Below are positions 1-64,000 of a stretch of DNA of 64,000 nt, piece after piece. How positions within the stretch are numbered: the first letter of the stretch is position 1; the number at the start of each line of letters is the position of its first letter. This DNA comes from Hyphomicrobiales bacterium (GTDB lineage: Bacteria; Pseudomonadota; Alphaproteobacteria; Rhizobiales; Rhodobiaceae). Below the pieces are notes generated by a model, which searched no databases, was not told where the DNA came from, and saw only the letters and a program-made list of their open reading frames with translations. Where the stretch lies: the NCBI GenBank assembly GCA_002869065.1, contig PKTR01000002.1, positions 310,001 to 374,000 of the forward strand, written 5' to 3'. Made by a program: the position numbers and the translations under genes.

Positions 1-797
1 CAATCGGCGGCGCCATTGCCAAGGAACTGTTCACCGACCCGTACTGGAAGCCGTTCTTCGACGGCTATCCGCCGGTGCGCGACTGGCTCGACGAGGTCAA
101 GCCGGACGTCGCGATCGTGATCTACAATGATCACGGGCTGAACTTCTTCCTCGACAAGATACCGACCTTCGCGGTCGGAGCGGCGCCGGAATATCGCAAC
201 GAGGACGAGGGCTGGGGCATTCCGACGATCCCGCCGTTCGCCGGCGATCCGGCATTCTCCTGGCACGTCATTAACAGCCTGGCGGGCGAGGAATTCGACC
301 TCACCACCTGCCAGGAAATGGCCGTCGACCACGGCTTCACAGTGCCGATGCAGCTGTTCTGGCCGGAGCGCAAGAACATGCCGAAGGCGATCCCGATCGC
401 GGTCAACACGGTGCAGCATCCGATCCCGACGCCGGCGCGCTGCTACAAGATGGGCCTCGCGCTGCATCGCGCCATTACCTCCTATCCGGAGGATCTGAAG
501 GTCGTAGTGCTCGGCACCGGCGGGCTGTCGCATCAGCTCGACGGCGAGCGGGCCGGCTTCATCAACAAGGAGTTCGACCTGATGTGCATGGAGCAGCTCG
601 TCGACAACGCCGAAGAGCTGGCGAAGATGTCGACGCACGAGCTGATCCGGCAGGCGGGCGCTCAGGGCACCGAATTCATCATGTGGCTGATGATGCGCGC
701 CGCGCTCGGCCCGAAGGTGAAGAAGCTGCACCAGAACTATCACATCCCGATTTCCAATACCGGATCGGGTCTGTTGCTGCTGGAGGCCGCGGCCTGA
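1..797 (+). CDS. ligB: Protocatechuate 4,5-dioxygenase beta subunit, 5' end cut
   Basis: Extradiol ring-cleavage subunit that opens protocatechuate (or a related catechol such as gallate) between carbons 4 and 5 using Fe(II), in the cytoplasm. The reading frame is open from position 3 and ends with TGA at 795-797, giving 264 visible residues. Compared with the family (about 300 residues) roughly the first 15-20 residues lie before the window, including the first expected iron-ligand histidine. The YNDH motif (second iron-ligand His) and the GTGGLSHQL block typical of LigB are visible, as is the TEFIMW stretch holding the third ligand Glu. A GTG at position 75 could be mistaken for the start but is internal, because upstream codons (GGAIAKELFTDPYW) match the family. 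The alpha subunit is probably just upstream, outside the window. Confidence 0.9.
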   Translation, partial: IGGAIAKELFTDPYWKPFFDGYPPVRDWLDEVKPDVAIVIYNDHGLNFFLDKIPTFAVGAAPEYRNEDEGWGIPTIPPFAGDPAFSWHVINSLAGEEFDLTTCQEMAVDHGFTVPMQLFWPERKNMPKAIPIAVNTVQHPIPTPARCYKMGLALHRAITSYPEDLKVVVLGTGGLSHQLDGERAGFINKEFDLMCMEQLVDNAEELAKMSTHELIRQAGAQGTEFIMWLMMRAALGPKVKKLHQNYHIPISNTGSGLLLLEAAA

Positions 798-855
798 GCG
801 GCGGGACGTACCGCTTGAAGGGTTGCGCCGGAGTGCGTGTCAGGAAAGACCAGAT

Positions 856-1278
856 ATGATCGACCTGATTAATCAGACATCGCTGACGCTGGAGAGCGCG
901 AGAGTGCTCGCCGGCGAGGCGCTCCGCCAGGCGAAGGCCATTGGCAAATGCATGCACGTTACGATCGTGGATGCGGCAGGCCATGTGCTCGTCTATCAGC
1001 GGATGCCCGGCGCGCCCTACCCCGGACGGGAATTTTCCGAGAAAAAGGCCTACACCGCGGTCAGCTTCAAGAAGTCGACTGCGGTGTGGAAAGACCGGCT
1101 GGCAGAAAACCCGCATCTCGCCGCCGGCCTCAGCCAGCATCCGGACGTGGCGATGATCGGCGGTGGACTGCCGATCACCATCGACGGCGCGGTCGTCGGC
1201 GCCATCGGCATCGCCGGCGGCCTCGAAGAGGACGATATTACCGTCGCCGAGGCGACGCTGGAGGCGTTCGGGCTTTAG
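856..1278 (+). CDS. HbpS/GlcG-like family protein
   Basis: Small cytoplasmic protein (140 residues) of the GlcG/HbpS family (DUF336), known from heme-binding and glycolate-cluster proteins and often found beside LigAB-type dioxygenase genes. Family features seen are the N-terminal helix with LTLESARVLAGEAL, the VTIVDAAGHVLVYQRM strand, and the glycine-rich C-terminal block IGGGLPITIDGAVVGAIGIAG. ATG at 856 is chosen over an upstream in-frame ATG at 823 because it has an AGGAAAG ribosome site at 842-848. It starts 58 bases after ligB and is probably cotranscribed with it. The biochemical role in aromatic degradation is unknown. A cofactor-binding or chaperone role is only inference. Confidence 0.8.
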   Translation: MIDLINQTSLTLESARVLAGEALRQAKAIGKCMHVTIVDAAGHVLVYQRMPGAPYPGREFSEKKAYTAVSFKKSTAVWKDRLAENPHLAAGLSQHPDVAMIGGGLPITIDGAVVGAIGIAGGLEEDDITVAEATLEAFGL

Positions 1279-1346
1279 GTTTGCCGATTGCGTGGCGGCA
1301 TCGCCGACGCATTTTGGCCGGACCGCAGTGCCGCTTCCCTCTCCCT

Positions 1347-1493
1347 CGTCATCCTCCGGCTCGACCGGAGGATCGGGTGCTGCAGGCACGTCGTCCGAGA
1401 GTGAAAGCAACGCCTGGCGAAGCCGGCGCAGCGCCAGACAACACATCATCATGCGCGTCGATAGCGATCCTCCGGTCGAGCCGGAGGATGACG
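1347..1493. repeat. 147-bp inverted-repeat element, copy 1 (MITE/RIME-like)
   Basis: Bounded by perfect 29-bp terminal inverted repeats at 1347-1375 and 1465-1493. Each end is itself nearly palindromic (CCTCCGGCTCGACCGGAGG). The interior carries CTGGCG/CGCCAG arms that can form a further stem. A second copy of the same length lies at 1651-1797 in the same orientation. Short reading frames across it are by-products of the repeat. Confidence 0.9.
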
Positions 1494-1650
1494 CAGAATG
1501 TCGGTTTGACGACGGCCCGCCGTCCCGTTGACATACCGTGTCGCGAGGGGCAATGGCCCCCCCGCTCACGGCCGGGGTGACGGGGAGTGGTTGGGGCGAG
1601 GCAACGCTTGTGGATCGGCACGGCGTTTCATAGGCGAAAACCCTCTCCGT
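1494..1650. other. Spacer between the two 147-bp elements
   Basis: GC-rich spacer of 157 bases between the two repeat copies. No gene, RNA or convincing regulatory site is seen. Together with the repeats it makes up most of the 626-base stretch between the HbpS-like gene and the convergent ferredoxin reductase gene. Confidence 0.6.
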
Positions 1651-1797
1651 CGTCATCCTCCGGCTCGACCGGAGGATCGGGTGCAACAGGCACGCCTTGC
1701 GAGAGTGAAAGCAACGCCTGGCGAAGCCGGCGCAGCGCCAGACAACACATCATCATGCGCGTCGATAGCGATCCTCCGGTCGAGCCGGAGGATGACG
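1651..1797. repeat. 147-bp inverted-repeat element, copy 2 (MITE/RIME-like)
   Basis: Second copy, with the same 29-bp terminal inverted repeats at 1651-1679 and 1769-1797. Across 147 bases I count about five differences from copy 1, all clustered just inside the left end (around 1685-1697). No transposase is encoded, so any mobility would need a protein supplied elsewhere. Confidence 0.9.
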
Positions 1798-1868
1798 TGA
1801 GTATGTGGGACAGAGGACGTGCGAGCTTCGGGCTCTGCCCGCCCGCAAGGCTGCACGCCAACCCAAAG

Positions 1869-1901
1869 AAGCCCGGGGGAAATGTTCCACCGGGCTTTTT
1901 G
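1869..1901 (+). terminator. Bidirectional intrinsic terminator
   Basis: Perfect 8-bp stem AAGCCCGG (1869-1876) with CCGGGCTT (1890-1897) continuing into a T run at 1896-1900. It lies between the convergent ligB-side genes and the ferredoxin reductase gene ending at 1905. On the minus strand the stem is followed by a T-rich stretch, so it may serve both directions. Confidence 0.75.
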
Positions 1902-1904
1902 TCT

Positions 1905-3119
1905 CTACAGCAGCGACTTCAGCGGGAAATCGGGGTCGGCGGCCTGATCCGGCGTCGGGCCGGCACCTGCGGCGAGCAACTTGCGCGCCATGATGTAGTC
2001 GGCGCCCTTGTTGACCGCATCGATGGCGCGGAACGTCCCGTCGCGGAAATGGAAGATCGAGAAGCGCTGGCTTTCCATGTCACCGCGCAGCACCTGCTGA
2101 TCGCTGCCCTGCGACAGGCCGGCCATTTGCAGCTTCAGATCGAACTGATCGGACCAGAACCACGGCACGGCGTCGTAGGGCTTTTGCTTGCCGACGATGG
2201 CGGCCGCGACGCTGCGCGCCTGATCGGCGGCGTTCTGCACCGATTCAAGCCGGATGCGGGCGTCCGCGAAGGGGTGCTCATAGGCGGCGCAATCGCCGGC
2301 GGAATAGACGGCGGGGTCCGAGGTGCGGCCGTGATCGTCGACGACGATGCCGTTGTCGCAATGAATGCCGGCGGCTTCGGCCAGCTCCACATTCGGGATG
2401 ACGCCGATGCCGACGACGACGAGATCGCACCGTACCTCGCCGCCATCGGCGAGTACCACGGCTTCGATACGGCCATCCTTGCCGGCAAACTCGGCGACGC
2501 CCGCACCGCAGCGGATGTCGACGCCGTGCGCCTGGTGAACGCCGGCATAGAACTCCGACAGCATCGGCGGCGCGACGCGGGCGAGCACCCGGTCCATCGC
2601 CTCAAATACGGTCGCCTTCTTGCCGAGCTTGGAGGCCACAGCCGCGAACTCCAGCCCGATGAAACCGGCGCCGACAACGGCGACATGCTCGGCGTCGGCG
2701 AGCCGGCGTTCGATGCGGTCGATATCGGCGAGGGTCTTGAGATAGAACACGCCGTCGAGATCGGCGCCCGGCACCGGAATCTGACGCACGCGCGCGCCGG
2801 TCGCTAGCACCAGATGGTCGTAGGCAAGGCCGCTGCCATCGCCGAGCGCGACGGTTTTTGCCGCGCGGTCGAAGGCGGCAACGCCGGTCGACAGCTTCAG
2901 GTCGATGCCGTTCTGGCCGTAGAAGTCATCGGCGCGGAATTTCAGCCGTTCGGCATCGGAATCGCCGAGCAGATAGGCCTTCGACAAGGGTGGGCGCTGG
3001 TAAGGGGGATGGGACTCCTCGCCGATCAGGGTGATCGGGCCTTCATAGCCCTCCTGACGCAACGAATCCGCACACTGGAAACCGGCCTGACCGGCTCCGA
3101 CGATGACCACTCCGACCAT
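1905..3119 (-). CDS. FAD-dependent ferredoxin reductase (P450 partner)
   Basis: NADH-dependent flavoprotein of the putidaredoxin/rhodocoxin reductase type (404 residues, normal length), passing electrons from NADH to the [2Fe-2S] ferredoxin encoded just upstream. Two dinucleotide-binding folds are visible: FAD motif VGAGQAG near the N-terminus and NADH motif VVGAGFIGLE near residue 150. A conserved YSAGDCA segment (second FAD contact) follows near residue 295 and the C-terminal reductase domain has PWFWSDQF. The start ATG at 3117-3119 overlaps the ferredoxin stop by one base (TGATG), so the two are translationally coupled. With the ferredoxin and P450 it forms a complete class I P450 electron chain. 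Confidence 0.92.
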   Translation of the reverse strand: MVGVVIVGAGQAGFQCADSLRQEGYEGPITLIGEESHPPYQRPPLSKAYLLGDSDAERLKFRADDFYGQNGIDLKLSTGVAAFDRAAKTVALGDGSGLAYDHLVLATGARVRQIPVPGADLDGVFYLKTLADIDRIERRLADAEHVAVVGAGFIGLEFAAVASKLGKKATVFEAMDRVLARVAPPMLSEFYAGVHQAHGVDIRCGAGVAEFAGKDGRIEAVVLADGGEVRCDLVVVGIGVIPNVELAEAAGIHCDNGIVVDDHGRTSDPAVYSAGDCAAYEHPFADARIRLESVQNAADQARSVAAAIVGKQKPYDAVPWFWSDQFDLKLQMAGLSQGSDQQVLRGDMESQRFSIFHFRDGTFRAIDAVNKGADYIMARKLLAAGAGPTPDQAADPDFPLKSLL

Positions 3120-3442
3120 CAGCTCTGTTCCTCGGGCAGGCGCACCACAAGGCCGTCGAGACTGCCGGACACCTTGATCTGACAGCCGAGACGACTGTTC
3201 GCGGTGCGCGTCGATACGGTGAATTCCAGCATGTCGTTCTCGGCTTCCGCCATCGCGCCGACTTTGTCAAGCCAGGCATCGTCGACATAGACGTGACACG
3301 TTGCGCAGGCGCAGGAGCCGCCGCATTCGCCCTCAATTCCGGCGACGTTGTTGAGCGTCGCGGCCTGCATCAGCGTCCAGCCTTCGGGCGCCTCGACCTC
3401 GGTTTTTGTGCCGTCGTGGGCGATATAGGTGATCCTGGGCAT
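3119..3442 (-). CDS. [2Fe-2S] ferredoxin (adrenodoxin/putidaredoxin type)
   Basis: Small electron carrier (107 residues) between the downstream reductase and the upstream P450. Cluster ligands fit C40-X5-C46-X2-C49-X37-C87, the spacing of the adrenodoxin/putidaredoxin class; C44 is an extra cysteine within the loop. ATG at 3440-3442 is chosen because GGAAGGA lies just upstream; the open frame extends further but that part has no coding character. The gene is 211 bases downstream of the P450 stop. The gap contains two hairpins (3535-3560 and 3607-3652) that could reduce or process the message between P450 and ferredoxin. Confidence 0.92.
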   Translation of the reverse strand: MPRITYIAHDGTKTEVEAPEGWTLMQAATLNNVAGIEGECGGSCACATCHVYVDDAWLDKVGAMAEAENDMLEFTVSTRTANSRLGCQIKVSGSLDGLVVRLPEEQS

Positions 3443-3534
3443 CAGCCGTCCTTCCCCCAAGGGTTTTCTTGCCGCGCGGACCCTCATCCGGCGGCATTCG
3501 GAGTTGTTTTCGTTGTAAAATCGGGCAGCACTGT

Positions 3535-3560
3535 GCCCGCCGGCATGAAAACCGGCGGGC
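3535..3560. other. Perfect 9-bp hairpin between P450 and ferredoxin genes
   Basis: GCCCGCCGG (3535-3543) pairs perfectly with CCGGCGGGC (3552-3560) around an 8-base A-rich loop. No T run follows on the minus strand, so it is better seen as a processing or attenuation structure than as a full terminator. Confidence 0.55.
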
Positions 3561-3606
3561 ATGGTGCGCTGCGTCTGGAGCCCATCGCGCCCCAAGGCTT
3601 TCTGGG

Positions 3607-3652
3607 GCATGTTGTTTGTCGCAAAACCGGAATCCACTTTTGCGCAACATGC
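3607..3652. repeat. Intergenic palindromic element, copy A
   Basis: Nested inverted repeat: outer arms GCATGTTG/CAACATGC (3607-3614, 3645-3652) and inner arms CGCAAAA/TTTTGCG around a CCGGAATCCAC centre. Same architecture as elements at 50009-50076 and 54033-54077, and resembling palindromic repeats common between genes in Rhizobiales. Confidence 0.75.
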
Positions 3653-3653
3653 T

Positions 3654-4817
3654 CTACAGGATGCGGATGTCGAGCTTCAGCGGGCTGCGGAAGGTCGTCG
3701 ACGGCATCCACGGGAGTTCCTCGTCGACCCGCTCGAAATCCGGGAAGCGGGTGAGGAATTCCTCGAACGCGATCTTCATCGCGAGACGCGCGATCGCCGT
3801 TCCGAGACAGGCATGCACACCGCCGCCGAAGCCGAGATGGCCGCGCGGCTTGCGGGTGATGTCGTAGACGTCCGGGTTCGGGAAACGGCGTTCGTCGCGA
3901 TTGCCCGCGCCATAGGCGAGGCAGACGAAATCGCCGGCCTTCATCGTCTGGCCGTGCAACTCGGTGTCCTTGGCGAGGCAGCGGCGGAAGCGCTGTGCCG
4001 AGGTGTTGAAGCGCAGGCTTTCCTCGATCGCATCGGGGATCAGCGAGAGATCGGCAGCGAGCGCCTTGCGGGCCTCGGGATGGTCGGCGAGGTTGAGCGC
4101 GAACATGGTCATGAAGCCGGAGAGCGATTCCACGCCGGCCATGATCAGCGTCGTCACCGTCATCTGCACTTCGCGGTCGAGCAGCTTCTCGCCGTCGATC
4201 TCGGCCAGGATGAACTGGCTCAGAAGATCCTCGCCGGGGTTCTTCTTGCGCTCCTCGACGAGGCGGGCGGCATAGTCGCTCATCCACTCGAAGGCGGCGA
4301 TGTGCTCGGGGCCCTTCTGGCGGCTGACCGGGTCGGACTGTACCATCAGCACCGCCTTGTCGCGGACCTCGTTGCGGCCCTCATCCGGCAGGTTGAACAG
4401 ATAGAACAGCAGGTCGACCGTCATCTTCGACGAGAAACCAGTGACGAAGTCGAACATCGACTGGCCCTCGAGCGCGGCGATATGGGCCTTCGCCGCCGCA
4501 CGCGCCGGCTCGATGATGTGGTCGAGGGCGCGCTTCGTCACCGCCATCTGGATCAGCGAGCGCAGCCGGTCGTGACGCGGGGGATCGGTGGTGCCGAGCG
4601 TGGCGCCGGCGCGGTTCGGGAGCTCGTCCATCAGGTTTCCCTTGGCGGACGAATAGGTCTCCCAGTTGTTCAACGCGGCGAGAATGTCATCGTAGCGGGA
4701 CAGGATCCACATATTCGCGTCCTCGCTCCAGAAGCAGGGATGTTCGTCCCGGAGCGTCTTGTAATATGGGAACGGGTCCGCATCGACCGCCGGGGAATAG
4801 GGATCGAACCGGAACAT
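3654..4817 (-). CDS. Cytochrome P450 (class I, soluble)
   Basis: Soluble bacterial monooxygenase of 387 residues. Seen: ExxR (E266-R269), heme loop FGGGVHACLG at residues 330-339 with the thiolate ligand C337, and the I-helix segment AGVES at 227-231. The usual acid-alcohol pair is D/E-T; here it is Glu-Ser, which is uncommon and may affect oxygen activation. The NPDVYDITRK block resembles that of CYP199-type aromatic P450s. Neighbours suggest hydroxylation or O-demethylation of an aromatic acid feeding the protocatechuate 4,5-cleavage pathway, but the substrate is inference. A very strong ribosome site, AAGGAGGT, precedes the ATG. The gene is divergent from an AraC regulator, probably its activator. 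Confidence 0.92.
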   Translation of the reverse strand: MFRFDPYSPAVDADPFPYYKTLRDEHPCFWSEDANMWILSRYDDILAALNNWETYSSAKGNLMDELPNRAGATLGTTDPPRHDRLRSLIQMAVTKRALDHIIEPARAAAKAHIAALEGQSMFDFVTGFSSKMTVDLLFYLFNLPDEGRNEVRDKAVLMVQSDPVSRQKGPEHIAAFEWMSDYAARLVEERKKNPGEDLLSQFILAEIDGEKLLDREVQMTVTTLIMAGVESLSGFMTMFALNLADHPEARKALAADLSLIPDAIEESLRFNTSAQRFRRCLAKDTELHGQTMKAGDFVCLAYGAGNRDERRFPNPDVYDITRKPRGHLGFGGGVHACLGTAIARLAMKIAFEEFLTRFPDFERVDEELPWMPSTTFRSPLKLDIRIL

Positions 4818-4953
4818 GGACTTAACCTCCTTCTAATATACGTTTTGTCTTTGTTGTTGGCGGGCAGTTTATGGCCGACCGATCGTTCAAGGAATGGACC
4901 TATCGCTCTTCTCCTTGTACTTTTGGAACATCTTTGTCCCCTGGAGCCCGGCG

Positions 4954-5880
4954 ATGCCCGCGACCGAAATCTCCCGCTTCACGCTCTATCGCGACCCCAA
5001 TACGGCCGACGATCCGGAGTTCGTGCATATCGAGGACATCGGCGCGCGCTCGCGACTGTACGAATGGCAGATCACGCCGCACCGCCACACCGGCATGTTC
5101 CAGATCGTGTTCGTGCGCGAGGGCGGCGCGACGGTGCGGCTCGACGAGCGCACCGCGGAGCTGAAGGCGCCGGCTGCCGTGACGGTGCCGAGCGGCGTGG
5201 TGCACAGCTTCGTTTTCGAGCCGGAAACGCTCGGCCATGTGGTGACGGTCTCGCAGGTGCTGCTGGTCGATGCCCGCTACCGGCGCAGTCGCAAGCTGCT
5301 CGACCCGCTCTATCGCGCGCCGCTCACGCTTGATTTCTCGGACGCGCCGGACCAGCGCGACATCGTCGCCCGGACGCTCGAACAGATGCATGCCGAGTTC
5401 CTGTGGCCGCAGCTTGGGCGCTCGTCGATGTTCGAATGGCAGTTGCGCATCCTTTTGATGACGCTGCGTCGCCAGCTCGAGCGGATCTCGGCACCGCAAT
5501 CGGAGCCGGGGTCCCGCAGCGAGACCTTCGCCCGACTGCGCGAGCTTATCGAGGATCAATATCGCCAGCACTGGAGCATTGCCGACTATGCCGAGGCGCT
5601 CGGTATCAGCCGGGTTCAGCTCAACCGGCTGGCGCGCTCGTTCGCCGACAAAAGCGTGCTCGACCTGATCCAGGACCGGCTGCTGCTCGAAGCCCAGCGC
5701 CACCTCACCTACACCTCGGCGAGCGCGGCCGAGATCGCCTATGAGCTCGGCTTTCAGGACCCGGCCTATTTCTCGCGCGTGTTCAAGCGGCGGACGGGAG
5801 CGACGCCGGGTGAGTTCCGCCGTTCAAGCCGCGCGGCGACCACCCCGGAACCTGCCCGCGAGGCAGCCGAAACCAGATAG
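4954..5880 (+). CDS. AraC-family transcriptional regulator (PobR/HpaA-like)
   Basis: Regulator of 308 residues with an N-terminal cupin sensor domain (HRHTGMFQIVFVREGGATV, then PSGVVHSFVFEP) and a C-terminal AraC helix-turn-helix pair (about residues 195-285; SIADYAEALGISRVQLNRL and AAEIAYELGFQDPAYFSRVFKR). The sensor resembles AraC-type PobR/HpaA proteins that respond to 4-hydroxybenzoate or 4-hydroxyphenylacetate. ATG at 4954 is chosen because GGAG lies at 4943-4946; an upstream ATG at 4894 would add a hydrophobic stretch unlike the family. Divergent from the P450 gene with a 136-base shared upstream region, where it probably acts. Ligand identity is inference. Confidence 0.88.
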   Translation: MPATEISRFTLYRDPNTADDPEFVHIEDIGARSRLYEWQITPHRHTGMFQIVFVREGGATVRLDERTAELKAPAAVTVPSGVVHSFVFEPETLGHVVTVSQVLLVDARYRRSRKLLDPLYRAPLTLDFSDAPDQRDIVARTLEQMHAEFLWPQLGRSSMFEWQLRILLMTLRRQLERISAPQSEPGSRSETFARLRELIEDQYRQHWSIADYAEALGISRVQLNRLARSFADKSVLDLIQDRLLLEAQRHLTYTSASAAEIAYELGFQDPAYFSRVFKRRTGATPGEFRRSSRAATTPEPAREAAETR

Positions 5881-5974
5881 GCGCCCTGCTTCCGCTGCGG
5901 GTTTTTCGCCGCTCTATTCCAGCCTATGATCCGCACCGCCGGACAGGTCCGGTACGAAAAGACGGGATTTCCGA

Positions 5975-6487
5975 ATGAGCAAAGATGCGATCATCCGTCT
6001 GGCCGAGGCCGACGACGCCGAGGCCATTCACGCCATGCTGGAGGCGCTGGCCGGCTATATCGGCGCGGAAACGAAGATGGTCGCCTCGGCTGCAGATCTG
6101 CGCCGTTTCGGTTTCGGCGAACATCCCGCCTTCGAGGCTTTGATTGCCGAAAGCGACGGCGAAGCCCTCGGGCTCTGCCTGTGGTTCCCGACCTTTTCGA
6201 CCTGGCGCGGCCGGCCCGGCGTCTATGTGCAGGACCTCTACGTTTCGGACCATGCGCGCGGCATGGGGCTCGGCCGGCGTTTGCTGGCCGCAGCGGCCGA
6301 ACGGGGGCGCCAAATCGGCGCGACCCATCTCCGGCTTGCCGTCGATCACGACAATTCCGACGCCAAGGCCGCCTACCGGCGGATCGGCCTCGTCCACATC
6401 GAGGAAGACCACATCTTCCAGATCTCCGACGGCCCCTTCGACGATCTGGCCGGGGGTAGCGAGAGCCTCAAGGCGGCGGCCCAATAA
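5975..6487 (+). CDS. GNAT-family N-acetyltransferase
   Basis: 170-residue acyl-CoA transferase of the Gcn5-related family. The acetyl-CoA binding motif appears as QDLYVSDHARGMGLGRRLL (about residues 85-103), followed by a conserved LAVDHDNSDAKAAYRRIGL segment. The arrangement is close to diamine acetyltransferase-like members, so an amine or amino acid substrate is plausible but not shown. It sits alone between the AraC gene and a convergent cytochrome-associated operon; its stop is followed at once by the shared terminator hairpin. Confidence 0.82.
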   Translation: MSKDAIIRLAEADDAEAIHAMLEALAGYIGAETKMVASAADLRRFGFGEHPAFEALIAESDGEALGLCLWFPTFSTWRGRPGVYVQDLYVSDHARGMGLGRRLLAAAAERGRQIGATHLRLAVDHDNSDAKAAYRRIGLVHIEEDHIFQISDGPFDDLAGGSESLKAAAQ

Positions 6488-6514
6488 AAAACCGGCGACC
6501 GCAAGGCCGCCGGT
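6486..6514 (-). terminator. Intrinsic terminator of the cytochrome operon
   Basis: ACCGGCG (6491-6497) pairs with CGCCGGT (6508-6514); on the minus strand the stem is followed by five T residues (6490-6486). It ends transcripts from the Rap1a-like gene and overlaps the convergent GNAT stop codon. Confidence 0.75.
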
Positions 6515-6576
6515 GCAAGTCGGGCTTTGGGATCGGCGGCGCGTCCAGGAATGCGCCGCTAAATTTTCGTTGCGTG

Positions 6577-6948
6577 CTATTTCGCTCCGCAGGCGAATTT
6601 CGCCTTCAGCGTACCCATCAGCGCTTCGGCTGCGGGCATGGTGCGGCGGCTGTATTTCTCGTTGATCCAGCGCATGTAGGCCCAGCGGACCTCGTCGGCC
6701 AGATTGTCCTCGGGCAGGCAGATGCCAGAGGCATCGCCAACAGCGCCGGTGAACTTCAGCGCCCCGACATAGCCGAGGATATACTGTTCGCATTCGAGCT
6801 CGGCCGTTTCGCCCCAGCGGGCGTCGTTGTCGGCTTCCATGCACGGCGCCAGCAACTGGCCTGCCGAATAGTCCTCGGCCTGGGCTGCGGTGCCAAGAGC
6901 CAGAACCAGGGCTGCGGCACCGATCGTCGTGATCTTCAGCTTGAGCAT
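6577..6948 (-). CDS. Secreted Rap1a/Tai-like small protein
   Basis: 123-residue protein with a clear Sec signal peptide (MLKLK, hydrophobic core AALVLALGTAAQA, cleavage near residue 24). The mature part has the pattern of the Rap1a/Tai immunity fold: an early Cys in LLAPC, then CEQYILGYVGA, CLPEDNLADEVRWAYMRWI, and a C-terminal FACG. That family includes type VI immunity proteins but also many orphan periplasmic proteins. The start ATG at 6946-6948 has GGGAG upstream; earlier in-frame starts lack a signal peptide. It lies 79 bases after the dodecaheme cytochrome gene with a hairpin between, so it is probably the last gene of that transcript. No secretion-system effector is nearby, which argues against an immunity role here. 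Confidence 0.7.
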   Translation of the reverse strand: MLKLKITTIGAAALVLALGTAAQAEDYSAGQLLAPCMEADNDARWGETAELECEQYILGYVGALKFTGAVGDASGICLPEDNLADEVRWAYMRWINEKYSRRTMPAAEALMGTLKAKFACGAK

Positions 6949-6988
6949 GGGTCTTGTCTCCCTCGCTCGGTTGAAAGGAAAGAAAGGC

Positions 6989-7012
6989 GGGGCGGCCAAC
7001 AGCGACCGCCCC
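6989..7012 (-). terminator. Hairpin between cytochrome and Rap1a-like genes
   Basis: GGGGCGG (6989-6995) pairs with CCGCCCC (7006-7012); on the minus strand a pyrimidine-rich GCCTTTCTTTCC follows. It may partly terminate, or stabilise, the cytochrome message before the small downstream gene. Confidence 0.5.
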
Positions 7013-7027
7013 TTCCCGGTGTCGCGG

Positions 7028-9409
7028 TTACTTGGCGCTCTTCTCCTTGGCATAGGCGTTGAGCACCTTGTTCATGACTTCCTGATGCTGGTCGTTGTTG
7101 ACGAACCCAGGTGTGTTCACCTTCGACCAGAGGTCTTCGTTGGTCATGTTCTGGTGGCAGCCCATGCAAAGGCCCGTGCGCTCCATCTTTTCGCGCATAT
7201 CCTGCGGCAGCGGACCCGTCAGCGGCCAATGCGAGCCGATGGTGACGAGCTGCTTGCCGTCCCGCGTGATGATCTGCGACAGGTCGTGATCAAGCGTCGG
7301 GACAGGTTGCGACTGGAGCTGGGTCTTCTGCGGAATGGTTTCGCCCAGAGCGGTTTCGAGATCGACGGTGAAGCCCTTCTCGTAACCCTTCATGAAGCGA
7401 CCATCCGAGATGCCGTAGCCAAGCGCCTTCGGATTGTCGTGGCAGCTCTCACATGTGCGGGCTTCACGACCGGCCGTGTGCGGCTGGACGGCGGCATGGT
7501 CAAGACCCTTGGTGCCGCCGGCGTCAGGCGTCATCCAGGTTTCGTTATGGGCGACAGTCTTGCCGTCCTTGTCGATAACCGTGGTGATGACCTGGCAACC
7601 AGGCATCAGCGGGCTGACGCGACCTTCGCCATTGATGCCAAGCGTCGGTTCTTCCCAACGCAGGTACGAGCGGGTCTCGGAGACTTTGCCCGCGGACTTC
7701 AGGCCGTTTGTGCCCAGCTTGTTGTCCTCGGTCAGGCCATCGGGGCCGCGCGAGTTGGCGTTGTTGATCCAGTCGACGTCGGTCTTGCCTTCAGAGTAAT
7801 CGACGGTGATGTGGCAGCCGTAGCACTGCGGAGCCCAGTCCGCGTGGCAGGCGTAGCATTCCATCGATTCCATGTGCTTGCCGACATTCATCATGGCGAC
7901 CTGAGCGTTCAGGTTCTTCCAGGTCTTGTCGGTGGCGATCTGCTTGAGCACCGGGATCTCGAAGTCGAGGCCGGAAGCCGAATGCAGGACCACTTTCTTG
8001 CCGCTCTTGACGACGTTACCGAGCGGGTTGCCGCGGGCACTCAGGAGATACCCGTCTTCGGCTTCATACTCGGTGGCGAACGCCATGAAGTCCGGCAGTT
8101 CGTCAGCAAGGCCGCGACCCTTGTCGCCGATGTCCTTGGCATGCTCTTCGGCATAACCGAGCGGCAGTTCCCAAGGATATTTCGACACGGTGCCGTGGCA
8201 GTCTTCGCACTCGATCTCGACCTGCGCCAGCGTGGTACCCGGCAGGTTGCCGTCGCCGTGCATGTCGATCGAGGTGTGGCAGTCCTGGCACAGAAGTCCG
8301 CCTTCCGGATTGCCCGGCCGGCTCTGCTTCTGATGGTGCAGATCGTCCTTGATGAAGACGTAGTTCTTGGTGTGCAGCTTGGGCTGCTTGCCACCCTTTT
8401 CATCGTACGGCGACCCGTACGGGAACTCCATGATGCCCTGATAGCTCACGCCAATCCGCTTGCCGCGGTTGTGGCACGAGTTGCAGGTCTCGGCCGGAAT
8501 ACCCGAATACTCGATATCGCCATGCTTGATCTTGGTCTTGCGGGTCGACTGCATGCGGTGGGTAAGCAGCTTGCCCGGCTGATCCTTGGCGATCGTCGGA
8601 TCCTTGCCCTCATAGAAGCCGTCGTTCGAATAGGGAACGTGGCACGACGAGCAGCCCGAACCGCGATAGTCGCCGCGTTTCTCACGACCGGTCACACCGA
8701 CATGGCAGCGCTGGCACTGCTGGCGCGAGTAAGTGATACCGGCGAGATTCGGATGTTCGGAGATCGAGTCGACATCGACGGCCGGAACCTGCTCGACTTC
8801 GGTCGGCATCTGATCCGGATGATCGGCGATGAACTTCTCCATGTAGTCCTTGTACGCCTCGGTACCGACGGTCGGCCGCGGGCCGTCCTCGTCCTTGATG
8901 GCGTAGTTGGCCCAGACGACCTTGTGGTCCTTCTGGACGCCCCAGGACCACAAATTGCCCTGCAGCTTGCCGGCTTCGGTGTTCATCAGCGACTTCGAGA
9001 GACGCTCGGCATAGCCTTCGTGGCACTGGCCGCACGCTTTTTCCGCCGCGCCCCAGATCGCGCCAGGGTCGGAGTAGAACATGTGCGGGCCGCCCGCTTC
9101 GGTCAGCGCCTTGGGCGCGCCGCTGTGGGCCTCGTCGGCCGTGGTTGCGCTCGGGTTGCCGCCATGACAGACGACACAGCCACCCGGGTCGCTGTAGTCA
9201 TGACCCATCGCTTCGATGGTGTCCTGCATCGGACCGTCGGAGAAACGCTCGATGCCCTCGTGACAGGACATGCAGCCTTTTTCCTTGGCCAGTTCGGACG
9301 TCACCGTCATGACTTCCTTCGGCTCCTCAGCCTTCGGCTCTTCCGCCGCGAATGAGGGGCCCGCAACAAGCCATGCAGCCGTCCCGAGTATTGCGAGTAG
9401 TTTTTTCAC
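7028..9409 (-). CDS. Dodecaheme c-type cytochrome, periplasmic, unknown substrate
   Basis: Large multiheme cytochrome of 793 residues with exactly twelve CxxCH heme sites (CMSCH, CVVCH, CGQCH, CQRCH, CSSCH, CNSCH, CQDCH, CEDCH, CYACH, CYGCH, CESCH, CMGCH). No CxxCK or long-spaced heme site is present, and the only other cysteine lies in MPGCQVITTV. An N-terminal signal peptide (KKLLAILGTAAWLVAGPSFA) exports it to the periplasm. No C-terminal membrane anchor is seen. GTG at 9407-9409 is preferred because GGAGG lies five bases upstream; the ATGs at 9421 and 9427 lie over or before this ribosome site. Likely role: respiratory electron transfer or an anaerobic reductase; substrate unknown. It directly follows ccmFH-ccmI, which probably serve its heme attachment. 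Confidence 0.88.
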   Translation of the reverse strand: MKKLLAILGTAAWLVAGPSFAAEEPKAEEPKEVMTVTSELAKEKGCMSCHEGIERFSDGPMQDTIEAMGHDYSDPGGCVVCHGGNPSATTADEAHSGAPKALTEAGGPHMFYSDPGAIWGAAEKACGQCHEGYAERLSKSLMNTEAGKLQGNLWSWGVQKDHKVVWANYAIKDEDGPRPTVGTEAYKDYMEKFIADHPDQMPTEVEQVPAVDVDSISEHPNLAGITYSRQQCQRCHVGVTGREKRGDYRGSGCSSCHVPYSNDGFYEGKDPTIAKDQPGKLLTHRMQSTRKTKIKHGDIEYSGIPAETCNSCHNRGKRIGVSYQGIMEFPYGSPYDEKGGKQPKLHTKNYVFIKDDLHHQKQSRPGNPEGGLLCQDCHTSIDMHGDGNLPGTTLAQVEIECEDCHGTVSKYPWELPLGYAEEHAKDIGDKGRGLADELPDFMAFATEYEAEDGYLLSARGNPLGNVVKSGKKVVLHSASGLDFEIPVLKQIATDKTWKNLNAQVAMMNVGKHMESMECYACHADWAPQCYGCHITVDYSEGKTDVDWINNANSRGPDGLTEDNKLGTNGLKSAGKVSETRSYLRWEEPTLGINGEGRVSPLMPGCQVITTVIDKDGKTVAHNETWMTPDAGGTKGLDHAAVQPHTAGREARTCESCHDNPKALGYGISDGRFMKGYEKGFTVDLETALGETIPQKTQLQSQPVPTLDHDLSQIITRDGKQLVTIGSHWPLTGPLPQDMREKMERTGLCMGCHQNMTNEDLWSKVNTPGFVNNDQHQEVMNKVLNAYAKEKSAK

Positions 9410-9484
9410 GGTTGCCTCCATCGGCATGGCCCCCGAACCGTCGACAAGACGGCCGCCAAGAGCCGATTCCACCAATCGCAGGGT

Positions 9485-9541
9485 AAAAAAAGGGCCCGGA
9501 ATTCGCCCTGACCGAGGTCAGAAATTGGCGTTTCCGGGCCC
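9485..9541 (-). terminator. Terminator/attenuator between ccmI and the dodecaheme gene
   Basis: GGGCCCGGAA (9492-9501) pairs perfectly with TTCCGGGCCC (9532-9541), and the minus strand then runs into seven T residues (9491-9485). A smaller CTGAC/GTCAG hairpin sits inside. The cytochrome gene starts 75 bases further on, so it either has its own promoter or depends on readthrough. Confidence 0.8.
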
Positions 9542-9568
9542 GAAAACCGACGGCTGTCGGCTGCTGAG

Positions 9569-11005
9569 CTATTGCGCGATGCCGATTGCGCTCGCGGTTT
9601 CTTCCAACTGGGCGAGAACGGTCGTATCGCCCTCGAAATGGGTGCGTGCCGTGGCGAGTGCCGCCTCCGCACGCTCCTTGTCGTGCAGTATCGAATAGGA
9701 GCGGATCAGCATGATCCAGCCGTTGATGTCCTTCGGATTCTCCTCAAGCCGCGCGGCAAGGCCCTCGACCATGCCATCGATCATCTGGCCCTGCTCCTCT
9801 TCGCTCATCGAAGCGGCGTTGGCGATGTCTTGCTGGGTCGGGCCTTTGGGTTCAGACGCCGCGGGCTTGACCGCATCGAGGCCGAGCGCGCGAGCCGCCT
9901 CGTCGAGCTTGGCGACGATGAAGGGCGCGGCCTTGTAGCGATCGCGGGCGGTATCGAGCGAGGCACTCGCGGTCTCGTTTTCGCCGATGCGCGCCTGCAG
10001 CGTCGCCAGCTCGATCCACGACTTGTAGTCCTTCGGCTCGTTGCCGAGATTTGTTTTGAGTTCGGCGATGCGTTCCTCGACCTTGGCCTTTTCGTCGCCG
10101 AGCGCGAAATTGCCAGCCTTGGAGAGTTCGGCGGCGGTCGCATCGGGGAGCAACGTCTTCAGATCGACCTTGAGGAAGCGAGCCATATTGGTGATGTCGC
10201 GGCGAACCAGCGGCATCCACGGTGCTTCCGGCGCGGATTCCCGTTTCAACGCCATCCAGTCGGCGAGCGCGCCCTCGAAATCCTGCGTCTGCGCCTTGGC
10301 GAGCGCCAGATAATAGCGGGCGCGAGGGTCCTTCGGCCGCTTCGTGATCACCTGGGTGAAGGCGATACGGGCGGCCGGGACGACGCGGTTGCCATTCGCC
10401 AGCGTGATCGCCTCGGCATAGGCGACGACGACGCCGGGGTCTTCCTTAGACAGTTCGACGGCGTGGCGGTAGGCCTCGGCGGATTCGGTGTAATTCTGCA
10501 GCATCGCGTAGGCCTGGCCGAGCATCCACCAGTCCTCGAAATTCTTCGGATCCTTTTTGGTCTTTTCGGCCAGATAGGCGACGCGGCTCTTCAGATCGCC
10601 GCCCTTGGCGGCTTCGGCGAGCAGATCCATCTTGCGCTGGACAAGCGGCAGGTCGGGCATGGCAGGATTGCCGTAAGTCCAATAGAGGCCAAGCGAGGCG
10701 GCGCCGGCAACGACGACGACAGCGGCGGCTGCGGCCGGCATGCGGCGCACGACGCCGGGGCTGGTGTCGAGCTGGCGAGCGGCCTTCAACGTGCGGCGTT
10801 CGATCTCTTCCTCGGCGGCGCGGTATTCGTCCTCGCCGATGAGGCCACGATCGCGGTCCCGGGCCAGTTCGTCGATCTGGTCACGATAGACCGAAATCGC
10901 GTAGTCGGATTCCATGCTGACCGTCCGCTTGCGGGCGAGGAACGGACGGGCAAGCCACAGCGCGACAACCGCGGTGATGGCAGCGACGGCGAGCCAGAAC
11001 ATCAT
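9569..11005 (-). CDS. ccmI: Cytochrome c maturation protein CcmI (CycH)
   Basis: Membrane chaperone that holds apocytochrome c for heme ligation by CcmF/CcmH. 478 residues: TM helix at the N-terminus (MMFWLAVAAITAVVALWLARPF), a cytoplasmic loop with a charged coiled segment (YRDQIDELARDRDRGLIGEDEYRAAEEEIERR in parts), a second TM near residue 95-115, then a periplasmic TPR-rich domain with repeats such as NFEDWWMLGQAYAMLQNYTESAEAY and a second TPR group near the C-terminus. ATG at 11005 is chosen because AAGGAGG lies six bases upstream. This start overlaps the ccmFH stop by four bases (ATGA), so the two are translationally coupled. The window contains no ccmE or ccmABCD. Confidence 0.9.
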   Translation of the reverse strand: MMFWLAVAAITAVVALWLARPFLARKRTVSMESDYAISVYRDQIDELARDRDRGLIGEDEYRAAEEEIERRTLKAARQLDTSPGVVRRMPAAAAAVVVVAGAASLGLYWTYGNPAMPDLPLVQRKMDLLAEAAKGGDLKSRVAYLAEKTKKDPKNFEDWWMLGQAYAMLQNYTESAEAYRHAVELSKEDPGVVVAYAEAITLANGNRVVPAARIAFTQVITKRPKDPRARYYLALAKAQTQDFEGALADWMALKRESAPEAPWMPLVRRDITNMARFLKVDLKTLLPDATAAELSKAGNFALGDEKAKVEERIAELKTNLGNEPKDYKSWIELATLQARIGENETASASLDTARDRYKAAPFIVAKLDEAARALGLDAVKPAASEPKGPTQQDIANAASMSEEEQGQMIDGMVEGLAARLEENPKDINGWIMLIRSYSILHDKERAEAALATARTHFEGDTTVLAQLEETASAIGIAQ

Positions 11006-13461
11006 TGTGCCCCTCCTTCGAGAATCTTGCGGGCCGCATCGCGGTCCTCCGCGCTGAGCGCTGCGCGCCCGGCCACGTCCTTGCCGCTGCGGCGGTAGTA
11101 GGCGCCGCCGATCAGGAACGCGATGGCGATGAACAGCACCGGTGCGGCCCACAGCACGTAGGTCGTCGGCTTGACCGGCGGCTTCAGCAGAACGAAATCG
11201 CCATAGCGGTCGACGACGTAGCCTTTCACGGCAGCAGCATCATCGCCGGCCTGCAGCCGCTCGCGCACCAGGATGCGCAGGTCGCGGGCGAGCGAGGCGT
11301 TGGAGTCGAAGATCGACTCGTTCTGGCAGACGAGACAGCGCAGTTCCTTGCCGATTTCGCGAGCTTTTGCCTCCATCGCCGGATCGGGCAGCAACTCGTC
11401 GGCCGTCAGCGCAGCAGCCCGGTCGCCACCCATCGCAGCGAGCAAGCCGAGGGCGAGGATCGCGGCGGGTGCCGCCTTGCGACCGGCCTTGCTGCGGGTC
11501 GCACGATTGGCGCGGCGCGCCGGGGCGCCGATGCGCAGCCGCCGGTCGGCGAGCGACACCATGCCGGCGAACGCCATCAGCACGCCGCCGACCCACATCC
11601 ACACGACGCCCGGATTGTAATAGAAGCGCGTGACCCAACCGCCCTTGCCATCCGGATCGCCGATGACGGCATAGAGATCCCCGTGCCAACGGGTGTCGAT
11701 GGCGGCTTCGGTGGTTGCCTTGCCCTCGACCGGATACCAGCGGCGCTCGGGATACATGGTGCCGACAGCTTCATCGCCGCGCTTGACGGTGATGGTGGCG
11801 ATCTCGGCCTGATAGTTCGGGCCCTCGCCCTTGTTGACCTCGACGAGCGTGAAGCCGTAGCCGCCGACCTCGGCTACATCGCCCGGCTTCTGCACCTGGA
11901 TGCCTTCCGCCTGCCAGACGGAAATCGCTGTGACGCCGAGGATCGCAAGCGCCAGGCCGCCATGGCCGAGATAGAGCCCGTAGCTCGAGCGCGGTAGGCC
12001 GAAGGCGCGGCGCAGACCGCCGAGGAAGCCGACGCGGGCGAAGCCGGCGCGGTCGACGAAATCGCTCAGCGTTCCTGCGATCAGCCAGGCGGCGACCGCC
12101 ATGCCGGCATAGCCGAGGATATCGGCACGGCTGGCGAAGATGCCGGTCAGCACGCAGGCGCCGATTGCGGCGGCGAGCAACACATAAAGGCGCTGTACGA
12201 GGGCGCGGGCATCGGCCCGTTTCCAGGACAGCATCGGACCGATGGCGGCGACCAGCGCGACCGGTGCAAACATCGGAATGAAGGTCAGATTGAAGTAGGG
12301 CGCACCGACGGTGAGCTTTTCGCCGGTGAAGATGTCGACGAACAGCGGGTAGAGCGTGCCGACGAAGACCGCGCCGCCGCCGGCGGCCAACAGCAGATTG
12401 TTGAGCAGCAGGCTGCCTTCGCGCGAAAACGGGGTGAACAGGCCGCCGCCATTGATCGTCGAGGCGCGGGCGGCAAACAGGGCCAGCGCGCCACCGATGG
12501 CGATGATCAGCAGACCCAGAATGAACACGCCGCGTTCGGGGTCCTGCGCGAAGGCGTGCACCGAGGAAAGAATGCCGGAGCGCACCAGGAAGGTGCCGAT
12601 CAGGCTCAGCCCGAAGGTGAGGATGGCGAGCAGGATCGTCCATTTCTGCAGCGCGTCACGCTTTTCAACGACGATCGCGGAGTGCAGCAGCGCGGTGCCG
12701 AGCAGCCAGGGCATGAAGGACGCGTTTTCGACCGGATCCCAGAACCAGAAACCGCCCCAGCCGAGTTCGTAGTAGGCCCACCAGGAGCCGAGCGCGATAC
12801 CGAGCGTCAGGCCCGACCAGGCAATCAGGATCCAGGGCCGCATCCAGCGCGCCCAGCTCGGGTCGATGCGCCCGGCAATTAGCGCGCCGACGGCGAAGGA
12901 GAAAGCCGTCGAGAAACCGACATAGCCGAGATAGAGGAAGGGCGGATGGAAGGCGACGCCCGGATCCTGAAGCAACGGGTTCATGCCGCGACCGTCGACC
13001 GGCGGCGCGGGCAGACGCTCGAACGGGTTCGACGTGGCGAGAATGAAGGCGAGGAAGCCGAAACCGATGAGGGCTTGAATGGCCAGTACGCGAGCGCGCA
13101 TGCTGAGCGGGATATTGCCGCCGAACAGCGAGATCAGCACACCGAACAGCGCCAGCATGAAGACCCACAGGAGCATCGAACCCTCGTGGTTCGCCCACAC
13201 GCCGGTGACCTTGTAGAGCATCGGCTTCGTGGAATGGGAGTTCAGCGCCACGTTGGCGACGGAGAAATCGGAGACGACATAGGCGTAGACCAGCGCGGCA
13301 AAGGCACCGGTGACGGCCAGAAACTGGATTTGCGCGGCGCTGTCGGCGAACTGCATGGCGCCGACGGTGCCGCGATGGGCGCCGGCCAGAGGCACGACCG
13401 CCTGCAGCAGGGCCACCACGAGGGCAACGCAGAGCGCGAAATGGCCGAGTTCTACGATCAT
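11002..13461 (-). CDS. CcmF-CcmH fusion (cytochrome c heme lyase)
   Basis: A single 819-residue frame joining two proteins normally encoded separately. Residues 1 to about 640 are CcmF: many TM helices, with the heme-handling WWD region GGFWFWDPVENASFMPWLL and periplasmic histidines. A basic stretch (RRLRIGAPARRANRATRSKAGRK) is followed by a hydrophobic segment (AILALGLLAAM) and a CcmH domain from about residue 684. The CcmH part has the thiol motif LRCLVCQN (C709, C712), FDSNASLARDLR, and a C-terminal TM (VLWAAPVLFIAIAFLIGG). The junction contains no credible start codon or ribosome site for a separate CcmH. The topology works if the basic linker is cytoplasmic. The start overlaps the Crp/Fnr stop by four bases, and the stop overlaps ccmI by four. 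Confidence 0.88.
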   Translation of the reverse strand: MIVELGHFALCVALVVALLQAVVPLAGAHRGTVGAMQFADSAAQIQFLAVTGAFAALVYAYVVSDFSVANVALNSHSTKPMLYKVTGVWANHEGSMLLWVFMLALFGVLISLFGGNIPLSMRARVLAIQALIGFGFLAFILATSNPFERLPAPPVDGRGMNPLLQDPGVAFHPPFLYLGYVGFSTAFSFAVGALIAGRIDPSWARWMRPWILIAWSGLTLGIALGSWWAYYELGWGGFWFWDPVENASFMPWLLGTALLHSAIVVEKRDALQKWTILLAILTFGLSLIGTFLVRSGILSSVHAFAQDPERGVFILGLLIIAIGGALALFAARASTINGGGLFTPFSREGSLLLNNLLLAAGGGAVFVGTLYPLFVDIFTGEKLTVGAPYFNLTFIPMFAPVALVAAIGPMLSWKRADARALVQRLYVLLAAAIGACVLTGIFASRADILGYAGMAVAAWLIAGTLSDFVDRAGFARVGFLGGLRRAFGLPRSSYGLYLGHGGLALAILGVTAISVWQAEGIQVQKPGDVAEVGGYGFTLVEVNKGEGPNYQAEIATITVKRGDEAVGTMYPERRWYPVEGKATTEAAIDTRWHGDLYAVIGDPDGKGGWVTRFYYNPGVVWMWVGGVLMAFAGMVSLADRRLRIGAPARRANRATRSKAGRKAAPAAILALGLLAAMGGDRAAALTADELLPDPAMEAKAREIGKELRCLVCQNESIFDSNASLARDLRILVRERLQAGDDAAAVKGYVVDRYGDFVLLKPPVKPTTYVLWAAPVLFIAIAFLIGGAYYRRSGKDVAGRAALSAEDRDAARKILEGGAQ

Positions 13462-14327
13462 GACTGTGACTGCCTTTCGAACGGGGCTCCGTTGAAGAAC
13501 CGGCCGCGCGCCGAGGGCCCGGCCGAGGGGTCGGATGCGGGATGGTCGTCGCCCCCGCCATTGTGGCGGGCGGCCTCGGCGGCGGGCCTCAAACCGGCGG
13601 CGGTCGGCGCGCGGCCGGCAAGACCGTCGAGGTCGTGGACGACGAAATCGGTCGGTGAAAGGAACGTCACCAGCCGGCTCTTGCGAATACGGGTAAACAG
13701 GCGACTGACCGTCTCGGCGTTGAGGCCGAGATAGTCGGCGATGTCCTCGCGGCTCAACGGCAGCGTGACGCGATAGCCGCCGGGACAGGGATCGCCCAGC
13801 CGATAGGTCATTTCGGCAAGGAACAGCGCGACACGTTCCAGACCGTCGAAGCGGCCGAGCATGATGAGATTGGCGTTGGAGCGCTCGAGCTGGACGTGGG
13901 TGGCGCGGAACAGGCTGGCCGACAGGGCCGGCGCGAGCCCGGTGGATATCATCGCCGCGAGATCGATTTCGCAAAGCTGGCTGGGGGCCAGAATGTCGAC
14001 CCAGGATTCGACGCCTTCGGCACCGCCAACGGGACAGAGGATATCGCCGGATGTGTTCAGGCTGGTGATCTGGCGGCGACCGTCGGCAAGCGTTGTCGAC
14101 AGGCCGACGAGGCCGCTGACCACCACCCACAGACGGCGGCAGGGATTGAGACCGCCGACGAGACGCGTGCCGCGGGCGAGCGAGATCAGCCGCTGCGGGC
14201 TGACCCCAGTCTCGTCTCGGGCTGCGGTGATGTGGGGTTTGAGCGGGCAACGCGCCAATTCACAGCAGCCGCAATCGTGCTCCTCGGGCGCGGAATACGC
14301 CACATTGGTCTTGCGTGCTGCGAACAT
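13458..14327 (-). CDS. Crp/Fnr-family regulator with N-terminal cysteine cluster
   Basis: 289-residue regulator. N-terminus has C19, C21, C22 and C27 (HDCGCCELARC), with further cysteines at 63, 98 and 119. The spacing C19-X2-C22-X4-C27 plus a later cysteine is close to the oxygen-sensing [4Fe-4S] arrangement of Fnr, so a redox-labile cluster is plausible but unproven. A cyclic-nucleotide-fold domain follows, then the helix-turn-helix LPLSREDIADYLGLNAETVSRLF with the E--SR recognition pattern of Fnr/FixK proteins. The last 50 residues are a Gly/Pro/Ala-rich tail beyond the usual end. It overlaps ccmFH by four bases (ATGA), so the regulator is made with the heme lyase it probably controls. Confidence 0.88.
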   Translation of the reverse strand: MFAARKTNVAYSAPEEHDCGCCELARCPLKPHITAARDETGVSPQRLISLARGTRLVGGLNPCRRLWVVVSGLVGLSTTLADGRRQITSLNTSGDILCPVGGAEGVESWVDILAPSQLCEIDLAAMISTGLAPALSASLFRATHVQLERSNANLIMLGRFDGLERVALFLAEMTYRLGDPCPGGYRVTLPLSREDIADYLGLNAETVSRLFTRIRKSRLVTFLSPTDFVVHDLDGLAGRAPTAAGLRPAAEAARHNGGGDDHPASDPSAGPSARGRFFNGAPFERQSQS

Positions 14328-14345
14328 GACTGCCTCGTCCCCCGG

Positions 14346-14397
14346 GACCCGCGGCCTTGAGCGGGTCTACCCGTCACCTCCCCGGTGAGCGGAGGTG
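14346..14397 (-). promoter_or_regulatory. Two hairpins in the probable leader of the Crp/Fnr-ccmFH mRNA
   Basis: GACCCGC/GCGGGTC (14346-14352, 14361-14367) and CACCTCC/GGAGGTG (14375-14381, 14391-14397) form consecutive 7-bp stems 20-70 bases upstream of the Crp/Fnr start. They would be part of the 5' leader if transcription starts further upstream. Confidence 0.45.
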
Positions 14398-14401
14398 AGC
14401 G

Positions 14402-14465
14402 GTGCGATCGCGCAGCCAGTTCTGAGGGGCGGAATATTGCGACGATTTGGCTGGCGCGATCGCAC
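14402..14465. promoter_or_regulatory. Paired GCGATCGC palindromes, candidate operators
   Basis: A perfect 12-bp inverted repeat, GTGCGATCGCGC (14402-14413) and GCGCGATCGCAC (14454-14465). Each arm contains the 8-bp palindrome GCGATCGC, with centres 52 bases apart, about five helical turns. Located 75-140 bases upstream of the Crp/Fnr start. No protein is assigned. Confidence 0.55.
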
Positions 14466-14504
14466 ACCGGCGTTCAGCCGATGGACGCGACTCTAGTGGG
14501 GGGA

Positions 14505-14573
14505 TGTAACGCCGCTTTTTCGTCCGAGCCGTCCGGAGGTTACAAATGATGGCGAGATGTAACGAAATGTAAC
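14505..14573. promoter_or_regulatory. Cluster of four TGTAAC motifs
   Basis: TGTAAC occurs at 14505-14510, in reverse at 14539-14544, and at 14558-14563 and 14568-14573. The last two are a direct repeat of ATGTAACGA with a 10-base period, the geometry typical of tandem OmpR-family response regulator sites. The OmpR-type regulator at 17056-17796 is an obvious candidate. The rest of the 318-base gap between the Crp/Fnr and kinase genes holds nothing else recognisable. Confidence 0.5.
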
Positions 14574-14645
14574 GACGGCCTCGGGTGTGTCGCGAAAAGC
14601 CTTAATCCACGGGCTCGCTGGCGTCTTTGACGTTCGGCAAGCGGA

Positions 14646-16919
14646 TCAGGCTTCAGCCTGCGTCGAGGGCGGCGTGTCGAGCAGACGGCGCAGCGTGCGG
14701 GCGAGCTGTTTCGGGTCCATCGGCTTTTCCATCACCGAAAGATGCGCGTCGGGAGCGAGTTCCAGGTCGGTCGCGCGGTAGCCCGTGCAGATGATGACCG
14801 GACACTCCGGCTTGGCCTCGCGGACAGCCTTGGCGAGCGCACTGCCGCTCAACTCCGGCATCACCAGATCGGTGACCACCGCATCGAACCGGCGGGGATT
14901 GGCGTTGAACACCGAAAGGGCGGTTTTCGGGTCGCTGTAGGCCTCGACCATGTAGCCGAGCCGCATCAGCAGTCGGCGGTAGGTGGTCACCAGATCGACC
15001 TCGTCGTCGACGAGCAGGATCTTTTCGTGGCCTCCGGGAGTTGCCGTCACACCGCTTTCGACCGATTCCTCGGGCGGGACCTCGCGCAGACACATGGTGA
15101 AGGTCGTCCCCTCGCCCGGCTCGCTCGTGAAGGACAGCGTGCCGTCCATGTCGTGCACCAGCGTGTTGACGACCGACAGGCCAAGGCCCGTCCCCTTGCC
15201 GATCGGCTTGGTTGTGAAGAAAGGATCGAAAATCCGGCTGGCGTAGTCGGCGGGGATGCCCGGACCGTCGTCGGCGACGGTGAGCTGCAGCCAGCTGGTA
15301 TCGGAAGCGAATTCCGTTCGTCCGGCGCCGTCCGACTGTTCCGCCTCGGTGATTTCCGGCGGCGGCGCTGCCATGGATGACAGGGTGATCCGGATCGACC
15401 CCTGCTCCGCACCGATCGCCTCGGCGGCATTGCGGCAGAGGTTCATCAGCACCTGATGAAGCTGAGTCGGGTCGGCGCGGGTTGCGAGATCGCTGTCGCC
15501 GCCTTCGAAGGACAGCTCGATGGTCGGCGGGATCGAGGCACGGACCAGACGCAGAACCTCTTCCACCGCATCGGCGACACGCAGGGTGACCGGTGCGCCG
15601 GGCTGGCGGCGGGCGAAGGTCAACAGCTGGCGAACGAGCGCCTGGGCGCGCTTGGCGGCGATTTCGATCTGGCTGAGTTCCTCGCCGATCTCGCTGTCTT
15701 CGGGCACGTCGAGATTGGCGAGGTGAACATTGCCGAGAATGGTGGTGAGGATGTTGTTGAAGTCGTGCGCGATCCCGCCGGCGAGCACGCCGACGGCTTC
15801 CATCTTCTGCGCGCGGGCGACCTGTTCCTTGACCTTGCGGCTCTCGGTGATGTCCTCGCCGATGCCGATGAAATTGATCACCTTGCCGTTGTCGTCCTTA
15901 AGCGGAAGGATGCTGGTTTCGGCCCAGTAATGGCCGCCGGAGCGGGTGCGATTGCGGAACACGCCGTGCCATTCGCGGCCGGCCGCCAACAGTTTCTTCA
16001 AGCGCTCATAGGTGGTTGGCGAGGTGTCGCCAGACTGCAGGAAGCGCGGCGTGCGGCCAATCACCTCCTCGCGCGGGAACTCGGTGAGCAACTCGAACTT
16101 GCGGTTGACGTATTCAATGCGCCCGTCCGTATCCGTGATGACGATGGTCGTCGGGCTCTGCTCGATGGCGCGCGAAAGCTTGCGTTCGGCCCGTTCGGCC
16201 CGGCGGCGCTCGGTCAGTTCCTCGGTGAGGCGTTCGACGGTGGCGTTCAGTTCGTGGATCAGGGCATAAAACAGGCCGTAGAGGATCAGCGCGACGACGC
16301 CGAGGCCGAACAGGAACATGAAGCCGAGCGTGATCAGCCGTTCGCCTTCGGACACCGACAGCACGATGCTCTGGGTCGAGTCGCGGCGCTCGGTGCGCCA
16401 GACGTGTTCGAGCGTTTGCAGGGCGCGGATCGCCTTGGTGTCATCCACCTTGACCAGCGTGTCGGTGCGCCCGATGGGCCAGTTTTCCTTCGCCGCGCGG
16501 CGCGCTATCGGGATCTTCCACTGATAGAACTTGATGGTCCGTTCGATCTCGTCGAGCGCGAGCCGTTCGGCGCGCGACGGATTGCTGTCGCGATAGGCGG
16601 CAACCGCGTTGTGAAAGGCCGGCAACTGCTTGCTCAGGCGGTCGTAATAGAACTGGTCCTTGCGCAGCACATAGTTCTTGAAGTTGTGAATGATGCCGCC
16701 ATAACCGAGCTGGCCACGGATTTCGCTGATCCACACGCCCTTGCGGTCGGCGTTCTCGGCGTAGGTCAGCCAGGCCTCCTTGATGCTGGAAAAGCGGCGG
16801 TCCGTTTCCAGCCCGGTGTAGAGACCGACCAGCACGGTGGCGGCGAGCAGGCCGGCGGCGCCGAAGCCGACGATGCGTGCGCGAATCCAGTGATGGGACG
16901 AAAACCACGGTAGGGCCAT
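14646..16919 (-). CDS. Hybrid PAS sensor histidine kinase with C-terminal receiver
   Basis: 757-residue membrane sensor. Order: TM1 (VGFGAAGLLAATVLVGLYTG, about 17-37), a periplasmic sensor region of about 160 residues, TM2 (LITLGFMFLFGLGVVALILYG), a PAS domain (AIEQSPTTIVITDTDGRIEYVN onward), a HisKA domain with GGIAHDFNN phosphoacceptor His, an ATPase domain with DDGPGIP and GKGTGLGLS, and a receiver with VVTDLVMPE phospho-acceptor Asp. ATG at 16919 is chosen because it begins right before TM1. A GGAGG ribosome site lies about 12 bases upstream, rather far. It is divergent from an OmpR-type regulator and converges on the Crp/Fnr-ccm operon only through its 3' end. Confidence 0.9.
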   Translation of the reverse strand: MALPWFSSHHWIRARIVGFGAAGLLAATVLVGLYTGLETDRRFSSIKEAWLTYAENADRKGVWISEIRGQLGYGGIIHNFKNYVLRKDQFYYDRLSKQLPAFHNAVAAYRDSNPSRAERLALDEIERTIKFYQWKIPIARRAAKENWPIGRTDTLVKVDDTKAIRALQTLEHVWRTERRDSTQSIVLSVSEGERLITLGFMFLFGLGVVALILYGLFYALIHELNATVERLTEELTERRRAERAERKLSRAIEQSPTTIVITDTDGRIEYVNRKFELLTEFPREEVIGRTPRFLQSGDTSPTTYERLKKLLAAGREWHGVFRNRTRSGGHYWAETSILPLKDDNGKVINFIGIGEDITESRKVKEQVARAQKMEAVGVLAGGIAHDFNNILTTILGNVHLANLDVPEDSEIGEELSQIEIAAKRAQALVRQLLTFARRQPGAPVTLRVADAVEEVLRLVRASIPPTIELSFEGGDSDLATRADPTQLHQVLMNLCRNAAEAIGAEQGSIRITLSSMAAPPPEITEAEQSDGAGRTEFASDTSWLQLTVADDGPGIPADYASRIFDPFFTTKPIGKGTGLGLSVVNTLVHDMDGTLSFTSEPGEGTTFTMCLREVPPEESVESGVTATPGGHEKILLVDDEVDLVTTYRRLLMRLGYMVEAYSDPKTALSVFNANPRRFDAVVTDLVMPELSGSALAKAVREAKPECPVIICTGYRATDLELAPDAHLSVMEKPMDPKQLARTLRRLLDTPPSTQAEA

Positions 16920-17055
16920 GAGAGACCGATGCCTCCATTTGCGGGCGCATCGTGACCGTTTAGACTGGTTTTGCAAAGACCGCCGAAGTATGGACATTAC
17001 CAGCCGGGCCTTTTGCCGGAGCCGGCAAGGTGTTTCACCCGCGCGCAGATCGGGC

Positions 17056-17796
17056 ATGACCATGGCCGACCGTATTCTGGTCGTTGACGACGATCCGCAG
17101 ATCACCTCGTTTCTCGAGCGCTACCTCGTGAAGCAGGGCTACGAGGTGACGTGCGTGGGAACGGGCGCCGACATGCTTGGTGTTCTGGAGCGCGAGGAAA
17201 TCGACCTGTGCGTTCTCGACATCGGTCTACCCGATCGCGACGGCTTCGAGCTGACGAAGGAAGTCCGGCTGCGCTCGAACATGCCGATCGTCGTGCTGAG
17301 CGCGCGCGACGAGACCTTCGACCGTGTCGTCGGGCTGGAATTCGGCGCCGACGACTACGTCACCAAGCCGTTCGAACCGCGTGAGCTTCTGGCGCGTATC
17401 AAGTCGGTTTTGCGCCGCTTTCAACCCGCCGCCGCAGCGCAGCCGGACGACGGCGCGCCGGCGGCCGCGCACCACAAGACCTTCACCTTCGGCGACTGGG
17501 TGCTGGATGCCGAAGCGCGCACTGTTTCGCAGCGTGACGGTGGCGCGGATGCCGGTCTGACGAGCAGCGAATTCGATATTCTATATGCACTCGTCACACA
17601 TTCTGGAACGGTCTTTGACCGTGATCGGCTGCTCGATATCGCGCGTGGTCGCTCGACCTATTCGGGCGACCGGGCGATCGATGTGCACATCATGCGGCTG
17701 CGCCGCAAGATCGAGCCGGACCCGGCCAACCCGATCCACATCAAGACCGTGCATGGCGCAGGCTACGTGCTTGCCGGCGCTGTGACCAAGGGCTAG
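17056..17796 (+). CDS. OmpR-family response regulator (TorR/DorR-like)
   Basis: 246-residue DNA-binding regulator: receiver domain with VVDDD acid pocket, phospho-acceptor Asp in CVLDIGLPD, Lys in YVTKPFEP; then a winged-helix output domain ending DVHIMRLRRKIEPDP and HGAGYVLA. The receiver and output resemble TorR-type regulators used for anaerobic respiratory genes. Two adjacent ATGs (17056 and 17062) are possible, neither with a strong ribosome site. Divergent from the hybrid kinase with 136 bases between, and 140 bases before a diheme cytochrome gene on the same strand. Candidate binder of the TGTAAC repeats at 14505-14573 (inference). Confidence 0.88.
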   Translation: MTMADRILVVDDDPQITSFLERYLVKQGYEVTCVGTGADMLGVLEREEIDLCVLDIGLPDRDGFELTKEVRLRSNMPIVVLSARDETFDRVVGLEFGADDYVTKPFEPRELLARIKSVLRRFQPAAAAQPDDGAPAAAHHKTFTFGDWVLDAEARTVSQRDGGADAGLTSSEFDILYALVTHSGTVFDRDRLLDIARGRSTYSGDRAIDVHIMRLRRKIEPDPANPIHIKTVHGAGYVLAGAVTKG

Positions 17797-17936
17797 CCGC
17801 GCAGCGGGAAGTTCCGCGATTTCTCCTTCATGATCAAAAGATTGCCGCAATGCGGTATTAAAATTTGAGAAGATCGCAAAGGGGTCGTCAGGGTCAGCAT
17901 TTTCGGTTATTGCGATGCGGTGCAGGAGTGCCGGCA

Positions 17937-18488
17937 ATGTCGATCTGTCGCCCCGTTATTGTTTTCCTCGCTCTTTTCACGGGCCTCGCCGCACTGATGC
18001 TGGCGCCTTACGCCGCGGTGGACGGACGTGCGCAAACCTTGATGCAGACCATCGATCCGCACGCGCTCTACGAAGCGCGTTGCGTGCGCTGCCACCCACC
18101 GCACGCCGGCGAGTTCGTTCCCTCAGCGCTTGAACGCGACGAAGACGGCACCATCGTCGGCAAGCATCGCGGCGCGGCGATCGACGATCTGCTGGTCAAC
18201 GGGCATGGCAGGCTGTCGAAGGAAGAGGTCCCGGTGATGCTCGATCATCTGACGCGAATCTTCGAGCTCGGTTCGCTGTTCCGCAATCGCTGCCTGATCT
18301 GTCACGACCGCGCGGTCGATCTTGCCCGCGAACGGCTGGCGCTGAAAGACGGGCGGGTGATCGGCCGCTACAGCGGGCGCGACATCGCCACCTTCCTGCA
18401 GTCCCATGGGCGGCTTTCGCTCGAGGAAATCGCGCCCGTTATCGACATGCTGACGCGGCAGATCGCGACCGCGCAGCGCGGCCTGTAG
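17937..18488 (+). CDS. Diheme c-type cytochrome with internal duplication
   Basis: 183-residue exported cytochrome. N-terminal signal segment (VIVFLALFTGLAALMLAPYAA), then two repeats of about 70 residues, each with one heme site (CVRCH, CLICH) and a shared ending: GHGRLSKEEVPVMLDHLTRI and SHGRLSLEEIAPVIDMLTRQ. ATG at 17937 has GGAG at 17925-17928. It follows the response regulator on the same strand and could be cotranscribed with it. A role as periplasmic electron shuttle to the dodecaheme cytochrome, or as a redox-sensing partner of the kinase, is inference from position. Confidence 0.82.
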   Translation: MSICRPVIVFLALFTGLAALMLAPYAAVDGRAQTLMQTIDPHALYEARCVRCHPPHAGEFVPSALERDEDGTIVGKHRGAAIDDLLVNGHGRLSKEEVPVMLDHLTRIFELGSLFRNRCLICHDRAVDLARERLALKDGRVIGRYSGRDIATFLQSHGRLSLEEIAPVIDMLTRQIATAQRGL

Positions 18489-18510
18489 ATGCCGCTGCGC
18501 CAAACGCAAA

Positions 18511-18544
18511 ACGCCCCGCGGGGAGAATCCGACGGGGCGTTTTT
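18511..18544 (+). terminator. Intrinsic terminator after diheme cytochrome
   Basis: ACGCCCC (18511-18517) pairs with GGGGCGT (18534-18540), followed by a T run from 18540. It separates the cytochrome gene from the convergent gabD. Confidence 0.8.
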
Positions 18545-18559
18545 CTTCGTTTTCGTGGT

Positions 18560-18573
18560 CGTGTGATCACACG
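18560..18573. promoter_or_regulatory. TGTGATCACA palindrome at the gabD 3' end
   Basis: Perfect 14-bp palindrome CGTGTGATCACACG spanning the gabD stop codon. Its 10-bp core TGTGATCACA is identical to the core of the palindrome upstream of gabT (21406-21415). May be a second operator for looping, or chance. Confidence 0.4.
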
Positions 18574-20042
18574 CCCATGCAGAGATATTTCATCTCGAGG
18601 AAATCCTCGATGCCGTGGCGCGACCCCTCACGGCCGATACCCGACTGCTTGATGCCGCCGAACGGCGCCACCTCGGTCGAGATGATGCCGGTGTTGATGC
18701 CGACGATGCCGTATTCGAGCCGCTCCGCCACCTGCCAGACGCGACCGAGATCGCGGGCGTAGAAATAGGCGGCGAGGCCGAATTCGGTGTCGTTGGCCTG
18801 GGCAATGACGTCCTCGACCGTGTCGAAGGAGAACAGCGGCGCGACGGGGCCGAAGGTTTCCTCCCGCGAGACCTTCATCGCCTTCGTCACGCCGGTGATG
18901 ATGGTCGGCTCGAAGAACATGCCGCCCTTCTCGTGGCGCTTGCCGCCGAGAATGACCTTGCCACCCTTGGCGGTCGCGTCGGCAATGTGGTCCTCGACCT
19001 TGGCGAGACCCTGCTCGTCGATCAGCGGGCCGGTGGTCACGCCTTCCTCGAAGCCGTCGCCGACCTGCATCTCGGCCACAGCCGCGGCGAGCTTTTCTGC
19101 GAAGGCATCATAGACGCCGGCCTGGACGTAGAGCCGGTTCGCGCAGACACAGGTCTGGCCGGCGTTGCGATACTTCGAGGCCATCGCGCCTTCGACCGCG
19201 GCGTCGAGATCGGCGTCGTCGAAGACGATGAAGGGCGCGTTGCCGCCAAGCTCCAGACTCACCTTCTTGATCTGATCCGAGCACTGGCGCATCAGAATAC
19301 GGCCGACCTCGGTCGAGCCGGTGAAGGTGATCTTGCGGACCTTGTCGTTGCCGGTCAGTTCCTGGCCGATCGCCGGGCCGTCCTGGCCGACGATGATGTT
19401 GAAGACGCCGGCGGGAATGCCGGCCCGTTCGGCGAGAACCGCGAGCGCGATCGCCGACAGCGGCGTCTGTTCGGCCGGCTTGACGACCGCCGTGCAGCCG
19501 ACCGCGATCGCCGGCGCCACCTTGCGGGTGATCATGGCGTTCGGGAAGTTCCACGGCGTGATCGCGCCGACGACGCCGACCGGCTGGCGGATGACGACGA
19601 TGCGCTTGTCCGCCTGATGGCCCGGAATGGACTCGCCATAGACGCGCTTCGCCTCTTCGGCGAACCACTCGACGAAGGACGCGCCATAGGCGATCTCACC
19701 GCGCGCCTCGGCGAGCGGCTTGCCCATCTCGGCGGTCAGGATGACGGCGAGGTCTTCCTGATTGGCCATGATCAGCTCGTACCAGCGACGCAGAAGCCCG
19801 GCGCGGTCCTTGGCGGTGCGGGCGGCCCAGTCCTTCTGCGCGTCATAGGCGGCGTCGATGGCGCGCGCGGTCTCGGCCGCGCCCATATCGGGCACGGCGA
19901 GAACCGTCTTGCCGGTCGCCGGATTGGTGACGTCGAAGGTGGCGCCGTTGTCGGCAGCCACCCATTCGCCGCCGACATAACCGTCCGCCACCAGAAGCGA
20001 GGGATCGCTCAGGCGGGACTTCAGCGTCACGGTATCGAGCAT
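18567..20042 (-). CDS. gabD: Succinate-semialdehyde dehydrogenase
   Basis: NAD(P)-dependent aldehyde dehydrogenase of 491 residues that oxidises succinate semialdehyde to succinate, completing GABA breakdown in the cytoplasm. Typical ALDH features: TPWNFPNAMITRK, FTGSTEVGRIL, catalytic Glu in ELGGN, catalytic Cys in NAGQTCVCANR (SSADH-type Cys-x-Cys pair), and the EETFGPVAPL segment. The ATG at 20042 overlaps the gabT stop by one base (TGATG), showing translational coupling. A related semialdehyde such as glutarate semialdehyde is possible, but the gabT pairing makes GABA the simplest substrate. Confidence 0.9.
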   Translation of the reverse strand: MLDTVTLKSRLSDPSLLVADGYVGGEWVAADNGATFDVTNPATGKTVLAVPDMGAAETARAIDAAYDAQKDWAARTAKDRAGLLRRWYELIMANQEDLAVILTAEMGKPLAEARGEIAYGASFVEWFAEEAKRVYGESIPGHQADKRIVVIRQPVGVVGAITPWNFPNAMITRKVAPAIAVGCTAVVKPAEQTPLSAIALAVLAERAGIPAGVFNIIVGQDGPAIGQELTGNDKVRKITFTGSTEVGRILMRQCSDQIKKVSLELGGNAPFIVFDDADLDAAVEGAMASKYRNAGQTCVCANRLYVQAGVYDAFAEKLAAAVAEMQVGDGFEEGVTTGPLIDEQGLAKVEDHIADATAKGGKVILGGKRHEKGGMFFEPTIITGVTKAMKVSREETFGPVAPLFSFDTVEDVIAQANDTEFGLAAYFYARDLGRVWQVAERLEYGIVGINTGIISTEVAPFGGIKQSGIGREGSRHGIEDFLEMKYLCMGV

Positions 20043-21328
20043 CAAGCAGCCCCTTCGCTGGCTTCGCGGATCGATTCCTCGAGGATATCGAGGGCCTCGG
20101 CGAACACCTCGTCCTGGATGGTGATCGGAGCGAGGAAGCGGATGACGTTGCCGTAGACACCGCAGGTCAGCAGGATAAGACCCTTCTCCAACGCCTTCAT
20201 GCGCACCCGGTTGGCCATGTCGGCGTTCGGCGTCGCCTTGTCGACGGTGTTGAACTCGACCGCATTCATGAAGCCGAGGCCACGAATGTCGACGATCTCG
20301 GGGATCGCATCGCGCATCGCTTCGAGGCGCTGCTTCAGCCGCGAACCGAGCGCTTCGGCGCGGGCACACAGGCCCTCTTCCTCAACCACGTCGAGAACCG
20401 CATGGGCAGCTGCGATACCGAGCGGGTTGCCGCCATAGGTGCCACCAAGACCGCCCGGTGCGGGCGCGTCCATCAGTTCGGCACGGCCGGTGACGGCGGC
20501 CAGCGGGAAGCCGCCGGCGAGGCTCTTGGCCATGGTCACCAGATCGGGCGCAGCATCGAAATGCTCCATCGCGAACATGCGGCCGGTGCGGGCAAAGCCG
20601 GTCTGCACCTCATCGGCGATCAGAACGATGCCGTGCTCGTCGCAAACCTTGCGCACGCGGGCCATGAACTCGCGCGGCGCGGCGTAGAAGCCGCCCTCGC
20701 CCTGAACCGGTTCGACAATGATCGCGGCAACGCGCGACGGCTCGACATCGGCCTTGAACAGCTTTTCAAGCGCGGCCATCGAATCGTCGACCGAGACGCC
20801 ATGCAGTTCGACCGGGAACGGTGCGTGGAACACGTCGCTCATCATCGGGCCGAAGCCGATCTTGTAGGGCGCGACCTTGCCGGTCAGCGACATGCCCATG
20901 AAGGTGCGGCCGTGGAAGCCGCCGGCAAAAGCGATGACCGCCGAGCGCTTGGTCGCGGCGCGGGCGATCTTGACCGCGTTCTCGACGGCTTCGGCGCCGG
21001 TGGTGACGAAAATGGTCTTCGCGTCGCCCTTGACCGGGGCCATGGCATTGAGCCGCTCGGCGAGCGCGACGTAGTTCTCGTATGGCACGACCTGATGGCA
21101 GGTATGCGTGAAGCGGTCGATCTGCGCCTTGACGGCTTCCATCACCTTGGGATGCCGATGGCCGGTGTTGAGCACAGCAATGCCGGACGCGAAATCGATA
21201 TAGCGGCGGCCTTCGATGTCCCAGATTTCGGAGTTTTCGGCACGATCCACATAGATCTGCGTCATCACCCCCACGCCACGGGAAATGGCACCGTCCTTAC
21301 GGCTGGAAACCTCGGAATTCGTCGACAT
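20042..21328 (-). CDS. gabT: 4-aminobutyrate aminotransferase
   Basis: Class III PLP-dependent transaminase of 428 residues, transferring the amino group of GABA to 2-oxoglutarate. Seen: FVTTGAEAVENAVKIARAAT, AFAGGFHGRTFM, VEPVQGEGGF, the ADEVQTGFARTG block and the PLP-lysine in MAKSLAGGFPL. First gene of gabTD. A perfect palindrome AAATGTGATCACATTT lies 75 bases upstream of the start, a probable operator. The phosphonate-type ABC importer nearby raises the alternative that an aminophosphonate-related amine is the substrate, but sequence features are those of GabT. Confidence 0.9.
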   Translation of the reverse strand: MSTNSEVSSRKDGAISRGVGVMTQIYVDRAENSEIWDIEGRRYIDFASGIAVLNTGHRHPKVMEAVKAQIDRFTHTCHQVVPYENYVALAERLNAMAPVKGDAKTIFVTTGAEAVENAVKIARAATKRSAVIAFAGGFHGRTFMGMSLTGKVAPYKIGFGPMMSDVFHAPFPVELHGVSVDDSMAALEKLFKADVEPSRVAAIIVEPVQGEGGFYAAPREFMARVRKVCDEHGIVLIADEVQTGFARTGRMFAMEHFDAAPDLVTMAKSLAGGFPLAAVTGRAELMDAPAPGGLGGTYGGNPLGIAAAHAVLDVVEEEGLCARAEALGSRLKQRLEAMRDAIPEIVDIRGLGFMNAVEFNTVDKATPNADMANRVRMKALEKGLILLTCGVYGNVIRFLAPITIQDEVFAEALDILEESIREASEGAA

Positions 21329-21402
21329 GATTGCACCTGATTCTGGTTGGGCGGCAGCGCGTTTTCCCGCCCTCCCCGTTCTCCGGGGCGGCGGCGCCTG
21401 CC

Positions 21403-21418
21403 AAATGTGATCACATTT
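21403..21418. promoter_or_regulatory. Palindromic operator upstream of gabT
   Basis: AAATGTGATCACATTT, a perfect 16-bp palindrome. The TGTGATCACA core resembles GntR/FadR-type operators more than a Crp site, which would need a 6-base spacer. No GntR gene is in the window. Confidence 0.6.
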
Positions 21419-21503
21419 TCTAGCACACCAAAAGTATGAAGCCGATTCCTTTTTTTCGGCGCTCTCGAGGCTTGTGGAAACCGCGGAGTCTCTCGTTTTT
21501 GGG

Positions 21504-22124
21504 CTAGGGTCGTGGTCCGAACAGGGCTGCGATATGCGCTCTCAGGCTGATCTCGAAGTCGGTCGCGAGGAGCTGGAATTCGGGTTCGCGCACGAGGCTG
21601 GCGACGATTGGGCTTCGGTGGGACATGTGCCAGCAGCCGACCAGCGCCTCCTGGACACGAAGCAGGTCGGAAACGGCATTTCTCGCATCGAGAACGCCCC
21701 GCTCGACCAATAGCCCGGCAAGCTGTTCGAGATTGGCGACGACGCTCTTTTTGAAGGCGCGCGCGGTTTCCTCGTCGAGATTGGCCTCGAGCACCGTGTT
21801 CATGATCGCACTGAGGCGGCAATAAAGCCGGCTCGACAGGACGATCGTAGCCAAGGCGTCCGCCTTGCTTGCAGCATCGACCGTTGTCGCAGCTTCGTGC
21901 AGGTGCGCAAAGGCGCGATCGAACAGGCCGATGAAGAGGGATTCCTTGCTGGCGAAATAGCGGTAGAGCGCAGCCTTGGTCACGCCGACATCGGCGGCGA
22001 TGTCGGCAAGACTCACCTCGGCAAACGTCCGGGTCTCAAAGCGCACCTCGGCGGCATCGAGGATCTGCCGGCGGCGTTCGGCCTTTTGCTCCTCGCCGCG
22101 GGCACGCTGGCGGATCGCGGTCAT
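21504..22124 (-). CDS. TetR-family repressor
   Basis: 206-residue regulator with N-terminal helix-turn-helix (SLADIAADVGVTKAALYRYFASKESLF, about residues 39-64) and an all-helical ligand-binding domain ending with a RefZ/TetR-C-like region. Its ATG overlaps the stop of the upstream short-chain dehydrogenase by one base (TGATG), so it is the second gene of a two-gene operon. It likely controls that operon through the palindrome at 22924-22940. Ligand unknown, perhaps the hydrophobic substrate of the dehydrogenase. Confidence 0.85.
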   Translation of the reverse strand: MTAIRQRARGEEQKAERRRQILDAAEVRFETRTFAEVSLADIAADVGVTKAALYRYFASKESLFIGLFDRAFAHLHEAATTVDAASKADALATIVLSSRLYCRLSAIMNTVLEANLDEETARAFKKSVVANLEQLAGLLVERGVLDARNAVSDLLRVQEALVGCWHMSHRSPIVASLVREPEFQLLATDFEISLRAHIAALFGPRP

Positions 22125-22906
22125 CAGCTCACGATCCAGCCGGCGATCTTGCGCGCAACCGAGCGCGGTGCGAGCTTGGCCGCGACCGAGGATGCCAGAT
22201 TTCGGCTGCCGGCAACGACGATGGCGTTCTTGCGCTTCGCCAGACCGATGCGGGCGACGTCGTCCGCGGTCATCACGCCACGGTCGAACAGGCCCGAATG
22301 GGTCATGTTCGCCGCTTCCGCGAACTCGGTGTCGGTGGCGCCGGGGCAGAGCGCGCTCACCGTGATGCCCTTGCCGCGCAACTCTTCATGCAAGGCCTCG
22401 CTGAACGACAGGACGAAGGCCTTGGTTGCAGCGTAGACGGCAAATTTCGGAATCGCCTGGAAGGCTGCCGCCGAGGCCACATTGATGATGAAGGCGCCGG
22501 GCGCCCCTTGCAGATGCGGGATCATGCGGTGGCTGAGCTCGACGAGGCGGGTGACGTTGACATCGATCATGCCGCATTGGCGCTCCACTGGGATGCGCTC
22601 GAAGCGACCGAGGGCGCCGAAGCCGGCATTGTTGATCAGCCCGCCGAGTTTCCAGTCGCGCGCGGCAATCGCCGCGTCGATGCGGGCCGGCGCATCCCGC
22701 TCGGCGAGATCGACGGTCAGATAGTCGACGGCAACGCCGTGACGGTCGCGAATTTCGTCGGCGAGGGAGCGGAGGTTTTCCTCACGCCGCGCGGTGAGCA
22801 CAAGATCATGACCGCCGGCGCCCAGTTGCCGGGCGAAGGCCATCCCGATGCCGGAGCTCGCGCCGGTGATGAGCACCCGACGGCCGGGGGTGGCTGAAGC
22901 GGTCAT
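22124..22906 (-). CDS. Short-chain dehydrogenase/reductase
   Basis: 260-residue NAD(P)-dependent oxidoreductase of the classical SDR family: cofactor motif ITGASSGIG near residue 13, NNAGFG, catalytic Ser in NVASAAAF and YxxxK as YAATKA. The arrangement CPGATDTEF follows. A C-terminal hydrophobic portion is seen in many membrane-associated SDRs acting on lipids or ketones. ATG at 22904-22906 is chosen because AGGAGCC lies just upstream; the frame upstream contains the operator-like sequence, not coding sequence. Substrate unknown. Confidence 0.85.
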   Translation of the reverse strand: MTASATPGRRVLITGASSGIGMAFARQLGAGGHDLVLTARREENLRSLADEIRDRHGVAVDYLTVDLAERDAPARIDAAIAARDWKLGGLINNAGFGALGRFERIPVERQCGMIDVNVTRLVELSHRMIPHLQGAPGAFIINVASAAAFQAIPKFAVYAATKAFVLSFSEALHEELRGKGITVSALCPGATDTEFAEAANMTHSGLFDRGVMTADDVARIGLAKRKNAIVVAGSRNLASSVAAKLAPRSVARKIAGWIVS

Positions 22907-22923
22907 GTTTGGCTCCTGCGTTA

Positions 22924-22940
22924 AGTGACCATTAGTTACT
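22924..22940. promoter_or_regulatory. Candidate TetR operator
   Basis: AGTGAC-N5-GTTACT, an imperfect inverted repeat 18 bases upstream of the SDR start. An outer TTAAGTGA/TCACTTAA pair (22921-22928, 22976-22983) surrounds the promoter region. Probably bound by the TetR protein of this operon. Confidence 0.5.
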
Positions 22941-23010
22941 AATTGGAATCCCGGCCAATGTAAATAACCCATGTTCACTTAATCTGGAAAGCGATCATGC
23001 CGAACGCAGG

Positions 23011-23033
23011 CGGGCGGGGTCATGCCCCGCCCG
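23011..23033. other. Strong 9-bp hairpin after the permease gene
   Basis: CGGGCGGGG (23011-23019) pairs perfectly with CCCCGCCCG (23025-23033) around TCATG. No T run follows on the minus strand, so it may protect the 3' end of the transporter mRNA rather than terminate alone. Confidence 0.5.
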
Positions 23034-23061
23034 TTTCGCCGGTCGCGCCCAGCTGTTTCGA

Positions 23062-24738
23062 TCAGCGGATCAGTGTGACCGCCTTGTGGCCCGTGAGGTT
23101 GAGCAGGATGCGCACCGCCAAGAGGCAGCCGACGACAATCGCCATGATGCAGACAGAGAAGGCCGCCGCCTGATTGATGGCACCACGATCGGACAGCTGC
23201 AGCACCGATACGGAGGCGACCTGGGTCGAGGGGGTGATTAGGAAGATCACCGCCGACAGCGAGACCATGGTGCGCATGAAATAGAACACACCAACGCCGA
23301 GCAAGGTCGGCCAGATCAACGGCAGCGTCACCTTGCGCAAGGTCCGGCCGACCCCGGCGCCAAGCATCGTGGAGGCCTCGTCGAAGGTGCCGCCGATCTG
23401 CTTCAGGCTGGTCGAGGAGATCAGGAACGCCTGGCTGTGATTGTAGTAGCCGTTGAGGATGATGATTAGCGCGAAGGTCCCGTAGAGAAAATTGAACGGG
23501 TTCGAGGGATCGTTGAAGGCGAGCACATAGCCGAGGCCAAGCACCATGCCGGGCACGGCCGAGGGCAGCACCGACAGCAGCGACAACGGGCCGGTGAGCG
23601 GAGTGCGGAACTTCTGCACCACGATGGCGGCAAGGCCGGCGACCAGAACGCCGAACGCCGCGCTCGACAGCGCGACGAACACGCTGTTCCACAACGGTTC
23701 AGCGCCATTTTGCACGTCGAACTGATAGTGGCGGAGCGTCAGCGTCATGTTGTAGGGCCACAGCCTGACGAAGCTCGCGACGATAACGATGCCGATCACC
23801 GACATCAGCACGGCGGCAACGGAATAGGTGAAGACGCCGAAACCGAGATCGCGCTTGCGCGACGGCTTGATGATGAGCGGCTTCGACTGATCCGTCAGCA
23901 AGGCATGCTGATTGCGCGTGATGCGTTTCTCGAGCAGCTTCGCGGTGATCGCCGGCACCAGCAGCACGACGCCGATGACAGCGCCGAGGCCGAACTGGGC
24001 CTGGCCGATCACCTGATTGTAGACCTCGGTCGCGAGCACGTTGAAATCGCCGCCAATGACCATCGGATTGCCAAAGTCGGTCATGACCAGCGTGAAGACG
24101 ACAAAGCAGGCAGCCGCGATGCCGTAGCGCGTTGCCGGCAGGGTCACGGTGCGGAAGATGCGGAAAGGCTTGGCGCCCATCCCCTCGGCGCTCTCGTAGA
24201 GCCGCCCGTCGGCGGTTGCCAGCGCCGCCGACAGGATCAGAACCGCATAGGGAAAGCCATAGAGCAGGTTTGCTATGCAGGTGCCGACCGGACCGTAAAT
24301 GTCGAAATCGAAACCGAGGAAGCGATTGAACGCGCCGTTGCGGCCGAGCAGCAGGATCAGGCCCTGCGCCTGAACGAGTGAGGGCGCGAAGAGCGGCATC
24401 ATGGCGATAAGCCGCAGTACGCTGCGCCCGCGCACCAGGGTGCGTTGCAGCGTGTAGGCATAAAAATAGCCAATCGTCACGGCGCCGAGGGTCGCAATCG
24501 TCGCCATGGTCAGACTGTTGCGGACCAGTCCCCAGAACCGCCCTGCGCCGAAGGTCGAGATGAAATTGCCGAGCCCGTAGCCGTCGCCGGTCTCAAGGCT
24601 TCGGATAAGAATGGTGACGAGCGGCAGGATGAGGAACAGCACCATGGGGATGGCGACGATCAGCGTCAGCCCCCAGGAGAACGCCTTGTCGCGGTCGATC
24701 CCGGAGCGTTCCTCGACCGTGGCGGCCGGCGCGCTCAT
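23062..24738 (-). CDS. ABC importer permease, fused double-domain (AEP/iron type)
   Basis: 558-residue inner-membrane permease with two copies of the binding-protein-dependent permease domain in one chain, about twelve TM helices. EAA-type cytoplasmic loops are seen as YESAEGMGAKPFRIFRTVTLP in the first half and FDEASTMLGAGVGRTLRKVTLP in the second. This layout matches permeases of the 2-aminoethylphosphonate family and of Fbp-type iron importers. The start overlaps the ATPase stop by four bases (ATGA). Substrate inferred mainly from the binding protein. Confidence 0.85.
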   Translation of the reverse strand: MSAPAATVEERSGIDRDKAFSWGLTLIVAIPMVLFLILPLVTILIRSLETGDGYGLGNFISTFGAGRFWGLVRNSLTMATIATLGAVTIGYFYAYTLQRTLVRGRSVLRLIAMMPLFAPSLVQAQGLILLLGRNGAFNRFLGFDFDIYGPVGTCIANLLYGFPYAVLILSAALATADGRLYESAEGMGAKPFRIFRTVTLPATRYGIAAACFVVFTLVMTDFGNPMVIGGDFNVLATEVYNQVIGQAQFGLGAVIGVVLLVPAITAKLLEKRITRNQHALLTDQSKPLIIKPSRKRDLGFGVFTYSVAAVLMSVIGIVIVASFVRLWPYNMTLTLRHYQFDVQNGAEPLWNSVFVALSSAAFGVLVAGLAAIVVQKFRTPLTGPLSLLSVLPSAVPGMVLGLGYVLAFNDPSNPFNFLYGTFALIIILNGYYNHSQAFLISSTSLKQIGGTFDEASTMLGAGVGRTLRKVTLPLIWPTLLGVGVFYFMRTMVSLSAVIFLITPSTQVASVSVLQLSDRGAINQAAAFSVCIMAIVVGCLLAVRILLNLTGHKAVTLIR

Positions 24739-25787
24739 GCGAGCACCCGCAGCGTGTCGGCGGGGAGATGCAGCGTTACGGCGTCGCCGATGGCGGGCAT
24801 GGCGCCGGGGCCGTGCACCTCGACCATGAGCGGTTCGCTGATATCACCTGCCGCGCCTTGCGGCGTCACGAAGACCCGGGTCAGATTGCCGAGGAAAACG
24901 ACTTCGGCAACGCTGCCGGCAACCCGGTTGGCGCCGGCTGCTCCCGCCGGCTCGATGGCGATCGCTTCGGGGCGAATGCCGAGTGTCGTGCCGGGTTCGA
25001 CGGTTGCCCCCGTCACTTCAAGCGGTGTTCCGGCGAAGGCGGCGCGGCCGTCGCCGTTGGCGGCGGTCGGCAGCAGGTTCATGCGGCCGATGAAGTCGGC
25101 GACGAAGGAGGTTTCCGGCCGCTCGTAGAGGTCGGACGGCGAGCCGATCTGTTCGATCCTGCCGGCGCGCATGACGACGATCAGGTCGGCCATGGCGAGC
25201 GCCTCTTCCTGATCGTGGGTCACCATGATGGTGGTGATTCCGAGCCGGTGCTGGACCGCCCGGATCTCGCCGCGCAGCCCTTCTCGCACCTTGGCGTCGA
25301 GCGCGGACAGCGGCTCGTCGAGCAGCAGCAGCGAGGGATTGGGCGCAATGGCGCGGGCGAGCGCGACGCGCTGTTGCTGGCCGCCCGACAGTTGTGAGGG
25401 CAGCTTGTGGTCGTGGTCGCTGAGGTGAACGAGACGAAGCATCTCGTCGACGCGGGCGTTGGCGTCGGGCTTTTTCCAGCCGCGACACTCGAGACCGTAG
25501 GCGACGTTGCGGGCCGCCGTCATGTTGGGAAACAGCGAATAGGACTGGAACACGACACCGAAATTGCGTTCGCGCGCCGGCACGCGGGAGAGGTCGGCGG
25601 CGCCGAGCCGTATCTCGCCTTCTTCCGCCGTCTCGAGGCCGGCGATGACGCGCAGCAGCGTGGTCTTGCCGCAACCGGACGGCCCGAGGAAGCACACGAA
25701 GGTTCCTACGGGAACGTCGAGCGAGACCGCGTCAAGCGCGGTCAGCGCGCCGAACCGTTTGACGATGTTGCGCAGCGAAAGATCCAT
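24735..25787 (-). CDS. ABC importer ATP-binding protein (AEP/iron type)
   Basis: 350-residue ATPase energising the importer. Walker A GPSGCGKTT near residue 38, Q-loop VFQSYSLFP, signature LSGGQQQRVALARAI, Walker B LLLLDEPLSALD, switch His in MVTHDQ. A C-terminal TOBE-type regulatory domain (IRPEAIAIEPAG onward) is present, as in the spermidine/phosphonate/iron group. The middle gene of a binding protein-ATPase-permease operon, preceded by a hairpin at 25829-25853. Confidence 0.9.
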   Translation of the reverse strand: MDLSLRNIVKRFGALTALDAVSLDVPVGTFVCFLGPSGCGKTTLLRVIAGLETAEEGEIRLGAADLSRVPARERNFGVVFQSYSLFPNMTAARNVAYGLECRGWKKPDANARVDEMLRLVHLSDHDHKLPSQLSGGQQQRVALARAIAPNPSLLLLDEPLSALDAKVREGLRGEIRAVQHRLGITTIMVTHDQEEALAMADLIVVMRAGRIEQIGSPSDLYERPETSFVADFIGRMNLLPTAANGDGRAAFAGTPLEVTGATVEPGTTLGIRPEAIAIEPAGAAGANRVAGSVAEVVFLGNLTRVFVTPQGAAGDISEPLMVEVHGPGAMPAIGDAVTLHLPADTLRVLA

Positions 25788-25828
25788 GGAACGCCGTCCT
25801 CTTGTCCGTCGGGCCGGAAACAGAATGC

Positions 25829-25853
25829 GGCGCGGCAGGAGTCCCGCCGCGCC
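25829..25853. other. Intercistronic hairpin after the binding-protein gene
   Basis: GGCGCGGC (25829-25836) pairs perfectly with GCCGCGCC (25846-25853). Placed between the binding-protein stop and the ATPase start, where ABC operons often carry a stem that raises binding-protein mRNA relative to the rest. Confidence 0.6.
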
Positions 25854-25922
25854 GATGTCGGAGGCGGCCGTCCGGCCAAAGGGTCACCCCTCACCCGGAC
25901 AGCCGGTCCCGGAGGAGCGGGA

Positions 25923-26936
25923 TCAGCGTTCGAACTTCTTCTGCCATTCCTCGATGATGCGGGTGCGCTCGCTGGCGGCCGCCATGAAATCGACCGGGAA
26001 GAGAATCGAGGCCACATCCGCCGGCATGCCGGCCTTGGTGAACTTCTCGGGCATGGTGCCGCCCGGAATGGTGACGATCGCCTTCCACTGGAAATAGGCG
26101 TTGGCGGCTTCCTGGCTCACCGTCCAGTCGAGGAACCGCTTGGCGGCATCCTTGTTCTTGGAGGCGGCAACGAGGCCGTTGGCTTCAAGCTCGTTGCCGG
26201 CGCCTTCCGACGGGATCACCATGGCGAGGGGATAGCCCTCGTCGATGTTCTTCACCGCGCGCAGGGCAAAGGACGCACCGATCGTGTATTCGCCGGCGGC
26301 CGTCGTGTTGCAGGGCTTCGAGCCCGACTTGATGTACTGGGCGATATTCTTGTCGAGTTCGCCAAGGAAGGCCCAGCCCTTTTCCTCGCCCATGAGCTGC
26401 AGCAGCGAGTCGATCTGGATGTAGCCGGTGCCCGAGCTCGCCGGGTTCGGCATCACGACCTCGCCCTTGTAGGACGGATCGGTGAGATCGGCCCAGGACG
26501 TCGGCATTTTCAGCCCCTTGGAGGCAAGGCGCTCGGTGTTGACGCAGAATGCGGCCATGTAGCCGGTCACCGCGAACCACTTGTTGTCGGCATCGCGGAA
26601 ACGCGCCGGGATCGCCTCGATGCCCTTCGGCGCATAGGCCTCGAGACCTTCGAGGATCTTCGGATTGACCATCGACGTGACGGCGAAACCCCACAGCACA
26701 TCATGCTGCGGGTTGTCGGATTCGGCGATGATGCGAGCCGCGAGATCGCCGGTCGACAGACGCAGCATCTGCACGTCGATGTCGGGCAGCGCCTTCTTGG
26801 CCTCGGCGAGGAAGGCCTGCGCCTCGTCCTCTTCGTAGGCGGTGTAAACGGTGATGGTTTCGGCTTCGGCATACCCGGTCAGGGCGAGCGCCATCGCGGC
26901 GGCACCGAACAACGAACGCATGAATGACGTTTTCAT
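25923..26936 (-). CDS. Periplasmic substrate-binding protein (2-aminoethylphosphonate type)
   Basis: 337-residue exported binding protein. Signal peptide MKTSFMRSLFGAAAMALALTGYAEA, then the extracellular solute-binding fold common to iron, thiamine and phosphonate binders (ITVYTAYEEDEAQAF, PQHDVLWGFAVTSM, MPNPASSGTGY, SFALRAVKN). The opening VYTAYEEDE and the DVLWG block match proteins annotated for 2-aminoethylphosphonate uptake better than Fe(III) binders. No phnW/phnX genes are in the window, so the substrate is uncertain. ATG at 26936 gives a proper signal peptide. Its leader can fold so that the ribosome site is paired (26941-27030). Confidence 0.78.
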   Translation of the reverse strand: MKTSFMRSLFGAAAMALALTGYAEAETITVYTAYEEDEAQAFLAEAKKALPDIDVQMLRLSTGDLAARIIAESDNPQHDVLWGFAVTSMVNPKILEGLEAYAPKGIEAIPARFRDADNKWFAVTGYMAAFCVNTERLASKGLKMPTSWADLTDPSYKGEVVMPNPASSGTGYIQIDSLLQLMGEEKGWAFLGELDKNIAQYIKSGSKPCNTTAAGEYTIGASFALRAVKNIDEGYPLAMVIPSEGAGNELEANGLVAASKNKDAAKRFLDWTVSQEAANAYFQWKAIVTIPGGTMPEKFTKAGMPADVASILFPVDFMAAASERTRIIEEWQKKFER

Positions 26937-26940
26937 GATG

Positions 26941-27030
26941 CTAGTCCCCTCTGCTTTTCTCATGCGATGCCGCTCCGCCGGTTTTCCGGTCTTGAGAAAC
27001 CTCGCATCTCTACTCCCAGGGGAAGGCTAG
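26941..27030 (-). promoter_or_regulatory. Structured leader pairing the ribosome site of the binding-protein gene
   Basis: Three nested stems on the minus strand: outer TCCCCT/AGGGGA extended by CTAG/CTAG (26941-26950 with 27018-27030), middle ATGCGA/TCGCAT (26962-26967, 27002-27007), inner CCGG-TTTT-CCGG (26978-26989). The outer stem contains the purine-rich ribosome site five bases upstream of the start. A riboswitch or RNA thermometer is possible; it matches no class I recognise. Confidence 0.4.
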
Positions 27031-27676
27031 GCGGAAAAAGTAAGCCGGTAAACATTTTTTCTTTCCGCAGTGAGCAGAAATTTATTGTTCAAAACCATTT
27101 GCCAGCGAATCTGTTTTTCTGATTTTCGGGATACCACAATGAACGTTGCCTGACGGAAACGCTCCGCTTCCTGCCGCACTGCGCGGCCTTGCCCGCGACA
27201 GGAGGCCGCCTCCGTAAGACCCTGAATAGACGGGTCGGCCTATCGACTATAGTCTAGCGCAAAAGCGGCATCTCGAAGCCGTCTCCCGATTCGTCCTTAT
27301 CATGGCCAAAGGCCACATCGTCGGAACGGAAACAGCCTCCTCGTTCCGGCACCTCCAAGCCAGTTCACTGGCGTAACGGTTTCTCGGCAGGTCTCCCAAA
27401 CCGCTGAAAAGCCTATGGAACAGGACATCGAAGCGGGCCGGCGGCAAAGACTACAGGGAAGCGGAACTGAACAGGTCAGGGATCGGCACAATCGCACAAA
27501 CTTCACCGCGGCGGACCGTCAAACCGTCACATCCGGCACGCATCATGCCTGATCGGCATCCTGTCGGATCCGATGGCGCTTTTGGCGGGCGGCAGCGCGA
27601 AAAAATGCACACGTAAAAAGGGGAGACGGCGGGCCGACCAGGGAACCGTCGTGTTGCACACAAGGACTGCACAATC
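27031..27676. other. Long intergenic region between transporter and PFOR operon
   Basis: The first 100 bases (27031-27130) are A+T-rich and probably hold the transporter promoter on the minus strand. A GACTATAGTC palindrome lies at 27245-27254. The rest has only short, unconvincing reading frames. The PFOR promoter should lie in the last 200 bases, but I see no clear -35/-10 or Fnr box. Confidence 0.5.
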
Positions 27677-28240
27677 ATGTTCGAAATCCGGATCCATGGC
27701 CGCGGCGGCCAGGGTGTCGTGACCGGCGCGGAGCTTCTGTCGGTGGCGGCCTTCGACGAGGGCATGCATGCCCAGGCGTTTCCGAGCTTCGGCTCGGAGC
27801 GGATGGGCGCGCCGGTGATCTCGTTCTGTCGCATCGACGACAAGGAGATCCGCCTGCGCGAGCCGATCGACCAGCCGGACGCGCTGATCATCCAGGACCC
27901 GACGCTGCTGCATTCGGTCGATGTCTTTTCCGGCCTGAAGGATGACGGCTACATCATCATCAACTCGACGCGGACCTTCGAAGAGCTCGGGATCTCGAGC
28001 GTAGTCGCCAAGCGCCCGCCGCATCATGTGGTCGATATCGGCGCCACCGAAATCGCCAAGAAGCATGTCGGTCGCCCGGTGCCCAATGCCGCCCTGCTCG
28101 GCGCCTTTGCTGCGCTGACCGGCAAGCTGCATCTCGAATCCGTTGAAAAGGCCATCCGCGAGAAATTCCCCGGCCCGATCGGCGAAGCCAACGTGTCGGC
28201 GGCGCGCGAAGCCTATGCGCTGGCCAAAGAAGCGGCCTGA
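27677..28240 (+). CDS. porG: Pyruvate:ferredoxin oxidoreductase gamma subunit
   Basis: 187-residue subunit of the four-part 2-oxoacid:ferredoxin oxidoreductase; this subunit helps bind CoA at the active complex. Seen: IRIHGRGGQGVVTGAELLSVAAF at the N-terminus and AFPSFGSERMGAPV, hallmark blocks of the family, with GRPVPNAALLGAF near the C-terminus. First gene of porG-porA-porB plus a flavoprotein. Start ATG at 27677 follows a short leader with AAGGA-like sequence. Confidence 0.9.
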   Translation: MFEIRIHGRGGQGVVTGAELLSVAAFDEGMHAQAFPSFGSERMGAPVISFCRIDDKEIRLREPIDQPDALIIQDPTLLHSVDVFSGLKDDGYIIINSTRTFEELGISSVVAKRPPHHVVDIGATEIAKKHVGRPVPNAALLGAFAALTGKLHLESVEKAIREKFPGPIGEANVSAAREAYALAKEAA

Positions 28241-28253
28241 GGAGAAACGAACC

Positions 28254-29507
28254 ATGTTGAAGCAGGTTGAAGGTTCACAGGCCGTTGCGGAAGCGATCGC
28301 CCTGTCGCGGCCGGAGGTCGTGTGCGCCTATCCGATCACGCCGCAAACCCATATCGTGGAAGGCGTCGGCGCGCTGGTGAAGTCGGGCGCGCTGACGAAT
28401 TGCGAGTTCATCAACGTCGAAAGCGAATTCGCCGCGCTGTCGGTCGCCATCGGCGCCTCGGCGGCCGGTGCGCGGGCCTATACCGCGACCGCCAGCCAGG
28501 GCCTCCTGTTCATGGCCGAAGCGGTCTACAACGCCGCCGGCCTCGGCCTGCCGATCGTCATGACGGTCGGCAACCGGGCTATCGGCGCGCCGATCAACAT
28601 CTGGAACGACCACACCGACTCCATGGCGATGCGCGATGCCGGCTGGATCCAGCTGCACGCGGAAACCAACCAGGAAGCGGCCGATCTCCACATCCAGGCG
28701 TTCAAGCTCGCCGAGGCGCTGTCGTGCCCGGTGATGGTATGTATGGACGGCTTCATCCTCACCCACGCCTATGAGCGCGTCGATATCCCGACGCAGGAAC
28801 AGGTCGATGCGTTCCTGCCGCCGTTCGAGCCGGTGCAGATGGTCGACCCGGACAATCCCTATTCGATCGGTGCCATGGTCGGCCCGGAGGCCTTCACCGA
28901 GGTGCGCTATCTCGCCCACTACAAGCAGAATGAGGCGCTCACCCTGATCCCGGAAATCGCCGGCGAGTTCGAGGAACAGTTCGGCCGCGCCTCGGGCGGG
29001 CTGCTGCATCCCTACCGGATCGAGGGCGCGAAGACGATCGTTGTCGCGCTCGGTTCGGTCAACGGCACCATCAAGGACGTCATCGACGAGATGCGCGACG
29101 ACGGCTACGAGATCGGCTCGATCGCGATCAGCTGCTTCCGTCCGTTCCCGCTGACCGAACTGCGCGACCTGCTCGAGGACGCGATGCACATCGTGTGCAT
29201 CGAAAAGAGCCTGGCGCCGGGGCTTGGCGGCGTGCTGGCCTCGAATGTGCGCATGTCGCTGCGCGCGCTCTACCGGCAGGTCTACACCGTCATCGGCGGC
29301 CTCGGCGGACGACCGATCACCCGCGCCTCGCTGCGCGACGTGTTCGAACGGGCCGGCGAAGAGGCGCTCGACGACGTCACTTTCCTCGACCTCAACTGGA
29401 AGGCCGTGAAGGACCAGCTCGCGCGGGCACGCGAAACCCGGCATTCCGGCCCGATTGCCGAGAACGTGCTGAAAGCCCTCAACCCCGGCCTCGACGAAGA
29501 CCGCTGA
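28254..29507 (+). CDS. porA: Pyruvate:ferredoxin oxidoreductase alpha subunit
   Basis: 417-residue subunit that binds the pyrimidine side of thiamine diphosphate and the 2-oxoacid. Characteristic blocks: VVCAYPITPQTHIVE at the N-terminus, NVESEFAALSVAIGASAAGARAY, TASQGLLFMAEA, and IWNDHTDSMAMRDAGWIQ. ATG at 28254 follows a GGAG site 14 bases after porG. Pyruvate is the preferred guess over 2-oxoglutarate or branched acids because of the porB sequence. Confidence 0.9.
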   Translation: MLKQVEGSQAVAEAIALSRPEVVCAYPITPQTHIVEGVGALVKSGALTNCEFINVESEFAALSVAIGASAAGARAYTATASQGLLFMAEAVYNAAGLGLPIVMTVGNRAIGAPINIWNDHTDSMAMRDAGWIQLHAETNQEAADLHIQAFKLAEALSCPVMVCMDGFILTHAYERVDIPTQEQVDAFLPPFEPVQMVDPDNPYSIGAMVGPEAFTEVRYLAHYKQNEALTLIPEIAGEFEEQFGRASGGLLHPYRIEGAKTIVVALGSVNGTIKDVIDEMRDDGYEIGSIAISCFRPFPLTELRDLLEDAMHIVCIEKSLAPGLGGVLASNVRMSLRALYRQVYTVIGGLGGRPITRASLRDVFERAGEEALDDVTFLDLNWKAVKDQLARARETRHSGPIAENVLKALNPGLDEDR

Positions 29508-29530
29508 GCGGAACGAAGGACCAGACGATC

Positions 29531-30547
29531 ATGGACGATACCGTACGCCAGAAGGTCAAGTTCTATCAGACCGGCACCCACACGGTCGGCAACCGGCTCA
29601 TGGATGCCGATGACCGCACGGTTCAGGCGCAGACCGACCGTACCAACGCCATCACTTCCGGCCACCGCGCCTGTCAGGGCTGCGGCGAGGCGCTCGGCGC
29701 GCGCTATGCGCTCGATGCGGCGATGCAGGCAGCCGGCGGCAAGCTGATCGCCGTCAACGCGACCGGTTGTCTGGAAGTGTTCACAACGCCCTACCCGGAA
29801 ACCTCCTGGCAGATCCCGTGGCTGCACTCGCTGTTCGGCAATGCACCGGCGGTCGCCACCGGCGTTGCCGCGGCTTTGCGCGTCAAGGGCAAGTCCGACG
29901 CCCGCGTCGTCGCCCAGGGCGGTGACGGCGGCACCGTCGATATCGGCTTCGGCTGTCTGTCGGGCATGTTCGAGCGCAACGACGATGTGCTCTACATCTG
30001 CTACGACAACGAGGCCTACATGAACACCGGCGTGCAGCGCTCGTCCGCCACGCCGCCGGCCGCGCGGACCGCAACGACGCCCGCCGTCGGCGATCATCCG
30101 GGCAACGTCTTCGGCACCGGCAAGAACGTGCCGCTGATCGCCATGGCGCACAACATCCCCTATGTGGCGACCGCCAGCGTCGCCGAGCTGCACGACCTCG
30201 AAGAAAAGGTCACCAAGGCGATGTCGATGCGCGGCGCACGCTATCTTCACATCATGGTGCCCTGCCCGCTCGGCTGGGGCTCTGCCTCGCACGACACGGT
30301 GCGGCTCGCCCGGCTCGCGATCGAGACAGGCCTCTTCCCGCTGTTCGAGGCCGAGCACGGCGCAGTCGTGAAGACCCACAAGATCCGCCGCAAGATACCG
30401 GTTGAGGATTACCTCAAACCGCAAAAGCGCTTCGCGCATCTGTTTAAGGGCGACGGCGACGCAGAAAGCATCGCCCGCATTCAGCGCATGGCGGACGCCA
30501 ATATCGCCCGCTTCAACCTTCTGGGCGCCGAGGAGACCGGAGCATGA
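29531..30547 (+). CDS. porB: Pyruvate:ferredoxin oxidoreductase beta subunit
   Basis: 338-residue TPP-binding subunit. Cysteines CQGCGE near residue 48 and a later Cys in VPCPLGWG suit a [4Fe-4S] cluster. TPP motif begins GGDGGTVDIG and continues through YDNEAYMNTGVQRSSATP, a block typical of pyruvate-specific enzymes. Reaction: pyruvate + CoA + oxidised ferredoxin to acetyl-CoA + CO2, reversible with low-potential donor. Ends with TGA overlapping the next start by four bases (ATGA). Confidence 0.9.
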   Translation: MDDTVRQKVKFYQTGTHTVGNRLMDADDRTVQAQTDRTNAITSGHRACQGCGEALGARYALDAAMQAAGGKLIAVNATGCLEVFTTPYPETSWQIPWLHSLFGNAPAVATGVAAALRVKGKSDARVVAQGGDGGTVDIGFGCLSGMFERNDDVLYICYDNEAYMNTGVQRSSATPPAARTATTPAVGDHPGNVFGTGKNVPLIAMAHNIPYVATASVAELHDLEEKVTKAMSMRGARYLHIMVPCPLGWGSASHDTVRLARLAIETGLFPLFEAEHGAVVKTHKIRRKIPVEDYLKPQKRFAHLFKGDGDAESIARIQRMADANIARFNLLGAEETGA

Positions 30548-32187
30548 GCACCCACGACCAGCTTCCCTTCGCGATCACCCTCGATCCGGGCACCAGCCTT
30601 GCCAACCACACCGGCACCTGGCGCACCAACCGGCCGATCTATGTCGACAAGCTGCCGCCCTGCAACAATGCCTGCCCGGCGGGCGAGGACATTCAGGGCT
30701 GGCTGTTCCACGCCGAGGAAGGCGACTACGCGGCTGCCTGGCAGAGCCTCGTGCGCAACAATCCGATGCCGGCGGTGATGGGCCGCGTCTGCTACCACCC
30801 GTGCGAGAACGCGTGCAACCGCGCGCAGCTCGACGAGGCGGTCGGCATCCATGCCGTCGAACGCTTCCTCGGCGACTACGCCATCGCCAACAAGCTGATG
30901 CCGGAGGGCCTTGCGCCGGCAACCGGCAAGAAGGTGCTCGTCGTCGGCGCCGGCCCGAGCGGCCTGTCCGCCGCCTATCACCTGACCCGCATGGGCCACA
31001 GTGTGACGATCCGCGAGGCGGGTCCGATGGCCGGCGGCATGATGCGCTTCGGCATTCCGAAATACCGCCTGCCGCGCGATATTCTGGACGCGGAAATCCA
31101 GCGCATTGTCGACATCGGCGTGACGCTCGAACTCGACACCAAGGTCGAGGACATCGAAGGCGCGTTCAACGCGGAAGGCTTCGACGCGGTGTTTGTTGCC
31201 GTCGGCGCCCACCTCGCCAAGCGGATCAACATTCCGGCGCACGCCGCCGGCAAGATCCTCGATGCGGTCTCGGTGCTGCGCGACATGGAAGCGGGCGCGG
31301 AACCGCCGCAGCTCGGCCGGCGCGTCATCGTCTATGGCGGCGGCAACACGGCGATGGACGTTGCCCGCACCGCCAAGCGGCTCGGCGTCGAAGAGGCGAT
31401 GATCGTCTATCGCCGCACCCGCGAGCAGATGCCGGCGCATGAGTTCGAGGCGGCGGAAGCGGAAGAGGAAGGCGTCCTCATCCACTGGCTGCGCACCATC
31501 AAGCAGATCGACGAGACCACCTTCACGGTCGAGAAGATGGTGCTCGACGAGAACGGCAAGCCGAAGCCGACCGGCGAGTTCGAGACGCTCGAAGCCGACA
31601 CGCTGGTGCTGGCGCTCGGTCAGGACGTCGATACCAGCTTCCTGGAAAGCGTGCCGGGCGTCGAGATCGTCAGCGACGGCATCGTCAAGGTCGACCCACA
31701 GATGATGACCGGCCGGGCGGGTCTGTTCGCCGGCGGTGACATGGTGCCGGCGGAACGCACGGTGACGGTCGCCATCGGCCACGGCAAGAAGGCGGCGCGC
31801 TGCATCGACGCGTGGCTGAACGGCAAGGACTACGCGAAGCCCGCCGGCCACGGCCTTGCCGAATATGCCGGCATCAACCCGTGGTACTACGACGATGCGC
31901 CGGCCTCCGAGCAGGGCCATCTCGACATCGTGCGCCGTCAGACGAGCTTCGACGAGGTGCTGAAAGGGCTGACGGAGGAAAACGCGCTCTACGAGGCGCG
32001 CCGCTGCCTGTCCTGCGGCAACTGCTTCGAATGCGACAATTGCTACGGCATCTGTCCCGACAACGCCGTCATCAAGCTCGGCCCCGGCAAGCGCTTCCAG
32101 TTCAACTACGACTACTGCAAGGGCTGCGGCATGTGCGCCACCGAATGCCCGTGCGGCGCGATCGCCATGGTGCCGGAAGAGATCTGA
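30544..32187 (+). CDS. GltD-like NAD(P)H flavoprotein fused to two-[4Fe-4S] ferredoxin
   Basis: 547-residue electron-transfer subunit of the PFOR operon. N-terminal cysteine-rich region (CNNACPAGEDIQGW, CYHPCENACNR) as in glutamate synthase small subunit, FAD motif VVGAGPSGLSAAY, NAD(P)H motif YGGGNTAMDVARTAK, FAD contact AGGDMVPAE. The C-terminus adds a ferredoxin with cysteines in CLSCGNCFECDNCYGICP and CKGCGMCATECPCGAI, where four-subunit PFORs have a separate delta subunit. It would couple pyruvate oxidation directly to NAD(P). Start overlaps porB by four bases. Confidence 0.88.
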   Translation: MSTHDQLPFAITLDPGTSLANHTGTWRTNRPIYVDKLPPCNNACPAGEDIQGWLFHAEEGDYAAAWQSLVRNNPMPAVMGRVCYHPCENACNRAQLDEAVGIHAVERFLGDYAIANKLMPEGLAPATGKKVLVVGAGPSGLSAAYHLTRMGHSVTIREAGPMAGGMMRFGIPKYRLPRDILDAEIQRIVDIGVTLELDTKVEDIEGAFNAEGFDAVFVAVGAHLAKRINIPAHAAGKILDAVSVLRDMEAGAEPPQLGRRVIVYGGGNTAMDVARTAKRLGVEEAMIVYRRTREQMPAHEFEAAEAEEEGVLIHWLRTIKQIDETTFTVEKMVLDENGKPKPTGEFETLEADTLVLALGQDVDTSFLESVPGVEIVSDGIVKVDPQMMTGRAGLFAGGDMVPAERTVTVAIGHGKKAARCIDAWLNGKDYAKPAGHGLAEYAGINPWYYDDAPASEQGHLDIVRRQTSFDEVLKGLTEENALYEARRCLSCGNCFECDNCYGICPDNAVIKLGPGKRFQFNYDYCKGCGMCATECPCGAIAMVPEEI

Positions 32188-32213
32188 TCCGCTTCGCTAC
32201 TGGCTGAAACGAC

Positions 32214-32247
32214 AAACGCCCGGTCTTTTGACCGGGCGTTTCTTTTT
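32214..32247 (+). terminator. Terminator of the PFOR operon
   Basis: AAACGCCCGGTC (32214-32225) pairs perfectly with GACCGGGCGTTT (32230-32241) around TTTT, then TCTTTTT. The symmetric A and T tracts suit termination in both directions with the convergent olsB-like gene. Confidence 0.9.
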
Positions 32248-32268
32248 CGAGCGCGGTGATGCCCGGGA

Positions 32269-33252
32269 TTAGCTCGCGTGGCGGCCGGCGTCGGCGCCGT
32301 AATAGTTCACATAGCGCGGATTGAGTTCCGACACCGGCATGATGATGAGCACGTCGGTGGTGCCGAACTGGTGATCAACCACCGCGCCATCGCCGATATA
32401 GGCGCCGAGGCGGAGGTAGCCCTTGATCAGCGGCGGCAGGGCATGCAGCGCCTGACGCATGTCGATCGCCTCTTTCGGCATCAGGTTCATGTCGGTGTAG
32501 CGCTCAGACCGAGCCGAGACCCGCCACTCTTCCGGCGCGCGTGAATTGTGGTGCAGGAAGGACAGCGGCAGAGCAAGTCGCTCCGGATCGGTGCCCTCGA
32601 GGCTGGCGCAGCCGAGCATCGCGTCGACGCGGTTCATCAGCACATAGGACCACACGCCGTGCCACAGGAGCTCGACGGTGCGCTTGTTGCGGTAGGGCTT
32701 GAGCACGCAGGAGCGGCCGAGTTCGAGGAAGTTGAGATCCGGCTTGCGGTCGAGCAGCGGCTGGATGTCGTATTCGCCGGCGGTGTAGAAACCGTCGTTC
32801 AATTCGGCGACCGGCTGGCGAAGCAGGCGGTAGGTGCCGACGATGGCCGGCTTCCTGCGGCCAAGCGCCCGGCCGCGCTCCATGATGTCGTGGTCGAGAA
32901 CCAGCATGTGGTCGCAGATCGCGTCGTAGTCGTCGACATCACGGCCGAGCGCGGCGGTGTGCGGATCGGCAACCGCCGACATTTCCTCGTAGAACACGCG
33001 ATAGCGCAGTTCCTGCGCCTTTTTGACTTCCTTGTAGGTGCGCGCCAGTCGAACTTCGAGGGAGCCGATGCGGCCGAGAGTCGGGGCTGCGGCCGCGCGG
33101 GCAGCCGGCAGGATGCGACCGGTCGGGCTGCGGAAACCGGGTAGCCAGCGCGGCGTTCCGGCCGGTATCTGGCGATTGGGCGCAAAGCGCTTCACCAGCG
33201 TCTTCGGATAAGACTTGCCGCCTCGTTTCATCTCGTTCGTGTCAGGTCGCAT
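32269..33252 (-). CDS. Ornithine N-acyltransferase-like GNAT protein (OlsB type)
   Basis: About 327 residues. Core resembles OlsB, which adds a 3-hydroxyacyl chain from ACP to ornithine in the first step of ornithine-lipid synthesis: LEVRLARTYKEVKKAQELRYRVFYEEM, CDHMLVLD, VGTYRLLR, NFLELGRSCVLKPYRNKRTVELLWHGVWSYV, GCASLEGTDPE. A basic N-terminal tail precedes the domain. The start is uncertain: ATG at 33252, ATG at 33231 or a TTG at 33288 are all possible and none has a strong ribosome site. olsA (second acyltransferase) is not adjacent, unlike in some rhizobia. Confidence 0.78.
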   Translation of the reverse strand: MRPDTNEMKRGGKSYPKTLVKRFAPNRQIPAGTPRWLPGFRSPTGRILPAARAAAAPTLGRIGSLEVRLARTYKEVKKAQELRYRVFYEEMSAVADPHTAALGRDVDDYDAICDHMLVLDHDIMERGRALGRRKPAIVGTYRLLRQPVAELNDGFYTAGEYDIQPLLDRKPDLNFLELGRSCVLKPYRNKRTVELLWHGVWSYVLMNRVDAMLGCASLEGTDPERLALPLSFLHHNSRAPEEWRVSARSERYTDMNLMPKEAIDMRQALHALPPLIKGYLRLGAYIGDGAVVDHQFGTTDVLIIMPVSELNPRYVNYYGADAGRHAS

Positions 33253-33603
33253 CGTACGTTCCCGCATTTGCTTTTTGCTCACCGACAAAGCGCCGGCACT
33301 TCGCCGGGCGTCTCAGCCTCAAGCTTTTCGAGAACGACGATCCCCCTTCCCCCTGATACCGGAATGTCCGCCGGCAGGTGACATCACGCATTCCCGCGCC
33401 CGGTCGCCGTTCGACGTCTCTTTTCCGACGAATCGATGACAATCGTATGATGGTGTCACCAACGCGCCGTACGCACCTCGACGCTACAAGTGGGGCTTCG
33501 TATCGCGGAATGAAAGAGGAAATTTAGCCGGCGCACGGACAAGCGCGGCGAACGCCACCGGGCAATCCGATGTCGACGGCGCGGCGGGCAGGCGGGCGTG
33601 GCT
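33253..33603. other. Intergenic region upstream of the OlsB-like gene
   Basis: Holds the minus-strand promoter region of the acyltransferase gene and the 3' end of a kinase transcript. I see no gene, clear terminator or operator in it. Confidence 0.5.
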
Positions 33604-35880
33604 TCAGGCCGATTGCCGCAGACCGACCGCCTCATCGAGAATGGCGCCGAGCGCATCGACATCGAGCGGCTTTGTCAGCCGCCGGTCTGCGCCCGCGGCC
33701 CGGCAGGCTTCCTCGGTTTCGGCCATGGCATCGGCGGTCAACGCCAGGACCGGCATGCGCGTCTGGCCTCGCTCGCTTTCGATGCTGCGAATGGTGGCGG
33801 TCGCCTCGAAGCCATCGACGACCGGCATGTGGAGATCCATCAGCACGATATCGATCGGCCGGGCAACGCCGTCGAACGAGGCGAGCACGGCCTCGACCGC
33901 GGCCTTGCCGTCACCGACATGGCGGACATGATGCCCGAGCTTTTCGAGCGCGGAGCGGGCGAGCAGCGCGTTGATGTCGTTGTCTTCGGCAAGCAGCACC
34001 GACAGCGACCGGCTCGGCACATAGCGCGGCGCAGCGAGACGACCGGCTTCGAAATCGGTGTCACCCTCCCCGCCCTCATTCGCGCAGACCGCCGCGATGA
34101 CGCGCAACAGCGAGGTTGAGCGGACCGGCTTGACCAGATAGGCGTCGAAGCCTTCTTCGCGATAGGCGGCGAGTTCGGCCCGTTCGCCGGGCGTGACGAG
34201 CACGACGGAGGGGCACTCGACGCCGCGCGCGACGAGCGCTTCGCGCGCCGCGACCGGGCCATCCGGCGAGCGACTGTCGACCAGCACCACATCGAAGGGC
34301 TGGGCGAGGATCGTTCCCGGCGACACCGAATGCGGATCGCCGGCCACCTCGACGTCGGCGCCCATTCGGCTGAGCGAGCGGGCGAGCAGCGGCACCTCGA
34401 CCAGCGAGCGCGAGACCATGAGAATGCGCCGGCCGACCAGCGCCTCCTCGTGGCGGGCGGGCTTGAGAACCGGCAATTCGAGGGTGAACGAGAAGGCCGC
34501 ACCGGCGCAGGGTGCGCTTTCCACCCCGATCTCGCCGCCCATCAGGCGCACGAGGCGCTGGGAAATGGCGAGGCCGAGCCCGGTGCCGCCGAAGCGGCGG
34601 GTCGGGCCGAGATCGGCCTGCTCGAATTCCTCGAAGATCCGCTTCTGCTGAGCCTCATCGAGGCCGATGCCGGTGTCGCGGATGGTGAAAGCGAGCGTCG
34701 CGGTGCCGGTCGCGTCGCCCGATGCCCCGGTTGCATCAAGGAGGATCACCTCGAGCGACACACCACCGGATTCGGTGAACTTGACGCCGTTGCCGGCAAG
34801 GTTGAGCAGCACCTGACGCAGGCGCGGCCCGTCGACCAGAAGCGCGTCCGGCACGGCGGGATCGACATAACCGGCGATCTCGATGCTCTTGGCGTGGGCG
34901 CGCGGCGCGATCAGCTCGACCAGCGTTTCGACGACGGCGCGGATATCGGTTTCGGCCGGGTTGAGATCGAGGCGGCCGGCCTCGACCTTGGAGAAGTCGA
35001 GCACGTCGTCGATCAGCGTCAACAGCGCCTCGCCGGAGGTGCGAACCGCCTCCACGTAGCTGGTCTGTTCCGAGGACAGCGGCGTGTCGGACAACAGCCC
35101 GGCCATGCCGAGAATGCCGTTCAGCGGCGTGCGGATCTCATGGCTGACGGTGGCGACGAAGCGCGACTTGGCGCGGTTGGCCGATTCCGCCTGATCGCGC
35201 GCCTCGATGAGGGCTGCTTCGGCGGTCAGGCTTGCGGTGACGTCGCGGATCACCGACTGGATCAGCGGCGGGCCGCCCTCTTCGGCTACGGCAGAATCCC
35301 GCCAGAGAAACCAGCGCGGTCCATCGACGGTGTCGAGCATAACATGGCGCTCGGGCCTGCCGCCCCGGTCGGCCATTTCCTCGCGAATCGGCGTCAGCGG
35401 CAGCGTGCGACCGGTGACCGCATCGGCCTCGATACCAAAGGTTCGGGTGAAGGCGTCATTGACGAAGACGACGGGACCACCCGCCTCACGGCGCACGACC
35501 ACGTCGCCGACCGTGTCGATGACGCTGCGATAGAGTTCCAGCGTTTCGCGCAATTCCCAGGAATGGTCGGTGAGCGTTTCGAGGCGCCGGCGCAAAAGGT
35601 CGACATCGTCGATCAGTTCGCGGCGGGAATTTGCGAAACGGTCGAGACGGGATATCGAGGCGCCACCGGCCAGCACGAGCGCCGCTGTGCCGAGCATCGC
35701 GAAGGGAATGGCGATCGGAACCTCGGTCGCCAGCCCGACGACGGCGGCCGCGCCGCCGAGCGAGGCGGCAGCCGCGGCCGACAATGCGAAAATGGCGGCC
35801 CCGGCCTTCAGCGGCTTGCGGCGATTGGCGGCTTTTTCGGAGGTCACGGCCCGACCGGGACGCGTGCGCGGAGCGTTCAT
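33604..35880 (-). CDS. Hybrid sensor histidine kinase (BarA-like layout)
   Basis: 758-residue membrane kinase. Two hydrophobic helices (AAIFALSAAAAASLGGAAAVVG and AIPFAMLGTAALVLAGGA) with almost no periplasmic loop, a short coiled stretch, a PAS domain (YRSVIDTVGDVVVRREAGG), HisKA with SHEIRTPLNG, ATPase with NGVKF, DTGIG and GGTGLGLAI. A degenerate receiver follows (DVVLVDSRSPDG), then a complete receiver (LLAEDNDIN, phospho-Asp in VLMDLHMP, K in LTKPL). No Hpt domain, so phosphate must go to a separate protein. ATG at 35880 has GGAG just two bases upstream, so the exact start is uncertain. No response regulator is adjacent. Confidence 0.85.
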   Translation of the reverse strand: MNAPRTRPGRAVTSEKAANRRKPLKAGAAIFALSAAAAASLGGAAAVVGLATEVPIAIPFAMLGTAALVLAGGASISRLDRFANSRRELIDDVDLLRRRLETLTDHSWELRETLELYRSVIDTVGDVVVRREAGGPVVFVNDAFTRTFGIEADAVTGRTLPLTPIREEMADRGGRPERHVMLDTVDGPRWFLWRDSAVAEEGGPPLIQSVIRDVTASLTAEAALIEARDQAESANRAKSRFVATVSHEIRTPLNGILGMAGLLSDTPLSSEQTSYVEAVRTSGEALLTLIDDVLDFSKVEAGRLDLNPAETDIRAVVETLVELIAPRAHAKSIEIAGYVDPAVPDALLVDGPRLRQVLLNLAGNGVKFTESGGVSLEVILLDATGASGDATGTATLAFTIRDTGIGLDEAQQKRIFEEFEQADLGPTRRFGGTGLGLAISQRLVRLMGGEIGVESAPCAGAAFSFTLELPVLKPARHEEALVGRRILMVSRSLVEVPLLARSLSRMGADVEVAGDPHSVSPGTILAQPFDVVLVDSRSPDGPVAAREALVARGVECPSVVLVTPGERAELAAYREEGFDAYLVKPVRSTSLLRVIAAVCANEGGEGDTDFEAGRLAAPRYVPSRSLSVLLAEDNDINALLARSALEKLGHHVRHVGDGKAAVEAVLASFDGVARPIDIVLMDLHMPVVDGFEATATIRSIESERGQTRMPVLALTADAMAETEEACRAAGADRRLTKPLDVDALGAILDEAVGLRQSA

Positions 35881-36180
35881 CTCTCCGTCGGCGGGATGTC
35901 GCCCGGCGGCATCCTTTGCGAGCGCATCGTCAACGGCACGTTCGTCGCCGGCGCGCGCGACTTTTCGCGCATGCCTGTCCCGCATTCGGCCGGCGTGGTT
36001 GCCCAACGCCGGGCGTGCTTTCCCCGTTCCTCGACCCGTCACAACGCTACTCCAAAACGCATACGGGCTCAGGATAAGGCAAGGGGATTGCGAAACTCTT
36101 GACGCATGGGCGCATCCGCCCGCATTGGCCGGCGGGTTGGCTTCGAAAAACATCGCTGCGGGAGCAACGGGCTGTTGCGG
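35881..36180. other. Intergenic region between hybrid kinase and comM
   Basis: 300 bases holding the kinase promoter side and the comM 3' end, both on the minus strand. No clear terminator with a T run, gene or repeat is recognised. Confidence 0.5.
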
Positions 36181-37710
36181 TCAGGCTGCGATGGCGAGCG
36201 AGGCGATGGTGCCGCGATAGCCGAGCGCCTCGGCGAGATGGACCCGTCCGACCTGTTCGGCGCCGTCGAGATCGGCGAGCGTGCGGGCAACCTTCAGCAC
36301 CCGGTGGTAGCCGCGGGCGGAGAGTTGCAGCGTATCGGCGGCCTGACGGAGAAGGTCGAAACCGGCCTCATCGGGGGCGGCGACCTCCTCGATTAGGGCG
36401 GCCGAGCAGGTGCCGTTGGTGCGGGTCTCGACGCCAAGCGCGGTGTAGCGGGCAGTCTGGCGGTCGCGGGCGGCGGCGACACGCTCAGCGACAATCGCCG
36501 AGCTCTCCGCCGGTGCCGGCGCAATCAGATCGGCGGCGGTGACCGCGGGCACCTCGATGCGGATGTCCATGCGATCGAGCAGCGGGCCTGAAATGCGGGC
36601 CTGATAATCGGCGGCGCAACGCTGGCCGCGCCGGCAGGTATAGCCCGGTTCGCCGGCATAACCGCAGCGGCAGGGGTTCATTGCCGCGATCAACTGGAAG
36701 CGCGAGGGATAGGTCACCCGATGATTGGCGCGCGCGATCAGCGTGTCGCCGGACTCAAGCGGCTGCCGTAGCGAATCGAGCACCTGCGGGGTGAATTCCG
36801 GCAGCTCATCGAGGAACAGCACGCCGTTGTGGGCAAGAGACACCTCGCCCGGACGCGCGCGCAAGCCGCCGCCGACAAGCGCGGCCATGGAGGCGGAATG
36901 ATGCGGCGCGCGGAATGGCCGACGGCTCGACAATTGCCCGCCGGCCAACGCGCCGGCAATCGAGGCAATCATCGACACCTCGAGCAGTTCCTTCGGTTCG
37001 AGCGGCGGCAGGATCGAGGGCAGCCGCGCGGCAAGCATCGACTTGCCGGCGCCGGGCGGCCCGACCATGAGGAGATGGTGGCCGCCTGCGGCGGCGACTT
37101 CGAGCGCACGCTTGGCACTTTCCTGTCCCTTGATATCGGCAAGATCGGGCAAGGCGCCGGCGGGCGGGCGCAGGCGCGGCTCCGGCCGCGTCATCACCTG
37201 GGTGCCCTTGAAGTGATTGGCCAGCCCAATGAGGCTACGCGGCGCGAGAATATCCATCGAGGCGTCGGCCCAGGCGGCTTCCGGGCCGCAATCGGCCGGG
37301 CAGATCAGCCCCTGAGCGAGCGCGTTGGCGCCGATTGCCGCCGGCAGCACACCAGCCACGGGCGCGATGGTGCCATCAAGCGACAGTTCCCCGAGCACCA
37401 CATAGGCGCGGAGCTGATCGGCCGGCACCGCGCCCATCGCGGCCATCAGCCCGAGCGCGATCGGCAGGTCGTAGTGGCTGCCCTCTTTCGGCAGATCGGC
37501 GGGGGCGAGATTGACGGTGATGCGCTTCGCCGGCAGGGCGAGGCCCGAGGCGACAAGCGCAGCGCGCACCCGCTCTCGGCTTTCCGCCACCGCCTTGTCG
37601 GGCAGCCCGACGATGGTGAAGGAGACGGCGCCGGCGCCGATCTGCACCTGAACGTCGACCGGTACGGCTTCCACACCCTGAAACGCGACGGTGGTGACGT
37701 GACTGACCAT
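36181..37710 (-). CDS. comM: ComM/YifB-family AAA+ Mg-chelatase-like ATPase
   Basis: 509 residues, normal length. In naturally competent bacteria ComM is a hexameric helicase that helps branch migration during DNA integration. N-terminal Lon-like domain (TIVGLPDKAVAESRERVRAAL), Walker A GPPGAGKSM, ATPase block VLFLDELPEF, then a Mg-chelatase-like C-terminal part with four-cysteine insertion (NPCRCGYAGEPGYTCRRGQRC) and RISGPLLDRMDI. An SOS-type LexA box lies 145 bases upstream, in keeping with comM being part of the LexA regulon in several alphaproteobacteria. Confidence 0.93.
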   Translation of the reverse strand: MVSHVTTVAFQGVEAVPVDVQVQIGAGAVSFTIVGLPDKAVAESRERVRAALVASGLALPAKRITVNLAPADLPKEGSHYDLPIALGLMAAMGAVPADQLRAYVVLGELSLDGTIAPVAGVLPAAIGANALAQGLICPADCGPEAAWADASMDILAPRSLIGLANHFKGTQVMTRPEPRLRPPAGALPDLADIKGQESAKRALEVAAAGGHHLLMVGPPGAGKSMLAARLPSILPPLEPKELLEVSMIASIAGALAGGQLSSRRPFRAPHHSASMAALVGGGLRARPGEVSLAHNGVLFLDELPEFTPQVLDSLRQPLESGDTLIARANHRVTYPSRFQLIAAMNPCRCGYAGEPGYTCRRGQRCAADYQARISGPLLDRMDIRIEVPAVTAADLIAPAPAESSAIVAERVAAARDRQTARYTALGVETRTNGTCSAALIEEVAAPDEAGFDLLRQAADTLQLSARGYHRVLKVARTLADLDGAEQVGRVHLAEALGYRGTIASLAIAA

Positions 37711-37854
37711 GACCGCTCCCCCGGCAAGCGTTCCGCCGGATGCCGGTCCGCCTGAAACCGCGTCCCGAAAGGGGGCGACACGTGAACAAAACGGGACATC
37801 GCACGCGGCAATTCAACCGAATACAACCTGACAGCAACTATTCCGCGAATTTTG

Positions 37855-37869
37855 GAACATTGCAAGAAC
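37855..37869 (-). promoter_or_regulatory. LexA (SOS) box upstream of comM
   Basis: GAAC-N7-GAAC on the plus strand, i.e. GTTCTTGCAATGTTC on the coding strand of comM, an exact match to the alphaproteobacterial LexA consensus GTTC-N7-GTTC. Confidence 0.8.
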
Positions 37870-37946
37870 AAAATGAGGTGTATCGAGATTCTGCCGCAAC
37901 CGGAGGCCAGGGTGTCGCCGGGGAGTGGCGGGACGGGCCTGCACGA

Positions 37947-37975
37947 GAAAGGCCGGAGGCGAAGACCCCCGGCCT
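37947..37975 (-). terminator. Probable terminator of the chemoreceptor gene
   Basis: AGGCCGG (37950-37956) pairs with CCGGCCT (37969-37975); on the minus strand the stem is followed by a short TTTC. Weak T run but well placed 40 bases after the chemoreceptor stop. Confidence 0.5.
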
Positions 37976-38016
37976 GGTGTTCCTCATCGCGGAAGGACGT
38001 TTGAAACGCCGCGCCG

Positions 38017-39735
38017 TCAAGCCACCTTGCTCTGGCTCTTGTGGCTTTCCTTGATCGCCATGGACAGCTCGTCGAGGCCTTTCAACACATGGACGCTGGC
38101 GTCATCGAGCTCGCGCAGTGCTCTCGACATGGTGTCGGGGTCGTTGCGCACCGCCGCATCGAGGGCGGTCTTGGCCGAGGCGTGGACGATCTTGTGCGGT
38201 TCGACCAGCGACGTGAAGGCGGGCATGCCACGAACCGTCGGGTCCTTGATGCCGTCATACCACTTGCCGAGGCGGCAGGTGTGGTGATCCGGCACTTCGC
38301 TGCTCTTCCAGTTGTCGGCGCCCATGCAGGTGTCGACGACACGCTGCTTGAACAGCACGTGATCGATCTTGGCCATGTAGCAAAGCGCGATATCGGAATC
38401 GGCGTCGAACATATCGCGCGCGTTCTGCGAGAACTGCGACGTGCTTCGGTGCATGTTCTTGGAGATGGTCTGCACCAGCCGGTCGCTCTCGCCGGCGATG
38501 TCGGCGACATTGCCGATGCTCGAGGCGATTTCGGAGCTGGCGCCCTTCTGCTGGCCGAGAATGCCTGAGATTTCCATCATCCGGTTCGACACGCTGCTGA
38601 CCTGATCGGCGATCTGGCCCATCTGCCCGGCGGCGTGGCTGATCGCTTCCTCGCCCTCGTTGACGGCGCTGGTCGAGGCCTGCATGGTCTTCTGGATGGT
38701 CGACATGCCCTCGCGCAGCGCGGCGATGCGGTGCGCGATATCCTCGGTCGAACGGGCGGTCTGGTTGGCAAGGTTCTTGACCTCGGAAGCGACCACCGCG
38801 AAGCCCTTGCCGGCCTCGCCGGCGCGCGCGGATTCGATCGTGGCGTTCAGCGCCAGCAGGTTGGTCTGCGCGGCGATGCCCTCGATAACGCTGAGGATCT
38901 GGCCGATCTGATCGGACGCCTCGGCGAGTTCATCCACGTTGCGCGAGGTTTCCTCGACCGCGGAGGCGATATTGCCGATGGTCGACGACATCTGCTCGAT
39001 CGCGCTACGGCCGCTCGACACCGACTGGTTCGCCTCGCCGGCCTCACCCGACGCGCTCTCGCTGTTGCGGGCGATTTCCTCGACCGAGGCGACCAGCTCG
39101 GCAGCCGCCGAAGAGATCGTCTGGCCGTTGGTGGCGACGTCGTTCGAATTGCGCTGCAGGAAAGCGAGCTGCAGGATGATGTTGTTGATCTCGGCAACGG
39201 CCTGGGCGAGCTTTCCGAGGTTTTCGGTATTGGCCTCTTTCAGAGAACTCACCGCCTGCTCGACGGAAGCCTCTTCATAGGAGGTCAGCGAAGTCGCCAT
39301 ATCGGTGAACAGGCGCAGCACCAGGGTCGACAGCGCGGCATTCAGATTGCCGCGGCTCATGCGATGGTGCTGTGTCATCAGCGGAATGGTTTTCAGCAAC
39401 AGCCACCCATAGGCGGAAACATACCAGGCCGGGGTCAGACCGATGCGCTGATGAATCTCACCGATATGCCGCGATTTCGCGAAGGCGTCGGGGCTGACTT
39501 CATCGGCAAAGAAAGTCTTCCAGTGTTCGAGCTGGGCGTCCTTCAGGCGAGGAACGACATTGTTGCCCGGAAATTTTTCCGCGACGGACATATTTTGGAG
39601 CTGTCCGTAAAACTCATCGAGAAGAGACGGTATTTCTTTGACGAGATGCTTGCGCAACTCTTCCGGCCGTTCCGGGCTGGAAAGTCCCATGCGCATAAAC
39701 TCAATGGATTCATCTCGACCGATTTCGGCTGTCAT
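38017..39735 (-). CDS. Globin-coupled methyl-accepting chemotaxis protein with CZB domain
   Basis: 572-residue soluble chemoreceptor without TM helices. N-terminal protoglobin domain (about 1-165) of the HemAT type, with the heme-ligand histidine in [22 protein letters not shown]. Methyl-accepting signalling domain follows, with the conserved hairpin tip [33 protein letters not shown] in overlapping blocks. C-terminal chemoreceptor zinc-binding (CZB) domain has KIDHVLFK, a Cys in [10 protein letters not shown] and [10 protein letters not shown], the His/Cys set that binds zinc. It should sense oxygen through heme and oxidants or zinc through CZB, signalling to CheA. GGAAAGG precedes ATG at 39735. 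No che genes are nearby. Confidence 0.9.
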
Positions 39736-40243
39736 GGCAATACCTTTCCCCCGTCCCGCAAGTAAGAACCTTAGTTTTTTGATGGACCCCTTTGACGCAT
39801 TGTATTCCTGCAATCCGTTAACAATTGATGAGAAAACTTGAACCTCTTGCTAACGAAAACCCCCTACACAACATGCCCGCTGAAAGATTGAACGGGGTTA
39901 TACGTTGATACCCTCGCGCGAAGAAAGATTTCATACGCCGCGCGGAAACAAAATTTGTTAATACGAAATTCGGTTATTTAGACAGTCAAGCCGCGACCGA
40001 CATGACAAACCCGTCAACCAGCAAGACGGGCTGTCAGTCCGTTCGGTGTGAACGCCAAGATTCCGGCTAAAGCCATGCGGGAATGAGGAATTTTTTCTTT
40101 TTGTTGCAATGGCAACCAATGTGCGTGGCGACCGCCGGCGACCACTCACAGAACCGCCTCTCCGCTCAGCCGCTCAGGGCCGGCAAAGGGATTGCCGCGG
40201 TTTTTTCACGCCGGAAGAGGAGGACGAGTATGTCCACGTGTTT
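39736..40243. other. A+T-rich intergenic region between chemoreceptor and gshB
   Basis: About 500 bases, clearly richer in A+T than the surroundings between 39770 and 40000. It holds the chemoreceptor promoter (minus strand) and the gshB 3' flank. No gene, RNA or clear terminator was recognised. Confidence 0.55.
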
Positions 40244-41182
40244 CTAAGTGTTTTCCTCAATGCTGTCCCACAGGAGGGCGGCGACGTCGGGGCCGCCGAA
40301 TTTTTTCACGGCGCGAATACCCGTCGGAGAGGTCACGTTGATCTCGGTCATGTAGTCGCCGATGACGTCGATACCGACGAAGAGGAAACCGCGCCGCTTC
40401 AGTTCCGGGCCGATTGCCGCGCAGATCTCGCGCTCACGGTCGGTCAGCTCAGTCGCCTCCGCCTTGCCGCCCTGGACCATGTTGGAGCGCAAGTCGTCGA
40501 CTGCCGGGATACGGTTCACCGCACCGGCATATTCGCCGTTGACCAGCAGGATGCGCTTGTCGCCGGCACGCACCGCCGGCAGATATTTCTGGATCACCCA
40601 GGGCTCGGGGAACATTTCCTCGAACAGGCCGAGCAACGAGCCGAAGTTCTGGTCCTCGGCGCGCAGCCGGAACACCGCCTTGCCGCCATTGCCATAAAGC
40701 GGCTTGACGACGATGTCGCCGTGCTCCTCGCGGAAGGCGCTGATCGTGTCATGATCGCGGGTGATGAGTGTCGGCGGCATCATGTCGGCGAAATCGACGA
40801 CGAAGAGCTTTTCCGGCGCGTTTCGCACCGCCGCCGGATCGTTGACGACAAGCGTCTGCGGGTGGATGCGCTCAAGCAGATGCGTGGTGGTGATGTAGGC
40901 GAGATCGAAGGGCGGATCCTGGCGCAGCAGCACCACGTCCATTTCGGTCAGCTCGACCTTTTCCGCCGGGCCGAGGGTGAAGTGGTCGCCGGCGACATCG
41001 CGCACGGTGACGGGCTCGATCGCTGCATAGACCCGCCCATCGCGCATCGCGAGGCGATCCGGCGTGTAGTGGAACAGCTTGTGGCCGCGCTGTTGCGCCT
41101 CCAGCATCATGGCGAAGGTGGAATCGCCGGCGATCGAAATCGAGGCGATATGATCCATCTGGACGGCAACGGAAAGCGGCAT
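40244..41182 (-). CDS. gshB: Glutathione synthetase
   Basis: 312-residue ATP-grasp ligase joining gamma-glutamylcysteine and glycine. Family blocks: [11 protein letters not shown] with [17 protein letters not shown] at the N-terminus, [54 protein letters not shown] (ATP-grasp loop), [21 protein letters not shown]. Normal length. cysK lies 152 bases upstream on the same strand, so cysteine and glutathione supply are side by side. Confidence 0.95.
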
Positions 41183-41334
41183 CTCGGAAATCCCTCAAGA
41201 CAGAGGATGAATGAATGGAGCGGGCGCCCGGCGAAGCGGCCGAGAGCGTCCACTCCCTTCATGTGTTGCCAAACGGGACGAATGGCAAGTCCACACGGCG
41301 TCGCCGTCGACGATTCCGCCCGGCAGACCGGTTG

Positions 41335-42318
41335 TCAGACCTCGAGGCCGTCGAACAGAGCGGTCGAGAGATAGCGTTCGGCGAAGGACGGAACGATGAG
41401 CACGATGTTCTTGCCCTTCATCTCCGGACGCTTGCCGATGGCGAGTGCCGCGGTGAGCGCCGCACCGGCGGAAATGCCGACCGGCACGCCCTCGGTGAGG
41501 GCACATTCGCGCGCCATTTCTAGCGCTTCGTCGTTGCCGACCTGGAACACGACATCGATGACATCGCGGTCGAGGATGCCGGGGACAAAGCCCGCGCCGA
41601 TGCCCTGGATCTTGTGCGGTCCCGGCGCACCACCGGACAGCACCGGGCTATCGGTCGGCTCGACGGCGACGATCTGCACGTCGGGCTTCTTCTCCTTCAA
41701 CACCTGACCGACACCCGTGATGGTGCCGCCGGTGCCGACGCCGGCGATGAAGACGTCGACGCCGCCATCGGTGTCGTTCCATATCTCCTCCGCGGTCGTC
41801 GCGCGGTGGATCGCCGGGTTGGCCGGGTTCTCGAACTGCTGCGGCATCACCGCATCGGGGATTTCGGCGACCATCTGCTCGGCGGTCTCGATCGCGCCCT
41901 TCATGCCGCGCGCGCCCTCGGTCAGGCGCAGTTCGGCACCGAACAGGCGCAGCATCTTGCGCCGCTCCACCGACATGGTCTCCGGCATGACGAGGATCAG
42001 CCGGTAACCGCGAGCGGCGGCGGCAAAGGCAAGCGCAATGCCGGTGTTACCCGAGGTCGGCTCGACCAGCGTCGTCTTGCCCGGCTCGATCTTGCCGTCT
42101 GCCTCGAGCGCATCGAGCATGGCGACGCCGATGCGATCCTTGACGCTCGCGATCGGATTGAAGAATTCAAGCTTCGCCAGAATGTTGGCCTCGACGCCAT
42201 GCGCTTTCGCCAGCCGGTCGAGGCGGACGATCGGGGTATCGCCGATGGTTTCGGTGATCGAAGAATAGATCCGGCCACGGCCAGGGGCCGAGCTCGTTGC
42301 GGTCGTACTGTCACTCAT
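41335..42318 (-). CDS. cysK: Cysteine synthase (O-acetylserine sulfhydrylase)
   Basis: 327-residue PLP enzyme making cysteine from O-acetylserine and sulfide. PLP-lysine in [13 protein letters not shown], substrate loop [12 protein letters not shown], and PLP-phosphate loop [25 protein letters not shown] near the C-terminus is typical of CysK. Stand-alone gene with its own upstream A/T-rich region (42320-42490). Confidence 0.93.
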
Positions 42319-42406
42319 GGGAGCCTCTCAGCGAACAACATGGGTCCGGCGCGGGCCGGAAGGCGTTTTGTCTAGAATAGGGTCGGCGGTCACGGATTTC
42401 GAGTTT

Positions 42407-42424
42407 CGAAAAACGAATTTTTCG
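42407..42424. other. A/T-rich hairpin upstream of cysK
   Basis: CGAAAAA (42407-42413) pairs with TTTTTCG (42418-42424) about 90 bases upstream of the cysK start. Could be an operator or part of a leader; no regulator is assigned. Confidence 0.4.
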
Positions 42425-42486
42425 CGATCCACGCAACAATTTTGCTCCATCCACCCGTGTTTCACGGGCATGTTTTTGCCAACTGG

Positions 42487-42507
42487 AAAAAACCGGGCCA
42501 AAACCGG
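42487..42507 (-). terminator. Probable terminator of coaBC-dut
   Basis: Short CCGG/CCGG stem (42493-42496, 42504-42507) followed on the minus strand by six T residues (42492-42487), 40 bases after the dut stop. Stem is short, so confidence is limited. Confidence 0.45.
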
Positions 42508-42547
42508 AATGAAGTTGCGTGCAGGAAATGCCGCTGGGGCAAGCGCG

Positions 42548-43012
42548 TTATACGCCGCCGGTAGAGCCGAACCCGCCGGCGCCTCGTTCGCTCTCAGGCA
42601 GCGCATCGACGAGTTGCAGATCCGCCTGCAGGACCGGTGCGACGACGAGTTGGGCGATACGGTCGCCGCGCCGGATCAGGGCGGGCTCCGCGCCGAAATT
42701 GATCAGCAGTACCTGCACCTCACCGCGATAGTCGGCGTCGATCGTACCGGGCGCATTGAGCACGGTCACGCCCTGCTTCAGGGCGAAGCCGGAGCGCGGG
42801 CGAACCTGCGCCTCGGTGCCCGGCGGCAGTGCAATCGAAAGCCCGGTCGGCACGAGCGCGCGCGCGCCCGGCGCCAGCGTCATCGGCGCTTCCTCGGCGA
42901 CGGCAGCGACGAGGTCGAGGCCGGCGGCATCCGCGGTCTGATATTCGGGAAGCGGCAGCCCGTCCGCATGGTCGAGCCGGCGGACGGCGACGGTGACGCG
43001 CGGTGTGGTCAT
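42548..43012 (-). CDS. dut: Deoxyuridine triphosphatase (dUTPase)
   Basis: 154-residue trimeric enzyme hydrolysing dUTP to dUMP, keeping uracil out of DNA. All conserved motifs are present: [41 protein letters not shown] and the C-terminal P-loop-like [10 protein letters not shown]. Start ATG at 43012 overlaps the coaBC stop by four bases (ATGA). The coaBC-dut order is common in bacteria. Confidence 0.95.
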
Positions 43013-44241
43013 TGCCCGCCTCCCGGCATGCCGGAGAGCTTCTCGGCGATGCGCGCGACGAGGCGCTCGGCAACTTCGGTCTTGGTCAGCTTCGGCCAGG
43101 AATCGACACCGTCGGAAGAGACCAGGCGGATGGTGTTGTTGTCACCACCCATGACGCCGGTTTCCGGTGACACGTCATTGGCGACGATCCAGTCGGCACC
43201 CTTGCGAGCGAGCTTGCCGAGCGCGTTCTCGACGAGATCGTCGGTCTCGGCGGCAAAGCCGATGACGAGGCGCGGACGCAGCGTGTGATGGCGGCCGACG
43301 GTCGCCAGAACGTCCGGGTTCTCGACCAGCGCCAGTTCCGGCACGGAGGCCCCGAGAACTTTTTTGATTTTCTGTGCCTTGGCGTTGTCGACCCGCCAGT
43401 CGGCAACTGCGGCGGCGAAAATGGCGGCATCGACCGGCAACGCGTTTTCCACCGCCTCCAGCATTTCGCAGGCGCTCTCGACGTGGATCGTGGTGACGCC
43501 GGCGGGATCGGCAACGGTTACCGGGCCGCTGATCAGCGTCACCTCGGCGCCGGCGGCGGCGGCGGCGGCGGCAATGGCGTGACCCTGCTTGCCCGACGAG
43601 CGATTGGCGATGTAGCGCACCGGATCGACCGGCTCATGGGTCGGGCCGGAGGTCACCAGAATGCGCCGGCCGGCGAGCGGCTTGTCACCCGGAGCCAACG
43701 CCTCCTCGATCGCCGCGACGATCTCGAGCGGCTCGGCCATACGGCCGGGGCCGTATTCGCCGCAGGCCATGTCGCCCTCATTGGGGCCGACAAAGGCGAC
43801 GCCGTCGGCCTTGAGGCGTTCAACGTTGCGGGTGGTCGCGGGGTGCTGCCACATGCGTACATTCATCGCCGGCGCGACGAGCACCGGCTTGTCGGTCGCG
43901 AGCAGCGCGGTCGTTGCCAGATCGTCGGCGATGCCGGCCGCCATGCGGGCAAGCAGATTGGCGGTCGCGGGGGCGACAACGAGCAGGTCGGCATCGCGCG
44001 ACAGCTCGATATGGCCCATCTCGGCCTCGTCGGTGAGGTCGAACAGCTCGCCATAGACCTTGTCGCCGGTCAACGCGCCGACCGACAACGGCGTGACGAA
44101 TTCCTTTGCCGCCGCGGTCATGACGGCCCGCACCGAGGCGCCGCGCTCGCGCAGGCGGCGGATCAGGTCGAGCGTCTTGTAGGCGGCGATGCCGCCGCCG
44201 ATGATGAGCAGAATTCGGCGGTCGTTGAGGGATGGCGCCAT
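43009..44241 (-). CDS. coaBC: Bifunctional phosphopantothenoylcysteine decarboxylase/synthetase
   Basis: 410-residue coenzyme A biosynthesis enzyme. The N-terminal flavoprotein CoaC half begins [21 protein letters not shown], with the catalytic His in [19 protein letters not shown] and Cys in [13 protein letters not shown]. The C-terminal CoaB synthetase half starts [22 protein letters not shown] and ends with the KTEVAERLV region. Normal length and fusion. Translationally coupled to dut. Confidence 0.95.
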
Positions 44242-44302
44242 GGCGGCCTCAAACTCCGTTCAGCCCGGTATTGCGCCGACGAGAAGCCGGCGCAATCCGG
44301 TT

Positions 44303-45547
44303 CTAGAAGCCCGCGAAGGACCGCGGCGCCGGATCGACGACCGTCGCCGAGCCCGACTTGACTTCGTAGATGGCGAGACCGCGCTGGTTGGTGCCGTCGT
44401 TGCGCAGGCGGAAGACGCCGTCGATCCCGAGGAAGCCATCGGAACTCGTCAGCACGTCCTCGGCGAAGCGGCGCGAACCGGCGCTGCGGACGAGGCCGAG
44501 CGAAAGGATGGTCGCGTCATAGGCGAGCGTCGCGGTGCGCGGCGGCGGACTGCCGAACTGGCCCGCATAACGGCTGGCGAAACCCGGGAAGTCCTTCTTG
44601 GAGGGGCCCGCGAACCAGCCGCCGGCAAGGCTCGGCGCACTCAGGATGGCCGGGCTGTCCCACTGGCCGGTGCCGACGAATTTCACCGTCTGCGGATTGA
44701 CGCCGGCGGTCACCAGCGTGCGCGCGATGATCGGCACGGCAGCGCCGCCATCAGGCATGAAGACCGCATCGATCTGGCCGCCGAGGCGGGCGATATTTTC
44801 CGCCTTTTCCTTGATATCGGCCTCGGTGCCGGCGTAGCGCTCGATGGCGAGCACGCGGGCACCGTACTGACCGGCATATTCGCGGAAGGCTGCTTCTGCC
44901 ACGCCGCCATAGGCGTTGTTCGGCACGATGGCGGCGAAGGATTTCTTGCCGCGGGCGACCGAGTAGGAAACGATCCGGCGGACGTCGTTCTTCGGCAGGA
45001 AGCTCAACAGATAGACGCCGCGCGAGGCGACGCTCGCATCACTCGAGAAAGCGATGATCGGAACGCCGGCCGGGCGCGCGACAGCGGCAGCGCCATTGAC
45101 GGCGGGTGCGAAGACCGGGCCGATGATCAACTCGGCACCCTCGGCGACCGCCTGCTGGGCCGCGGCGCGGGCGCCTTCGGCCGTGCCGCCGGTATCCTTG
45201 ACCAGAAGCTGAACGTCGCCGTTCGGGAAATCGTTCATCGCCATGCGGGCGGCGTTCTTGAAGATCGGCGCGATGCTGGCCGCCTGGCCCTGCGCGGAAC
45301 TCGGCACCAGCAGGGCGACGCGCACCGAACCGTTGCCGATGATCTCACCGCTCGGTGCCTGAGTCGTCAGACCGGGCCCGGACGGTGCCGCCCCGAAGCC
45401 GGGAAACATCGGTCCGGACGACGAGCCACCGCATGCAGCAAGCGTCGCCGCCAGCGCGACGGCCACCGCCGTTTGTCCAATCCGCCGCCGCCAGCGGACC
45501 AACCCTGTCAAACCTGAACTCAGCACGAGTGCCTCCCCGCTGTCCAA
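44303..45547 (-). CDS. LpoA-like lipoprotein (type 1 periplasmic-binding fold)
   Basis: 414-residue lipoprotein: lipobox LAAC with acylated Cys39, preceded by a hydrophobic segment (VAVALAATLAA). The mature part has a leucine-binding-protein fold (RVALLVPSSAQGQAASI, IIGPVFAPAVNGAAAVARPAGVP, PNNAYGGVAEAAFREYAGQYG) as in the C-terminal domain of LpoA, the outer-membrane activator of penicillin-binding protein 1A in gammaproteobacteria. It lacks the LpoA TPR-like N-terminal domain. Position divergent from rsmI and yraN mirrors the E. coli rsmI-lpoA-yraN neighbourhood. A role in peptidoglycan synthesis control is therefore likely but not shown. Confidence 0.8.
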   Translation of the reverse strand: MDSGEALVLSSGLTGLVRWRRRIGQTAVAVALAATLAACGGSSSGPMFPGFGAAPSGPGLTTQAPSGEIIGNGSVRVALLVPSSAQGQAASIAPIFKNAARMAMNDFPNGDVQLLVKDTGGTAEGARAAAQQAVAEGAELIIGPVFAPAVNGAAAVARPAGVPIIAFSSDASVASRGVYLLSFLPKNDVRRIVSYSVARGKKSFAAIVPNNAYGGVAEAAFREYAGQYGARVLAIERYAGTEADIKEKAENIARLGGQIDAVFMPDGGAAVPIIARTLVTAGVNPQTVKFVGTGQWDSPAILSAPSLAGGWFAGPSKKDFPGFASRYAGQFGSPPPRTATLAYDATILSLGLVRSAGSRRFAEDVLTSSDGFLGIDGVFRLRNDGTNQRGLAIYEVKSGSATVVDPAPRSFAGF

Positions 45548-45745
45548 GATCCCTCTCGCCAGCTATACCCAATTCGGCCCCATATTAACAAATATTCCGG
45601 GCCATCCACTTCCTGTCAAAGCAAAGCGGCGGATTTTCGACGCTCTCGCTCATGGCCGCGAGACTTTAATATGGATATGGTTAACGAAGGAACCGCGATC
45701 GCGGTTCGTTGTCTCCACGCCCTTGCCGCGATCCCATAAAGCCGA

Positions 45746-46741
45746 ATGATGTCGAAATCCCGCTCCAACCCCGAACACGCAGTCAGCGACGCGCCCTCCG
45801 CTCCGCAGGCCGAGGAACGCGATCCGGGCGGGTTTGTGCTGTTCGGCGACGTGCGCAAGGCGCATCGGCCCGAGCCGGGCCTTTATCTGGTGGCAACACC
45901 GATCGGCAATATCGGCGACATCTCGCTGCGGGCGCTGGAAACGCTGGCCTCGGCGGATCTCGTGGCCTGCGAGGACACGCGGATGACGCGCCGGCTGTTC
46001 GACCGCTACGGCATCCACCGGCCGATGACGCCCTATCATGAGCACAACGCCGCAAAGCAGCGCCCGAGGCTGCTTGCCGCACTCGCCGAGGGCGGCGTGG
46101 TGGCACTGGTCAGCGATGCGGGCACGCCGCTCGTCTCCGATCCGGGCTACCGGCTGGTGCAGGAGGCGGTCGAGGCCGGCCACAAGGTCTATCCAATCCC
46201 CGGTGCGTCGGCGGTAATGGCCGGGCTCGTCGTCGCCGGACTGCCAAGCGACGCCTTCCTGTTCGCCGGCTTCCTGCCCACGAAGGGCGGCCCACGACGG
46301 CGGCGCATCACGCAATTCGCCAATGTTCCAGCGACGCTGATCTTTTTCGAATCACCCAACCGGGTTTCCTCCGCGCTTGCCGATCTCGTTTCTGAACTTG
46401 GCGGGGAGCGGCAGGCGGCGGTCGCGCGCGAACTGACCAAGAGATTCGAGACCATCGAGCGCGGCACGCTCGGCGAGTTGGCGGAGCGCTTCTCCGGCCA
46501 AGCGGTCAAGGGCGAAATCGTCATCCTGATCGGCCCGCCCGGCGACGGCGCGAGCGAAGAGATCGATGTCGATGCCGCTCTCACCGAGGCGCTGACCCGA
46601 CTTTCCCCGAGCGCCGCCGCCGGCGAAGTCGCCAAGGCGACCGGGCTCGAACGGCGATCGCTCTACAAGCGCGTGCTCGAGCTGCGCGATTCATCAAGCG
46701 ACGACGCTGAAACAGGCGGGGCAGAAGGGAACGAGGCGTGA
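45746..46741 (+). CDS. rsmI: 16S rRNA 2'-O-ribose C1402 methyltransferase
   Basis: 331-residue SAM-dependent methyltransferase (tetrapyrrole methylase fold) acting on 16S rRNA C1402 with RsmH. Conserved blocks: LYLVATPIGNIGDISLRALETL, CEDTRMTRRL, YHEHNA, LVSDAGTPLVSDPGYRLV, PIPGASAVMAGLVVAGLPSDAFLFAGFLP in overlapping parts, FFESPNR. About 45 extra N-terminal residues are unusual; an alternative start inside (near DVRKAHRPEPG) is conceivable. Ends with a four-base GTGA overlap with yraN. Confidence 0.93.
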   Translation: MMSKSRSNPEHAVSDAPSAPQAEERDPGGFVLFGDVRKAHRPEPGLYLVATPIGNIGDISLRALETLASADLVACEDTRMTRRLFDRYGIHRPMTPYHEHNAAKQRPRLLAALAEGGVVALVSDAGTPLVSDPGYRLVQEAVEAGHKVYPIPGASAVMAGLVVAGLPSDAFLFAGFLPTKGGPRRRRITQFANVPATLIFFESPNRVSSALADLVSELGGERQAAVARELTKRFETIERGTLGELAERFSGQAVKGEIVILIGPPGDGASEEIDVDAALTEALTRLSPSAAAGEVAKATGLERRSLYKRVLELRDSSSDDAETGGAEGNEA

Positions 46742-47112
46742 CACCCCCGGCCCCGGCACGGCGCGCCGCCTACCGCCTCGGTCTGAAAGCCGAAACGCTC
46801 GCCGCGTGGTGGCTGCGCCTGCGGGGCTACCGGATCCTCGAACGCCGTTTCAAGACGCCGGCGGGAGAAATCGACCTCATCGCCCGGCGCGGCGACACGG
46901 TCGCCATCGTCGAGGTCAAGGCGCGCGCCAGTCGCGACGCGGCCATCGAGGCGGTCACCCCGCGCACCCGGCAACGGTTGCTGCGTGCCGCCGATATCTG
47001 GCTGACCCGCAATCCGGCCTATGCCACGTCGGCGATCCGGTTCGACATCATCGCCATCGTGCCGAAGCGCCTGCCGCACCACATCATCAACGCCTTTTTC
47101 GACGAGCGGTAA
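46738..47112 (+). CDS. yraN: YraN-family endonuclease-like protein (UPF0102)
   Basis: 124 residues, restriction-endonuclease-like fold: AETLAAWWLRLRGYRIL, EIDLIARRGDTVAIVEVKARAS (catalytic-like D and ExK), AVTPRTRQRLLRAADIWL, RFDIIAI. Start is GTG, overlapping the rsmI stop (GTGA). Molecular role unproven, though widely conserved beside rsmI. Confidence 0.9.
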   Translation: MTPPAPARRAAYRLGLKAETLAAWWLRLRGYRILERRFKTPAGEIDLIARRGDTVAIVEVKARASRDAAIEAVTPRTRQRLLRAADIWLTRNPAYATSAIRFDIIAIVPKRLPHHIINAFFDER

Positions 47113-47224
47113 GCCGCGCCGACACCGCCGCCATCGCTAAAGTTGCAGGTTCTGTTTCTGCATCTTGACGGGCGTGATGCGGAGCGCGAACGTGGCCTCC
47201 TCCTCATCAGGACGAAGCGCCGCC

Positions 47225-48952
47225 ATGGCCAATCAAGATTCTTCCGTTTCGGGCTCTCCTATCGGCGAGCCCGCCCAACCGAGTTTCGCGGAGCTGTTTA
47301 CCCCGAAGCTCGTCACCGTCTTTCGTGAAGGCTATCGCCTGCAGAACCTGCGAGCCGATATCATCGCCGGTCTGACGGTGGCGATCGTCGCGCTGCCGCT
47401 GTCGATGGCGATCGCGATCGCGTCGGGTACCTCACCGGACAAGGGGCTGGTGACGGCGATCATCGGCGGGTTCGTCGTCTCCGCGCTTGGCGGCAGCCGG
47501 TTCCAGATCGGCGGTCCGGCCGGCGCCTTCATCGTGCTCGTCTCGCTGACCGTCAGCCGCCACGGCGTCGACGGGCTGATCCTCGCGACCTTGATGGCGG
47601 GTATCTTCCTCACCGCCATCGGCTTTCTGAAGCTCGGCACCTACATCAAGTTCATCCCCTATCCGGTGACGGTCGGCTTCACCGCCGGCATCGGCGTCAT
47701 CATCTTCGCCAGCCAGGTGAAGGACCTGCTCGGCCTGACGCTTGCCGCGCCGGAGCCGGGGCCGCTCATCGCCAAGGCGCCGGCGCTGTGGGCGGCGCTG
47801 CCGAGCATCAATCCGGCAGCGGCCGGTTTGGCAGCTGCCACCGTGGCCACCATCGTCGGCGTCAAGCGCCTCCGCCCGTCCTGGCCGGGCATGCTGATCG
47901 CGGTCGTCGCGACCTCGCTCGCGGTCGCCCTTTTCGCGCTGCCGGTCGAGACCATCGGCAGCCGGTTCGGCGGCATTGCGAGTTCATTGCCGATGCCTTC
48001 GCTGCCGGAGATCTCGCTCGCCAAGATCGAAGCCGTGCTGCCGGACGCCATCGCATTCGCCCTCCTTGGCGCAATCGAGTCGCTGCTCTCCGCCGTCGTC
48101 GCCGACGGCATGACCGGCCGCCGCCATCGCTCGAACTGCGAGCTGGTGGCTCAGGGAACCGCGAACATCGCCTCCGCGCTGTTAGGCGGCATCTGCGTGA
48201 CCGGCACCATCGCCCGCACCGCGACCAATGTGCGGGCCGGCGCGCATGGACCCGTCGCGGGGATGATCCACGCCCTGTTCCTGCTCGGCTTCATCCTGAT
48301 CGCCGCGCCGCTCGCCCGCTTCATCCCGCTGGCCTGTCTTGCCGGGGTGCTCGCGGTCGTCGCCTGGAACATGATCGAGCGGGATGCGATTGCAACGCTG
48401 TTTCGCGCGTCGCGCGGCGAGGCGGTGGTGTTTTCCGCGACCTTCCTGTTGACCATCTTCCGCGACCTGACCGAGGCGATCATCGTCGGTTTCGTGCTCG
48501 GCGCGACGCTGTTCATCAACCGCATGGCCAAGACCATCGCGCTCGAACATGACGGCCAGTTCGCGCTCGACGACGTTGCCGACGGTGCCGAGCGCCAACG
48601 GCCGCCCTTCGAGGAAGGCCTCGCCAGCAATCCGCAGGTCGTCGTCTACCGCATTTCGGGGGCCTTCTTCTTCGGCGCGGCCGCCAATATCGGCTCGGTG
48701 CTCGACCGGATCGCCGACCAGCACAAGGCGCTGGTGCTCGATTTTTCCGCCGTGCCGTTCCTCGATGCGACCGCCGCCCACACCATTGCCGGCGTCGCGC
48801 GCAAGACCAAGGCGGGCAGCGTCAGGCTCTATATCGCGGGCGCGGCAACGCATGTCCGCCGCGAGTTGCTGCTGCACGGGGTCAGGCCGCCGCGGGTGCG
48901 CTTCAAACGCACGGTCGCCAACGCACTCGACGATTTCCGCCAGAACCAGTGA
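47225..48952 (+). CDS. SulP-family anion transporter with STAS domain
   Basis: 575-residue inner-membrane transporter for sulfate, bicarbonate or dicarboxylate. Signature NLRADIIAGLTVAIVALPLSMAIAIASG at the N-terminus, 10-14 TM helices, GGSRFQIGGPAGAF, AIESLLSAVVADGMTGRRHRSNCELVAQG in parts, then a cytoplasmic STAS domain (VVVYRISGAFFFGAAANI, LVLDFSAVPFLDATAAHTI). Start ATG at 47225 is the most natural for the family although its ribosome site is weak. Substrate not predictable. Confidence 0.88.
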   Translation: MANQDSSVSGSPIGEPAQPSFAELFTPKLVTVFREGYRLQNLRADIIAGLTVAIVALPLSMAIAIASGTSPDKGLVTAIIGGFVVSALGGSRFQIGGPAGAFIVLVSLTVSRHGVDGLILATLMAGIFLTAIGFLKLGTYIKFIPYPVTVGFTAGIGVIIFASQVKDLLGLTLAAPEPGPLIAKAPALWAALPSINPAAAGLAAATVATIVGVKRLRPSWPGMLIAVVATSLAVALFALPVETIGSRFGGIASSLPMPSLPEISLAKIEAVLPDAIAFALLGAIESLLSAVVADGMTGRRHRSNCELVAQGTANIASALLGGICVTGTIARTATNVRAGAHGPVAGMIHALFLLGFILIAAPLARFIPLACLAGVLAVVAWNMIERDAIATLFRASRGEAVVFSATFLLTIFRDLTEAIIVGFVLGATLFINRMAKTIALEHDGQFALDDVADGAERQRPPFEEGLASNPQVVVYRISGAFFFGAAANIGSVLDRIADQHKALVLDFSAVPFLDATAAHTIAGVARKTKAGSVRLYIAGAATHVRRELLLHGVRPPRVRFKRTVANALDDFRQNQ

Positions 48953-49075
48953 TGGGCCAGTGATGGGCCAGTGAACGGAAATTTCATCGTGCGGGGAGTT
49001 GAGGAAACGTCCGCAGCCTCTATCCTTGCCGGCACCGAGGATGACCGCGATTCGAACCGGAAGGACACGCGCGCG

Positions 49076-49969
49076 ATGGCCCGTTTGCCGGCAATTTTGG
49101 CTCTTGTTGCCCTTGTTTTCGGCGTGGCCGCACCGGCGAACGCGGCCGGTCCGCTCGGCAGTTACAAGGACGAGCTGTTCCGCTATCCATCCGTTCTGCA
49201 CAGCGAGTATGACGGCGACTTCCAGATCGTCGAATACAATGAGGACCGCGACCTGAAGGATCGCGACGAGGTCGACGAACGGCGCGTCTTCCGCCACTAC
49301 GTGTCGCTGTTCCCCAAGCGCATGGAGCGGGACCTGAAGCTGCAGCTCGGCAAGACGAGCATCGGCTACATCGTCGTCGGCGAACCGGGGCCGTCGTCTA
49401 AGATGATCGTCATCTATCTGCACGGCCGCAACGGCAACCGCCATCAGGGCGCCAACGACTGGATGTTCGGCGGCAATTTCAACCGCATCAAGAATCTGAT
49501 GGCACGCAATGACGGCATCTACCTGTCGCCCGACTTCACCGATTTCGGCAAGGCGGGCACCGAGGAGATCAAGGCGCTGATGAAGGCGTTCGCCGACATC
49601 GCACCGAACGCCAAGATGGTGCTCGCTTGCGGCTCGATGGGCGGGCTTCTGTGCTGGAATCTCGCCAAGGACAAGGATGCCTCGAAGATGATCGACGGCA
49701 TGCTGCTGCTCGGTTCGGTCAGCGACGACGGGTTCCTCAAATCAGCCGCGGTGCGCAGCCGGGCAAACCGCTTCCCGATCTATCTCGGCCATGGCAGTTT
49801 CGACCCGTATATCCCCTGGAAGACGCAGCAGCAGTTCTTCAAGCGCGTGCGCCGTGCCTCACCCGGCTACCCGATCAAGTTCGTGCTGTTCGACAGCGGG
49901 ACACACGGCACGCCGATCCGCATGACCGACTGGCGGCTGGTCCTCAACTGGATGCTGCAGGCCCGCTAA
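49076..49969 (+). CDS. Exported alpha/beta hydrolase
   Basis: 297 residues. Signal peptide MARLPAILALVALVFGVAAPANA. Mature alpha/beta-hydrolase fold: oxyanion segment YLHGRNGNRHQG, nucleophile in CGSMGG (Ser in place of the usual GxSxG centre), acid near HGSFDPYIPW and His in SGTHGTP. AAGGA at 49060-49064 precedes ATG at 49076. Likely a periplasmic esterase or peptidase; substrate unknown. It follows the SulP gene, with two 11-bp copies of a GATGGGCCAGT repeat between them. Confidence 0.75.
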   Translation: MARLPAILALVALVFGVAAPANAAGPLGSYKDELFRYPSVLHSEYDGDFQIVEYNEDRDLKDRDEVDERRVFRHYVSLFPKRMERDLKLQLGKTSIGYIVVGEPGPSSKMIVIYLHGRNGNRHQGANDWMFGGNFNRIKNLMARNDGIYLSPDFTDFGKAGTEEIKALMKAFADIAPNAKMVLACGSMGGLLCWNLAKDKDASKMIDGMLLLGSVSDDGFLKSAAVRSRANRFPIYLGHGSFDPYIPWKTQQQFFKRVRRASPGYPIKFVLFDSGTHGTPIRMTDWRLVLNWMLQAR

Positions 49970-50008
49970 GCCTGCGTAGCAGGCACGTGGACCTGCTGGT
50001 TTTTTGCC

Positions 50009-50076
50009 CGCGTGTTCTTGTCCGAAAACCGCTGCACACTTTTCGCTGCCGCGGACCTTCGGTTCGGGAACACGCG
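50009..50076. repeat. Intergenic palindromic element, copy B
   Basis: Outer arms CGCGTGTTC/GAACACGCG (50009-50017, 50068-50076), inner arms CGAAAA/TTTTCG, followed by a small extra GC insertion. Located between convergent genes, where it may also terminate. Same family as the elements at 3607 and 54033. Confidence 0.75.
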
Positions 50077-50096
50077 TCAAAGGCTGATGCTGCGGG

Positions 50097-51011
50097 TCAC
50101 AGTTCGAAGCTGAACTCGCTCTTCAGCTTGTCAGCCAGTTCCTGCCCGCGGTCTTCGGCGAGCGGCAGCAGCGGCGGCCGGGTGACCGCCCAGCGGGCAT
50201 CGCCGCTGGCGAGCGACAGAAGCCGCTTCTGCGCCGGGATCGGCGCGTAGGCCTCCACCGTCTTGCGGAATCCGCGCACGCTCGCGTGCCGTGCCTCTGC
50301 CGCGTCCCGCCTGCCCTCATCGTAGAGCGCGACCACCTCGGCAATCGCCGTGGCGTTCAGATTGGCGGTGGCGGAAATGCAGCCCGGGCCGCCAAGATCG
50401 AGCGCATCGATAAGCGGCAGTTCGGAGCCCGGATAGACGATCAGCCCGTCGATCTCTAACAGCGCGCGCGTGTTTTCCCAATCGCCAGAGGAATCCTTGA
50501 TGCCGACGATCTGCTCAGGGAACGCCTCGTACAGGCGGCGGACCAGCGAGACGGGCAGGCCGACGCCCGAGACCTGCGGGATATGATAGAGATAGACCTT
50601 GAGGCGGTCGTCTGCGACCCAGTCGAGCAGGGTCGCGAAATAGGCGAACAGGCCGTCTTCCGGCACATTCTTGAAATAGAAAGGCGGCAGGATCATCGCA
50701 CCCGCACAGCCCCTCTCGACCGCATGGCGGGTCAGGCGCGCGGTGTCGGCCAGGTTGGTCAGCCCGGTGCCCGGTACCAACCACTTCGGATCGATGCCGG
50801 CCTTGATCAGCGCTTCGAGCACTTCGATGCGTTCGTCGATACCGACCGAAAGCGCCTCACCCGTGGTGCCAAACGGCGCCAGACCAACACAACCGGCGTC
50901 GAGCAGGCGCTTGGCGTTGTCGACATAGAGGTCGGTCGCCACCGACAAATCTTCGTTGAACGGGGTGAGGATCGGCGCGATGACGCCACGCAGGGGGCTC
51001 GGTGCGGTCAT
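50097..51011 (-). CDS. DapA/NAL-family aldolase
   Basis: 304-residue TIM-barrel lyase forming a Schiff base with pyruvate. GTTGEALSV substrate loop near residue 48, Tyr in YLYHIPQVSG and Lys in IVGIKDSSGDW are the catalytic pair. The family includes dihydrodipicolinate synthase, N-acetylneuraminate lyase and sugar-acid aldolases. The isolated location and the sequence around the active site suggest a catabolic member, not the lysine-pathway DapA. Substrate unknown. Confidence 0.85.
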   Translation of the reverse strand: MTAPSPLRGVIAPILTPFNEDLSVATDLYVDNAKRLLDAGCVGLAPFGTTGEALSVGIDERIEVLEALIKAGIDPKWLVPGTGLTNLADTARLTRHAVERGCAGAMILPPFYFKNVPEDGLFAYFATLLDWVADDRLKVYLYHIPQVSGVGLPVSLVRRLYEAFPEQIVGIKDSSGDWENTRALLEIDGLIVYPGSELPLIDALDLGGPGCISATANLNATAIAEVVALYDEGRRDAAEARHASVRGFRKTVEAYAPIPAQKRLLSLASGDARWAVTRPPLLPLAEDRGQELADKLKSEFSFEL

Positions 51012-51131
51012 GTGATTTTCCGTCTGGCGGGAGCGAACGAGATTCCTCCGTTCTAGCCCAAGACGACGCCCGCTGCGAAGCGTTTTCGCGGGATCTGGCG
51101 ACGGGCGCGAACCCTGTCGCCCGCCACTTCC

Positions 51132-51992
51132 CTAACGAGCTGTCGCCAACAGGCTGACGCCAATGAGGATCACCACCGCCCAGACGAGGCGATGTTTCAG
51201 CGCGCCTTCGCCAAGAAGGAGACTGCCGAGAACGACGGTGATCAGCACGCTGATCTCACGGGTCGGGGCGACGAAGACCACCGGCGTGAAGGTGAGCGCG
51301 TAGAGAACGAGGATATAGGCGAGCGGGTTGAACAGGGCGATGATCAGCACACCGCCGCGATGGTCGCGCCAAAGGGCGCGGATCTGTGTCGTGCGCCGCG
51401 CCGCGAGCGGGGCGAGAACGACGCTGCGCAAGACGCTCGAGGCGTAGTCCTGAATGAGCGGCGGCACCATCAGCGCCGAGACCGCGTAGGCGTCCCACAC
51501 CGTGTAGGTGCCGATCAGGCAGCCGGTGGCGAGGCCGAACGCGAGCGACACCAGCGGATGCTGGACCTCGCTGCCCTGCTTGCGGGTCAGGAACAGGACA
51601 CCGCCGATGATCGCGATTGCGCCGATGGCAATCTGCGGCGTCAGCATTTCGCCAAGGAAGACGACGGCGAAGCTCGACGACAGCAGCGGGCCGGTGGCGC
51701 GCGCTGTCGGATAGATCAGCGACAGGTCGCCATAGCGGTAGCCCCGCTGCAGCAGCAGGAAGTAGGCGAGATGAAGAACCGCGCTGCCGAGGATGAACAC
51801 GATCTGCATGGTGTCGAAGGCCGGACGCTCGATGACGACGGCGACGATGGCGACCGGCAGATAGACGACGACGGTGACGGCGGAAAACAGCCAGACCAGT
51901 TCCGGGCCGGCGTTGATCCGCTTGACGAAGAAGTTCCAGGTGGCGTGGCAGAAGGCGGCGGCGAGGACGAGCGCGAAGCCGAAGAGAGACAT
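51132..51992 (-). CDS. EamA/DMT-family transporter
   Basis: 286-residue inner-membrane carrier with ten predicted TM helices in two EamA repeats (ATWNFFVKRI start of repeat one; FGLATGCLIGTYTVWDAYAV start of repeat two). LSLIYPTARATGPLLSS and FVAPTREISVLITVVLGSLLLGE are typical. Such carriers export amino acids or metabolites. It follows the DapA-like gene in the same direction with 120 bases between. Substrate unknown. Confidence 0.85.
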   Translation of the reverse strand: MSLFGFALVLAAAFCHATWNFFVKRINAGPELVWLFSAVTVVVYLPVAIVAVVIERPAFDTMQIVFILGSAVLHLAYFLLLQRGYRYGDLSLIYPTARATGPLLSSSFAVVFLGEMLTPQIAIGAIAIIGGVLFLTRKQGSEVQHPLVSLAFGLATGCLIGTYTVWDAYAVSALMVPPLIQDYASSVLRSVVLAPLAARRTTQIRALWRDHRGGVLIIALFNPLAYILVLYALTFTPVVFVAPTREISVLITVVLGSLLLGEGALKHRLVWAVVILIGVSLLATAR

Positions 51993-52243
51993 GTTTTACC
52001 TCAAGACGAACCGGGTTGAAGACGCGCGAAAGCGCGCCCGTCCATCCCCCCTAGTCTTCTCGTCTTTCAGGTGTCTGCCGTAATCGGCTCATAACGGCGC
52101 TCGGTCCAGGCCTGCGCGAAGCAGCGGAACCCTAGCCGCACATGGATGGGCACCGGCGAGACTACGCTCATCGATGCGTTTGTAAAGAGATTAGCCGGCT
52201 GTGGTGTGATCTATCCGGCCGCTGGTTCAGTCAGTTTGTTCGG

Positions 52244-52630
52244 TCAGTCTGGCCGCTTGGTCGGAAGCTGGCGGTTGAGCCAGCCGGGACCGGAGAACGA
52301 CCCCATCATGCCCTCGCCGACGTCATAGACCGTGGTGAAGCCGACGCGACGCAGCTCGCCGGCCAGCCAGGCCGAGCGGCTGCCGGTGGCGCAGATGACG
52401 GCGAGCGGCTTCGAAGGATCGCCGCCAAGCTTGTTGACGACGGCCTGCAGAAAGCCCGGGTCCTGCATGGAGATCGCTTCGGCGGCATCGCCGACACCGG
52501 AGCGGTACCACTCCATCGGGGTGCGGATGTCGACCAGCAGCAGGCGTCCGGCAAGCGCTTCGGTGCGCGCCGTTTCCGCGTCGAGCAGTCCGTTTTCGCC
52601 AAGCGGCGCCCCGGTCTGAGGGTCAGTCAT
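52244..52630 (-). CDS. Single-domain rhodanese (sulfurtransferase)
   Basis: 128-residue rhodanese domain. LLLVDIRTPMEWYRSGVG is the CH2-like motif, and the active-site loop is CATGSRSAW with catalytic Cys near residue 80. Transfers sulfane sulfur or acts in redox signalling. Two-base-scale ribosome site GGAG is visible in the upstream leader. Stand-alone gene. Confidence 0.88.
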   Translation of the reverse strand: MTDPQTGAPLGENGLLDAETARTEALAGRLLLVDIRTPMEWYRSGVGDAAEAISMQDPGFLQAVVNKLGGDPSKPLAVICATGSRSAWLAGELRRVGFTTVYDVGEGMMGSFSGPGWLNRQLPTKRPD

Positions 52631-52930
52631 GCTGTGTCTCCGGTCTTCGTCACGTTTCTTGTTCGACGTCCCGCCCCCTGCAGCGTCCGTCGACGACTTT
52701 ATATAAGCAATTCATAATATACGGCAAGGCCGCCTCATCGCCAAGGGATACGCGAATGCGGCGCGTTTGCGAAGGGCCATGCCTGATCACGAACCGCCGA
52801 TTTATGGTTAACGGTTCCTAAACGCCAAGCGCGCATGATTGCGCCATCCGCGACCGTTGGCGCCTTTATGACGACATGGTTTGCGCTATCTTGAATCTGA
52901 CGGCCGGGGGGCTGGAAAAGGGACTGCAGA
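52631..52930. other. Divergent promoter region rhodanese/mepA
   Basis: 300 bases with an A+T-rich stretch at 52700-52730 upstream of the rhodanese gene and another near 52800-52825 upstream of mepA (GTTAACGGTTCCTAAAC). No gene recognised. Confidence 0.5.
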
Positions 52931-54004
52931 ATGCGCGCGCTTCTGGCTGCCATGGTGGTTTTGACGAGTGCTCCGGCTTTCGCCGCAGAGCCGATCCCCA
53001 TGCCGCGTCCCGAGCGGGCGGAGGCGAATGCCTCGACAGCACCGATCGTGGTGGCCGAAATACCGGTTCCGCGCCCGGCGCCGAGCGATCGCCCGAGCGG
53101 TTCCGCCGCAACGGTCGCCGACCCCTATGGCGGTAGCGAGGCCCCGGCCCAGAAGGTCTCCCTCAATCGCAACATCGCCGCCAAGAAGCTGTTCGGCGCG
53201 GTGCGCAAGCCGGCCCCGCTGAAGGCGCGCTCGATCGGGTCCTATGCGCGCGGCTGTCTGGCCGGTGCCGTGCCGCTCGCCGTCGACGGACCGACCTGGC
53301 AGGTGATGCGCCTGTCGCGCAATCGCAACTGGGGTCATCCGACACTGGTCGCGTTCCTTGAAAAACTCGCCAAGAAGGCGCCCTCGCTCGGCTGGAGCGG
53401 GCTGATGGTCGGCGACCTGGCGCAGCCGCGCGGCGGGCCGATGCTGACCGGCCATGCCAGCCACCAGATCGGCCTCGATGCCGACATCTGGCTGACACCG
53501 ATGCCGAACCGGGTGCTGAGCCGCGAAGAGCGCGAGAGCATTTCCGCCAAGTCGGTGCTCGGCGGACGCTATGCCAACGCGGAAATCCCCGAAGGTGGCG
53601 CCGTCGACAGGAATGTCTGGACCGACGCGCACGCCAAGCTGATCCGCGAGGCCGCCCGCGACAAACGCGTTGCCCGCATCTTCGTTCATCCTGCGATCAA
53701 GAAGAAGCTGTGCGATTGGGAGAGCGGCGACAAGAGCTGGTTGCGCCGCGTGCGCCCCTGGTACGGCCACCACTACCATTTCCATGTCCGCCTCGCCTGC
53801 CCGGCCGACAGCGCAGGCTGCAAGGACCAGTCCCCGCCGCCGGCTGGCGATGGATGCGACAAGTCGCTGGACTGGTGGCTGTCGGATGCGCCCTATGAAA
53901 AGCGGCGCAAGCGCAAAGCGGCAGCGGCCAAGAACACCAACTGGAAGCCGATGACCATCACGGCTCTGCCGGATTATTGCGAGACGGTTCTGGTCGCGCA
54001 GTAG
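52931..54004 (+). CDS. mepA: Penicillin-insensitive murein endopeptidase
   Basis: 357-residue exported LAS-type zinc peptidase cutting D-Ala-meso-DAP crosslinks of peptidoglycan. Signal peptide MRALLAAMVVLTSAPAFAA, a proline-rich linker to about residue 80, then the MepA domain: LSRNRNWGHP, GDLAQPRGGPMLTGHASHQIGLDADIW with zinc ligands H and D, and WYGHHYHFHVRL with the third ligand. AAGGGA precedes the ATG. C-terminal basic extension after WWLSDAPYEKRRKRK. Ends close to the palindromic element at 54033. Confidence 0.92.
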   Translation: MRALLAAMVVLTSAPAFAAEPIPMPRPERAEANASTAPIVVAEIPVPRPAPSDRPSGSAATVADPYGGSEAPAQKVSLNRNIAAKKLFGAVRKPAPLKARSIGSYARGCLAGAVPLAVDGPTWQVMRLSRNRNWGHPTLVAFLEKLAKKAPSLGWSGLMVGDLAQPRGGPMLTGHASHQIGLDADIWLTPMPNRVLSREERESISAKSVLGGRYANAEIPEGGAVDRNVWTDAHAKLIREAARDKRVARIFVHPAIKKKLCDWESGDKSWLRRVRPWYGHHYHFHVRLACPADSAGCKDQSPPPAGDGCDKSLDWWLSDAPYEKRRKRKAAAAKNTNWKPMTITALPDYCETVLVAQ

Positions 54005-54032
54005 ACGGAGCAGTCGAAGAGACTGTTTTGTC

Positions 54033-54077
54033 GCGTATTCTTGTCCGCAAACCGGTTCCCACTTTGCGGGAATACGC
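54033..54077. repeat. Intergenic palindromic element, copy C
   Basis: Outer arms GCGTATTC/GAATACGC (54033-54040, 54070-54077), inner arms CCGCAAA/TTTGCGG (54045-54051, 54063-54069) around CCGGTTCCCAC. Lies between convergent mepA and the CHAD gene. Same family as 3607-3652 and 50009-50076. Confidence 0.8.
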
Positions 54078-54082
54078 TCAGC

Positions 54083-54949
54083 TCATTTCAGCTTCAGCGA
54101 TTTGCCGTATTTCTTCGGCGATGCCTTGTACACCCGCCTGGCGAGCTTCAATGCCCTGTCCTCAAGCTCGGCGCGCTGAACGTCGAGGATGGCGAGGATG
54201 TGGTCCGTCGCCCGGCCGGTGCCGGCGAGCGAGGGATTGTCCAGGAGGAGTTCGGACAACAGGGTGCAATCGCAGACAAGGCCGAGCGTTTCGCCCAAGT
54301 CATCGATGCGGGCGATGGCCTTCGGTTTCGCCTTGTTGAGGCGACCTTCGGAAACGCGTAGCAGGTGCCAGCGGTGCTTGGCGAGCTTGCGCCAGTCGTG
54401 GAACCGTTCCGCCGCGCGGCTTTCGGCCGCCTTTTCCATTGCCCGGCATTCACACGCATAGGTCTCGGCAACGGCCTCGCGCAGGAGCGTGCGGCCCTCG
54501 AAATTGGACGCGAGGAACGACGCGGCGGTGCGCGCTTCGTCGAGTAGGGCGACGGCGGCGTCGATCGGCGTTTCCTGCGCGTGCGCCCGTTCGGCGCGCG
54601 CATTGAGCGTCTCGATCAGAACATCGAGCAATTCGCGGTCGTGCGCGCCAGCGCTGTCAACCAACGTAGCGGCGGTAGCGGCCACGACATCGGCGTCGCG
54701 GGTCGTGGACAACAGCCGGCTCGCGTCGCGCAACCGGCGCACCTCATCGCGATAACCGCGACCGAACAGCGGACGCAGCACACGGATCAGCGAGCGGGCG
54801 CGCTTGATACGCCGGCGGGTGCGGTGGATGCGTTCGTCTCGGTTCAGGTTGGTGTCGAACAGGGCGTCGCGGGCGTCGCCGATCGCGTCGGTCAACAGCC
54901 GGGTGAGACCGGCGGAGACCAACTGGTCCGGGTCGAGGCGGAAGGCCAT
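54083..54949 (-). CDS. CHAD-domain protein
   Basis: 288 residues, helical CHAD domain with conserved basic and histidine residues (IHRTRRRIKRARSLIRVLRPLFG, LRDASRLLSTTRDADV, FHDWRKLAKHRWHLLRV). CHAD proteins bind polyphosphate and often localise to polyphosphate granules. No partner CYTH domain or ppk gene is in the window. Role in phosphate storage is inferred from the family. Confidence 0.85.
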   Translation of the reverse strand: MAFRLDPDQLVSAGLTRLLTDAIGDARDALFDTNLNRDERIHRTRRRIKRARSLIRVLRPLFGRGYRDEVRRLRDASRLLSTTRDADVVAATAATLVDSAGAHDRELLDVLIETLNARAERAHAQETPIDAAVALLDEARTAASFLASNFEGRTLLREAVAETYACECRAMEKAAESRAAERFHDWRKLAKHRWHLLRVSEGRLNKAKPKAIARIDDLGETLGLVCDCTLLSELLLDNPSLAGTGRATDHILAILDVQRAELEDRALKLARRVYKASPKKYGKSLKLK

Positions 54950-54996
54950 CGTTCATTCCTCGTTTTGCGCGGCCGGTCGTTGCGGTGCCGGCGCTG

Positions 54997-55683
54997 CTAC
55001 TTCTCGGATGCGTTTTCGGGTGCATCCTCGGGCGCGGGTGAAATCGGGCAGACGACTCCCGTTCCGCGCAGGCCGCAATAGCCGTTGGGATTCTTGGCGA
55101 GATATTGCTGGTGGTATTCCTCGGCGTAGTAGAAGTCCTGCGCCGGGGCGATTTCGGTGGTGATCGCTTTCAGGCCGGACGTTTCGAGGGCGTCCTGATA
55201 GGCGCGCTTCGAGGCATCGACGGCGGCGAACTGTTCGTCGGTCGTGGTGAAGATCGCCGAACGGTATTGGGTGCCGGTGTCGTTGCCCTGGCGCATGCCC
55301 TGCGTCGGGTCGTGGCTTTCCCAGAAGGTCTTCAGAAGCGTCTCGAAGGAGATCTTCGCAGGGTCGTAGACCACCCGCACCACCTCGGTATGCGCGGTCA
55401 TGCCGGTGCAGACTTCCTGATAGGTCGGGTTCGGCGTGAAGCCGCCGGCATAGCCGGCGGCCGTCACAACGACGCCGTCGAGCTGCCAGAACAGACGTTC
55501 GGCGCCCCAGAAGCAGCCAAGCCCGAACCAGACCTCTTCCTGGCCTTCGGCGGGCGGCGCGGCGATCGGGCGGCCATTGACGTAATGGGTCTTCGACGTC
55601 TCGATCGGGGTCGCGCGGCCGGGCAGTGCCTCGCTCGGCGAGGGCAGCTTCATCTTCTTTTCCAGAACGCCAAACAGGAACAT
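54997..55683 (-). CDS. msrA: Peptide methionine (S)-S-oxide reductase
   Basis: 228-residue repair enzyme reducing methionine-S-sulfoxide with thioredoxin. Active-site [33 protein letters not shown], and C-terminal resolving cysteines in [14 protein letters not shown]. About 40 extra N-terminal residues precede the core; no signal peptide is evident. GGAAGGAAAG ribosome site before ATG at 55683. Confidence 0.93.
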
Positions 55684-55799
55684 GGCTTCTCTTTCCTTCC
55701 TTGCCCGCTCTTTGCGCAGCTCGTTCTTCGACGCTTCGGGAACGAGCGCGGCGGCATCGTCGGATTCGGCCACCCGGATCGGTGCCGGCGTGCCCGTCG

Positions 55800-56120
55800 C
55801 TAGACCGTGATGTGCTTGACCTCGCGGCGACGCGGCGTGGTCAGCAGGACCAGCAGGAAGCCGAGCGACCCGATCACCGCCCAGTTCGGCAGCAGCAGTA
55901 CCGACTGGATGATCGGGTCCCACAGAAAAGGGTGGACGTGGCGCTCCACCGCGGCCTGCGAGAGATTGAGCGTTTCCGGGCTGAGCGCATACCACGCCTC
56001 GCCGAGCGGGGTGAGGACCAGCGCGTTGGCCGCAATCGATTTGGTGCCATCGACAACGACGCCGATGATCCCGATCGACACGAGCAGCAGTCCGAACATT
56101 CGCAGCAAAAACCGAAACAC
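55800..56120 (-). CDS. Small two-TM membrane protein (PetM-annotated family)
   Basis: 106 residues from a GTG start preceded by AGAGGGA; an ATG at 56162 would add 14 polar residues. Two TM helices ([24 protein letters not shown] and [21 protein letters not shown]) flank a conserved region [33 protein letters not shown] in overlapping parts. Rhizobial homologues are often labelled PetM-like, but a cytochrome b6f role is not credible here. Function unknown. Confidence 0.7.
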
Positions 56121-56519
56121 GGCTGGCGATCCCTCTGGTTGCCTTCGTTCGTTGCCATCCATAGCGCGCGGGGACGCAAAACGGAAATACAACTGCGTGT
56201 GCGCCGCCTCACGCACGCTCACGGCGGCGGCATTTGCTGCCGGACAGGCCGCTAGAACACTGCCGCGCGCGGGCGCGGAAAAGCACCTTTCTTCCATGTG
56301 GGAAAGGCCGGCGGCGGCGACAATGGGGCGCACACCCGCATCAACCGAAGATTTTGCCCGGCAAACCGACAAAAGCCGCGAAAAGTGCACTTGAACCGGC
56401 GTCCATGATCGCTATAGTCGCGACGCCCGGACAACAGTTCGGGCACGGACATCGCGCCGTTTCGCCATGGGCCTGCCATCGTGCGCCCTTCAAGCCGGAA
56501 CACAGCCGATGGTCCTGAC

Positions 56520-56609
56520 GGATGGGTGGCCGAGTGGTCGAAGGCGCACGCCTGGAACGCGTGTAGGCGGGCAACTGTCTCGTGGGTTCGAATCCCACCC
56601 CATCCGCCA
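56520..56609 (+). tRNA. tRNA-Ser (GGA anticodon)
   Basis: 90 bases including encoded CCA. Acceptor stem GGATGGG (56520-56526) pairs with CCCATCC (56599-56605), discriminator G then CCA. Anticodon GGA sits in CACGCCTGGAACGCGTG. Long variable arm typical of serine tRNA, and T arm GTGGG-TTCGAAT-CCCAC. Confidence 0.95.
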
Positions 56610-56706
56610 TTATCTTACTTCACGCTGCCGCCCTTCGGGCTTCGCTACAGTCGGGGCCTCGCATTGGCTCGGGCGGCTCTTCGCCTTGCGAACCCTGCGG
56701 GAGTTA

Positions 56707-56898
56707 TTTTCGCTCACGGTCGTAGGCTCGCTTTGCTCGCTGACCTCCGCGAGGACGGCCTCTCGGCCGGCGGCCAGTCGGTCTTGCGAACCCTGCCGGG
56801 GTTTTTCGCTCACGGTCGTAGGCTCGCTTTGCTCGCTGACCTCCGCGGGGGCGGCCTCTCGGCCGGCGGCCAGTCGGCCTAGCGAACCCTGCGGGTTC
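56707..56898. repeat. Tandem 96-bp repeat downstream of tRNA-Ser
   Basis: Two near-identical 96-base units (56707-56802 and 56803-56898), each starting TTTTCGCTCACGGTCGTAGG and containing GGCCTCTCGGCCGG. A third partial copy of the unit end (CTTGCGAACCCTGCGGG) lies at about 56682-56702. Any reading frame here repeats with the unit and is not a convincing gene. Confidence 0.8.
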
Positions 56899-56940
56899 GG
56901 GACGGGACCTCGGGTCACTCACCGAAGAAGTCGCTTGACA
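56899..56940. other. Spacer between tandem repeat and OMP terminator
   Basis: Remaining part of the 420-base gap between tRNA-Ser and the outer-membrane protein gene. No feature recognised. Confidence 0.4.
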
Positions 56941-56978
56941 AAACAAAACGGGCGGCACGACCGCGTCGCACCGCCCGA
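56941..56978 (-). terminator. Terminator of the outer-membrane protein gene
   Basis: CGGGCGG (56950-56956) pairs with CCGCCCG (56972-56978); on the minus strand a TTTTGTTTT tract follows. Confidence 0.8.
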
Positions 56979-57029
56979 AAGCGTGAAACTGTTTGTTGCG
57001 GCGGATGCCGGCCGCCCTTCGAATACGCT

Positions 57030-57830
57030 CTAAAAGCGGAACACAAGGCCGGTGATCGGGCCGTGCTGCACGACGTCGTAGACGAAACCACCCTTGTTGT
57101 AGTCGATGCCGCTGGCGCGGTAGCCGGCGAAGCCCGAAATGCTCGGCGTGAAATTGTAGCCGACGCCGCCCATCACATCCCAGACGAGGTCGGATTCACC
57201 GGCACCGATATTGGCCCAGCCGGACATGAAGAGTTTTTCCGTCAGGTTGGCGCGGGCCCGGAAGCCGACCAGACCGTCAACCCAGACGTCGCTGTCGGTG
57301 CCGCGCACACCGTTCAGGATGCCGCCGATGAAGCGCATCTTGGTCTTGGCCGCGGTGAGCTGCAGACCGGCATTGAGGTCGACGCGGAAGTTTTCGTCGC
57401 CGAGTATCTGATAGCCGCCGAGAGCGGCCATGCGCAGCGTCTCGCTGGTGACCTTCACGCCGGTGGCCAAGATGCCGAAGGGCGTGCCCTCGTCCGTCGT
57501 CGTCTTCACGTAGCTGAAGTCGGTGACGACGCTGAAGCGGTCATAGCGAGCTTCGGTCACCATCATACCGCTGATGTCGAGGTCCTTCAGGATATCGCTG
57601 AACGACATGTCGAGCTTCGACGACGGCAGGCCGAACTGGGCGACATCGCCGGAGATGCCGGCGGCCCAGACATACGGCGCGACGGTGAACTGCCAGCCGG
57701 ACGGCGTGCCGGTCTCGGCCGCCTCGAAGGGGCCCATGTCGGCAGCGCGGGCCGGGACCATCGCGGTCGCGACGGCCAGGGCAGCAAGCGGAACAACACG
57801 GCCACAGATGCGGACAAGTTTGCTGATCAT
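57030..57830 (-). CDS. Outer-membrane beta-barrel protein
   Basis: 266 residues. Signal peptide (SKLVRICGRVVPLAALAVATAMVPARA), then alternating beta strands such as WQFTVAPYVWAAGISG, DRFSVVTDFSYVKT, ENFRVDLNAGLQLTAAKT, VGYNFTPSISGFAGYRASG, ending with a C-terminal Phe (GLVFRF), the BAM recognition signal. Similar to the family of outer-membrane proteins without assigned pore function found in Rhizobiales. ATG at 57830 begins right before the signal peptide. Last of a run of exported-protein genes on the minus strand. Confidence 0.82.
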   Translation of the reverse strand: MISKLVRICGRVVPLAALAVATAMVPARAADMGPFEAAETGTPSGWQFTVAPYVWAAGISGDVAQFGLPSSKLDMSFSDILKDLDISGMMVTEARYDRFSVVTDFSYVKTTTDEGTPFGILATGVKVTSETLRMAALGGYQILGDENFRVDLNAGLQLTAAKTKMRFIGGILNGVRGTDSDVWVDGLVGFRARANLTEKLFMSGWANIGAGESDLVWDVMGGVGYNFTPSISGFAGYRASGIDYNKGGFVYDVVQHGPITGLVFRF

Positions 57831-57975
57831 TGGGGTCTTCCCGTCTCTGGCCCGTCGTTTCCTGATGCGAACCGGGCTGCTCTTTGAAGTATCGGTGGCG
57901 CGCACCCGATTCGAGCGCGCGCCGATGTGTTGCCTCGCAGTCTACACCCCCGGTTGAGGATGGAGAACTGCGTCT

Positions 57976-58974
57976 TTATTTCGCCGGTTGCGGCACCGGG
58001 AAGGTCCAGGAGCCATCGAGGATTTCGGCGCGCGCGCCATACATACGAACCGAGTAGTTCCAGCCTTTCGGGATCGGCAGGCAGTTCGGCCGACCATCAT
58101 CGCAGCCGCCGAAATTGATGGTGAAGGAGCCATCTTCGTTCGGCTTGGCGGTGACGTTGTTATAGCTGTAGGCGTTCATGTCGTTCGGCTCGAGGAAACC
58201 CTCGTCATTGTAGACGGTGATCGACCAGAAATCGTCGACCGGGACGTCCTTGACGGTCACGCTGTAGGGCTTGCCGGACATATCGTCGACGGAGCCGACA
58301 TAGTAGTAGGCTTCGGACTTCGGCAGACCGGCCCAACCGGCGATGGCGCCGATGAAATAGTCGATTGGGTTCACCTCGTCCTTCGTTCCGAAGGCGTGAT
58401 CGGTGTTGAAGCCAAGCGTGGAGATCCGACTGATCGCATCGCGGGCGATCTTCAGCTGATCCTGATTCCACTCCGGCGCATCGAACGGGCCATCGCCGCC
58501 GCCGGTCGCCTTCATCTGGTCCTGGACGGCATGAACGGCCGCGATGTCCTTCTCGTCGGTCGGATCGACGAAGGTACGCACGAGGATCTGGGCGAAACGG
58601 CTGCCGACCTGCTCTTCGGTCAGGACGTGGTCGCCGGGCTTCTTGATGACGAAGATGTAGTGATCCTGGCTGATCACCTGATAGCTGATATAGCGACCGC
58701 CGGTTTCCGGAAGAGTCACGGTGACGGGCTTGGACAGGTCGAGCAACACCGCCGAATAGAGCGTATCGCGGTTCGAACGGATCACGGTCTGGTTCTCGAC
58801 CGGCGTGAGCTGCCGAACATGGACGAAATTCTGAAACTTTCCGCCGGCCTGAGCGAGCGTCGTGCGGAAAGCCGTGTCGGTCTCGGCGCGGACGATGGTA
58901 TCGACAGTGACCGGCTCGGCGGCATAGGCGACAACCGGCGCCAGAACGAGCAATGATGCAATCAGCGAACGCAT
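57976..58974 (-). CDS. Exported DUF1254/DUF1214 protein
   Basis: 332 residues. Signal peptide MRSLIASLLVLAPVVAYA. DUF1254 part around residues 45-140 (VHVRQLTPVENQTVIRSNRDTLYS) and DUF1214 part at the C-terminus (VDDFWSITVYNDEGFLEPN, YSYNN, GWNYSVRMYGARAEILDGSW). A Cys pair lies in GGCDDGRPNCLP. The family is widespread in periplasmic proteins with no established activity. Upstream and downstream genes are also exported proteins. Confidence 0.85.
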   Translation of the reverse strand: MRSLIASLLVLAPVVAYAAEPVTVDTIVRAETDTAFRTTLAQAGGKFQNFVHVRQLTPVENQTVIRSNRDTLYSAVLLDLSKPVTVTLPETGGRYISYQVISQDHYIFVIKKPGDHVLTEEQVGSRFAQILVRTFVDPTDEKDIAAVHAVQDQMKATGGGDGPFDAPEWNQDQLKIARDAISRISTLGFNTDHAFGTKDEVNPIDYFIGAIAGWAGLPKSEAYYYVGSVDDMSGKPYSVTVKDVPVDDFWSITVYNDEGFLEPNDMNAYSYNNVTAKPNEDGSFTINFGGCDDGRPNCLPIPKGWNYSVRMYGARAEILDGSWTFPVPQPAK

Positions 58975-59074
58975 TTCAGTACTCCTTGGTAATTGCCTGC
59001 CATTTTAATGGAATAGACGGTAAGCGGGAAGGCCGGCAGCCGGCCTCCCCGCATCTGTTGTCAGGTCGCAGACC

Positions 59075-59500
59075 CTATTCTTCGTCGGCGAAGCCGGTCA
59101 GCTCGTCGACGATGGCGCCGCACTCGGGTTCGAGTTTCGGCTGCACATCGTGCAGGCAGGTCAGCAGACGGCCACCACCGGCGGCAACGTCGCTGCAGTG
59201 CTTTTCGAGATCCGGCGCGCAGGTCGCGAAAGCGGTTGCGACTTCGAAGAACACGGCGTCCAGAAGGTCGCCGAAATCAGCGAATTCCTCGCCGCATTTC
59301 TCCGAAATGCTGTTTTCGTGCGCATAGATGCAGGACAGGATCCGTCCATTGCCCGGCTCGACGCCCTCGCAGAGTTTCGCCACGTCGGCTTCGCAGGCTT
59401 CCCAGACACCCTGAGCACTTGCCGGAGCAGAAGCGAAAACCGAAACAGCGAGCGCCAGCGGCGCGACGAGAGCAAGCGATCGATTGCGAAGTGCAAACAT
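59075..59500 (-). CDS. Secreted cysteine-rich repeat (GLG1-like) protein
   Basis: 141 residues. Signal peptide ending FASAPASAQ. Two cysteine-rich repeats of GLG1 type: CEADVAKLCEGVEPGNGRILSC and CAPDLEKHCSDVAAGGGRLLTC, each followed by a further Cys. Eight cysteines suggest disulfides in the periplasm. GGAG precedes ATG at 59500; a TTG four codons upstream overlaps that site. Function unknown. Confidence 0.8.
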   Translation of the reverse strand: MFALRNRSLALVAPLALAVSVFASAPASAQGVWEACEADVAKLCEGVEPGNGRILSCIYAHENSISEKCGEEFADFGDLLDAVFFEVATAFATCAPDLEKHCSDVAAGGGRLLTCLHDVQPKLEPECGAIVDELTGFADEE

Positions 59501-59521
59501 GTGATGCTCCAATTTCAGGGG

Positions 59522-59842
59522 TTACGGGTTGACGACGACGTAGACCGTCACGCCTTTTTCGACGACGGGCCGGTAGTAGACGCCGCCGCAGTTCCAATAG
59601 GCGTTCCACGGCGTGCAGCCGGCGATCGAATTGCGGCGAACGACGCGGCGCGTCGTGCGGCGAACGGCACGGCGCCCGGCACCCGGAGGCGGCGCGGCTT
59701 CAGCAGCCCGAACACCAACGAATTCCGACAGGCTTCCGCCCACCGAATCCAGCGAAGATGCCGGCGCCAGAGCACCGATCACCAAGACTGCGGCGGCTGC
59801 CGCAATGCCATAGATCCACTTCGGTTTCATCTTTTTGCCCAT
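59522..59842 (-). CDS. Small exported protein, unrecognised
   Basis: 106 residues. N-terminal hydrophobic segment (IYGIAAAAAVLVIGALAPA) as signal or anchor. Arg-rich centre (GRRAVRRTTRRVVRRN), then a conserved-looking C-terminus with two cysteines (AGCTPWNAYWNCGGVYYRPV, ending VTVYVVVNP). ATG at 59842 or 59830 could be the start. Separated by 21 bases from the cysteine-rich gene, which suggests an operon. I do not recognise a function. Confidence 0.65.
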   Translation of the reverse strand: MGKKMKPKWIYGIAAAAAVLVIGALAPASSLDSVGGSLSEFVGVRAAEAAPPPGAGRRAVRRTTRRVVRRNSIAGCTPWNAYWNCGGVYYRPVVEKGVTVYVVVNP

Positions 59843-60335
59843 ACCTGTTCGTCTTTCCCGCCGGCAGAGAAGCCCGTCGGCGTTTTTCATCGTTCAAGAA
59901 CCGCCCGAACAGCAGATCGGACGCAGCCGCCGCATCGGCGGGGCGAAGAACCGACCCCGCAGGGCCGGTATCCGAAAACGAAAGAGAAGATGACTGGCGA
60001 GAGCGGCGCCGCTCCCCGCACAGCGCGAAAGAGCACTACGGAAAGAGGTCGCGATAGTACGCACACTTGTAAGTGTAAATCCGTAGCAAGATCTCGCGCG
60101 ACAGGAAGGAGGACTGATCCGCATTTGCCTACGTCTCCGCACCAACGCCTTCTACTGCCTAAAGAATTCTGGCTTCTCGGCTAAACAAACCGGTCAAACC
60201 GAAACAACTGGAAACTTATTTTACTTTACGCAGACACTAAGAGGCAGGATTCTCGATATAAAATCCCGCGTACTTTGATATATCTGCGCACATTATAGAC
60301 ACCAAGTCATGATAGCCGCATAATTTTGGCGCAAT
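59843..60335. other. Intergenic region with palindrome
   Basis: Nearly 500 bases between divergent genes. A palindrome ACACTT-GT-AAGTGT lies at 60063-60076, about 220 bases upstream of the small exported gene. The stretch 60180-60335 is A+T-rich and probably holds the promoter of the AraC gene. No gene recognised. Confidence 0.5.
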
Positions 60336-61430
60336 ATGATCACTCTTTCCGGATTGCCGCAGCAGATGAAAACGGAAAAATGGGCGCTCAAAAGAGAGTT
60401 GGGGCGACCAGTGTCCATACCAATGCAGAATACGCGGGCGTTCAGCGCCACGTGCCAGCTGGCGGAGTCGCTGGGGTCGCGGCAGGCCGTACGACATGCC
60501 TGGGACGCCATCGAGCTTTCGCCCGACATGATACTCGGCGGCTCCGCGGTCTATATTCCCTACCGCATTCAGGCGGCCTTCCTCGAAGCGGCTGCGAGAG
60601 CCACCGGCATCGAGCATTTCGGTGCGCTATGCGGATCGTATCTGTCGTACACGCAGCTCGATTCCTACAGCAGATATGTGCTCGCCGCGCCGACACTCGG
60701 ACAGGCGTTTGTGCGCGGCACGCGCGCGCTGCGCTACATCATCAGCAATTGCGCGGTCCACGTCTCCCAGCGCGGCGACTATGTCTGCCTGCAATTCGAC
60801 AACAACCTGAAAGGCGTCGTCGGCGCGCGGCATGTCGATGAGGCAATGCCGCTGCTTCTTGCCGATCTCATTCGCCGCTTCGCAGGTCGCGAATGGATAC
60901 CAGAGTGGATCGAGCTGCCGCTGCCGAAATGGACGCCGACTGGCGCGATCGAGGATATCTACGAAACCGAAGTCCGGCTCGGCGCCAAGTTACCCGGCAT
61001 CGTCCTCCACAAATCCCTGCTCGCGCTGGAAAACCCGATGATGGACCAGACCGGCGGGCTGGATCTCCTGCGCGATGTCCGAGACATGGTGCGCCGCCCG
61101 GCGCCGGCGAGTGTCCGGGACATGACGCGGAACACGATTGAACTGCAGCTGCGCAACGCGGACGCGACAATCGAGTCGGTTGCCGAAACGCTCGGTATGG
61201 GTGTGCGGACCCTGCAACGCCAGCTTTTGTCGGAATCAACGAACTTCCAGGAATGCCTCGGCGAGATCCGCACCGCTCGGGCGTCCGACATGCTGCGGGA
61301 AACCCGTCTGCCGGTCGCGCAGATCGCCAGTCAGCTCGGCTATCAGGAAACCAACGCTTTCCGGCGCGCCTTCCGGCGCTGGACCGGCGTCTCGCCGAAC
61401 CAATTCCGCAAGCAGGCCTTCGCACAATAA
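60336..61430 (+). CDS. AraC-family regulator with arabinose-binding-like domain
   Basis: 364 residues of the OruR/ArgR-type AraC group: N-terminal helical sensor domain (about 30-235), then a C-terminal helix-turn-helix pair (TIESVAETLGMGVRTLQRQLLSE and VAQIASQLGYQETNAFRRAFRRWTG). It sits before the yiaW/yiaV-like pair on the same strand, so it may regulate that pair. ATG at 60336 is the earliest; inner ATGs at codons 11 and 30 are possible alternatives. Ligand unknown. Confidence 0.85.
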   Translation: MITLSGLPQQMKTEKWALKRELGRPVSIPMQNTRAFSATCQLAESLGSRQAVRHAWDAIELSPDMILGGSAVYIPYRIQAAFLEAAARATGIEHFGALCGSYLSYTQLDSYSRYVLAAPTLGQAFVRGTRALRYIISNCAVHVSQRGDYVCLQFDNNLKGVVGARHVDEAMPLLLADLIRRFAGREWIPEWIELPLPKWTPTGAIEDIYETEVRLGAKLPGIVLHKSLLALENPMMDQTGGLDLLRDVRDMVRRPAPASVRDMTRNTIELQLRNADATIESVAETLGMGVRTLQRQLLSESTNFQECLGEIRTARASDMLRETRLPVAQIASQLGYQETNAFRRAFRRWTGVSPNQFRKQAFAQ

Positions 61431-61469
61431 TCCCGCCGCAAGGCTTGCCGAACATGAAAGGCGAAAGCC

Positions 61470-61715
61470 ATGGCACTCAAATTCTTCGCTCTTGCGATCC
61501 TGATTGTGCTCGCCCTGACGGTAATCGGGATCATCTGGCTGCTCGGCTCGCTGCCTGGCAAGGTCGCCCGTTCGCGCGGTCACGCGCAGGCTGATGCGGT
61601 CGCCATCGCTGGCTGGTGCAGCCTGTTGATGCCGCTGCCGTTGTGGCCACTGGCAATGGTCTGGGCCTATATGGCCGAGGCAAACGGCACCGCCACCGAG
61701 GAGGCCGCGCAATGA
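61470..61715 (+). CDS. DUF3302 small membrane protein (YiaW-like)
   Basis: 81 residues with two TM helices (FFALAILIVLALTVIGIIWLLGSLPG and CSLLMPLPLWPLAMVWAYM) and the family segment ADAVAIAGW between them, as in E. coli YiaW. Its stop overlaps the next start by four bases (ATGA). Function unknown; YiaW and the HlyD-type YiaV are a conserved pair. Confidence 0.78.
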   Translation: MALKFFALAILIVLALTVIGIIWLLGSLPGKVARSRGHAQADAVAIAGWCSLLMPLPLWPLAMVWAYMAEANGTATEEAAQ

Positions 61716-62653
61716 TCCTCTTTCTGACGCTTTGCTATATCGCACTGCTCTATGTGCTGGTGAAGATCCGCATCCTGCCGGCCAGCATGCCGGTCAAGCT
61801 GTCGCCGATCGCGTTTTCGCTGATCATTTTCGCAGTGCTATTCATTCCGCTGCAATGGGGCGCACCGGAGGGCGGCGTGCAGGTGCTGCGCCACTCGGTC
61901 CAGATCGTGCCGAATGTTGCCGGTCAGGTCATCGAGGTTCCGGTCAAGCCGAACACGCCGCTGAAAAAGGGCGACGTGCTGTTCAAGATCGAACCGACCC
62001 AATACCAGGCCAAGGTCGATCAGTTGCAGGCGCAGTTGAACCTGGCGAAGAAGCGGCTCGCCCAGTTCACCCAATTGAAGGAGCGCGAGGTCGGCAACCG
62101 CTTCCAGGTGGAAGAGGCCGAGGCCAATGTGGCCGGCCTCGAAGCGCAGCTCGGCAACGCCAAGTGGGAGCTGGACAACACCGTCGTGACCGCACCGGCG
62201 GACGGCTTCGTGACCAATGTCGCGCTGCGCCCGGGTTCGCGGGTCGCCGCGTTGCCACTTGCGCCGGTGATGGCCTTCATCGACACGTCCGAATCGCTTG
62301 TCGCCATGCAGGTGCAGCAGATCGCGGTGCGCAATATCGAGGCCGGACAGCCGGCGGATGTCACCTTCAAGGTGCTGCCCGGCGAGGTGTTCACCGCGAC
62401 CGTCGAACAGCTCATTCCGGCGAACGCGCTCGGTCAGGCGATGGTGTCGGGCATGGCCGCGAACCCAACCCAGCTTGGGGCGGTGCCGTTCGTTGCGTTG
62501 CTCAAGCTGGACGATACTGCGGCTGCCGAGCGGCTGCCGAGCGGTGCCTTTGGCAAAGCGGCGATCTACACCAAGTCCGGCGAGGCCGGCCACATCATCC
62601 GCAAGATCACGCTGTGGATGGATGCCTGGCTGAACTACGTCGTACCGTTCTGA
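61712..62653 (+). CDS. HlyD-family membrane fusion protein (YiaV-like)
   Basis: 313 residues. N-terminal hydrophobic helices (ILFLTLCYIALLYVLVKI and PIAFSLIIFAVLFIPLQW), lipoyl-like half SVQIVPNVAGQVIEVPVKPN, a coiled-coil hairpin (about residues 110-165), the second lipoyl half TVVTAPADGFVTNVALRPGSRV and a beta-barrel domain. This is the adaptor of tripartite exporters, but no inner-membrane pump or TolC is next to it. Probably works with YiaW-like partner or acts as a stand-alone adaptor. Confidence 0.85.
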   Translation: MILFLTLCYIALLYVLVKIRILPASMPVKLSPIAFSLIIFAVLFIPLQWGAPEGGVQVLRHSVQIVPNVAGQVIEVPVKPNTPLKKGDVLFKIEPTQYQAKVDQLQAQLNLAKKRLAQFTQLKEREVGNRFQVEEAEANVAGLEAQLGNAKWELDNTVVTAPADGFVTNVALRPGSRVAALPLAPVMAFIDTSESLVAMQVQQIAVRNIEAGQPADVTFKVLPGEVFTATVEQLIPANALGQAMVSGMAANPTQLGAVPFVALLKLDDTAAAERLPSGAFGKAAIYTKSGEAGHIIRKITLWMDAWLNYVVPF

Positions 62654-62659
62654 TTTCGC

Positions 62660-63571
62660 TCAGCTGAGGAAGTCGAGCAGGGACAGACCGAGGATCTTGG
62701 CGAGCGCCGCATAGGACGCCTCAAGCTGCGTCTCGTAGGACGATATCTCGACGGCGACCTCGGCGATATCAACCTCGGTCGCCGCGGAGAGCAGTTCACC
62801 GGCAAGCGACACGGCGTTCTCGTTGCGCTCGATCGCAGCTTCAAGACGCCCGGCATCGAGCGATAGCTCGGTCTGGCCGGCGAGGATTTCGTCCAACGCC
62901 TCGGTCAGCAGGTCCATGCCGGTTTCACGCGCGTCGTCCGTCAACGTTGCGTCGGTGACGGTGGCGAAGCTCGCCAGCACCCGCAGCGCCTTTTCGAGCC
63001 CGCTCTGGTTTGCGGTCAGTCCATAGTCGACCACCTCGGACGACGACACCCGCACCGACGAGGTGCGGTCATTGCCCTGGTAGTAGTCCGAGTTCGTCGT
63101 TGTCAGCGTTGTCATGTCGTAGCTGACGCCATCGAGCGAAACGGCCTCGTTGCCGGTGTTGCTGCCGGCGAACAGGTAGCGGCCGTTGAACTGGGTGTTG
63201 AGCAGGGCGATCAGTTCATCGCGGGCGGATTCGGCCGCGCTCGCCACCGTCTCCGCCCCGCTGCCGGTCGACGAAGACGACAGGGTCGAGGTGAAGTTGG
63301 TCAGCAGATCGGTGATCGACGACATCGCATCATAGGCGGTCTCGATGCGGTTGACCGCTGTCGTCGCGGCATCGGAGTAGGTGGTCAGGCGGGCGGTCGT
63401 GGTCTCCAGATCGATGACGTCGCCAGCCTTGCCGCCAAGCCCGCCATAGTCGAAGGACACGAGGCCGGAGGCTTCCTGAAGCTGCAGCTCGCTCATGCGG
63501 GCATTGGCCGCCATCGACGCCTGCAGCATCTGGCTGGAAAGGGAAAAGGTCGCTACCCGCATCGCCGTCAT
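62660..63571 (-). CDS. flgL: Flagellar hook-filament junction protein FlgL
   Basis: 303 residues of the flagellin/FlgL family. N-terminal flagellin-like helix (MRVATFSLSSQMLQASMAANARMSELQLQ in parts), a middle domain with NTQFNGRYLFAGSNTG, and a C-terminal helix with ISSYETQLEASYAALAKILGLSLLDFL. Joins the hook to the filament after FlgK. GGGAGG eight bases before ATG at 63571. Follows flgK directly, in the normal order. Confidence 0.92.
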   Translation of the reverse strand: MTAMRVATFSLSSQMLQASMAANARMSELQLQEASGLVSFDYGGLGGKAGDVIDLETTTARLTTYSDAATTAVNRIETAYDAMSSITDLLTNFTSTLSSSSTGSGAETVASAAESARDELIALLNTQFNGRYLFAGSNTGNEAVSLDGVSYDMTTLTTTNSDYYQGNDRTSSVRVSSSEVVDYGLTANQSGLEKALRVLASFATVTDATLTDDARETGMDLLTEALDEILAGQTELSLDAGRLEAAIERNENAVSLAGELLSAATEVDIAEVAVEISSYETQLEASYAALAKILGLSLLDFLS

Positions 63572-63585
63572 CGTTCCCGCCTCCC

Positions 63586-64000
63586 CTACTGGACCGCCGC
63601 CAGCAGCGTGTCGAACATCTCGCCGATCATGTCGAGGATCTGGGCGGCGATCGAATAGAGCTCTTCCATCTCGGCGAGGCGCTGGGTTTCCTCGTCGAGA
63701 TTGACGCCGCCGGCCGCGGACCGCGCGCTTTCCAGCGCCTCGTAGGCGGTCTGTTTGGTCTCGAGCGTCGAGGCCGCCTGTGTCGCCGCAGTTGCCTTGT
63801 CGGTGACCATCTCGGCCATGTATCCGGCAAAGCTCGTCTTCGTCGCGCCGAGCCCGCCGGCGGCATCGAACGATATCGCCTCAGCCATCAGATCGACGAG
63901 GGCATTGGCGAGCGTGGTGTCGCCATCGAAGAGCACCGTGTCGCCGGCAGTCAGCGTTGCGTCGCTGCTCAGCTCGGCGGTCGGCAGGCTGCCGGACGAG
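63586..64000 (-). CDS. flgK: Flagellar hook-associated protein FlgK, 3' part
   Basis: Only the last 137 or so residues are in the window; the frame remains open to position 64000. The C-terminal FlgK signature GGVNLDEETQRLAEMEELYSIAAQILDMIGEMFDTLL is visible in pieces. GTG codons inside are not the start. Located 14 bases upstream of flgL, same strand. Confidence 0.9.
   Translation of the reverse strand, partial: SSGSLPTAELSSDATLTAGDTVLFDGDTTLANALVDLMAEAISFDAAGGLGATKTSFAGYMAEMVTDKATAATQAASTLETKQTAYEALESARSAAGGVNLDEETQRLAEMEELYSIAAQILDMIGEMFDTLLAAVQ

Follow-up and report, generated by a model that had tools for sequence, protein, structure and literature searches.

The window, the whole 64,000-nucleotide stretch of Hyphomicrobiales DNA that was analyzed, encodes a c-type cytochrome with twelve canonical heme sites in a cluster that also contains genes for a CcmF-CcmH fusion, a CcmI-type chaperone, and an FNR-type regulator (Table 1). 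Because the linked alphaproteobacterial CcmF proteins branch apart from the housekeeping copies, the cytochrome, although all-canonical in its heme sites, appears to have a heme lyase of its own. We propose that the cytochrome may act in the periplasm as a soluble terminal reductase, serving an as yet uncharacterized anaerobic respiration, a reading that we judge to have an even chance of being correct.

Table 1. Features of the cytochrome gene cluster and their positions in the window
Feature	Position	Strand	Basis
12-heme c-type cytochrome, 793 aa	7028..9409	minus	signal peptide; GTG start at 9409; family alignment
Cys605 codon, invariant non-heme Cys (motif GRVSPLMPGCQV)	7595..7597	minus	kept in all 80 aligned members
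FNR/CRP-type regulator	13458..14327	minus	PF13545/PF00325
CcmF-CcmH fusion, 819 aa, genome's second CcmF	11002..13461	minus	PF16327, PF01578, PF03918 on one frame
CcmI-type TPR apocytochrome chaperone, 478 aa	9569..11005	minus	PF23914 E 2e-28
Rap1a-like small secreted protein, 123 aa	6577..6948	minus	PF18602 E 1.7e-11

The sequence-only reading placed a 793-residue frame with twelve CxxCH motifs at 7028-9409 and left the strand unstated; the frame is confirmed and lies on the minus strand, and the plus strand over this interval contains only an antisense frame without CxxCH. A GGAGG sequence is located 5 bases upstream of the GTG start, and an ATG four codons earlier is a possible alternative. 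The signal peptide, as read from the sequence, ends SFA-AEE and lacks a lipobox. The CxxCH motifs begin at residues 46, 78, 126, 232, 253, 309, 374, 401, 518, 529, 653, and 748, and because these sites recur throughout the 80 aligned full-length proteins of the family, they cannot be attributed to chance. A scan of the 793-residue sequence reveals neither CxxCK nor CX15CH, in agreement with the same reading. The heme-poor stretches of the protein (residues ~406-517 and ~534-652) had been interpreted as additional domains, which holds only in part: in an AlphaFold model of moderate confidence (pLDDT 68.7, pTM 0.71), the regions where hemes are sparse are β-rich, but the stretch at ~570-650 is not an accessory add-on. 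This stretch is common to the cytochrome and the shorter ExtM-like twelve-heme proteins, and several of its residues, including the invariant Cys605, are among the most highly conserved in the family. The fold search that had been proposed as a check, performed with this model against the PDB, returned nothing below an E value of 5, and PDB searches by sequence and by profile revealed nothing meaningful and no related solved structure.

A genome scan for relatives of the cytochrome yielded 422 stretches, of which the best 80, most of them full length, were kept; the family alignment comprises 80 full-length members (the window protein included) with a lowest pairwise identity of 54%. The family occurs in marine Alpha- and Gammaproteobacteria, and its hosts include Roseibium, Tropicimonas, Aliiruegeria, Shimia, Thiodiazotropha, an Olavius symbiont, and Photobacterium. 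Matches are present in 23 of 369 sampled gammaproteobacterial genomes (~6%), a few of them short or divergent, and strong matches number 4 in 385 sampled alphaproteobacterial genomes (~1%); in the order of the host, only 5 of 61 genomes, the host counted, carry the cytochrome. In 17 of the 80 aligned members (L016-L020, L022, L025, L055, L075, L077, L080, and L082-L087, but not L021), CX4CH (CGQSGCH and similar) replaces CX2CH at heme site 3. Such homologues are found in both alpha- and gammaproteobacteria, so that strict use of canonical sites holds for the window member but not for the family as a whole. Variants with 11 hemes, apparent from a regular-expression count of CxxCH, were rejected because the missing site is the CX4CH variant.

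Several atypical relatives were also observed. The homologue in L136 (4304-6564) lies in two overlapping open frames that cover approximately hemes 1-8 and 9-12, owing to a frameshift or to an error in sequencing, and those in L134 and L135 are cut to ~500 aa, with the first eight hemes only and without the Cys605 module. A plasmid search revealed only weak partial matches, on Sphingobium and Sphingopyxis megaplasmids; a multiheme protein of ~1330 aa on a Sphingobium megaplasmid (L147, 7312-11301) weakly matches cytochrome residues 369-537. The undecaheme cytochrome of biocathode bacteria is a speculative candidate for the identity of the protein, prompted by the habitat common to Labrenzia and Tenderia. 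No description of the cytochrome family was found in a literature search.

In the window, the genes for the regulator, CcmF-CcmH, CcmI, the cytochrome, and the Rap1a-like protein are collinear in this order. The 4-base overlaps between the regulator gene and ccmFH and between ccmFH and ccmI suggest translational coupling of the three; ccmI and the cytochrome gene are separated by 159 bases, and the cytochrome and Rap1a-like genes by 79 bases. Of 83 loci, 46 have a Rap1a-like gene immediately after the cytochrome gene, and CcmI lies near the cytochrome in 37 loci. The CcmF-CcmH fusion is also present in the genus relative G002, as identified with Pfam, and probably in G001, as judged by frame length; most other linked clusters contain ccmF and ccmH as separate genes. 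In an alternative neighborhood, the cytochrome is accompanied by a five-heme NapC, an unknown protein, a ZnuA-like protein, a rhodanese, and an ankyrin protein, and in another by a TPR lipoprotein, an unknown protein, and sometimes a hemerythrin or a porin. Where linked ccm genes are absent, as in L058, L071, and L082, among other loci, the cytochrome is adjoined by a secreted TPR lipoprotein that may stand in for the linked CcmI as an apocytochrome chaperone. Elsewhere in the window, a 157-base direct repeat (1337-1493 and 1641-1797), 96% identical between its copies and bearing 29-base perfect inverted arms, resembles a small repeat element, and genes for a ferredoxin reductase, a ferredoxin, and a cytochrome P450 lie in a row on the minus strand at 1905-4817, divergent from an AraC-type regulator gene at 4894-5880 (all named from translations).

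The host genome contains a housekeeping CcmF on another contig in addition to the linked CcmF of the window. Among the 61 genomes of the order that were compared, two CcmF are present in all three genomes of the host genus and, outside the genus, in only two others; two relatives in the order that have the cytochrome but no linked cluster carry a single CcmF each. A tree of 65 CcmF rows places the alphaproteobacterial linked copies in a single clade (support 100/99) that spans several orders and is separate from the housekeeping copies of the same genomes, which argues for a dedicated lyase; the gammaproteobacterial CcmF in L074 falls outside this clade. The association extends beyond mere proximity in that, in Alphaproteobacteria, a separate CcmF lineage travels with the cytochrome. 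The distances of the cytochrome and the linked CcmF are correlated (r 0.72, n=33, 0/2000 permutations), and across 10 genomes the cytochrome correlates at 0.82 with the linked CcmF and at 0.66 with the housekeeping CcmF; because the latter value is also positive, part of this co-evolution reflects species history.

Published dedicated bacterial lyases serve the atypical motifs CX12NKGCH, CX15CH, and CXXCK (PMC6976685). The window cluster resembles the systems of SirA/MccA (SirEFG or CcsA1) and NrfA (NrfEFG), in which a multiheme reductase is provided with a dedicated CcmF-type lyase (PMC6976685), and, as for SirA/MccA, the lyase is of the CcmF/CcmH/CcmI type. However, the lyases of these reductases serve atypical sites (CX15CH or CX12NKGCH in SirA/MccA and CXXCK in NrfA), whereas the window cytochrome has CxxCH only, and neither reductase exhibits detectable homology to it. 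The sequence-only reading had reasoned that a special lyase would have to be needed for a reason other than an odd heme motif, which proves correct for the window protein. An atypical heme site was rejected as the cause of the lyase, as the window protein has none, and CX4CH at site 3 does not explain it either, because some members with this variant have linked ccm genes and others do not. By analogy, the nearest precedent for a lyase that serves a large multiheme protein is the CcmF2 of ANME, a diverged CcmF that always adjoins the large multiheme cytochrome MHC-B (PMC9012536), and the window cluster would be a bacterial parallel. MHC-B is archaeal, S-layer-fused, and thought to serve extracellular transfer, whereas the window cytochrome is bacterial, soluble, and much smaller; unlike ANME CcmF2, the window lyase set also includes CcmH and CcmI.

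The window regulator contains N-terminal Cys19, Cys22, and Cys27, further cysteines at 98 and 119, and an FNR-type recognition helix (E..SR). The oxygen-sensing FNR has an N-terminal cysteine cluster and a further cysteine, and the corresponding columns are conserved in most of 36 linked regulators. FNR boxes, defined as TTGAT-N4-ATCAA with one mismatch allowed, were identified in the region upstream of the cytochrome at 33 of 76 loci, which do not amount to 33 independent events because the loci are related to each other; dinucleotide shuffles gave a mean of 1.2 and a maximum of 4, and permuted palindromes gave at most 2. Near the window's own genes, the same search, again with one mismatch tolerated, gave no FNR box.

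The absence of a close named family, as stated in the sequence-only reading, is supported by the HMM search, although this search also reveals a distant named relative. The best NCBIfam model, ExtM (NF040943), yields 235.1 bits against a curated cut-off of 800, which indicates that the cytochrome is not ExtM and only a distant sister. ExtM (GSU2935), from the Geobacter selenite/tellurite cluster, likewise has 12 hemes, and homology, judged against the 599-position profile, extends over positions 11-510 (segments 11-126 and 125-510); the cytochrome is ~200 residues longer than the model. The ExtN and ExtO models match cytochrome residues 503-680. The ext operon context of ExtM (ExtI porin, ExtKL, ExtN, and ExtO-S) is absent beside the window cytochrome, which is instead linked to ccmFHI and the FNR-type regulator. 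Two gammaproteobacterial twelve-heme proteins of 614-617 aa score 315 and 294 bits with ExtM, still under the cut-off, and align to the window cytochrome throughout; relative to this short ExtM-like form, the long form carries inserted segments at three places: between hemes 3 and 4, after heme 8, and after heme 11.

In the 80-member alignment, 11 non-motif histidines are at least 99% conserved (residues 95, 284, 346, 358, 359, 384, 476, 512, 644, 727, and 775), and Met142 and Cys605 are invariant. The ExtM-like short forms have His in place of Met142, an exchange suggestive of an axial ligand, and do not conserve His359; Cys605 is kept in the ExtM-like proteins of G721 and G777. The homologue in G258 lacks heme sites 10 and 12 and also Cys605, His346, and His775, a single case that is suggestive, not proof, of Cys605 belonging with heme 10 or 12. 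The presence of 11 conserved non-motif histidines for 12 hemes, together with the invariant Cys605, leaves room for an active heme that is not bis-His-ligated, and one of the 12 hemes may lack a His or Met distal ligand.

In the proposed respiration, the FNR-type regulator would turn on the lyase and the cytochrome without oxygen, and the dedicated lyase would load 12 hemes onto the long apoprotein. Electrons from quinol would pass through a NapC/NirT-type cytochrome to the heme chain, and a small periplasmic acceptor would be reduced at the heme without a His distal ligand, near Cys605 in the β-rich module. The host genome contains nap, nir, and nor genes and four NapC-type proteins (names assigned by reading translations), all unlinked to the cytochrome; a NapC-type quinol dehydrogenase lies beside the cytochrome in 10 loci, with five hemes in 9, and is absent from the window cluster. 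The electron-accepting direction is inferred from the FNR control and the NapC neighbors. From the distant kinship to ExtM and from rhodanese and porin neighbors in some relatives only, we infer, weakly, that the acceptor could be a small oxyanion of the sulfur, selenium, or tellurium type. A more tentative proposal, which we would sooner doubt than accept, is that the cytochrome represents an undescribed reductase family with an active heme near the invariant cysteine, possibly His/Cys- or open-ligated, that requires its own CcmFHI despite canonical sites.

The cytochrome might instead be a noncatalytic periplasmic electron wire or store in extracellular electron transfer, with the neighboring porin as the outer-membrane conduit. 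The twelve hemes and a match to the Pfam MtrC/MtrF domain II/IV model are consistent with this role, as are the Porin_5-type porin encoded beside the cytochrome gene at 5 to 6 related loci and the fact that the ext cluster of the named relative ExtM includes a porin (PMC5877670). With the OmcA/MtrC model (TIGR03507), the protein scores 12 bits, for which 209.3 are required. Against the wire reading, the protein has neither a lipobox Cys nor an outer-membrane cytochrome partner, and the porin is missing from most loci, including the window. The conserved, heme-poor, β-rich module with its invariant Cys would also be needless for a bare wire, and we regard this explanation as unlikely.

We consider it less probable still that the cytochrome oxidizes reduced sulfur or another inorganic compound in the periplasm and passes the electrons to the respiratory or denitrification chain. 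Several hosts are sulfur-oxidizing symbionts (Thiodiazotropha and the Olavius symbiont), a rhodanese is encoded in six loci, and a flavocytochrome c-like locus exists elsewhere in the host genome, but FNR control and the adjacent NapC-type quinol dehydrogenases favor the opposite direction of electron flow, although FNR control would also be compatible with an oxidation coupled to denitrification. The least probable alternative is that the cytochrome reduces selenite, tellurite, or a similar oxyanion in order to detoxify it and not to respire it, the role that has been proposed for the Geobacter ext cluster: the homology to most of the length of the ExtM model and the rhodanese and porin neighbors that parallel ExtH and ExtI in some loci are set against the curated ExtM score, which is far from reached, the fact that ExtM has no demonstrated activity and only an extI mutant phenotype is reported (PMC5877670), and anaerobic FNR-type control that is better suited to respiration.

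The more tentative proposal, an undescribed reductase family that requires its own lyase, would mean that a dedicated lyase can recognize the cytochrome itself and not an odd heme motif. As a phylogenetically separate lyase set follows a CxxCH-only cytochrome in this host, the rule by which the heme motif decides whether a special lyase is needed becomes directly testable. The cytochrome would also mark an apparent anaerobic respiration in ~6% of the gammaproteobacterial and ~1% of the alphaproteobacterial genomes sampled, animal symbionts included.
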